Under the pieces are notes generated by a model. The model was not told the origin of the DNA, did no database searches, and saw only the letters and a program-made list of their open reading frames with translations. Shown one piece after another: positions 1-34,957 of a stretch of 34,957 nt of DNA. The position numbers and the translations under genes are program-made. The stretch comes from Actinocatenispora comari. GTDB taxonomy: Bacteria > Actinomycetota > Actinomycetes > Mycobacteriales > Micromonosporaceae. Each line of letters begins with the position of its first letter. Position 1 is the stretch's first letter. The stretch is from the NCBI RefSeq assembly GCF_017312725.1, contig NZ_BOPO01000009.1, positions 18,814 through 53,770 of the forward strand. The letters are read 5' to 3'.

Positions 1-54
1 GTCGGCATGGCCGACCGGGCCAGTGGCGTCGGCATGGCCGACCGGGCGGCGGGC
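1..54. repeat. Two tandem 27-bp units in the methyltransferase C-terminus
   Basis: Units 1-27 and 28-54 share their first 20 bases (gtcggcatggccgaccgggc) exactly and then diverge. The period is a multiple of three, so the array adds whole residues to the methyltransferase tail. The array may continue to the left of the window. Confidence 0.8.
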
Positions 55-786
55 GAGCAGGTGCAGCTGGGTGGCGATCTCCCGGTACGGCGGCTGCCCG
101 GCCACCGCGAGCTCGAACGCGGCGAGCGCCTCGGTGGCGCCCGGTTCGGCGTCCAGCAGCGCGCCCGGCACCAGGTCGGCGACCACCCGGACGCCGTGCA
201 CGCGTTCCACCACCAGGCCGGCGGTGGACAGCAGCGCCGTCGCCGAGGTGGTGTCGAACCTGCGCTGCAGGGTGTCCCGTACGCCGGTGCTGCCGTCCGG
301 GTCGCGCAGCAGCGCGGCGGCCGCGGCGAGGTGACCGCCGACCGCGCGGGACAGCACCGCGGCGGCCCGGTTCGCGACCAGCACGCTGACCGCGCCGCCC
401 GGCCGCAGCGCGCCGGCGAGGGCGGCGGCGACCCACTCGGGCGCGTCCACCACCTCCAGCAGGCTGTGGCACAGCACCAGGTCGACGCTGCCGGCCGGCA
501 CCAGCGACGGCAGGTCGCCGGCGTCGCCCTGCAACCCGGTGATCCGGTCCGCGACGCCGGCGTCGGCGGCCCGGCGGCTCAGCGCGGCGAGCGCGTCGGG
601 GCTCGCATCCACGACCGTGACGTGGTGGCCGGCCACCGCGAGCGGCACCGCGAACCCGCCGGTACCGCCGCCGACGTCGACCACGGACAGCAGCTCGCCG
701 TCCCGGGCGGCCAACTCCGCACGCAGCACCTGCCACACCACCGCGGTGCGTGGCGTCGACTGCACCAGGCTGCGTTCCACGGTCAC
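1..786 (-). CDS. Class I SAM-dependent methyltransferase (3' end outside window)
   Basis: The reading frame is open from a GTG at 786 down to base 1, so the C-terminus is missing. The protein begins VTVERSLVQSTPR and carries the Rossmann SAM-binding glycine motif DVGGGTGG at about residues 42-49. Acidic VVDAS follows after beta-2, and a motif IV-like DLVLCHSLLEVVD comes later. This is a small-molecule or unassigned methyltransferase of the UbiE/MenG-like class; the substrate is unknown. A GGGAGGG ribosome site lies just upstream. A second GTG at 780 has better spacing and could be the true start. The visible C-terminal end contains a duplicated nine-residue unit (GHADATGPV) encoded by a 27-bp direct repeat. 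From general knowledge of actinomycete genomes, such a methyltransferase often sits close to the SAV_6107-type HEPN gene that here lies 13 kb away; that link is inference. Confidence 0.85.
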   Translation of the reverse strand, partial: MTVERSLVQSTPRTAVVWQVLRAELAARDGELLSVVDVGGGTGGFAVPLAVAGHHVTVVDASPDALAALSRRAADAGVADRITGLQGDAGDLPSLVPAGSVDLVLCHSLLEVVDAPEWVAAALAGALRPGGAVSVLVANRAAAVLSRAVGGHLAAAAALLRDPDGSTGVRDTLQRRFDTTSATALLSTAGLVVERVHGVRVVADLVPGALLDAEPGATEALAAFELAVAGQPPYREIATQLHLLARRPVGHADATGPVGHAD

Positions 787-1127
787 TGGCCCTCCCGATC
801 GTCCTCAGAGACTGTTGCGGAATCCCATGATCGGCCGCGCCCCGACCGGCTCGATCGAAGGCCCCCACAGTCTCTCCGGCGGCCGCCGCGCAGGTCCGTG
901 GCGCGCGACGTCGGCCCCGTGCTCGTCGAGCCTACCGGTGCGGCGGCCCGGCCCCGGACCGACACGGCCGGCCCGCCGACCGCCCGGAGCGGGGAGCGTA
1001 CGGACCGGACGAACGGCGGCAACGTGACACGAGACGATGGTCATCGATACGTTGTTCGCATTCGATGCGCACCGGCGGGTCCTGTCGTGCGGGCCTCGGC
1101 GTGGCGACTGGAGTCTCGGAGGACGCG
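787..1127. promoter_or_regulatory. Divergent intergenic region, candidate operator 1042-1067
   Basis: This 341-base gap separates the methyltransferase (minus) from the GH89 gene (plus), so both promoters should lie here. I see no credible gene in it; the short ORFs are Arg/Pro-rich shadows. The only clear structure is an inverted repeat, catcga (1042-1047) and tcgatg (1062-1067), separated by 14 bases and lying about 60 bases before the GH89 start. Its position suits a repressor or activator of the glycosidase gene, but the factor is unknown. Confidence 0.35.
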
Positions 1128-3386
1128 ATGGTGCGACGCAGGAGCGTGCTCGCCGCGGCGGCCGGCGCCGGCGTGGCCGCCGGGCTGGCCGCGACCCCGG
1201 CGGCGGCGGACGCGGCACCGTCGTTCGCGGCGGCCGACGCCGCGCTGCGCCGGCTGCTCGGCGACCGGTACGCCGACCAGATCGACCTGCGCCGGCTCGC
1301 CGGTGGTACCGACCCGCACCGGCTCGCCGGTGGTACCGACCAGCACCGGCTCGCCGGTGGTGTCGACCGGTACCGGGTGGACGGCGTCGACGGGCGCCTG
1401 GTGGTCGCGGCGACCAGCGGGGCGACCGCGCTCGCCGGGGTGCAGCGCTACCTGGGCACGCTGGCCGCGGGGGTCTGGTGGACCGCCGACAACCTGGCGC
1501 TGCCGCGCCGGCTGCCGGCTCCGGTGGGTGCGATCGAGGCGACCGCGGCGGTGCCGCACCGGTTCGCCGGCAACGACACGTACGAGGGCTACACCGATCC
1601 GGACGCCGGGTTCCCGGCCTGGCGGCGCGACCTGGACGTGCTCGCCGCGCACGGCTTCAACGAGGTACTGGTCGGGCTCGGCACCGACGCGGTCTACCTG
1701 GAGACGCTGCAGGCGTTCGGCTACTCCGCGGCCGAGCTGCTGGACTGGATCCCCGGCCCGGCGCACCAGCCGTGGTGGCTGCTGCAGAACATGTCCGGCT
1801 TCGGCGGACCGATGTCGGAGGGGCTGGTGCGGCGGCGCGCGGCGCTCGCCGGCCAGGTGCTCGACCACGTCCGGTCGCTCGGCATGACCCCGGTGCTGCC
1901 CGGCTACTTCGGCACGGTGCCGCCGGACTTCGCCGCCCGCAACCCGGCCGCCCGGGTGGTACCGCAGGGACGGTGGTGCGGCTTCGACCGGCCCGGCTGG
2001 CTGGACCCGCGCGGCGAGGTCTTCGCCGACGTCGCGGCGGTGTTCTACGCCAACCAGGCCCGCCGGTTCGGCGCCTCCTCGATGTACAAGATGGATCTGC
2101 TGCACGAGGGCGGCAGCGCCGGCGACGTACCGGTCGGGGCCGCGTCGGCGGCGGTGGAGCGGGCACTGCGGCGGGCGCACCCGGGCGCGACCTGGGTCAT
2201 CCTGGGCTGGCAGCGCAATCCGCTGCCGGCCACCCTCGCGGCGGTCGACCGGTCCAGGATGCTGATCGTGGACGGGCTCGCGGAGCGGTCCGCCGCCGTC
2301 GACCGGGAGACCGACTGGTCGAACACGCCGTACGCGTTCGGCACCATCTACAACTACGGCGGCAAGTCGACGCTGGGCGGCGCCGCGGCGACCTGGGTCG
2401 ACAAGTACCACCGCTGGCAGGCCAAGCCGAACGGCGCGCTGGCCGGCATCGCGCTGATGCCGGAGGCCAACCGCACCTCGGACGCGAACCTCGACCTGTT
2501 CGGCGCGCTCGGCTGGCACACCGGCCGGATCGAGCTGCCGGCGTACTACGCCGACTACGCGCGGCGCCGCTACGGTGCCGCCGACACCCACGCCGCGGCG
2601 GCCTGGGCCGCGCTGCGCGACACCGCGTACGCGATCGGCGGCGACAGCGCCGAACCGCAGGACGGCCTGTTCGGCGCGCAGCCGAGCCTGACCGCCACCT
2701 CCGGCGCGGCCTGGTCGCCGAGCACCGTCCAGTACGACCCGGCCGCGTTCGACGCGGCCCTGCCGGCGCTGCTGCGGGTCGCGCCGCGGCTGCGCACCGG
2801 GGCGGCGTACCGGGCGGACCTGGTCGACGTGGCCCGGCAGACCATCGACAACCACGGGCGGGCGCTGCTCCCGCAGCTGCACCAGGCGTACACCGACGCC
2901 GACCTGGTGGTGTTCGACCAGCTCGCCGCGGCCTGGCTGGCGCTGCTGGACCTGCTCGGCGACCTGGTGTCGACCCGGCCGGAGCTGCTGCTCGGGCCGC
3001 GGCTGGCGAGCGCCCGGGCCGCCGGCGGCGACCAGGCCGAGGCGGACCGGCTGGAGTTCGACCAGCGCAGCCTGCTCACCGTGTGGGGTGACCGGACCGC
3101 GTCGGTGGACGGCGGACTGCGCGACTACGCCAACCGGGAGTGGGACGGGCTGGTGCGCGACGTGTACCGGCCGCGTTGGGCGCGCTACCTGGCCGCGGTA
3201 CGCACCGCGATCGTCACCGACACCCCGATCGCGGAGCACGACTGGTTCGCCGACGCCGATCGCTGGGCCCGCCGGCACGACCGGTACCGGCAGCGCCCGG
3301 TCGGCGACGAGTACCGGCTGGCGTTGCGCACCCACCAGGCCCTCACCGGGCCCCGGCAGATCCACGTCCAGCTGCGCGCCGGCTGA
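1128..3386 (+). CDS. Exported alpha-N-acetylglucosaminidase, GH89 family (NAGLU-like)
   Basis: Predicted product of 752 aa, close to human NAGLU (743 aa). GH89 enzymes remove terminal alpha-linked N-acetylglucosamine from glycans. The chosen ATG has GGAGGA four bases upstream and places MVRRRSVLAAAAG at the N-terminus, a twin-arginine-like export signal followed by an Ala-rich stretch, so the enzyme is probably secreted. An in-frame ATG at 1065 would add 21 residues in front of this signal and is less likely. By family knowledge the two catalytic glutamates should correspond to E327 (in LLHEGGS) and E446 (in LMPEANR); both are present. The YNYGGKSTLGG segment matches the NFGG-type motif of the family. 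Residues about 56-82 are three copies of a nine-residue repeat, RLAGGTDPH and variants. The gene stands alone. Substrate could be mucin-type or heparan-type glycan, or a bacterial polymer; the sequence does not say which. Confidence 0.9.
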   Translation: MVRRRSVLAAAAGAGVAAGLAATPAAADAAPSFAAADAALRRLLGDRYADQIDLRRLAGGTDPHRLAGGTDQHRLAGGVDRYRVDGVDGRLVVAATSGATALAGVQRYLGTLAAGVWWTADNLALPRRLPAPVGAIEATAAVPHRFAGNDTYEGYTDPDAGFPAWRRDLDVLAAHGFNEVLVGLGTDAVYLETLQAFGYSAAELLDWIPGPAHQPWWLLQNMSGFGGPMSEGLVRRRAALAGQVLDHVRSLGMTPVLPGYFGTVPPDFAARNPAARVVPQGRWCGFDRPGWLDPRGEVFADVAAVFYANQARRFGASSMYKMDLLHEGGSAGDVPVGAASAAVERALRRAHPGATWVILGWQRNPLPATLAAVDRSRMLIVDGLAERSAAVDRETDWSNTPYAFGTIYNYGGKSTLGGAAATWVDKYHRWQAKPNGALAGIALMPEANRTSDANLDLFGALGWHTGRIELPAYYADYARRRYGAADTHAAAAWAALRDTAYAIGGDSAEPQDGLFGAQPSLTATSGAAWSPSTVQYDPAAFDAALPALLRVAPRLRTGAAYRADLVDVARQTIDNHGRALLPQLHQAYTDADLVVFDQLAAAWLALLDLLGDLVSTRPELLLGPRLASARAAGGDQAEADRLEFDQRSLLTVWGDRTASVDGGLRDYANREWDGLVRDVYRPRWARYLAAVRTAIVTDTPIAEHDWFADADRWARRHDRYRQRPVGDEYRLALRTHQALTGPRQIHVQLRAG
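1293..1373. repeat. Three tandem 27-bp units inside the GH89 gene
   Basis: Units 1293-1319, 1320-1346 and 1347-1373 each start cggctcgccggtggt and encode RLAGGTDPH, RLAGGTDQH and RLAGGVDRY. The array lies in the N-terminal region just after the signal peptide and keeps the frame. Confidence 0.92.
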
Positions 3387-3528
3387 CCGGCCCCCGCCGG
3401 CGGGAACGGGCGGCGGCCACGAGCATCGGCGCGCCTGCCGCAGCGCGCCGGCGGGCGCACCGCCCCGGCGAGGCCATCGCGGTCGGCGGTCAGGCGGTGG
3501 CCGGGTCGGCGATGGCCGGGGTCGGCGG

Positions 3529-4599
3529 TCAGGCGGCGGCGGTGGCCGGGGTGGGCAGCAGGGCACGGACGCCGCGTGCGGCGACCCGGCCGGCCCGGTT
3601 CGCGCCGATGGTCGACGCGGACGGCCCGTACCCGACCAGGAACAGCCGCGGCTCGGCCGCCGCCCGGGTGTCCTCGACGCGGATGCCGCCGCCCGGCTCG
3701 CGCAACCGCAGCGGGGCGAGATGGCTCAGCACCGGACGGAAACCGGTGCACCACAGGATCACGTCGGCGGCGAGTTCTCGGTGTCCCTCCACCGGCTCGT
3801 CCCAGGCGATGCCGGTCGGGGTGATCCGGTCGAACATCGGCAGCCGGTGCAGCGCGCCGCGTCGCATCGCGGCCCGGACCTGCTCGTCGGGTACCAGCCC
3901 GGTCACCGAGACGACGCTGCCCGGCGGCAGCCCCGCCCGTACCCGGCGGTCCACCTCGGCGACCGCGGCCCGGCCCAGCTCGTCGCCGAACGGCCCGTCG
4001 CGAAACACCGGCGGGCGGCGGGTCACCCAGGTGGTACTGGTCACCGCGGAGATCTCGGCGAGCAGCTGGGTCGCCGACGCGCCACCGCCGACCACCACCA
4101 CGTGCCGGCCGGCGAACTCGTCGGCGCTGCGGTAGTCGGCGGTGTGCAGCTGCCGGCCGGTGAAGCTCGCCCGGCCCGGATAGGCCGGCCAGTACGGCCG
4201 CTCCCAGGTACCGGTGGCGTTGACCACCGCGCGCGCCGCCCAGCCGCCGGCGGACGTGTCGACCAGCAGCCGCTCGTCGCCGCGGCGCACCGACCGTACG
4301 TCGACCGGCCGGCGCACGGGCAGCTCGAAGCGCCGCTCGTACGCGCCGAAGTAGTCGGCCACCACCCGCGAGGCCGGCACGTCCGGGTCCGCGGCCGGCA
4401 GCGGCATCCCGGGCAGGTCGTGGATGCGGTGGGTGCGGCCGAGCACCAGCGAGTCCCACCGGGACCGCCAGGCGCCGCCCGGCCCGCCGGCGTGGTCGAG
4501 CAGCACGAACCCCACCCCGTCCCGGCGCAGGTGGTAGGCGGTCGACAGGCCGGCCTGACCGGCGCCGATCACCACCGCGTCGATCTCTCGGTAGCTCAC
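3529..4599 (-). CDS. Flavin-containing monooxygenase-like NAD(P)/FAD oxidoreductase
   Basis: Predicted product of 356 aa related to the CzcO/YhiN-type flavoprotein monooxygenases. The FAD-binding motif VIGAGQAG is at residues 11-18. A second dinucleotide fold VVVVGGGASA is at about 167-176, as expected for NADPH. The ATG-type hinge VVNATGTWERP is at about 125-135. The C-terminal GYGPSASTIGANRAGR fits the FAD-contacting end of the family. I chose the GTG at 4599 because the first beta strand starts six residues later; no strong ribosome site is visible there. The gene is transcribed away from the cysteine-less P450 across a 384-base gap, so the two may share control and a pathway. Its substrate, probably a soft nucleophile or a ketone, cannot be told from sequence. 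Confidence 0.85.
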   Translation of the reverse strand: MSYREIDAVVIGAGQAGLSTAYHLRRDGVGFVLLDHAGGPGGAWRSRWDSLVLGRTHRIHDLPGMPLPAADPDVPASRVVADYFGAYERRFELPVRRPVDVRSVRRGDERLLVDTSAGGWAARAVVNATGTWERPYWPAYPGRASFTGRQLHTADYRSADEFAGRHVVVVGGGASATQLLAEISAVTSTTWVTRRPPVFRDGPFGDELGRAAVAEVDRRVRAGLPPGSVVSVTGLVPDEQVRAAMRRGALHRLPMFDRITPTGIAWDEPVEGHRELAADVILWCTGFRPVLSHLAPLRLREPGGGIRVEDTRAAAEPRLFLVGYGPSASTIGANRAGRVAARGVRALLPTPATAAA

Positions 4600-4983
4600 A
4601 CCGGCGGCAACGCGCCGCGGGCCGGCACCCTTCCGTACCGCCGGGTCTGGTCGGCCACAGCCACGCGGCGGGAGCGGCCGGCCAGCCGCCCCACCGAGAC
4701 CCCGGCCGCCGTGGCTCCCGGGCGAGACGGTCGGCACGGCCGGCCGCCGAGATCGGCCGGCCGATGGTGCCAGCCCGCGCGACCGCGGGCAACCGGGTAT
4801 CGCGTTGCGAGCGACACAGTGCGTGACGGATTGACTGTGGCCAGAGATCTCGGTACGAAGAGGACGCGCGTGATGAGGATCATGGGTGGTTGCGGACCGG
4901 ACGGCGCGGGTCCGCGGGACGCCCGGTCGCGCGCAGGGCGGTGCGTGGCGGTCGACCGGCACGCCAAGGGCGAGGGGGTGGCC
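4600..4983. promoter_or_regulatory. Divergent control region between FMO-like gene and P450 homologue
   Basis: No credible gene is seen in these 384 bases. It holds a 14-bp perfect palindrome, atcggccggccgat (4752-4765). It also holds a 7-bp-stem hairpin with loop cgac (4773-4790) and the promoter described separately at 4831-4859. The frame of the P450 homologue stays open through it back to an ATG at 4873, so part of it could encode an N-terminal extension. Confidence 0.4.
4831..4859 (+). promoter_or_regulatory. Predicted sigma-70-type promoter for the P450 homologue
   Basis: The -35 box TTGACT (4831-4836) and the -10 box TACGAA (4854-4859) are separated by exactly 17 bases, one of the best matches to the vegetative consensus in the window. 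Transcription would start near 4866 and give a leader of about 118 bases to the GTG at 4984, or an almost leaderless message for the ATG at 4873. Confidence 0.55.
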
Positions 4984-6288
4984 GTGGCGACGACACGAGC
5001 CCTGCCGGGGCCGAGGGGCAGCGCACTGGCCGGCAACGAACGCGCCTACCAGCACGACCGGATCGGCTTCCTGCAACGTTGCCAGCAGCAGTACGGCGAC
5101 GTGTTCCGGCTCGACGCCGGCACCGTGGTGGTGTGCGACCCGGACCGGGCCCGGCGGATCCTGGCCGACTCCCAGCAGCGGTTCCGGGCCGAGGGGATGC
5201 TGCTGTCCGGCGCCCGACCCGGCGGGCGGGCGCCGCTCGCCGACTGGCCGGCGGCCCGCGATGCCGCGGCCCGGGAGCTGACCACCCCGATGCTCGCCGC
5301 GCACGCCGGCCGGCTGGTCGAGACGTTCCCGCACGCGCTGGCCACGCTCGCCGAGCGCACCCTGCCCGGGGTGTCCGCGCTGCAGCGGCTGTCCGCGATC
5401 GCGGTCGCCGACTTCTGCCTGGGTCGGCCCGGCTGGCCGGACGCCGAGCTGTCCGGCGCGATCGCCGAGTCGGCGCTGGCGCTGGTCGCGGTGCTCGACT
5501 CGGGCCTGCAGCTGCCACGCTGGATACCGGACCCGCGGCGGCGCCGGCTGCGCGCGGCCGACCGGGCGCTGTCCGCGGCGCTGACCCGCGCGGTGACCGA
5601 ACGGCTCGACCAGCCGCCGCCGGAGTCGCCCGGTGACCTGCTCGACCAGGTACGCGCCGAAGACGCCGGCCGCACCGCCACCAGCCGGGCGCTGCTGACC
5701 ACGCTGGCCGGCATGCACGCGGTACCGGGTACCGCGCTGTGCTGGCTGGTCGCCACGCTCGCCGAGCATCCGGAGACCTGCCGGCGGATCCGGTGCGAGG
5801 CAGCCGACGGGCTGGCCGAGGTGGCCGAGACCGCCCAGCCGGACCGCCTGGCCTACACCGCGGCGACGGTGCGGGAGGTGCTGCGGCTCTACCCGCCGAC
5901 CTGGTTGGTGTCGCGGCAGGTGGCCGAGCCGGTGGAGGTGGCCGGCTGGCGGCTGGAGCCGGGCGAGCAGGTGCTGATCAGCCCGTACCTGATGCACCGC
6001 GACCCGCGCCGCTGGGACGAACCCGACCGGTTCTGCCCGGAGCGGTTCCTCGCGCTCGGCGCGCACGGCCACGCGTACCTGCCGTTCGGCGCCGGGCCGG
6101 GCAGCCGGCTGAGCGCCCGGCTGGGCATGCTGCAGCTGACCCTGCTCACCGCGCTGATCGCCCGCGACTACACCCCCGCGGTACGGCCGCTGCCGGTGGC
6201 GCCGCGGTTCGCCACCCTGCTGATCCCCACCGAGCTGCGGTTCCGCCTGCTCCCACCGGAACCCGAAGAGTCCACAGTGGACAACTAG
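4984..6288 (+). CDS. Cytochrome P450 homologue lacking the haem-ligand cysteine
   Basis: Predicted product of 434 aa with a full-length P450 fold. The K-helix ExxR is intact (E298-R301 in REVLRLYPP), as is PERF (352-355). The haem loop, which should read FxxGxRxCxG, reads FGAGPGSRLSARLG from F368: the conserved Arg is Gly373, the axial Cys is Arg375 and the following Gly is Ser377. The I-helix also deviates: AGMHAVPGTA (242-251) replaces the usual AGxET/DT oxygen-activation motif. There is no frameshift or stop, and the surrounding sequence is well conserved. By knowledge of the superfamily it should not bind haem-thiolate normally. Cysteine-less P450-like proteins such as EryCII and DnrQ act as helpers of glycosyltransferases, but no such partner is adjacent here. 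Start: GTG 4984 with AGGGGG five bases upstream; the in-frame ATG 4873 is the alternative. The stop overlaps the convergent HxlR gene by four bases. Confidence 0.85.
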   Translation: MATTRALPGPRGSALAGNERAYQHDRIGFLQRCQQQYGDVFRLDAGTVVVCDPDRARRILADSQQRFRAEGMLLSGARPGGRAPLADWPAARDAAARELTTPMLAAHAGRLVETFPHALATLAERTLPGVSALQRLSAIAVADFCLGRPGWPDAELSGAIAESALALVAVLDSGLQLPRWIPDPRRRRLRAADRALSAALTRAVTERLDQPPPESPGDLLDQVRAEDAGRTATSRALLTTLAGMHAVPGTALCWLVATLAEHPETCRRIRCEAADGLAEVAETAQPDRLAYTAATVREVLRLYPPTWLVSRQVAEPVEVAGWRLEPGEQVLISPYLMHRDPRRWDEPDRFCPERFLALGAHGHAYLPFGAGPGSRLSARLGMLQLTLLTALIARDYTPAVRPLPVAPRFATLLIPTELRFRLLPPEPEESTVDN

Positions 6289-6638
6289 GTTCGGGACGTC
6301 GCGGCCAGCTCCTCCTGGTGCTCGGCCGCCCACCCGGCGAGCTGCGCCAGCGGGCCGTCGGCGAACGACGTTCCCAGCGCGGTGAGCTCGTAGCGGGCCG
6401 CGTCCCGGCGCGAGCCGTTCGGCATCCGCGCCACCAGGCCGCGCGCGGTCAGGCGGCGCAGGGATTCGGTCAGCGCCTTGTCGCTGACCCCGGCGATGCG
6501 CTCCAGCAGCACGCTGCGCCGGGTCGGTCCCCGCCGCAGCGCGGACAGGACCACCGGGTCCCACGTGTGGTCGATGAGCTCGACCGCGGCTCGTACCTGG
6601 CAGTCCGAGACGAAGGTCTCGCAGCCGTCCTGGTTCAC
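6285..6638 (-). CDS. HxlR-family winged-helix transcriptional regulator
   Basis: Predicted product of 117 aa, the normal size for HxlR/MarR-like regulators that bind DNA as dimers. The core LIDHTWDPVVLSALRRGPTRRSVLLERIAGVSDKALTESLRRLTARGLV is the typical family helix-turn-helix plus wing, given here by its landmarks (HTWDPVVL, SDKALTESLRRL, RGLVAR). Two cysteines precede it (C6 and C13); in some HxlR proteins an N-terminal cysteine senses electrophiles or disulfide stress, so redox sensing is possible but unproven. It is divergent from the NADP-binding reductase at 6729 and faces a perfect palindrome that is likely its own operator. The GTG start at 6638 lies six bases after a TAGGCT -10 box, so the message may be leaderless. 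Confidence 0.88.
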   Translation of the reverse strand: MNQDGCETFVSDCQVRAAVELIDHTWDPVVLSALRRGPTRRSVLLERIAGVSDKALTESLRRLTARGLVARMPNGSRRDAARYELTALGTSFADGPLAQLAGWAAEHQEELAATSRT

Positions 6639-6644
6639 CGTTCC

Positions 6645-6650
6645 AGCCTA
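6645..6650 (-). promoter_or_regulatory. -10 box of the HxlR gene, leaderless geometry
   Basis: On the minus strand TAGGCT is followed by six bases (ggaacg) and then the GTG start of the HxlR gene. The -35 region falls inside the palindrome at 6654-6683. Confidence 0.4.
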
Positions 6651-6653
6651 CGA

Positions 6654-6683
6654 CCGCGTTCCTACCGATCGGTAGGAACGCGG
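6654..6683. promoter_or_regulatory. Perfect 30-bp palindrome, probable HxlR operator
   Basis: The half-site ccgcgttcctaccga (6654-6668) is followed directly by its exact reverse complement (6669-6683). It lies in the 90-base gap between the HxlR regulator and the divergent reductase gene. It covers the -35 region of TAGGCT (minus, 6645-6650) and of TAGCGT (plus, 6688-6693). Binding of a dimer here would control both genes. Other palindromes of this length and perfection were not seen in the window. Confidence 0.75.
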
Positions 6684-6728
6684 CTCCTAGCGTTTCCGTC
6701 GACACCGCACGAGACGAAGGAGACCGAC

Positions 6729-7391
6729 GTGCAGATCGGAATGTTGGGGACCGGGAACCTGGCTGTCGCACTGGGCCGGGCGTGGTCGACCGCCGGGCAC
6801 CCGATCGTGGTCACCGGCCGGGACCCGGGCCGGGCCGCGGCCGCCGCGAAACAGATCGGGACGACCGCGACCTCGGCCCTCCCGGGACGGTTCGCCGCAC
6901 GGATCGATGTCGCCGTCGTGGCGATCGCCTGGGACGGGCTGGAGCAGGCGCTGCGGCTCGTCGGCGGTCCCGAGGGAACGCTGGCGGGCAAGACGGTCGT
7001 CGACTGCACCAATCCGGTGGACTACGCGACCGGCCGCCTGCTTCCGGAGACCGGTTCGGCCGCCGAACTCGTCGCCCGGGTCGCGGCCGGCGCCCACGTG
7101 GTGAAGGCGTTGCACCTGTTCGCCGGGGCGTCGTGGCCGTTCACCGGCGAGGCCGACGCGTCCCCGATCGTCGCGATCTGCGGTGACGGCGCCGACCCGC
7201 TCGACCGGGTCACCTCGCTGGTCGCGGACCTGGGCGCGCGGTCCGCGGTGCTCGGCGGGCTCGCCGCCGCCAGGCAGGTCGAGGAAGCCGCCGGCTTCGT
7301 GACGCGGCTCGTCGCCGCCGGCCCCAACCCGCGCTGGGCGGTTCCGGACGTGGACCCGACCCTGCTCCGCGCGGCGGCCGCCGACCGGTGA
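6729..7391 (+). CDS. NADP-binding reductase of the F420-dependent/NADPH-dehydrogenase (FNO-like) fold
   Basis: Predicted product of 220 aa. The N-terminus MQIGMLGTGNLAVALGRAW is the GxGxxA dinucleotide motif of the NADP oxidoreductase coenzyme F420-dependent family, and VVTGRDPGRA follows at the NADP 2'-phosphate position. VVAIAWDGLEQAL and KTVVDCTNPVDY are also typical of this family. Members either reduce F420 with NADPH or are uncharacterised oxidoreductases; the sequence alone does not separate these. GTG 6729 has AAGGAG six bases upstream, a strong site. It is divergent from the HxlR regulator and shares the 30-bp palindrome, which suggests it is the regulated target and may serve in redox or electrophile stress. 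Confidence 0.85.
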   Translation: MQIGMLGTGNLAVALGRAWSTAGHPIVVTGRDPGRAAAAAKQIGTTATSALPGRFAARIDVAVVAIAWDGLEQALRLVGGPEGTLAGKTVVDCTNPVDYATGRLLPETGSAAELVARVAAGAHVVKALHLFAGASWPFTGEADASPIVAICGDGADPLDRVTSLVADLGARSAVLGGLAAARQVEEAAGFVTRLVAAGPNPRWAVPDVDPTLLRAAAADR

Positions 7392-7542
7392 CCCTGTCAC
7401 CGGTATCAGTGCCGGTGGCGGTGGAAGGGTGAGTGGCGGCGCCGATGCTGGTGGCAGCGTCGATGCGGGTGCTGGTACCGGTGGCCGCACCGGTGGCGGC
7501 GGCCCGGCACCGGCCGGTCGCCCTGGCACCGGGGCGGTGGCG

Positions 7543-10500
7543 TCAGCGGAAGTCGCGGGAGGCGGTGCGGACCGACAGCGACAGCGGCGCGATCCGCTCG
7601 GCGACCAGGTTCGTCACCCCGTCGGCACGCTCCAGCCGGCCCCGGACCAGCATCGCCGGCGCCGTGCGCGCGGTTCGCCGGTGCGCCCGCCACACCCCGG
7701 GCGAGCAGATCACGTTGAGCATGCCGGTCTCGTCCTCCAGGTTGACGAACGTGACGCCGCCGGCGGTCGACGGCCGCTGCCGGTGCGTGACCACCCCGCC
7801 GACGGTGACCCGGTCGCCGTCGGCGACGCCGGCAAGCTCACCGATGCGGCGCGCGCCGGCGGCGTCCAGCCGGTCCCGGGCGAACTCGGCCGGATGGCTG
7901 TCGGTGGACAGTCCGATCGCCCACACGTCGGCCGCGATCCGCTCCACCGCGTCCATTCCGGGCAGCGTCGGCGCGGCGGCCCCGCTGCCGGTACCGGGCA
8001 GGGTGTCGGGCCGTTCGGTGGCGGCGGCGCCGGCCGCCCACAGCGCCTGCCGCCGGGTCAGCCCGATCCCGCCGAACGCGCCGGCGGTGGCCAGCGCCTC
8101 CAGCGCCGCCGTGCCCAGCCCGGTACGCCGGGCCAGGTCGATCAGGTCCCGGTACGGGCCGCGCTCCTGCCGCTCGGCCACGATCTTCTCGGCCAGCTCG
8201 GTGCCGACGCCGCGCACCGCCGACAGGCCCAGCCGTACCGCCGGGCCGGCCACGCCCCACTGCCGTTTCGGCGCCTTCTTCGGTGCCGGCGCTGCGCACT
8301 GCCGGCCGGCGGCCGGATCGGCGCACTGCCGGCCGGCGGCCGGGTCCGCACGCTGCCGGCCGGTAGCCGGGTCGGTGCGCTGCCGGCCGGCGGCCGGGTC
8401 GGTGCGCTGCCGGCCCTCCAGCGTCGCGCCGGCGCCGGAGGAGTTGATGTCCGGCCGCAGGATCGCCACGCCGTGCCGGCGCGCGTCGGCGACCAGCGTC
8501 TGCGGCGAGTAGAACCCCATCGGTTGGGCGTTGAGCAGCGCGGCGCAGAACGCGGCCGGGTAGTACCGCTTGAGGTAGGCGCTGGCGTACACCAGGAACG
8601 CGAAGCTGATCGCGTGGCTCTCGGGAAAGCCGAAGTTGGCGAACGCGGACAGCTTGGTGAAGATCTCGTCGGCCAGCTCGCCGGTGATGCCGTTGCCGGC
8701 CATCCCCTCGTACAGCCGGCGGCGCAGTTGCTCCATCCGCTCGGTGGAGCGCTTCGAGCCCATCGCCCGGCGCAGCCGGTCGGCCTCGGCCGGGCCGAAG
8801 TCGGCCACGTCCATCGCCAGTTGCATCAGCTGCTCCTGGAACAGCGGTACGCCCAGGGTCTTGCCCAGGGCCCGCTCCATCAACGGATGCGGGATCGTCT
8901 TCGGCTGCCGGCCGTTCTTGCGGTCCAGGTAGGGGTGCACCGAGCCGCCCTGGATCGGGCCGGGGCGGATCAGCGCCACCTCCACCACCAGGTCGTAGAA
9001 GCACTTCGGCTTGAGCCGGGGCAGCGTGGCCATCTGCGCCCGCGACTCGACCTGGAACACCCCGACCGAGTCGGCCTCGCACAGCATCTGGTAGACGCCC
9101 TCGTCCTCGATCGGCAGCTCGTGCAACGTGTACCGCTCGCCGTGGTGCTGGCCGACCAGCCGCAACGCCTCGCCCAGCGCGGTGAGCATGCCGAGCCCCA
9201 GCAGGTCGAACTTGACCAGTTCGATCGCCGCGCAGCCCTCCTTGTCCCACTGCAGCACGGTGCGGCCGGGCATCCGGGCGTGCTCGACCGGGCACACCTC
9301 GCTGACCGGCCGGTCGCAGATCACCATCCCGCCGGAGTGGATGCCCAGGTGCCGGGGGAAGCCGAGCATCCGGTCGGCCAGCTCGATCACCTGACCCGGA
9401 ATCCCCTCACCGTCCACAGTGGACGCATGCCCGTCCAGGCTCCTGCTCCAGGCGTCCCGCTGGCCGGGCGAGTAGCCGAGCGCGGCGGCCGCGTCCCGCA
9501 CCGCCATCCGTGGCCGGTAGCTGATCACGTTCGCCACCTGGGCGGCGTGCCGGCGGCCGTGCTTGGTGTAGACGTACTGGATGACCTCCTCGCGGCGGTC
9601 CGACGCGATGTCGATGTCGATGTCCGGCGGCCCGTCCCGTTCCGGCGCGAGGAACCGTTCGAACAGCAGGTCGTAGGCGATCGGGTCGGCGGCGGTGATG
9701 CCCAGCGCGTAGCAGACCGCGGAGTTGGCCGCCGATCCCCGGCCCTGGCACAGGATGCCCTTCTCCCGGCAGAACCGCACGATGTCCCACACCACCAGGA
9801 AGTACCCGGGGAAGCCGAGCTCGTCGATGATCGCCAGCTCGTGCTCGATCTGCTCGTACGCACCCGGATGCTGCGCGGCCGAGCCGTAGTGCTCGGCCGC
9901 GCCGTCGTAGGTGAGCCGGCGCAGGTAGGCCATCTCCGAGTCGACGTCGGCCGGCAGGTCGAAGTCGGGCAACCGGGGCGCCACCAACCGCAGGTCGAAC
10001 GCGCAGTCCGCGGCGATGTCCACAGTGGACTCCACCGCGCCGGGCCAGCCGCGGAACCGGGCCGCCATCTCCGCGCCGCTGCGCAGGAACGCCGCGCCGG
10101 CCGGGGGCAGCCAGCCGGCCAGCTCGTCCAGCGAGCAGCGCGCCCGTACCGCCGCGAGCGCCGCCGCCAGCCGCCCGTCCGCCGGCCGGGCGTAGTGCAC
10201 GTTGCCGGTCGCCACCACCGGCAACCGTTGCCGCTGCGCCAGTTCCGCGAGGATCTCGTTGCGGTCGTCGTCGTCCGGCCGGTCGTGGTCGGTCAGCTCC
10301 ACCGCCACCCGGTCGGCGCCGAACATGGCGACCAGCTCCCGCAGCCGCGCCTCCGCCGCATCCCGCCCGTCCGCCATCGCCGCACCCGGGCCCGCCGCGG
10401 CGAGCGCCGCCGGTACCGCACCCTTGCGGCAACCGGTCAGCACCCACCAGTGGCCCCGGCCGAGCTCCGCCAGCTGTGCCGGGTCGTACACCGGGCGGCC

Positions 10501-11319
10501 CTTCCGGCCACCACGCAGGTGCGCCTCGCTGATCGCGGTGGCCAGCCGCCGGTAGCCCTCCGCGCCCCGGGCCAGCACCAGCAGGTGCTCGCCGGCCGGA
10601 TCCTGGTTCGGGCCGGACGCCACCGGCGCCGCGGCCAGGGTCAGCTCGGCACCGAACACCGTGGCCAGCCCGTGGTCGCGGGCCGCCTCGGCGAAATCGA
10701 CCACGCCGTAGAACCCGTCGTGGTCGGTGACCGCGAGGCCGGCGAGCCCCAGCCTGGCCGCCTGCTCGGCCAACTGCCCGGGCGGGCTCGCCCCGTCCAG
10801 GAAGCTGTAGTTGGTGTGGCAGTGCAGCTCCGCGTACGGTACCGGCCGGACCCGGCCGGCCCGTCGAAACGCCCCCGGCGGCACCGCCGCCCGCCCACCG
10901 TTCGTACCGTTCCGGTCGCCACCGGCCCGAACGGCACCGGGCCGGTCCACGTCGTACCGGTCGGTGCCGGCGCCGGGCAGCGCCCGGAGCCGGCGGTCAC
11001 GCCGCCGGGTGCGGCCACCGCCCACCGGTTCCGTGCCGTACCGCTCTCCCCCGGCCTCTCCCCCGGCACCCGGCGACCCGAGGCCACCCGATGGCCGGGT
11101 CCCCTCGGGCGACTCGAGATCAGCCGACGGCTGGGGACCCCCCACCGGCTTGCGGCCGTGCGCGGGGTGGCGATCGCCCGACGGTTCGACATCGCCCGAC
11201 GGTTCGGGGTCGTCCGCCGGCTTGCGGTCACCCGACGGCTCGGGGTCGTCCGGGGACCGGCCGCCGACCAGGCGGCGGCGGTACTCCGCCCACGAGATCG
11301 GCGGATTGTGCCACCCCAT
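7543..11319 (-). CDS. dnaE2: Error-prone DNA polymerase III alpha subunit DnaE2
   Basis: Predicted product of 1258 aa, about 150 aa longer than the usual DnaE2. With ImuA' and ImuB it forms the mutasome that copies past damaged DNA. The start MGWHNPPISWAEY is the conserved DnaE2 N-terminus, so I prefer ATG 11319 to the in-frame GTG 11352. The PHP domain begins PYAELHCHTNYSFLDG (H166, H168). The polymerase catalytic aspartates are in PPDIDIDIASD near residue 565, and the C-terminal OB fold reads VTVGGVVTHRQRPSTAGG. The extra length lies in two places. A Pro/Gly/Asp-rich segment at residues about 20-160 contains DDPEPSGD repeats. A linker at about 968-1009 is built from 27-bp tandem repeats (GRQRTDPAA units). 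Both are outside the catalytic core. It is last in the imuA'-imuB-dnaE2 series, 51 bases after imuB. Confidence 0.95.
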   Translation of the reverse strand: MGWHNPPISWAEYRRRLVGGRSPDDPEPSGDRKPADDPEPSGDVEPSGDRHPAHGRKPVGGPQPSADLESPEGTRPSGGLGSPGAGGEAGGERYGTEPVGGGRTRRRDRRLRALPGAGTDRYDVDRPGAVRAGGDRNGTNGGRAAVPPGAFRRAGRVRPVPYAELHCHTNYSFLDGASPPGQLAEQAARLGLAGLAVTDHDGFYGVVDFAEAARDHGLATVFGAELTLAAAPVASGPNQDPAGEHLLVLARGAEGYRRLATAISEAHLRGGRKGRPVYDPAQLAELGRGHWWVLTGCRKGAVPAALAAAGPGAAMADGRDAAEARLRELVAMFGADRVAVELTDHDRPDDDDRNEILAELAQRQRLPVVATGNVHYARPADGRLAAALAAVRARCSLDELAGWLPPAGAAFLRSGAEMAARFRGWPGAVESTVDIAADCAFDLRLVAPRLPDFDLPADVDSEMAYLRRLTYDGAAEHYGSAAQHPGAYEQIEHELAIIDELGFPGYFLVVWDIVRFCREKGILCQGRGSAANSAVCYALGITAADPIAYDLLFERFLAPERDGPPDIDIDIASDRREEVIQYVYTKHGRRHAAQVANVISYRPRMAVRDAAAALGYSPGQRDAWSRSLDGHASTVDGEGIPGQVIELADRMLGFPRHLGIHSGGMVICDRPVSEVCPVEHARMPGRTVLQWDKEGCAAIELVKFDLLGLGMLTALGEALRLVGQHHGERYTLHELPIEDEGVYQMLCEADSVGVFQVESRAQMATLPRLKPKCFYDLVVEVALIRPGPIQGGSVHPYLDRKNGRQPKTIPHPLMERALGKTLGVPLFQEQLMQLAMDVADFGPAEADRLRRAMGSKRSTERMEQLRRRLYEGMAGNGITGELADEIFTKLSAFANFGFPESHAISFAFLVYASAYLKRYYPAAFCAALLNAQPMGFYSPQTLVADARRHGVAILRPDINSSGAGATLEGRQRTDPAAGRQRTDPATGRQRADPAAGRQCADPAAGRQCAAPAPKKAPKRQWGVAGPAVRLGLSAVRGVGTELAEKIVAERQERGPYRDLIDLARRTGLGTAALEALATAGAFGGIGLTRRQALWAAGAAATERPDTLPGTGSGAAAPTLPGMDAVERIAADVWAIGLSTDSHPAEFARDRLDAAGARRIGELAGVADGDRVTVGGVVTHRQRPSTAGGVTFVNLEDETGMLNVICSPGVWRAHRRTARTAPAMLVRGRLERADGVTNLVAERIAPLSLSVRTASRDFR
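8294..8416. repeat. Four and a half tandem 27-bp units inside dnaE2
   Basis: Full units are 8294-8320, 8321-8347, 8348-8374 and 8375-8401, followed by a partial unit. Each contains ctgccggccgg and on the coding strand gives GRQRTDPAA or GRQCADPAA. The array forms a charged linker between the polymerase body and the C-terminal helix-hairpin-helix/OB part. Confidence 0.92.
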
Positions 11320-11352
11320 CAGCGCACCCCGTCCCCGTCGTGACCTACACAC

Positions 11353-11363
11353 TCCACTGTGGA
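11353..11363. repeat. Recurrent near-palindrome TCCACAGTGGA between imuB and dnaE2
   Basis: This 11-mer occurs here (on the minus strand), in dnaE2 at 9413-9423 and 10019-10029, and at the end of the P450 homologue at 6271-6281. I saw no copy elsewhere in the window. In the three coding copies it spells Ser-Thr-Val-Asp and uses the rare Thr codons ACA or ACT. The function is unknown. Confidence 0.5.
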
Positions 11364-11370
11364 CAGATAA

Positions 11371-12909
11371 TCAGTCATAGCTCGCCTCCACCCGCCATCG
11401 GCCGTCCGAGCACGCCAGCAGCAGGGCCCGGCCGTCCGCCAGCGACACCTGGATGCGGGCCAGCCGCCGCGCCTCGCCGGGCTGCCACCAGCGCTCCTCC
11501 GCCGGCCACGGCCCGGCCCAGGACAGCACCGCCGCCGGCGCACCGGTACCGACCGCCACCGTCGCCGGCGACGCGGTGATCTGGTGCCGGCCGGTCACCC
11601 CGATCGGCACCCCGTCGGCGGCCAGCACGGCGGCACCGGCCGCCGCGACGTCCGCCGGCGCCGGCATCGGCAGCCGCCCGGGCCACGGCGCCGGCGGCAA
11701 CGCCGGTACCCGTTCGTCGCCGAACGGCACCTGCCGCGTCAGCTCGGTCGGCGACCGGCCGCCGCCGAGCACCGGGGCCAGCACCCCGGCCGGCCCCAAC
11801 AGCCCCTGGACGTGCGTGATCGACCGGCGCGCGTCGGCCCCCTCGTCGCCCGGCTCGCCCCACAACCGGCGCTGGAAGCCGGCGTGCTCGACCAGCCCGT
11901 CCGGGACCAGGCACAGCGTCGTGACCCCGGCGGTCGGCCGGCCCGCGCGGGTCAGCCACCCCTCCAGCTGCCAGCGGACCCGGTCGGCGATCTCCGCCGG
12001 CCCGAGCAGCCCGTCGTAGCGCCAGGTGCGCTCCAGCTGCTCCCCGTTGCCGGTACCGGCGACGATGGTCAGTCGGGTGGCGCCCAGGCCGTGCGCGGTC
12101 AGCCGCTCGTGCAGCCGCTCGGCCAGCGACCGGGCCAGGAACGCGGCGGTGTCCACCCGCGCCACCGGATCGTCGAACTCCTCGCGTACCGACAGCTCTG
12201 GCGGCACCGACCGGGGCGCGAGCAGCCGCTGCTCCCGGCCGGCGGCCAGCCGGTGCGCCACCGCCGCGTCGAACCCGAACCGGGCCAGCACGTCACCGGC
12301 CGGCAGCGCGGCGAACGCACCGAGGGTACGGATGCCGAGCCGGCGCAGCAGCCCCACCAGCTCCGGCCGGGCCAGCACCCGCACGTCCAGCTCGGCCAGG
12401 AACGCCGGCGTGTCACCCGGCTCGACCAGCACGCCGGCCCGGGCTGCCAGCGTCGCCGCGAACACCCCGTCCGCGATGCCGACCTGCGCCTCCACCTCGC
12501 AGCTGGTGGCGACGTGATCGACCAGTCGCTCGGCCGCGGTCGCCTCGCCACCCAGGTACCCGGCCGGGCCCCGGGCCGCGAGCGCCGCCACCCCCGGCCG
12601 TACCACCTCGACGCCGGCGGCGAGTTCGGCGACCGCGTCGGCCACCGGTTCGAACACCCGCACGTCACGCACCGGGTCGTGCGGTACCACGATCAGCTCC
12701 GGGCAGCAGGCCTGGGCGTCGCGCCGCCGCTGCCCGCGCCGGACGCCCTCGGCGCGGGCCAACTGCGAGCAGGCGATCACGCTACCGGCGTCGATGACCG
12801 CCACCGGCCGGTGCTCGGCCAGCTCGATCCCGGCGTCGCGGTGGTCGGTGAAGGCCGCGGCAACCGGCCAGTCCGGGCACCAGAGCACCAGCGTGCGGAT
12901 CGGATCCAC
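11371..12909 (-). CDS. imuB: Mutasome hub protein ImuB, inactive Y-family polymerase
   Basis: Predicted product of 512 aa. ImuB has a Y-family polymerase fold but bridges ImuA', DnaE2 and the beta clamp rather than synthesising DNA. The N-terminus reads RTLVLWCPDWPVAAAF where an active polymerase would have an acidic YVDxDxFFA-type motif. The second acidic motif is also absent (VVRPGVAALAA), which agrees with a catalytically dead protein. RQVPFGDE at Q393 lies where mycobacterial ImuB has its beta-clamp motif QLPLWG and is a good candidate for it. The GTG start at 12909 sits one base after the imuA' stop, so translation is probably coupled. No repeat expansion is visible in this gene, unlike its two partners. 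Confidence 0.92.
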   Translation of the reverse strand: MDPIRTLVLWCPDWPVAAAFTDHRDAGIELAEHRPVAVIDAGSVIACSQLARAEGVRRGQRRRDAQACCPELIVVPHDPVRDVRVFEPVADAVAELAAGVEVVRPGVAALAARGPAGYLGGEATAAERLVDHVATSCEVEAQVGIADGVFAATLAARAGVLVEPGDTPAFLAELDVRVLARPELVGLLRRLGIRTLGAFAALPAGDVLARFGFDAAVAHRLAAGREQRLLAPRSVPPELSVREEFDDPVARVDTAAFLARSLAERLHERLTAHGLGATRLTIVAGTGNGEQLERTWRYDGLLGPAEIADRVRWQLEGWLTRAGRPTAGVTTLCLVPDGLVEHAGFQRRLWGEPGDEGADARRSITHVQGLLGPAGVLAPVLGGGRSPTELTRQVPFGDERVPALPPAPWPGRLPMPAPADVAAAGAAVLAADGVPIGVTGRHQITASPATVAVGTGAPAAVLSWAGPWPAEERWWQPGEARRLARIQVSLADGRALLLACSDGRWRVEASYD

Positions 12910-12910
12910 C

Positions 12911-13924
12911 TCAGCCCACCGCCTCGGCCCCGGCCGGACCTGCGGACTGCGTACCGGCGTCGGTGGGCTGCCCCATCCCGGCACCGCCCGCCACCCGGCC
13001 ACCCGACCCGGCACCGCCGGTCGCTTCGATGCCGGTCACCGCACCGGATTCGGCGCCAGCGACGCCCGCGGCCCCGGCACTGCCCGCCCCGGCCAACGCG
13101 TAGTCCGTGGCGGCAGCCCCGGCACCGATCGACGCCCCCGTCCCAGCAGGCGAACCGTAGTCCCTGGCGGCAGCCCCGGCACCGATCGCCGCCCCCGTCC
13201 CAGCAGGCGAACCGTAGTCTGTGGTGGCGGCGAAGGCCGCCACCACAGACGCTTCGCCGAGCCGGCCCGCCGGCAGCAGCAGCCGGGCCGAGCGAGGCCG
13301 GGCCGCGGCGCCCCGGCCGGTGGCCCGCACCGTCAGGGTGCGTCGCCGGAGCCGGCCGCGCCCGTCGGACAGCCCCTCCCAGACCGGATCCGTGCAGCGC
13401 AGCGACACGTCGGCGCCCGGCCAGTCGCCGTGCACCACCAGGACGGCGCCACGCTGCCGGGCCCGGGCCGCGAGCCGGCGCGCCTGCCCCACCGGCACCG
13501 TCCCGGCCGGCCGCGCCACCACCAGCCCGAACCCGTCCAGCAGCGCACCGACCACCGGCCACCAGTGGTGTCCGGGGTCCGGTACCAGGGCGAGGCGTTC
13601 GGGGGCCACCCCGAACTCGGCGGCGCTGACCACGCCGACGTTCGGCAACCCCACCATGGCGCACCATTCGCCCTGCTGGGACGCCGCACCCAGCAGCGCG
13701 AACATCAGCGAGGTGCCGCCGATCGCGGCGGCCACCGACAGCACGCTGCCCCGCCGCAGCCCGCCGTCGGGCAGCAGTTGCCGCAGCGGCGGGTACACCG
13801 GAAGGACCCGGCCGATGCGATGGTGGATCGTGGCGGCCGAACGAACGGCGCCGGAGCGCAGCAGCTGCGCCGGCGCGGGTCCACGTACCGCACCGCCGGC
13901 GGGCCGGACGGCCTCGCCTCTCAT
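12911..13924 (-). CDS. imuA': ImuA' (RecA-like SOS mutagenesis accessory protein)
   Basis: Predicted product of 337 aa. ImuA' proteins are RecA/SulA-related partners of ImuB and are needed for DnaE2-dependent mutagenesis. The RecA-like core starts LPDGGLRRGSVLSVAAAIGGTSL; where a Walker A would place Gly-Lys-Thr/Ser it has Gly-Gly-Thr-Ser, so the invariant lysine is missing. The core continues through VPDPGHHWWPVVGALLDGFGLVV and ends near SARLLLPAGRLGEAS. The last ~105 residues are Ala/Gly/Thr-rich and begin with two copies of a 19-residue repeat (DYGSPAGTGA...), probably a disordered tail. ATG 13924 has GGGGGA a few bases upstream. It is the first gene of the imuA'-imuB-dnaE2 run. A 464-base gap separates it from the HEPN gene upstream, and no LexA box lies directly in front of it. 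Confidence 0.88.
   Translation of the reverse strand: MRGEAVRPAGGAVRGPAPAQLLRSGAVRSAATIHHRIGRVLPVYPPLRQLLPDGGLRRGSVLSVAAAIGGTSLMFALLGAASQQGEWCAMVGLPNVGVVSAAEFGVAPERLALVPDPGHHWWPVVGALLDGFGLVVARPAGTVPVGQARRLAARARQRGAVLVVHGDWPGADVSLRCTDPVWEGLSDGRGRLRRRTLTVRATGRGAAARPRSARLLLPAGRLGEASVVAAFAATTDYGSPAGTGAAIGAGAAARDYGSPAGTGASIGAGAAATDYALAGAGSAGAAGVAGAESGAVTGIEATGGAGSGGRVAGGAGMGQPTDAGTQSAGPAGAEAVG
13100..13225. repeat. Two tandem 57-bp units plus a partial third in imuA'
   Basis: Units 13100-13156 and 13157-13213 differ at very few positions, and a third starts at 13214 (gtagtctgtgg). They encode 19-residue repeats in the ImuA' tail. The high identity suggests a recent duplication. The period is again a multiple of three. 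Confidence 0.92.
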
Positions 13925-14388
13925 CTCTTCCCCCGTTGTGTACTACCCCGCACGGCCCTGCCCACCGCGCGCACTGGCGACCCGCCGTCCCGAACCGGTC
14001 GTCCGGGCCGTCAGCCGCGAAGCAGGATCGGTCGGCCGCGAACCGCGGCACGACACGGCGACCGGCTGGACGGCACCGCTGCACAGCACCGCTGCACGGC
14101 ACCGCTGGACGGCGCTGCCGGACAGGTAGCCCCAGCCGACAGGCCGCACCGCCGGACAGGCAGCACCGCCGGACCGGCAGCACCACCGGACAGGCAGCGC
14201 CACCGGACGGACACCGTGATCGGACAGCTACGGATGAGACCGGCGGCACGGCACGACCCGAGCCCCCACACGGGCCCGACCAACGCTTCCCCACCGGCAC
14301 CGCCCTGGCCCCGGGACACGCCACCAGCGGTGGCTGGCCCCGGGCGACGTGGTACCGGTCAGCGGCCGGAAGGCCGTGCCGCCGGTGG
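13925..14388. repeat. Non-coding gap with 13-bp and 17-bp tandem repeats
   Basis: No credible gene lies between the HEPN gene and imuA'. Two adjacent arrays fill the middle. Four 13-bp units (14071-14122) follow cggcaccgctgca, and four 17-bp units (14146-14213) follow gcaccgccggacaggca. The periods are not multiples of three, which fits non-coding DNA. A small hairpin, cggcc-ggaa-ggccg, sits at about 14363-14376 just past the HEPN stop. Whether transcripts cross this gap to imuA' is open. Confidence 0.75.
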
Positions 14389-14877
14389 TCAGCTCGCCCT
14401 GGCGGTGATCAGCGGCTGGTGCGGCAGGCCGAGCGACAGCTCGACCACCGCGACGAACCGTTCGGCGTCGGCGCGCAGATCGTCGGCCTCGACCGTGCTG
14501 ACCACCCGCAGGCCCGCCTCGGCGGCGGATCTCTTGGCGGCACCGGCGGCGAACCGGTCCGCCCACTGCGACAGTTCCGGCGCCACGGCCGACAGCAGTG
14601 CCCACACGTTGGTGGGCCGGCGGCGCCGGGCCGGGGTGGGTCTGGCCCGGGACACCAGCACGGCCGCGGCCGCGCGCAGCGCGGCGAGATGGGCGGTGGC
14701 GTATCGCTGGCCGTCGGAGCGGGTCTCCGCCGCCTCGATCAGCCCGCGCCGGGCCAGCGCCAGCAACTCGTGGGCGGACCGGTGCGGCATCACGTGGGCG
14801 GGGATCGTCGGCAGCTCCGCCGCGGCGCGCCCGGCAACGGCCGGTGCCACGGAACCGGGCCTGTGCATTCTTGCCAT
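14389..14877 (-). CDS. HEPN-domain protein of the SAV_6107 family
   Basis: Predicted product of 162 aa and almost entirely helical. I recognise it as the actinobacterial SAV_6107-type HEPN family by RSAHELLALARRGL (33-46) and QRYATAHLAALRAAAAVL (57-74). The latter holds R58-x4-H63, which matches the Rx4-6H signature of HEPN ribonucleases, so an RNA-cleaving activity is possible. It has not been shown for this family as far as I know. A cluster of basic residues, ARPTPARRRRPTNVW, follows at about 78-92. ATG 14877 has AAGGGG about ten bases upstream. The gene lies in front of imuA'-imuB-dnaE2 on the same strand and 369 bases downstream of an exact LexA box, which makes it a candidate SOS gene. 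Confidence 0.85.
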   Translation of the reverse strand: MARMHRPGSVAPAVAGRAAAELPTIPAHVMPHRSAHELLALARRGLIEAAETRSDGQRYATAHLAALRAAAAVLVSRARPTPARRRRPTNVWALLSAVAPELSQWADRFAAGAAKRSAAEAGLRVVSTVEADDLRADAERFVAVVELSLGLPHQPLITARAS

Positions 14878-15418
14878 GTCGGTTGTTCCCCTTCGCTCGC
14901 GATCGGTCCGGCAGTGAGCCGGTACGCCGACGGAGCCGGCGAAACCGGCTCGACGACGCAGCCGGCGAACCGGCAGACCCGGCGCAGCCGGCCCAGGCCG
15001 ACCAAGCCGGCGCAGCCGACGAAGCGGCCGCGACAGCGCTGCATGCCGCGGTGGCGGACCACCGACCCGAGCCGCAGGGGAAGTGCGGCACCGGGCACCG
15101 GCCGGGCGGGCGGGATGCTTCCCCTCACCTCGCCCGGCCGACCGGCCGGCCACGGGCCCCGCCCACCCACCTGGGGGTCTGGTCGGCAGGCAGGACGGAG
15201 ACCGCGCCTCTCGGGTCGGTGCCGCGATTCACCTCACCGAGAGCGTTCGAACACCTGTTCGAACACCGCTCCAGTAAAGCGCGTTTGCCGGCGGAGCGCA
15301 ACAACCGGACCGGGCGACACGACCAGGCGCGCCCCTGGCGCCCGAAAAATCCGTTTCCCACCGTCTGATCAGGCTAGCCTTATTCGGACCTGCCGGCCGT
15401 TCGGAGGAGGTACCACCC
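14878..15418. promoter_or_regulatory. Divergent region between HEPN gene and P450, with LexA box
   Basis: These 541 bases hold no gene I can support. From 14938 to about 15025 there are irregular gcagccgg-type repeats. The LexA box is at 15246-15263. A 10-bp palindrome, aggctagcct, lies at 15371-15380, and the P450 ribosome site GGAGGAGG at 15403-15410. One plus-strand frame through 14959-15080 has coding-like composition (Ala/Asp/Pro-rich) but no start codon. It may be the eroded remnant of a gene. Confidence 0.5.
15246..15263. promoter_or_regulatory. LexA operator (SOS box)
   Basis: TTCGAAC-ACCT-GTTCGAA is an exact match to the actinobacterial SOS box core TCGAAC-N4-GTTCGA. Each half is itself the palindrome GTTCGAAC. 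It lies 369 bases upstream of the HEPN gene (minus) and 156 bases upstream of the P450 (plus). The mutasome genes further along the minus strand are the classic LexA targets in this phylum. Confidence 0.85.
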
Positions 15419-16624
15419 ATGGCCATGCCTGCCGGCAACGAGGGATGCCCGCACGTTCCGGAGATCCCGCTCCCGGACAGCTTCCGGTTCGACCCCGATC
15501 CGGAGTGGGCGCGGTTGCGCGAGCAGCAGCCGATCACCCGGGTACGCACCATCGCCGGCTCGGTGGTCTGGCTGGTCACCCGGTACGACGACGTGCGCAC
15601 GGTGCTGACCGATCCGCGCTTCTCCCGGGCCGGCACGGTGGCGCCGGGTGCGCCCCGGGTGGCCGTGTCCTCGCCGCTGCCCGGCACGCTGCCGACCACC
15701 GATCCGCCCGCGCACACCCGGCTGCGCGGCCTGGTGTCGGGCGTGTTCTCGCGCCGGCGGATCGAGCAGCGGCGGGGCTGGATCGCCGGGCTGGCCGGCG
15801 ACCTGGTGGACCGGATGGTCGCCGCCGGTGCGCCGGGCGACCTGCGCGCGGCGCTCGCCCTGCCGCTGCCGATCCAGGTGATCTGCGAGCTGCTGGGCGT
15901 GCCGTACGACGACCGCGACCGGTTCCGGGCCTGGACGGAGCTGGCGTACAGCCTGGTCCCGGCGCAGGCCGAGCAGGTGCAGGGGGCGATGGACGCGCTG
16001 ACCGGCTACCTGGCCGGGCTGGTGGCGGACGGTCCGGGTGTCGGCGACGACATCCTGACCGAGCTGGCCGGCGACGCCGGCGACGACGCGCTCAGCACCG
16101 ACGAGCTCGTCGCGTTCGGGATGAACCTGCTGGTCGCCGGGCACGAGACGACGGCGAACCAGCTCGCGAGCTTCGTCGCCACGCTGCTGCGCGAGCCGGC
16201 GCACTGGGACCGGCTGGTCGCCGAGCCGGAGCTGATCGAGACCGCGGTGGAGGAGTTGCTGCGGCACACCCGACTCAGCGAGGTCGGCCAGCTGCGGGTG
16301 GCCACCGTCGACGTACCGCTGGCCGGGGTCACGGTGCGCGCCGGCGACGGGGTGATGGCCGCGATCGCCGCCGCCAACCGGGATCCGCGCGCGTTCGACC
16401 GGCCGGACGAGGTGGTGCTCGATCGCGAACCCGGCCGGCACCTCGCGTTCGGCATCGGCCCGCACTTCTGTCTCGGCGCCCACCTGGCCCGGGTGGAGCT
16501 GCAGGAGGCGCTGCGGGCGTTGGCGGCGCGCTGCCCGCGGCTGCGGCTGGCCGTACCGGCGGAGCGGCTGCGCTGGCGGCACGTCCTGGTCAGCGGCGTC
16601 GAGGAGCTCCCGGTGACCTGGTGA
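15419..16624 (+). CDS. Cytochrome P450, actinobacterial CYP105/CYP107-like
   Basis: Predicted product of 401 aa, the standard size for a soluble bacterial class I P450. All catalytic landmarks are present: I-helix AGHETT (240-245), ExxR in EELLRHTR, and the haem loop FGIGPHFCLGAHLAR with axial Cys351. It will need a ferredoxin and ferredoxin reductase; neither is encoded in the window. ATG 15419 has GGAGGAGG eight bases upstream, the strongest ribosome site nearby. It is monocistronic and ends at a hairpin shared with the convergent M3 peptidase gene. Upstream are a LexA box (156 bases) and the palindrome aggctagcct, so its regulation is of interest. The substrate is unknown; hydroxylation or epoxidation of a small lipophilic compound or macrolide-like product is usual for the group. 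Confidence 0.93.
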   Translation: MAMPAGNEGCPHVPEIPLPDSFRFDPDPEWARLREQQPITRVRTIAGSVVWLVTRYDDVRTVLTDPRFSRAGTVAPGAPRVAVSSPLPGTLPTTDPPAHTRLRGLVSGVFSRRRIEQRRGWIAGLAGDLVDRMVAAGAPGDLRAALALPLPIQVICELLGVPYDDRDRFRAWTELAYSLVPAQAEQVQGAMDALTGYLAGLVADGPGVGDDILTELAGDAGDDALSTDELVAFGMNLLVAGHETTANQLASFVATLLREPAHWDRLVAEPELIETAVEELLRHTRLSEVGQLRVATVDVPLAGVTVRAGDGVMAAIAAANRDPRAFDRPDEVVLDREPGRHLAFGIGPHFCLGAHLARVELQEALRALAARCPRLRLAVPAERLRWRHVLVSGVEELPVTW

Positions 16625-16676
16625 CCCGGCGACCCGGTGACCCGGTGCGGCAGCGGCCCGGGACGGACCGATCGTG

Positions 16677-16710
16677 GTGGGGTGGCCGGCGGCGTCGCCG
16701 GCCACCCCAC
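16677..16710. terminator. Bidirectional hairpin terminator, P450 and M3 peptidase
   Basis: A perfect 14-bp stem, gtggggtggccggc (16677-16690) and its complement (16697-16710), encloses a 6-base loop ggcgtc. It ends three bases from the M3 peptidase stop and 53 bases after the P450 stop. There is no T-run, as is common in GC-rich actinobacteria. Confidence 0.75.
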
Positions 16711-16713
16711 GGG

Positions 16714-18657
<1,944 letters not shown>

Positions 18658-18663
18658 TCGAGC

Positions 18664-18669
18664 ACGGTA
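18664..18669 (-). promoter_or_regulatory. -10 box of the M3 peptidase gene, leaderless geometry
   Basis: On the minus strand TACCGT is followed by six bases and then the ATG at 18657, with no Shine-Dalgarno sequence. The -35 box is not recognisable. Confidence 0.45.
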
Positions 18670-18782
18670 GCGCGCCCGCCACCGGCGACCGGATGTGTGT
18701 TCGCACCGCGTTTCGGGACGGACACCGGGCGCCGCTACTGCCAGAATGAGCCGGTACTGCCGCCACGAGGGCAGGGGACGCG

Positions 18783-19169
18783 ATGCGGCTGAAGGTGGAG
18801 CCCAACTCGGCGCTGCCGCCGTACGAGCAGCTGCGCCGGCAGCTCGCGCAGCTGGCCGGCAGCGGTGAGCTGCCCGCCGGTACCAGGCTGCCGACGGTGC
18901 GCGCGCTCGCCGGCGAACTGGGACTGGCGGCGAACACGGTGGCCCGCGCCTACCGGGAGCTGGAGACCTCGGGCATCGTCGAGACCCGCGGCCGGGGCGG
19001 CACCTACGTGGCCGCCGGCGGCAACCACACCGCGCAGCGGGCGCGCGAGCTGGCCGACTCCTACGCGGTGCAGACCAGCCGGCTCGGGCTGACCGCCGAG
19101 CAGTCGCTGCGGTACGTGCGGGCCGCGCTCGGGTTGATCGACGTGCGGGCCGACCGGCACGCCGAGTGA
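18783..19169 (+). CDS. GntR-family regulator, YtrA-like short type
   Basis: Predicted product of 128 aa. The N-terminal winged helix is typical: PPYEQLRRQLAQLAGSGELPAGTRLPTVRALAGELGLAANTVARAYRELETSGIVETRGRGGTYV, with landmarks LPTVRALAGELG and NTVARAYRELE. The C-terminal part is only ~55 residues, as in the YtrA subgroup, which usually lacks a ligand domain and often controls ABC exporters. No ABC genes are adjacent, so the target is unknown. ATG 18783 has GGGGA just upstream. A direct repeat, TACTGCC (18736-18742 and 18755-18761), lies in its promoter region. Confidence 0.9.
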   Translation: MRLKVEPNSALPPYEQLRRQLAQLAGSGELPAGTRLPTVRALAGELGLAANTVARAYRELETSGIVETRGRGGTYVAAGGNHTAQRARELADSYAVQTSRLGLTAEQSLRYVRAALGLIDVRADRHAE

Positions 19170-19268
19170 GCCGTGCGGCAACGGTTCGTGGTTGATCCGC
19201 CCAAGGTACGGTCACAGCACAGCCGCGCCGGCTGCACCTCGATCCACCGGAAGGAACGGCCTGCCGCC

Positions 19269-19817
19269 ATGACCCTCGTGCACTGGGCCCCGGAGGACCT
19301 GCTCGCCCGCATCGACGACGTCCTCACGGTGTACGCGGAGGCCATGGACTACCCGCCGGATCTGGTCGCGGCGCGGCGCGGTTTCGTCGCCGCGCACACC
19401 CACTACCGCGGCTTCCGGGCGGTGGCCAGCCTGGACAACGACGACCGGCTGCTCGGGTTCGGGTACGGCTACCGGTCCGGCACCGGGCAGTGGTGGCACG
19501 AGCAGGTCGCCTCGGGGCTGCCGGCGGAGGCGGCGAAGTTCTGGCTGGCGGACTGTTTCGAGCTGGTCGAGCTGCACGTCCGGCCGGACGCGCAGGGCCA
19601 CGGCCGGGGGTACGCGCAGCTGACCGCGCTGCTCGACGGGGCCACCGAGGCCACCGTGCTGCTGTCCACGCCGGAGGCGCCGTACGAGTCGTCCCGGGCC
19701 TGGCGGCTCTACCGGCGCACCGGGTTCGTCGACGTGCTGCGGCACTTCCGCTTCCCCGGCGACGAGCGTCCGTTCGCGGTGCTGGGCCGCCGGCTGCCGC
19801 TGGAGGCGGGAATCTGA
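19269..19817 (+). CDS. GNAT-family N-acetyltransferase
   Basis: Predicted product of 182 aa. The acetyl-CoA pyrophosphate-binding motif A is VELHVRPDAQGHGRGYAQL, with the Q/R-x-x-G-x-G/A signature QGHGRG. The late strand-helix SSRAWRLYRRTGFVDV is the usual GNAT motif B. The substrate (amine, peptide or antibiotic) cannot be inferred. ATG 19269 is preceded by AAGGA at a rather long distance of about 13 bases. The gene is co-directional with the GntR regulator 99 bases upstream. Confidence 0.87.
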   Translation: MTLVHWAPEDLLARIDDVLTVYAEAMDYPPDLVAARRGFVAAHTHYRGFRAVASLDNDDRLLGFGYGYRSGTGQWWHEQVASGLPAEAAKFWLADCFELVELHVRPDAQGHGRGYAQLTALLDGATEATVLLSTPEAPYESSRAWRLYRRTGFVDVLRHFRFPGDERPFAVLGRRLPLEAGI

Positions 19818-19916
19818 CCGTTCCGGCCGACCGGGGCCGTCCTCGACGGTAAGAACAGCCCCATGGCAGGTGCATGCGGCGGTCGGCGCCGACCCGGACC
19901 GGGTGGGTGAGCGGGG

Positions 19917-20774
19917 ATGGGGCGCTGGTTCCACGACTCGATCGTCGAAACCGGTCGGCTGCCGCTGTTCTGCTTCTTCTGCGGTTTCGTGGTCGGATTC
20001 CTGTTCATCCGGTTCAGCGTGCGGATGATCCGGGCCCAGGTGCGGTGGTGGCCGGGCAACGTGACCCCGGGCGGTACGCACATCCACCACGTCGTGTTCG
20101 GGGTGGTGTTCATGCTGGTCGGCGGCGTGATCGGGCTGGCGCTACCGGACAACCTGATCGGCTGGCGGGCCGGGGTCGCGGCGCTGTTCGGAATCGGCGC
20201 GGCGCTGGTGCTCGACGAGTTCGCGCTGATCCTGCACCTGGACGACGTGTACTGGGCGAAGGCCGGCCGGACCTCCATCGACGCGGTGTTCGCCGCGATC
20301 GCGGTGACCGGGCTGATCCTGTTGCGGGTCACCCCGATCGGGGTCAGCGACGTCAGCGACGCCCGCGCCCTGTACCCGGGACTCGGCGGCTGGCTGATCG
20401 GCGCCGGCTACACCCTGGTCAACCTGGCGCTGGTGGTGATCACCCTGCTCAAGGGCAAGATCTGGACCGGCCTGGTGGGCATCTTCATCCCGCTGCTGAC
20501 CATCATCGGGGCGATCCGGCTCAGCCGCCCGGACGCGCCGTGGGCCCGCTGGCGGTACGGCAAGCGGCCGCGCAAGCTGCGGCGCGCCCGGCGCCGGGAG
20601 GAACGCATCCGCAAGCCGCTGATCCGGGCCAAGATCGCGGTGCAGGAGTTCGTCAGCGGCAAGCCCGACGCGGACCCGCCCGAGCCCGGGTCGGCCGCCG
20701 AACCCGCTGTCGAACCCGCCGCGGATGCGACGCAGTCGCCCGACGCCGAGCCGAACCGGCCGCGCGAACACTGA
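19917..20774 (+). CDS. Conserved integral membrane protein with HIHH motif
   Basis: Predicted product of 285 aa with about six hydrophobic segments in the first ~200 residues, followed by a strongly basic stretch (KRPRKLRRARRREERIRK) and an acidic Pro/Ala-rich tail. I recognise it only as an uncharacterised actinobacterial membrane family. Polar motifs lie in or near the membrane: GGTHIHH (H55, H57, H58) and LDEFALILHLDD (D100, E101, H107, D109, D110). Their His/Asp/Glu content suggests metal binding or a membrane-embedded hydrolase or transporter site, which is inference. ATG 19917 follows a G-rich ribosome site directly. It is 99 bases after the acetyltransferase gene and convergent with the TetR gene. 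Confidence 0.82.
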   Translation: MGRWFHDSIVETGRLPLFCFFCGFVVGFLFIRFSVRMIRAQVRWWPGNVTPGGTHIHHVVFGVVFMLVGGVIGLALPDNLIGWRAGVAALFGIGAALVLDEFALILHLDDVYWAKAGRTSIDAVFAAIAVTGLILLRVTPIGVSDVSDARALYPGLGGWLIGAGYTLVNLALVVITLLKGKIWTGLVGIFIPLLTIIGAIRLSRPDAPWARWRYGKRPRKLRRARRREERIRKPLIRAKIAVQEFVSGKPDADPPEPGSAAEPAVEPAADATQSPDAEPNRPREH

Positions 20775-20886
20775 CCCGCCGCCACCCGGCCACCGCCGAG
20801 GCGGCGCCCGCAACATGCCCGGCGGCGCGGTCGACGCACCCGGCGGGCGGCCGGAGGTGTCCGCCGGCCGGCGACGCGGGCAGCGG

Positions 20887-21546
20887 TCAGGCTGGTTCGG
20901 TGCCCGCGGGCGCCGCCAGCTCGTCGGCCAGCCCGGCGCCGAGCAGGGCGAAGGCACGGTCGGCGGCGTGCACCGCGGCCGGGTACCGGTCGTCCGCGCT
21001 GGTCCCGGCGACCACCGCCCGGTGGTTGCGCTCGGCGAGGGTCAGCTGCACCGCGTTGATCGCGGCGGCGGCGATCGCGGCCGTGACCTCGTCGACCCCG
21101 GCGGTACGCACCAGCGCGTCGGCCAGCGCCCGCTCGCTGCGCGCGGCGTACCGCAGCAGGTGTGCGGCGAGACTCGGGGTGCCGTAGATGATCTCGCGCA
21201 ACCGCACCGAGTCCGGCTCGTCGCACAGCCCGGTGACCGGGTCCCGGGCGTCCAGCAGGGCGCGGTGGTGCGCGTGCAGGGCGGCCAGTGGTGGCTGGTC
21301 GCCGCGCTGCGCCACCACCCGGGCCGCCTCGTCCCGGTGATCGTCGATGCGGTCGAGGACCAGGTCCTCCTTGGTCGGGAAGTACGCGAACAGGGTCGGC
21401 TTGGAGATCTCGGCGGCGGCGGCGATGTCGGCGACCGACACCTTGTCGAAGCCGCGGTCGAGGATCAGCGCGATCGCGGCGTCCGAGATCGCCTGCCGGG
21501 TGCGCCGCTTCTTGCGCGCTCGCAGCCCCTCGGTGTCCGTGTCCAT
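20887..21546 (-). CDS. TetR-family transcriptional repressor
   Basis: Predicted product of 219 aa. The N-terminal helix-turn-helix is clear: RTRQAISDAAIALILDRGFDKVSVADIAAAAEISKPTLFAYFPTKEDLVLD, with SVADIAAAAEISKPTLFAYFPTKE as the DNA-reading part. The all-helical C-terminal ligand domain has no recognisable specificity. It is divergent from the FAD hydroxylase at 21679 and very likely represses it through the AT-rich region between them. A TATGAT box ends six bases before the ATG, so its own message may be leaderless. Confidence 0.92.
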   Translation of the reverse strand: MDTDTEGLRARKKRRTRQAISDAAIALILDRGFDKVSVADIAAAAEISKPTLFAYFPTKEDLVLDRIDDHRDEAARVVAQRGDQPPLAALHAHHRALLDARDPVTGLCDEPDSVRLREIIYGTPSLAAHLLRYAARSERALADALVRTAGVDEVTAAIAAAAINAVQLTLAERNHRAVVAGTSADDRYPAAVHAADRAFALLGAGLADELAAPAGTEPA

Positions 21547-21552
21547 GGCGCG

Positions 21553-21558
21553 ATCATA
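21553..21558 (-). promoter_or_regulatory. -10 box of the TetR gene, leaderless geometry
   Basis: On the minus strand TATGAT, a near-consensus -10, is followed by cgcgcc and then the ATG at 21546. A weak TTCTGC lies 17 bases further upstream as a possible -35. Confidence 0.5.
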
Positions 21559-21570
21559 TCCCGCACGTGA

Positions 21571-21618
21571 CCAAGGCAGAAAACTATCTTGGACAAAAAC
21601 TTGACTTGGTAAATCCAA
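21571..21618. promoter_or_regulatory. AT-rich operator region between TetR and FAD hydroxylase genes
   Basis: The AT content here is far above the rest of the window. It contains the inverted repeats ccaag-N12-cttgg (21571-21592) and ttgg-taaat-ccaa (21606-21618), plus repeated CTTG elements (21588, 21600, 21605). These are the natural candidates for TetR binding; which pair is used cannot be decided by eye. Confidence 0.5.
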
Positions 21619-21678
21619 CGAGCCACGATGGGGCTCGCGGCCGCAGGGGCCGCAGCCGAAACGTGGGGGACGCGCGAC

Positions 21679-23202
21679 ATGATCGAGATCGAGGGCAACG
21701 ACGCCGAGGTGGTCGTGGTGGGGGCCGGACCCACCGGGCTGATGCTCGCCGGCGAGCTGGGGCGCGCCGGGGTGCGCACCCTGGTGCTGGACGCCGCCAC
21801 CGAACGCAGCCGGCAGTCCCGCGCCGGCTCCATCCAGCCGCGTACCGCCGAGGTGCTCGACGCGCGCGGGCTGCTCGACCCGCTGCTGGCCGGCCGTCCG
21901 CCCGCCGGCACCGTCGGCGGGCACCTCGCCGGCCTGCCGGTGCCGCTGGACTACCGGCCCTGGCAGACCCGCTGGCCGCACCCGGTGACGATGCCGCAGT
22001 ACGACCTGGAGGTGTTCCTGGTCGAGCGGCTCGCGGCGCTGCCGACGGTACGGCTGCGCACCGGCTGCGCGCTCACCGAGCTGACCGCCGACGACGACGG
22101 CGCCACCGTGGTGGCCTCCGACGGCACCCGGCTTCGCGCCGCGTACCTGGTGGGCTGCGACGGCGCGCACAGCCGGGTCCGGGCCGCGACGGGTGTCGCG
22201 TTCTCGGGCCGTTCCGGGCGGTACGGGATGGTCGCGAGCGACATCACGCTGACCGGCCCGGACCTGGCCGGGCTGCCGCACCGGCTGGAGCACTTCAGCC
22301 AGGCGGTCCGCGCCCACGGCGAGCAGCAGGCGCTGCTGTCACCGCTGCGCGACGGGGTCTGGCGGTTCCTGTTCGGCGGCCCGGACCAGCAGGGCGTGCC
22401 CCGGGACGTGCCGGTCACCGAGACCGAGATCGCGAAGGCGCTGCAGATCGCCTGCGGCGACGGGCTGCGGCTGACCGGGGTGCGCCACGCGTCGCGGTTC
22501 TCCGACGCCTCCCGCCAGGTCGAGCGGTACCGGCTGGGTCGGGTGCTGCTCGCCGGCGACGCGGCGCACATCCACCTGCCCGCCGGTGGCCAGGGCATCA
22601 ACCTCGGCATCCAGGACGCGATGAACCTCGGCTGGAAGCTCGCCGCCCACCTGCGCGGCGACGCCGGCGACGCGCTGCTGGACAGCTACCACGACGAGCG
22701 GCATCCGGTGGCCGCCCGGGTACTCGCCAACACCCGCGCCCAGGGTGTCCTGATGAGCCCGGCCGACCCGGACGTCGCCGACGTCCGGGACCTGCTCACC
22801 GACCTGCTGCGGCTGCCCGCCGCGAACCGGCGGGTGGCCGGGACGATCTCCGGGCTGGACGTCCGGTACGGGCCGGGCGACGCCGCCGAACCGCTGCTCG
22901 GCGCCCGGCTGCCGGACGTGGCGCTGCACACCGGTGCCGGACCGACCCGGGTGGCGGAACTGCTGCGTACCGGCCGCGGGCTGCTGCTGGAGTTCGCCGA
23001 TCCGGGCCGGGCGCCCGCCGGCTGGGCGGACCGCGTCGACACCGTCGCCGCGTGTCCCCGGCCCGACGACGGGCTGTCCGGTGACCCGGTCGAGCTGCCC
23101 GGCGCGGCACTGGTCCGGCCGGACGGGCACGTCTGCTGGACCGACCGCACCGGCGACGACCTGACCGGCGCGCTGACCCGCTGGTTCGGCCCGGCCCGCT
23201 GA
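21679..23202 (+). CDS. FAD-dependent aromatic monooxygenase, PheA/TfdB-RdmE type
   Basis: Predicted product of 507 aa, the length of polyketide-type aromatic hydroxylases with a C-terminal thioredoxin-like domain. The FAD motif is VVVGAGPTGLMLAGEL (about residues 10-25). The DG motif is GCDGAHSRVR. The GD motif is RVLLAGDAAHIHLPAGGQG followed by NLGIQDAMNLGWKLA. These enzymes hydroxylate phenolic or anthraquinone rings, or inactivate antibiotics such as rifamycin or tetracycline, using NAD(P)H. ATG 21679 has GGGGGA eight bases upstream; the in-frame ATG 21628 would add 17 residues without a good site. Control by the divergent TetR gene suggests induction by its own aromatic substrate, as in detoxification. 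Confidence 0.9.
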   Translation: MIEIEGNDAEVVVVGAGPTGLMLAGELGRAGVRTLVLDAATERSRQSRAGSIQPRTAEVLDARGLLDPLLAGRPPAGTVGGHLAGLPVPLDYRPWQTRWPHPVTMPQYDLEVFLVERLAALPTVRLRTGCALTELTADDDGATVVASDGTRLRAAYLVGCDGAHSRVRAATGVAFSGRSGRYGMVASDITLTGPDLAGLPHRLEHFSQAVRAHGEQQALLSPLRDGVWRFLFGGPDQQGVPRDVPVTETEIAKALQIACGDGLRLTGVRHASRFSDASRQVERYRLGRVLLAGDAAHIHLPAGGQGINLGIQDAMNLGWKLAAHLRGDAGDALLDSYHDERHPVAARVLANTRAQGVLMSPADPDVADVRDLLTDLLRLPAANRRVAGTISGLDVRYGPGDAAEPLLGARLPDVALHTGAGPTRVAELLRTGRGLLLEFADPGRAPAGWADRVDTVAACPRPDDGLSGDPVELPGAALVRPDGHVCWTDRTGDDLTGALTRWFGPAR

Positions 23203-23244
23203 CCCCCGCTCACCCGGCGGCGCCGGAGCGCGCGGAGGGCGGAG

Positions 23245-23934
23245 TCAGCCCAGGTCGCGGCCGACCGCGGCGAACAGCTGGACGAACCCGACCACCCCGA
23301 GCAGCAGCCAGATCGATACCGCCACGGTGCCGGCGCCGGCCGCGAGGGTGTCCGACAGCCCGCCGGACACCCCCACCAGCGCGAGTCCGAGCGCGCTGAC
23401 CAGCACCCGGACCGGCCGCTCGGCCAGGCTGGTGACCGCGTGGCCGGACAGCCCGGCGGCGGTGGCGCGGGCCCGCAGGTACTCGTGCAGCAGGGCCAGG
23501 CAGGCGGTCAGCGCGACCAGCCAGCCGGGCACGCCGACCAGCCAGAACGCCACCAGCCAGGCGGTTTCGCCGAGCCGGTCGAGGACCGCGTCGTACACGT
23601 AGCCGAACCGGGTGACGCGGCGCGCCACCACCGCGACCGCGCCGTCCAGGCTGTCCAGTACGCCGGCGAGCGCGACCAGGCCGCCGGCCACCACCGGCCA
23701 CCGGCCGTGCTGCGCCGCCACCGCCGGTACGAACAGGCAGCAGACCAGGCCGAGCACCGTCACCGCGGCCGGGCTGACGCCGATCCGGGCGAGCCCGCGG
23801 GCCGACCGGTAGGTGAGGTAGAACCAGCCGCGCACCGGGAACGCGGCGGCCTGCGGGTCGTAGCCGCCGTGCAGCGCCTTCCACCGGGTCGCGTAGCCGA
23901 CCCAGTCGGTCTGGACTCCCCCGCCGGCCACCAT
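23245..23934 (-). CDS. CDP-alcohol phosphatidyltransferase family membrane protein
   Basis: Predicted product of 229 aa with about five hydrophobic segments. The CDP-alcohol motif is recognisable as D94-x2-D97-G98 ... G111-x3-D115-x3-D119 (DSLDG ... GYVYDAVLDR). The Ala-Arg normally three residues after DG is displaced (DGAVAVVARR), a variant I associate with an actinobacterial subgroup. The enzyme would join a CDP-activated lipid or alcohol to a phospho-acceptor in the membrane; the substrate pair is unknown. It starts 25 bases after the metF stop on the same strand and is probably co-transcribed with it. Confidence 0.87.
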   Translation of the reverse strand: MVAGGGVQTDWVGYATRWKALHGGYDPQAAAFPVRGWFYLTYRSARGLARIGVSPAAVTVLGLVCCLFVPAVAAQHGRWPVVAGGLVALAGVLDSLDGAVAVVARRVTRFGYVYDAVLDRLGETAWLVAFWLVGVPGWLVALTACLALLHEYLRARATAAGLSGHAVTSLAERPVRVLVSALGLALVGVSGGLSDTLAAGAGTVAVSIWLLLGVVGFVQLFAAVGRDLG

Positions 23935-23959
23935 CGCGGCCGCTACCGGTCCATCGCCA

Positions 23960-24886
23960 TCAGCCGCCAGCGGCGACGGTCGGCAGCGCCAGGTTGTGCC
24001 ACACCTCGCGGGTCGCGGTGGACCTGTTCAGCGTGTAGAAGTGGATGCCCGGCGCGCCGCCGGCGAGCAGCCGCTCGCACAGCCGGCTGGCCTGCTCGAC
24101 ACCCAGCTGCCGGACCGCCTCCGGGTCGTCGGCGACCCGCTCGAACTCGGCCGCGAGCGCCGGCGGGAACGGCGCACCGGACATCTGCTCCGAGCGCTCC
24201 ACGATGCCCATCCGGGTCACCGGCATGATGCCGGCGAGGATCGGCACGTCGCAGCCGGCCGCGGCGACCCGGTCGCGCAGCCGGAAGTAGTCGTCGGCGT
24301 CGAAGAACATCTGGGTGATCGCGAAGTCGGCGCCGGCCCGGCACTTGTCGATGAAGTACCCGGTGTCGCTGGCCACGTCGGGCGAGCGCGGATGCCGGTA
24401 GGGGAAGGCGGCCACCCCGACCGAGAAGTCGCCGGCCTCACGGATCAGCCGGACCAGGTCGGCCGCGTAGTCGACGCCGTCGGGATGCCGGACCCACTCC
24501 CCCATCGGGTCGCCCGGCGGGTCGCCGCGCAGCGCGAGCAGGTTGCGCACCCCGGCCTCGGCCAGCCGGCCGACCAGGTTGCGCAGCTCGGCGACGGAGT
24601 GGTTGACCGCGGTCAGGTGCGCCATCGGGGTCAGCGTCGTCTCGGTGGCGATGCGTTCGGTGATCTCCACGGTGCGGCCACGGGTGGACCCGCCGGCCCC
24701 GTAGGTGACCGACACGAACGACGGGTGCAACGGCTCCAGCTCCCGGATCGCCTGCCAGAGCAACTCGTTGCCGCGTTCGGTCTTGGGCGGGAAGAACTCG
24801 AACGAGAACGTCGGCGCCGCCACACGCACCAACTGCCCGATGGCGGGATCGCCACCGGGCATCACCGAAGGGGTACCGAGTGCCAC
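23960..24886 (-). CDS. metF: 5,10-methylenetetrahydrofolate reductase (NAD(P)H)
   Basis: Predicted product of 308 aa. MetF reduces methylene-THF to methyl-THF for methionine synthesis, using FAD. The first strand FSFEFFPPKTERG holds the catalytic glutamate of the family. SVTYGAGGSTRGRTVEI, HLTAVNHS, LALRGDPPGD and the C-terminal GIHFYTLNRS are all family signatures. Start choice: GTG 24886 is preceded by TACAGT at six bases and would be leaderless; ATG 24862 is in frame but has no better site. The in-frame ATG further upstream (24961) would run through this promoter and is unlikely. The CDP-alcohol transferase gene follows in the same direction; the polyprenyl synthase is divergent. Confidence 0.95.
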   Translation of the reverse strand: MALGTPSVMPGGDPAIGQLVRVAAPTFSFEFFPPKTERGNELLWQAIRELEPLHPSFVSVTYGAGGSTRGRTVEITERIATETTLTPMAHLTAVNHSVAELRNLVGRLAEAGVRNLLALRGDPPGDPMGEWVRHPDGVDYAADLVRLIREAGDFSVGVAAFPYRHPRSPDVASDTGYFIDKCRAGADFAITQMFFDADDYFRLRDRVAAAGCDVPILAGIMPVTRMGIVERSEQMSGAPFPPALAAEFERVADDPEAVRQLGVEQASRLCERLLAGGAPGIHFYTLNRSTATREVWHNLALPTVAAGG

Positions 24887-24892
24887 CCGGTC

Positions 24893-24898
24893 ACTGTA
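24893..24898 (-). promoter_or_regulatory. -10 box of metF, leaderless geometry
   Basis: On the minus strand TACAGT is followed by gaccgg and then GTG at 24886, with no Shine-Dalgarno sequence. This decides the choice of metF start. Confidence 0.5.
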
Positions 24899-25142
24899 CC
24901 GGCCGGGTACGCGCCGCGCGGCCGTTGCCGGATCGGACATGTCGCCGACGCCGCCTGACACCGTACCGATCGGCCAGCCGGGACCGCGGGTCTCACGGCG
25001 GCACCCGGATCGAGACGGTGGGTCGGCCGGCGGTCACCAGCCGACCCGGGTCGGGATACCGTGCAGCCAGGCGACCGGCCGGTTGCGGCCGCCGTACCAA
25101 CCACCGGCGGGTCGAGCCGCCACGATCGGGGGGACAGCCCAG

Positions 25143-26219
25143 GTGCCCACGGTGCCCGCCACCACCTCGGCCGCGTTGCGCACGCGCATCGAGTCGGCGC
25201 TGCGCGACTTCCTCGCCGGCCAACGCGAGCGGCTCACCGGGATCGACCCGCAGCTCGACGACATCTGCGCGGCCGTCGAGGCGTTCGTCCTCGGCGGCGG
25301 CAAGCGGCTGCGCCCCACGTTCGCGTACTGGGGCTATCGCGGTGCCGGCGGCGTCGACGACGACGCGGCGGTCACCGCGTTCGCGTCGCTGGAGCTGCTG
25401 CAGGCGTGCGCGCTGATGCACGACGACGTGATGGACTCCTCCGACACCCGGCGCGGCGAGCCGGCCGTGCACCGGCGCTTCGCCGCGCTGCACGAGCAGC
25501 ACCGGTGGTCCGGCGAGGCAGCCGGTTTCGGTACCGCGGCCGCGATCCTGCTCGGCGACCTGTGCCTGGGCTGGTCGGCCGAGATGTACGACGGGTCCGG
25601 GGTGCCGGCGCCCCGGCTCGCCGCCGGCCGCGAGGCGTACCACCTGATGCGTACCGAGGTGATGGCCGGCCAGTATCTCGACGTGCTGGCGCAGGCGGAC
25701 GTGGCGCACTCGTCCCGGGACCGCGCCGAGCGGGTCGCACGGTACAAGTCGGCGAAGTACACGGTGGAACGGCCGCTGCTGCTCGGCGGCCGGCTGGCCG
25801 GTGCCGACGGCGCCACCCTCGCCGCGTACTCGGCGTACGGGCTGCCGCTGGGTGCGGCGTTCCAGCTGCGCGACGACGTGCTCGGGGTGTTCGGCGATCC
25901 CGCGCGGACCGGCAAGCCCGCCGGTGACGACCTGCGCGAGGGCAAGCGCACCTACCTGGTGGCCGCCGCGTACGAGGCGACCACGCCGGCCGGTCGCGCG
26001 GTGCTCGACGCCCGGCTCGGTACCGCCGATCTGGACGCCGACGGGGTGGCGGCGCTGCGCGGGCTGATCGTCGAGACCGGCGCGCTGGACGACACCGAAC
26101 GCCGGATCGAGCAGCTCACCGCGGTCGCTCTGGACGCCCTCGCCGGTGCCCCGATCGAGCCGCAGCCGGCCGAGGTGCTCACCGCCCTCGCCGCCGCCGC
26201 GACCGCACGCACCTCCTGA
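25143..26219 (+). CDS. Trans-polyprenyl diphosphate synthase (IspA/GGPPS family)
   Basis: Predicted product of 358 aa. It condenses isopentenyl diphosphate with an allylic diphosphate to make geranylgeranyl-type or longer chains. The landmark GGGKRLRPTF (51-60) binds diphosphate. The first aspartate-rich motif is D94-D98 (LMHDDVMDSSDTRRG). The second is FQLRDDVLGVFGD (D244, D245). The residues before the first motif (LQACALMHDD) set chain length, but I cannot assign the product with confidence. GTG 25143 has GGGGGA eight bases upstream. It is divergent from metF across about 250 bases, an arrangement common in actinomycetes. Confidence 0.93.
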   Translation: MPTVPATTSAALRTRIESALRDFLAGQRERLTGIDPQLDDICAAVEAFVLGGGKRLRPTFAYWGYRGAGGVDDDAAVTAFASLELLQACALMHDDVMDSSDTRRGEPAVHRRFAALHEQHRWSGEAAGFGTAAAILLGDLCLGWSAEMYDGSGVPAPRLAAGREAYHLMRTEVMAGQYLDVLAQADVAHSSRDRAERVARYKSAKYTVERPLLLGGRLAGADGATLAAYSAYGLPLGAAFQLRDDVLGVFGDPARTGKPAGDDLREGKRTYLVAAAYEATTPAGRAVLDARLGTADLDADGVAALRGLIVETGALDDTERRIEQLTAVALDALAGAPIEPQPAEVLTALAAAATARTS

Positions 26220-26328
26220 TCGCCCGGACCTGCCCGCCCGGCCCGTCGGGCTGCTGATCGGCCGGCGCCGGTAGCGGTTTCCCGGCGAGCACCGGTTGCG
26301 GCGCCCGGCGAGACCGCGCCGAGCCGGG

Positions 26329-27810
26329 TCAGCGGGCGGCCGGTGCCCCGATGGTGGGCATGCCGAGCAGCACGCCCGGGGTGCTCGGGGTGCGACCCGC
26401 CTCGGCCGCGTCGCCGGCGGCGGTACGCCGGTGCGAGGTCACCGGACCGTCGGCGACCAGGTGGTGTGGTGCGCCGTAGCTGATCGTGGTGGTGACCACG
26501 TCGCCGGGGCGGATCCCCTCGGCGCCGGTGAAGTGCACCAGCCGACCGTCCCGGGCCCGGCCGGACAGCCGCCCGGTGGCCTGGTCCTTGCGGCCCTCGC
26601 CGACCGCGACCAGCACCTCGACCTCGCGCCCCTCCAGCGTGCGGTTCTCCGCCCAGGAGATCTCGTCCTGCAGCGCGACGAGCCGCTCGTACCGCTCCTG
26701 GACGACCGGCTTCGGCACCTGGTCGGCCATGGTCGCGGCCGGGGTGCCGGGCCGGATCGAGTACTGGAAGGTGAAGGCGGAGGCGAACCGGGCCTCGGCG
26801 ACCACGTCGAGGGTGGCCTGGAAGTCCTGCTCGGTCTCGCCGGGGAAGCCGACGATGATGTCGGTGGTGATCGCCGCGTCCGGCATCGCCTCGCGCACCC
26901 GGCGCAGGATGTCGAGGTAGCGGCCGGACCGGTAGGAGCGGCGCATCGCCTTGAGCACCGCGTCGGACCCGGACTGCAGCGGCATGTGCAGCTGGTGGCA
27001 GACGTTGGGCGTCTCGGCCATCGCCGCGATCACGTCGTCGGTGAAGTCGCGCGGGTGCGGGCTGGTGAACCGGACCCGCTCCAGCCCGTCGATGTCGCCG
27101 CAGGCGCGCAGCAGCTTGCCGAACGCCTGCCGGTCGCCGAACTCCACGCCGTAGGAGTTGACGTTCTGGCCGAGGAGCGTCACCTCCAGCACGCCCTGCT
27201 CGACCAGGGCGCGTACCTCGGCGAGCACGTCGCCGGGCCGCCGGTCGGTCTCCTTGCCGCGCAGCGACGGCACGATGCAGAAGGTGCACGTGTTGTTGCA
27301 GCCGACCGAGATCGACACCCAGCCGGCGTAGGCGGACTCGCGCCGGGCCGGCAGCGTGGACGGGAACACCTCCAGCGATTCGAGGATCTCCACCTCGGCC
27401 GCCTCGTTGTGCCGGGCCCGCTCCAGCAGCGTCGGCAGCGACCCGACGTTGTGGGTACCGAAGACGACGTCGACCCACGGAGCCCGCCTGACGATCTCGC
27501 CGCGGTCCTTCTGCGCCAGGCAGCCGCCGACGGCGATCTGCATGCCCGGGTGCGCGTCCTTGGTGGGCCGCAGGTGGCCGAGGTTGCCGTACAGCCGGTT
27601 GTCGGCGTTCTCCCGCACCGCGCAGGTGTTGAACACGACCAGGTCCGGGGTGTCCGCCTCCGGAGCCTGGACGTACCCGGCGGATTCCAGCAGGCCGGCG
27701 ATCCGTTCGGAGTCGTGCACGTTCATCTGGCAGCCGTACGTGCGGACCTGGTACGTGCGGGCGGCGGCTGGGGTGTCCACGGCGATACTCATCTCGACTG
27801 CAGCACTCAT
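26329..27810 (-). CDS. miaB: tRNA-2-methylthio-N6-dimethylallyladenosine synthase MiaB
   Basis: Predicted product of 493 aa. MiaB is a radical-SAM methylthiotransferase that modifies adenosine 37 of tRNAs reading UNN codons. The N-terminal cluster cysteines are C27 (TYGCQMN), C63 (NTCAVRENA) and C97 (GGCLAQ). The radical-SAM cysteines are C171, C175 and C178 in [20 protein letters not shown]-binding domain follows at about 390-460, and the last ~30 residues are a variable tail. ATG 27810 and ATG 27792 are both possible starts with weak sites. It is convergent with the polyprenyl synthase and divergent from gluA. Confidence 0.96.
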
Positions 27811-28120
27811 CTCAATCGACCAGGGTAGCCGCGCGCGACGGCGCCGATCCCGGCACGTCCACGGCGGCCCGCCGGGCCCGCACGCCCCTACCCGACGGGT
27901 ACGGACCGGACTCGGCCGACCACGGAAGGCGAGAACTCCCGCCGTCGTGCCCCTTTTGCCCGGTCACTTGGACACAAACAGCGCCCGTTACCGCGCCGTG
28001 ACACCAGTCACCGCGTGCCGTGCCGGTCGGTACCGTTACAGTTGCCGCCACGGTGCAAGGCAAGCAGACGGAAAAACGCCATCCAGATCGCCGAACCCCC
28101 GCACGATTGAGGACGAAGCA
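27811..28120. promoter_or_regulatory. miaB-gluA divergent region with GlnR-like box and gluA promoter
   Basis: No gene is seen in these 310 bases. GTTAC (27987-27991), six bases, then GTGAC (27998-28002) resembles the GTnAC-n6-GnnAC spacing of GlnR boxes. GTGAC-ACCA-GTCAC (27998-28011) also forms a dyad. A TACAGT -10 candidate lies at 28037-28042, identical to the metF -10, so the box would sit roughly 26-50 bases above it, where an activator or repressor could act. The gluA ribosome site TGAGGA is at 28108-28113. Confidence 0.4.
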
Positions 28121-28912
28121 GTGGACACCCAGACCGAGGCCACCACTCCCGAGCCGACCGAGCCGCCGACCGCCGGCGAGCCGCTGGTCGTGCTGGACGG
28201 CGTCAACAAGTGGTTCGGCCCCCTGCACGTGCTCCAGGACATCAACCTGACGGTGCACACCGGCGAGGTCGTCGTGGTGATCGGCCCGTCCGGTTCGGGC
28301 AAGTCGACGCTGTGCCGGGCGATCAACCGGCTGGAGCCGATCGACCAGGGCACGATCACCGTCGACGGCTCGGTGCTGCCGGAGGAGGGCAAGGCGCTCG
28401 CCCGGCTGCGCAGCGAGGTCGGCATGGTCTTCCAGTCGTTCAACCTGTTCGCGCACAAGACGATCCTGGAGAACGTCACGCTCGGCCCGGTGAAGGTGCG
28501 CCGGGAGAAGTCCGACCTGGTGCGCGAGCGCGCGATGGGCCTACTGGAGCGGGTCGGCGTCGCCAACCAGGCGGAGAAGTACCCGGCCCAGCTGTCCGGT
28601 GGCCAGCAGCAGCGGGTGGCGATCGCCCGGGCGCTCGCGATGCAGCCGAAGGTGATGCTGTTCGACGAGCCGACCAGCGCGCTCGATCCGGAGATGATCA
28701 ACGAGGTGCTGGACGTGATGACCTCGCTGGCCCGCGAGGGCATGACGATGATCGTGGTCACCCACGAGATGGGCTTCGCCCGCCGGGCGGCGAACCGGGT
28801 CGTGTTCATGGCCGACGGCCAGATCGTCGAGCAGGCCACCCCGGACGAGTTCTTCACCAACCCGCAGTCGGAGCGGGCCCGCGACTTCCTGTCGAAGATC
28901 CTGACGCACTGA
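28121..28912 (+). CDS. gluA: Glutamate ABC transporter ATP-binding protein
   Basis: Predicted product of 263 aa, the ATPase of a polar amino acid importer. Walker A is GPSGSGKST (55-63), the signature is LSGGQQQR, Walker B with D-loop is [12 protein letters not shown], and the H-switch is VVTHEMGF. The first ~20 residues are a Thr/Pro/Glu-rich extension. GTG 28121 has TGAGGA seven bases upstream. It is the first gene of gluABCD, 100 bases before gluB. The glutamate label rests on gene order (ATPase, binding protein, two permeases) and similarity to actinobacterial GluA; glutamine or aspartate uptake is not excluded. Confidence 0.94.
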
Positions 28913-28922
28913 CGGCGTCGTG

Positions 28923-28988
28923 GTCGGCGGTGCGACGCACCCGCCGACGGTTCCCGTGACGGTGCGCGACGGCCAGGGCCGTCGCGCA
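28923..28988 (+). terminator. Two consecutive hairpins between gluA and gluB
   Basis: The first hairpin pairs gtcggcgg (28923-28930) with ccgccgac (28941-28948). The second has an 11-bp stem, tgcgcgacggc (28963-28973) with its complement (28978-28988), and loop cagg. They end 12 bases before the gluB ribosome site. They may shield the 5' end of a processed gluB message rather than terminate. Confidence 0.5.
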
Positions 28989-29012
28989 TCTCCCCATCCA
29001 AGAGAGGCACTG

Positions 29013-29930
29013 ATGAAACTGAAGCGACTCCTCGCGGTCGCCGTCATCGGCTCGCTCGCGCTCGGCACCGTCGCCGCGTGCGGTGGCAGCAAGCTGGACG
29101 ACAAGACCAAGAAGGACAAGGCCGCCTCCGGGTCGTACACCATCGTCAAGGACCCGAAGTTCGCCGCGGGCTCGACGATGGACAAGATCCACAAGGCCAA
29201 GCACATCAAGATCGGCGTCAAGTTCGACCAGCCCGGCATCGGCTACAAGAACCCGACCAGCGGCAAGGTCGAGGGGTACGACATCGAGATCGGCAAGATG
29301 ATCGCCGGTCAGCTCGGTCTGGACTACAACGACAACAAGCAGGTCGAGTTCGTCGAGACGGTGTCCAAGAACCGGGAGACGTTCCTGGAGAACGGCACCG
29401 TTGACCTGGTGATCGCGTCGTACTCGATCACCGACGAGCGCAAGCAGCTGGTCGGGTTCGCCGGTCCGTACTACGAGACCGGTCAGGACATGCTGATCCG
29501 CAAGGCGGACAAGGACAAGATCAAGACGCCGGACGATCTGGCCGGCAAGAAGGTCTGCTCGGTGACCGGCTCGACCCCGCTGGCCAACATCGAGAAGAAC
29601 TACCCGAAGGCCAAGCCGGTCGCGCTGGCGCAGTACTCCGACTGCGTCACCCAGCTGCAGAACTCCACCGTCGACGTGCTGACCACCGACGGCGCGATCC
29701 TGCTCGGCTACGCCGCCCAGGACCCCGACCACCTGATGGTCGTGGGCAAGCCGTTCTCCACCGAGAAGTACGGCATCGGGATGAACAAGGACCGCACCGA
29801 CCTGCGGAAGTGGATCGACGACCGGCTGGACGCGTCCTTCTCCGACGGCAGCTGGAAGAAGGCCTACGACCTGACGCTGGGCAAGTCCGGCTCCGAGGCG
29901 CCGAACCCGCCGACCCTCGACCGCTACTGA
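29013..29930 (+). CDS. gluB: Glutamate-binding lipoprotein of the ABC transporter
   Basis: Predicted product of 305 aa. The N-terminus MKLKRLLAVAVIGSLALGTVAACG is a lipoprotein signal with lipobox VAAC (Cys23), so the mature protein is anchored to the outer face of the membrane. The body is a type II periplasmic-binding fold: IKIGVKFDQPGIGYKN, VEGYDIEIGKMIAG, ASYSITDERKQLVGFAGPYYETGQ and KYGIGMNKD are typical glutamate/glutamine-binding landmarks. Many Lys residues near the N-terminus (about 27-40) form a linker. ATG 29013 has AGAGAGG five to six bases upstream. Hairpins flank the gene on both sides, which fits higher expression of the binding protein than of the permeases. Confidence 0.94.
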   Translation: MKLKRLLAVAVIGSLALGTVAACGGSKLDDKTKKDKAASGSYTIVKDPKFAAGSTMDKIHKAKHIKIGVKFDQPGIGYKNPTSGKVEGYDIEIGKMIAGQLGLDYNDNKQVEFVETVSKNRETFLENGTVDLVIASYSITDERKQLVGFAGPYYETGQDMLIRKADKDKIKTPDDLAGKKVCSVTGSTPLANIEKNYPKAKPVALAQYSDCVTQLQNSTVDVLTTDGAILLGYAAQDPDHLMVVGKPFSTEKYGIGMNKDRTDLRKWIDDRLDASFSDGSWKKAYDLTLGKSGSEAPNPPTLDRY

Positions 29931-29940
29931 CCGATCGCGG

Positions 29941-29970
29941 ACCGGGCCGGCGCCATCGCGCCGGCCCGGT
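29941..29970 (+). terminator. Strong hairpin between gluB and gluC
   Basis: A perfect 13-bp GC stem, accgggccggcgc (29941-29953) with its complement (29958-29970), and loop catc, starts ten bases after the gluB stop. No T-run follows and gluC begins 27 bases later. It is best read as a partial terminator or an mRNA-stabilising element within the operon. Confidence 0.8.
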
Positions 29971-29996
29971 TCGCGTCACCGCCCCGTGGAGGACAC

Positions 29997-30710
29997 GTGG
30001 TTCTCGCCGAAACCGCCGGTGCAGCCACCGGCGGCCTGGAATTCCTGTGGCAACAGCGCGGGCCGTTCTTCAGCGGCCTGCTCGGCACCGTCGAACTGTC
30101 CGTCGTCGCCGGCATCCTCGCCACCATCATCGGACTGATCGTCGCCGCCATGCGGGTGTCGCCCATCCCCGCGCTGCGGGTGGCCGGTACCGCCTGGTCC
30201 GGCTTCTTCCGCAACACCCCGCTGACCCTGGTCTTCCTCGCCACCTCGGTGGTACTGCCGCTGGTCGGCATCCGGTTCGCCTGGGCCGACGCGATCGGCG
30301 TCGACACGTTCTTCATCTTCGCCGTGATCGCGCTGTCCACCTACACCTCCTGCTTCGTCGCCGACGCGATCCGGTCCGGCTTCAACGCGGTACCGGTCGG
30401 GCAGGCCGAGGCGGCCCGCGCGGTGGGCATGACGTTCGGCCAGACGCTGCGGCTGGTGGTGCTGCCGCAGGCGCTGCGGTCCGTGCTGCCGCCGCTGGCC
30501 AGCATGTACATCGCGATGATCAAGAACTCCGCGATCGCCGAGTTCTTCAACGTCGGTGAGCTGACCAGGTTCTTCGACGACCAGGTCCGGGACCACCCCG
30601 AGCACCTGTACGCCGAGTTCATCGCGGTGGCGGTCGGCTACATCGTGCTGACGCTGCTGGTGTCCGGCGCGTTCAACCTGGCCGAGCGGCGACTGGCGGT
30701 GTCTCGATGA
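29997..30710 (+). CDS. gluC: Glutamate ABC transporter permease GluC
   Basis: Predicted product of 237 aa with about five membrane segments. The HisM-type permease motif is VADAIRSGFNAVPVGQAEAARAVGM (EAA loop, about residues 120-145), the coupling site to GluA. FFRNTPLTLVFLATSVVLPLVG and SMYIAMIKNSAIAEFF are further family landmarks. GTG 29997 has GGAGG four bases upstream. The last codons overlap gluD as ATGA, so the two permeases are translationally coupled and probably form a heterodimer. Confidence 0.93.
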   Translation: MVLAETAGAATGGLEFLWQQRGPFFSGLLGTVELSVVAGILATIIGLIVAAMRVSPIPALRVAGTAWSGFFRNTPLTLVFLATSVVLPLVGIRFAWADAIGVDTFFIFAVIALSTYTSCFVADAIRSGFNAVPVGQAEAARAVGMTFGQTLRLVVLPQALRSVLPPLASMYIAMIKNSAIAEFFNVGELTRFFDDQVRDHPEHLYAEFIAVAVGYIVLTLLVSGAFNLAERRLAVSR

Positions 30711-31642
30711 CAAGCGTGCTGTACGACAACCCCGGGCCCGCCGCGCGCCGCCGGGTCCGGTTCTGGACCGCGGTGAGCGTCCTGGCGCTGGCCGCGGTCG
30801 TCGCGTTCGTGATCTGGCAGGTGGCCCGCAAGGGGCAGCTGTCGGCCGCGATGTGGAGCCCGTTCGCCGACCCCGGACTGTGGCGTCAGCTGTTCGACTC
30901 GCTGTTCGCCACGATCAAGGCGGCGCTGCTGTCGATCGTGCTCGCGCTGGTACTGGGGGCGGTCCTCGCCACCGGCCGGCTGTCCGACCGGGCCTGGCTG
31001 CGCTGGCCGGCGTTCGTGGTGATCGAGTTCTTCCGCGCCGTTCCGCTGCTGCTGCTGATCCTGTTCGGCCTGTTCACCTGGGGCCCGCCGCTGTCGTTCA
31101 TCGGTACCGCGATCGGCGCCACCCCGCCGGACGCGTTCGCCGCGCTGGTGGTCGGCCTGACCCTGTACAACGGGTCGGTGCTGGCCGAGGTGTTCCGGGC
31201 CGGCATCAACGCGGTACCGCGGGGCCAGTCCGAGGCCGCGTACGCGCTGGGCATGCGCAAGACCGCGGTGATGCGGATGATCCTCGCCCCGCAGGCGATC
31301 CGGATGATGCTGCCGGCGATCGTCGCGCAGTGCGTGGTGGCGCTGAAGGACTCGGCACTCGGCTTCATCGTCGGCTACCAGGAGCTGCTGAGCTTCGGCA
31401 AGCGGATCTACCAGGGCGGCGCCGACATCTGGGAGCTGCCGCAGCCGCCGGTGGTCACCACGCTGATCGTGGTCGTCGCCATCTACATCGTGATCAACCT
31501 GCTGCTGTCCTGGCTGGCCGCCTGGCTGGAGCGGCGGATGTCGCGCTCCCGTAAGCTGGCCGCGGCACCGCTGACCGCGATGCAGACCGGTGAGGAGCCG
31601 GTCGCGGCCGGCCCGCTCGGCGGCGGCGAACCGCCGAAGTAA
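30707..31642 (+). CDS. gluD: Glutamate ABC transporter permease GluD
   Basis: Predicted product of 311 aa with about six membrane segments. The EAA loop is LAEVFRAGINAVPRGQSEAAYALGM. FFRAVPLLLLILFGLF and VALKDSALGFIVGYQELL are typical of the second permease of this importer class. It is longer than GluC through a ~40-residue hydrophilic N-terminus with one membrane span and a ~30-residue Ala/Gly-rich cytoplasmic tail. It overlaps gluC by four bases (ATGA) and ends the operon at the hairpin 31663-31697. Confidence 0.93.
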   Translation: MTSVLYDNPGPAARRRVRFWTAVSVLALAAVVAFVIWQVARKGQLSAAMWSPFADPGLWRQLFDSLFATIKAALLSIVLALVLGAVLATGRLSDRAWLRWPAFVVIEFFRAVPLLLLILFGLFTWGPPLSFIGTAIGATPPDAFAALVVGLTLYNGSVLAEVFRAGINAVPRGQSEAAYALGMRKTAVMRMILAPQAIRMMLPAIVAQCVVALKDSALGFIVGYQELLSFGKRIYQGGADIWELPQPPVVTTLIVVVAIYIVINLLLSWLAAWLERRMSRSRKLAAAPLTAMQTGEEPVAAGPLGGGEPPK

Positions 31643-31662
31643 CACCGCACCACTCCGGTACG

Positions 31663-31697
31663 ACTCGGCGCCCCTGTCGGTGACAGGGGCGCCGAGT
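31663..31697. terminator. Bidirectional terminator after gluD and the GT fusion gene
   Basis: A perfect 16-bp stem, actcggcgcccctgtc (31663-31678) with its complement (31682-31697), closes on a 3-base loop ggt. It lies between the convergent gluD stop (31642) and the glycosyltransferase stop (31751), so it can serve both. Confidence 0.85.
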
Positions 31698-31750
31698 GCC
31701 GTCCGGCCGGGGGCCGGTCGCGGTGGGATCGTTCCGCCGCCGGGTCGCCG

Positions 31751-34015
31751 TCAGGCCGCCAGCGCCGGCTCGGGCATCCGCTCGCCGAGGACCTGGGCGT
31801 AGATCTCCTCGTACCGCCGCAGGGTCGCGGGCACCGCGTGCTGCTCGACCCGGCGCCGGCCCGCCGCACCCATCCGGACCCGCAGCTGCGGGTCGGCGGC
31901 GAGCATGCCCAGCCGGGAGGCGAGCCCGGCCACGTCGCCCGGCTGGTACAGCCAGCCGTTGTCGCCGTTGTGCACCAGGTGCGGCAACGCCATCGCGTCC
32001 GCAGCGACCACCGGTCGGCCGGCGGCCATCGCCTCCATCGTCACCAGGCTCTGCAGCTCGGCGATGCCGGGGATGCAGAAGATGTCGGCCCGCTCGTACG
32101 CGGCCGGCAGCTCCTCGTCCGGCACGAACCCGCTGAACCGGACCCGGTCGCCGACACGCAGGTCGGCGGCGAGCCGCTGCCACTCGTCCCGGCGCGACCC
32201 GGTGCCCACCAGCTCGACGTTCAGCGGCAGCGCCGCCGGCAGCAGCGCGAGCGCCCGGATCAGCTCGTCGACCCGCTTCTCGGCGTCCAGCCGGCCGACG
32301 AACAGCACCGTCGGCACCTCCGCGTCCGGCGCCCGGCGGGCCGCGAACCGGTCCAGGTCGATCCCGCAGGAGACCGCCTCGGCGTGCTCGATCCCGTTCT
32401 CCTGCAACAGCTCCACCGCCCGCTGGGTCGGTGCGGTGACCGCCACCGCGCGGTGGAACACCTTCGCCGCGTCCCGCCAGGCCGCCGACCGGGCCGCGTC
32501 GTGCAGCGCGCGCGGCAGCCGCAGGTAGCCGAACAGGTTCTCCGGCATGAAGTGGTTGGTCGCCACCAGCGGCACCCGGTGCCGGTTCGCCGCCACCGAC
32601 AGCGCCCGGCCGATCAGCATGTGCGACTGGATGTGCACCACGTCCGGCGCCAGCTCCGCGATCAGGTCGTCGGCCGCCGCGTTCGCCTGCCACGGCGGGC
32701 AGAATCGGAACGTCGGGTGGAACGGCGTGCGCCGCGCCCGCACCCGGTGCACGAACACACCGTCCATCATGGACACTCCAGCGGCCCCGTCCGGAGACGG
32801 CGCCAGCACGTGCACCTCGTGCCCGCGCGCCGCCAGCCCCGTCGCCAGCCGGTACGAGAACCGCGCCGCACCGTTGACGTCCGGTACGAACGTGTCCGCA
32901 CCGACCACGATGCGCCGAGCCGCACTGTCGACACCATTCACCGTCTGCTCCCTCGTCCGCGACGGCGCCGTCGCCGTCGTCCCCGATCCGTTCGATCCGC
33001 CCGCTCCCGGCGCCCGCGCCGGTATCCGCTGCGTTGCCTCGTTCTCGGCGTCCGGTGCGCCTCCACGGCGCGCCATGACCCCCCGTCGTCCGGTCAGCTC
33101 CCGCCCCCCGGCCGGCGCCGGTGCTGCCGGCTCGCCGACCAGCACGCCCGGTTCCCCGCCGTCGCGCACCGTTCGCGGCGCGGCATCCGGGTGGAACCTG
33201 GCCAGCAGCACCACGCCACCGGCCGCCACCAGCGCCAACGCCACCTGACCGGCCACCGTCGCCGGCGACATCGCGGCGCCCTCGCCCAGCAGCACCGCAC
33301 CGACCAGTACCGCGAAGAACGGGTCGGCCATGGTCAGGCACGCCACCACCACGGTCGGCGGCCCCGACGCGTAGGCGAGCTGGATCAGCGCGCCGCCGAC
33401 CAGCAGCGCCACCACCAACCCGATCAGGACCAGCACCGGCGTCGCGCCGACGCCGCCGACCAGCAGCCGCTGCACGACCACCCGCGTCGACACCGACACG
33501 AACCCGTACGCGAGGCCGCCGGCAGTGGCGAGCGCCAGGCACCGCGCCCGGCCCCGTACCAGCGGCGCCAACGCACCCAGTACCGCCACGCCCGCCGCGG
33601 CGAGCAGCGCGGTGCGGCCGATGGCCACGTCCGAGATCACGGTGTCCCGGGCCTGCCCCGAGGTGAGCAGGACGAACCCGCCCACCGCCGCGGTCGTCGC
33701 ACCGATCGCGGTCAGCGTCACCCCGCCCGGCCAGCGCCGGGCCGAGACCGCCGAGAGCGCCGCGACCAGTACCACCGCGAGCACGCCCAGCGGCTGCACC
33801 ACGCTGAGCGGTGCCAGCCCCAACGCCGCCGAGTGCAGCCCGGCACCGACCCCGATGAGCAGCAGGCCGCCGAACCAGCGGCGCTGCCGTACCAGCCGGC
33901 CGAGCCGGCCGCGGCCCGGTGCGCACGCCGTGCGCACCGCGGCATGCTGCACGTGCGCGGCCAGCGCGTACGCCACCGCTCCCGCCAGCGCCAACACGAT
34001 CGCCAGCACGGTCAT
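31751..34015 (-). CDS. DMT-family transporter fused to a GT4 glycosyltransferase
   Basis: One open frame of 754 aa. Residues 1 to about 285 are a polytopic membrane domain of the drug/metabolite transporter superfamily, with nine or ten hydrophobic segments from MTVLAIVLALAGAVAYALAA to VALALVAAGGVVLLARF. A ~75-residue Pro/Ala/Gly/Arg-rich linker follows. From about residue 359 a complete GT-B glycosyltransferase of family 4 begins: VVGADTFVPDVNGAARF, then HIQSHMLIGRAL, VLFVGRLDAEKRVDELI and the donor-site segment GIAELQSLVTMEAMAAGRPVV. ATG 34015 has GGAGG six bases upstream and overlaps the DUF998 gene as ATGA. Inside the frame GTG 32941 has GAGGGAG six bases upstream, so a 396-aa stand-alone GT may also be made. 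The domain pairing suggests export or flipping of a lipid or sugar coupled to glycosylation, which is inference. Confidence 0.85.
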   Translation of the reverse strand: MTVLAIVLALAGAVAYALAAHVQHAAVRTACAPGRGRLGRLVRQRRWFGGLLLIGVGAGLHSAALGLAPLSVVQPLGVLAVVLVAALSAVSARRWPGGVTLTAIGATTAAVGGFVLLTSGQARDTVISDVAIGRTALLAAAGVAVLGALAPLVRGRARCLALATAGGLAYGFVSVSTRVVVQRLLVGGVGATPVLVLIGLVVALLVGGALIQLAYASGPPTVVVACLTMADPFFAVLVGAVLLGEGAAMSPATVAGQVALALVAAGGVVLLARFHPDAAPRTVRDGGEPGVLVGEPAAPAPAGGRELTGRRGVMARRGGAPDAENEATQRIPARAPGAGGSNGSGTTATAPSRTREQTVNGVDSAARRIVVGADTFVPDVNGAARFSYRLATGLAARGHEVHVLAPSPDGAAGVSMMDGVFVHRVRARRTPFHPTFRFCPPWQANAAADDLIAELAPDVVHIQSHMLIGRALSVAANRHRVPLVATNHFMPENLFGYLRLPRALHDAARSAAWRDAAKVFHRAVAVTAPTQRAVELLQENGIEHAEAVSCGIDLDRFAARRAPDAEVPTVLFVGRLDAEKRVDELIRALALLPAALPLNVELVGTGSRRDEWQRLAADLRVGDRVRFSGFVPDEELPAAYERADIFCIPGIAELQSLVTMEAMAAGRPVVAADAMALPHLVHNGDNGWLYQPGDVAGLASRLGMLAADPQLRVRMGAAGRRRVEQHAVPATLRRYEEIYAQVLGERMPEPALAA

Positions 34016-34701
34016 CGCGCCACCTCCGCCTCGGCCGTACCGATCGCGACCGCCACCGGTGCCGGCGCGCTGGAGGTTCCGAGGCGGAACAGCCGCGCCG
34101 CCACCACGACCACCAGTGCCAGTTCCGGCGCCAGTACCAGCCGTTCGAGCAGTCCCTGCATCCCCACCAGCGCATCGCCGCCCGGGAACGGGACCCCGAA
34201 CAGCGGCAGGTAGCTGGTCAGGAATCCGGCGAACAGCGCGATCGCGGTCCATGCCAGCCAGCGCAGCGGCCGGGCCACCGCCTGCCACCGGTCCCGTCGG
34301 GAGCCCGCCACCAGCGTCAGCACCGCGACCGGTACCGCACCGAACAGCAACCCCCCGGCGAGCTTGTGCACCAGGCCGGTCGTGGTCACCGGCGCGCCGG
34401 TCACGTCGGCCGGGAACAACCCGATCAGTGCCGACCCCAGCGCCGCCACCGCGACCAGTACCCCGGTCCACCGGCCGGCGGCGCCCGCGACGAGCAGCGC
34501 CCGCCGCAACACCATCAGCCCGGCGGCGAGAACCAGCACCGCGATCGGCAGCAGCACCGAGCCGACCGACGTGAACACGTAGTCGCTGACCATGCCGTGC
34601 ACCGGATCGACTCCGGTCGCGCCGTGCAGGTAGCCGATCAGCAGGACGGCGAGACCGACCAGGGACAGGGACAGCACCGCGGCACCAGGTACCGATCGCA
34701 C
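34012..34701 (-). CDS. DUF998-type integral membrane protein
   Basis: Predicted product of 229 aa with about six membrane segments. GYLHGATGVDPVHGMVSDYVFTSVG near the N-terminus, and ALGSALIGLFPADVTG with TTTGLVHKLAGGLLFG in the middle, match the pattern I know for DUF998 proteins, whose function is unknown. I chose GTG 34701 (G-rich site just upstream) because it starts right before the first hydrophobic segment. The frame stays open to 34902, but the added part is low-complexity. Its stop overlaps the start of the transporter-glycosyltransferase ORF (ATGA), so the two are coupled and likely work in one membrane process. Confidence 0.78.
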   Translation of the reverse strand: MRSVPGAAVLSLSLVGLAVLLIGYLHGATGVDPVHGMVSDYVFTSVGSVLLPIAVLVLAAGLMVLRRALLVAGAAGRWTGVLVAVAALGSALIGLFPADVTGAPVTTTGLVHKLAGGLLFGAVPVAVLTLVAGSRRDRWQAVARPLRWLAWTAIALFAGFLTSYLPLFGVPFPGGDALVGMQGLLERLVLAPELALVVVVAARLFRLGTSSAPAPVAVAIGTAEAEVAR

Positions 34702-34957
34702 CGTCTCACCCCCGGCCGTGTCCCCCGCGGTTCCGGCCGTTCCGGCACCGCCAGTTACACGGTCACATCCGGGATCGGCGGACACACTGCCGTGAGCACC
34801 TGAATCGGACCTGACGGCAGCCGCAGCCGCGAGGTGGGGCTGGCCACAGTGCGCGGCTTCGGCCCGACGCGCCACCCCAGCCCCGGCCGGATGCGCGGGC
34901 ACGGCAGCGGACTGGCGCGCGGGCGCGGTAGCGGCCCGGCGTGCGGGCGCGGTGGCG
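34702..34957. other. Upstream region of the DUF998 gene, no gene recognised
   Basis: The last 256 bases are low-complexity, with gcgggcgcgg-type irregular repeats near the edge. No credible gene is visible; the promoter of the DUF998 operon should lie here. Confidence 0.4.

Follow-up and report, generated by a model that had tools for sequence, protein, structure and literature searches.

The cysteine of the P450 haem loop is the ligand that holds the haem iron. Haem-free P450 homologues have been described as glycosyltransferase activators in antibiotic clusters, and the available part of that account (PMC3391682) presents EryCII, DesVIII and DnrQ as proteins of the P450 fold that have lost the haem Cys and are not active P450s; EryCII, in which haem is lost and both the C and C' helices are absent, is proposed there to be an allosteric activator of its glycosyltransferase.

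The window analysed here, a stretch of 34,957 nucleotides of Actinocatenispora comari DNA, contains a gene for another P450-fold protein without this Cys, on which our literature searches found no publication. The features of the locus are as follows.

3529–4599, minus strand: FMO-like flavoprotein, divergently transcribed; the nearest named model is ArsO, with a score below its cut-off
4831–4860, plus strand: promoter/operator-like element TTGACTGTGnnnnGAGATCTCGGTACGAAG with the 8-bp palindrome GAGATCTC, from the intergenic alignment of four genomes
4984–6288, plus strand: Cys-less P450-fold protein, 434 aa, predicted GTG start; Pfam p450, start conserved in all four genomes of the genus
5245–5259, plus strand: C-helix WPAAR (W88...R92), with the Arg kept in the window and replaced by Gly in A. 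rupis
5371–5424, plus strand: presumed helix E (residues 130–147, approximate limits), where conservation against A. rupis most exceeds that of the control pairs
5707–5736, plus strand: I-helix stretch AGMHAVPGTA without the acid-alcohol pair, which Cys-bearing relatives lack as well
5875–5886, plus strand: ExxR (E298–R301), intact in the alignment
6037–6048, plus strand: PERF (352–355), intact in the alignment
6085–6126, plus strand: haem-loop region FGAGPGSRLSARLG, with the Arg375 codon at 6106–6108 where Cys is expected

The protein has the P450 fold, scoring 126.6 bits against Pfam PF00067 (cut-off 22.8) over residues 12–400. Translation and alignment bear out the sequence-only reading of a 434-residue P450 homologue with ExxR and PERF intact, and the frame at 4984–6288 has neither a stop nor a frameshift. 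The length of 434 aa holds if translation starts at the predicted GTG at 4984, earlier in-frame starts being present. The residues from this GTG, beginning VATTRALPGPRG, are conserved in all four Actinocatenispora genomes, while the intergenic alignment of these genomes contains single-base indels upstream of it; taken together, and with the start being a predicted one, these observations argue against an N-terminal extension. The Rfam scan of 4500–6700 gave no match above the gathering scores, and the best of the matches listed from plasmid records is 31.6% identical to the window protein. The AlphaFold2 model, computed for the window protein together with the A. rupis protein, has a pLDDT of 36.5 and a pTM of 0.34; no claim about a pocket rests on it, and the helix limits taken from it, which loosely match the general P450 topology, served only for labelling segments.

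The codons from 6085 (residue 368, F) are TTC GGC GCC GGG CCG GGC AGC CGG CTG AGC GCC CGG CTG GGC, and the haem loop reads FGAGPGSRLS, whereas the loop of all 30 Cys-bearing relatives that were read is FGxGxRxCxG. Alignment with these relatives confirmed what had been noticed from the letters, that three consensus positions are changed and that Cys has become Arg: R373 is replaced by G, C375 by R and G377 by S, all three in columns invariant across the 30 relatives, and the register is identical in the phmmer and MAFFT alignments (G373 for Arg, R375 for Cys, S377 for Gly). The Cys of FxxGxRxCxG is thus missing from the window protein, where Arg375 stands instead. In two further Actinocatenispora genomes, G002 and G003, the loop has the same amino acids, with four synonymous and no non-synonymous differences over the 14 codons. 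The loop of A. rupis, PFGGVPHRRATGGRTSGGLLGARLAM, also lacks Cys, has Leu at that column and contains a 10-residue insertion that carries Args and a His; the placement of the gaps varies with the alignment, and the loop-Arg column is Arg in neither of the two alignments made. The identity of the loop in two further genomes and the absence of Cys in A. rupis show that the change is more than chance or a sequencing error.

There are 13 matches to PF00067 in the A. comari genome, including two that represent a second piece or a copy, and the other ten distinct P450 genes keep the loop Cys. The loop YGTGPGACVG found on contig C53 of the same genome (locus L008) has Gly for the loop Arg and still has the Cys, so that the Arg-to-Gly change by itself is not diagnostic. 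The window itself holds a second, ordinary P450 (15419–16624, plus strand) with intact AGHETT and FGIGPHFCLG motifs.

Orthologues were found in all four Actinocatenispora genomes, with 98% (G002) and 95% (G003) identity to the window protein over 434 aa and 69–71% identity in A. rupis; none has the Cys, three having Arg and A. rupis Leu at its place. The searches covered 354 genomes of the family (E≤1e-30), 397 of the order (E≤1e-65) and 394 of the class (E≤1e-70), sets that overlap, and scored about four candidates per genome, so that a distant Cys-less relative could escape them. Loops were read at 26 family loci outside the genus, the family search having listed many further matches, and at four loci from the order and class searches. 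The resulting Cys-bearing relatives (26 from the family, three from the order, one from the class) are 34–42% identical to the window protein. Two of the 26 family relatives, L022 and L037, have a TGA within the match; for L074–L077 the frame was chosen by a Cys-containing pattern, and the loops of L074–L076 were also shown without that Cys condition.

A tree was built from 30 rows, 26 for the family relatives and four for the Cys-less proteins, and the latter group together in a single clade (support 100/100). The branch leading to it has 1.24 changes per column; the end branches of L038 (1.13) and L022 (1.0) are almost as long, hence the rate of the Cys-less clade is not exceptional. Twelve loci of Cys-bearing relatives had no telling neighbour in common: ABC ATPases, a large regulator, a cysteine desulfurase-like gene and a response regulator (names by reading) occurred in at least two of them, where the simple gene caller missed the P450 in two loci and two loci end at contig ends.

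The Cys-bearing relatives (L020–L045 and L074–L077) are orphan actinomycete P450s. Apart from the degree of identity, they resemble the window protein in the ExxR motif (30/30) and in an I-helix of the GVP[GA] type (29/30), and differ from it in the FGxGxRxCxG loop. The acid-alcohol pair is missing from the window I-helix, AGMHAVPG, just as the sequence-only reading had it, but this is weak as an argument for a changed function and is not diagnostic, given that G[VIA]P[GA] is found in 29 of the 30 Cys-bearing relatives and the canonical [AG]Gx[DE]T[ST] in none. Since the odd I-helix is common to the Cys-bearing relatives, it predates the loss of Cys; the ancestral P450 may not have used ordinary oxygen activation, and loss of haem may thereby have been easier. 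The orphan group with this I-helix and without the acid-alcohol motif possibly represents unusual P450 chemistry in its own right.

We calculated dN/dS by the NG86 method and obtained, for the P450-like gene, 0.08 between the window and G002 (0.011/0.139), 0.16 between the window and G003 (0.025/0.16) and 0.44 between the window and A. rupis (0.204/0.465); the components by YN00, for the two close pairs only, are 0.009/0.412 and 0.021/0.424, respectively. In the same order of genomes (G002, G003, A. rupis), the ratios are 0.14, 0.16 and 0.30 for the FMO-like gene, 0.14, 0.15 and 0.41 for ImuB, and 0.28, 0.29 and 0.38 for the part of DnaE2 compared. The P450-like gene is thus about as constrained as its neighbours in the close genomes and slightly less so against A. 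rupis, where no other of the four genes has so high a ratio and the constraint is moderate. Orthologues with a normal Cys and a dN/dS near one, which had been named as evidence of a decaying P450, were not found within the genus, as Cys is absent from all four copies.

The changes are unevenly placed. There are 39 columns invariant in the 30 Cys-bearing relatives, 34 of which are kept by the window protein and 32 by that of A. rupis; columns lost in one or both proteins make up five of the seven in the haem loop, against three of the 32 elsewhere (Fisher p=0.0017; p=0.032 for the window and p=0.012 for A. rupis tested singly). As controls we used 127 Cys-bearing pairs of 62–80% overall identity, formed from 19 sequences, so that the pairs share members and are not independent. 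The window and A. rupis proteins have an identity of 0.40 in the haem loop and of 0.47 in the C helix, lower than in every control (minima 0.90 and 0.53, respectively), and of 0.39 in the D-E region, where one of the 127 controls is that low. Their identity in the presumed helices E-F-G is 0.80, higher than in every control (maximum 0.79), the strongest part being helix E with 0.94 (control maximum 0.83). Between these two genes dN/dS is 0.35 in E-F-G versus 0.40 elsewhere, and 0.69 in C-D plus the haem loop. On the haem side the usual constraint has clearly been lifted; for E-F-G, a tightened new surface is only suggested, because the excess comes in part from a lower dS and is small against dS, and it does not prove that there is a new surface for interaction.

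The conserved element at 4831–4860 is 30 bp long and lies about 150 nt before the predicted start, in an intergenic region the rest of which is mostly unalignable with A. rupis. All 26 specified bases of its pattern match without a mismatch in the four genomes, the pattern being derived from the alignment of the same four intergenic regions, and it occurs once per genome in all four even with up to three mismatches allowed. No promoter was found in a scan with the sigma-70 consensus, and we use the term promoter-like only because the element is conserved and has a TTGACT/17/TACGAA layout.

Beyond the FMO-like gene, as seen from the P450-like gene, the window encodes a homologue of alpha-N-acetylglucosaminidase (NAGLU) with three Pfam domains (1065–3386, plus strand). 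On the other side of the P450-like gene there is a mutagenesis cassette DnaE2 - ImuB - ImuA-like (7543–13924, minus strand); the names DnaE2 and ImuA-like are presumed from reading, and the matches of the ImuB gene to models of Y-family polymerases do not reach the cut-offs. In the window (6285–7391) and in G002, the P450-like gene is separated from DnaE2 by an HxlR-type regulator (minus strand) and an F420-dependent NADP oxidoreductase-like gene (plus strand). In G003 and A. rupis, as judged from the gene positions, the P450-like gene and DnaE2 abut with no space for these two genes. In G003 (locus L047, 5290–8996 and 11776–14030) the DnaE2 and NAGLU homologues are each in two pieces in different frames, which suggests frameshifts or assembly errors.

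The surroundings bear on two readings in which the protein would serve a particular enzyme. It is improbable that the protein is dedicated to the divergently encoded FMO-like flavoprotein (351.6 bits against the ArsO model, cut-off 425), as its partner or its regulator. The two genes are divergent neighbours in 4/4 Actinocatenispora genomes, even where protein identity falls to about 70%, which speaks for such a role, but homologues of DnaE2 and ImuB also stay near the P450-like gene in all four, so that the adjacency may be plain synteny. FMO homologues occur in 187 of the 354 family genomes (E≤1e-60); none of the eight FMO loci inspected has such a P450, and none of the 12 loci of P450 relatives has such an FMO. 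The earlier suggestion that the two genes work together is weakened by this distribution. That the protein is a glycosyltransferase activator of the EryCII/DesVIII/DnrQ type is highly improbable, even though it shares with them, as far as the available part of PMC3391682 describes them, the P450 fold and the lost haem Cys, and EryCIII-like_N matches above the cut-off are found in three of the four genus genomes (33.5–40.6 bits against 27). A. rupis has no such match. TIGR04515, the model of these activators, gives the window protein 57.7 bits where the cut-off is 343, a score that ordinary P450s in the genus genomes surpass, and none of the four genus genomes exceeds the cut-off, for which reasons membership in this family was rejected. 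The protein scores closer to other P450 groups, its best named NCBIfam matches being ApyO (94 bits), albaflavenone monooxygenase (80.9) and pentalenene oxygenase (68.2), all of them far below the respective cut-offs of 525, 700 and 800. Its C helix is still alignable, whereas EryCII, in the same part of PMC3391682, has neither C nor C' helix, and its conserved predicted start lies just ahead of a PGPRG motif, which would leave no space for the N-terminal A'' helix that serves EryCII as its partner interface. None of the flanking genes (NAGLU, FMO-like, HxlR, F420 reductase-like) encodes a glycosyltransferase; in the set of window proteins that were scanned, a single glycosyltransferase was recognised, of the GT4 type and about 25 kb away (31751–32776). 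The best reading is that the protein arose separately from the EryCII-type activators.

Two further readings concern the haem itself and the fate of the gene. In principle, haem could be bound through another ligand, and the protein could still contain haem, its proximal site being vacant or occupied by something other than a thiolate, with propionate contacts holding the haem for peroxidase-like or non-redox chemistry. The intact ExxR and meander and the I-helix, already non-standard in the relatives, agree with this, as do R311, kept in all four genomes, and the C-helix R92, invariant in the 30 relatives and kept in three of the four; we take both Args to be haem-propionate contacts. We nevertheless consider such a haem protein unlikely: R92 is Gly in A. 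rupis, three genomes have Gly for the loop Arg and A. rupis has a non-Arg residue (depending on the alignment, as the insertion has Args and a His), and Arg in three proteins versus Leu in one at the Cys column leaves no common replacement ligand there. A P450 that is decaying on its way to loss would explain the fast change of the haem loop and the C/D region and the high whole-gene ratio against A. rupis. It is very unlikely in view of the frame being open in all four genomes, the ratios in the close genomes being near or under those of the neighbours, the loop having no non-synonymous change among three genomes, and the upstream element being retained.

From the comparison of these sequences we rather expect a conserved pseudoenzyme of the P450 fold, which would have lost the thiolate ligand near the base of the genus and been kept for binding or docking, and which has probably found a new use without haem, as a helper or a binding protein. 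Its ancestor would be an orphan P450 already possessing the non-standard I-helix; the haem-thiolate ligand would have been lost at or near the base of Actinocatenispora, and purifying selection, which the dN/dS values show, would then have kept the Cys-less protein. Such a protein would hold no thiolate-ligated haem and perform no P450 monooxygenation. With less certainty, it may use the retained P450 scaffold for binding, whether to another enzyme, as its docking or allosteric partner, or to a ligand; in Oxy P450s the start of the F helix is a protein docking site, according to the available part of PMC5238595. The idea of the NRPS X-domain as a Cys-less P450 fold has no support in that part of the paper and was dropped. 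Of the sequence-only proposal of a non-oxygenase role, the retention stands, supported by the absence of Cys in all four genomes, the dN/dS well below one and the conserved upstream element, while the argument from the I-helix has lost weight.

Tentatively, and with slightly less than even confidence, the locus may represent a second, separate origin, in which an orphan P450 became a haem-free docking or allosteric helper or a binder of small molecules, without a glycosyltransferase partner and with its own conserved promoter, in one genus. A Cys-less P450 that belongs to another P450 group, is selected genus-wide and has no adjoining glycosyltransferase would show a wider reuse of the fold. 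The four Cys-less orthologues with their two loop solutions, together with Cys-bearing relatives at about 40% identity, make a clean test set for the transition from a haem enzyme to a non-catalytic protein.
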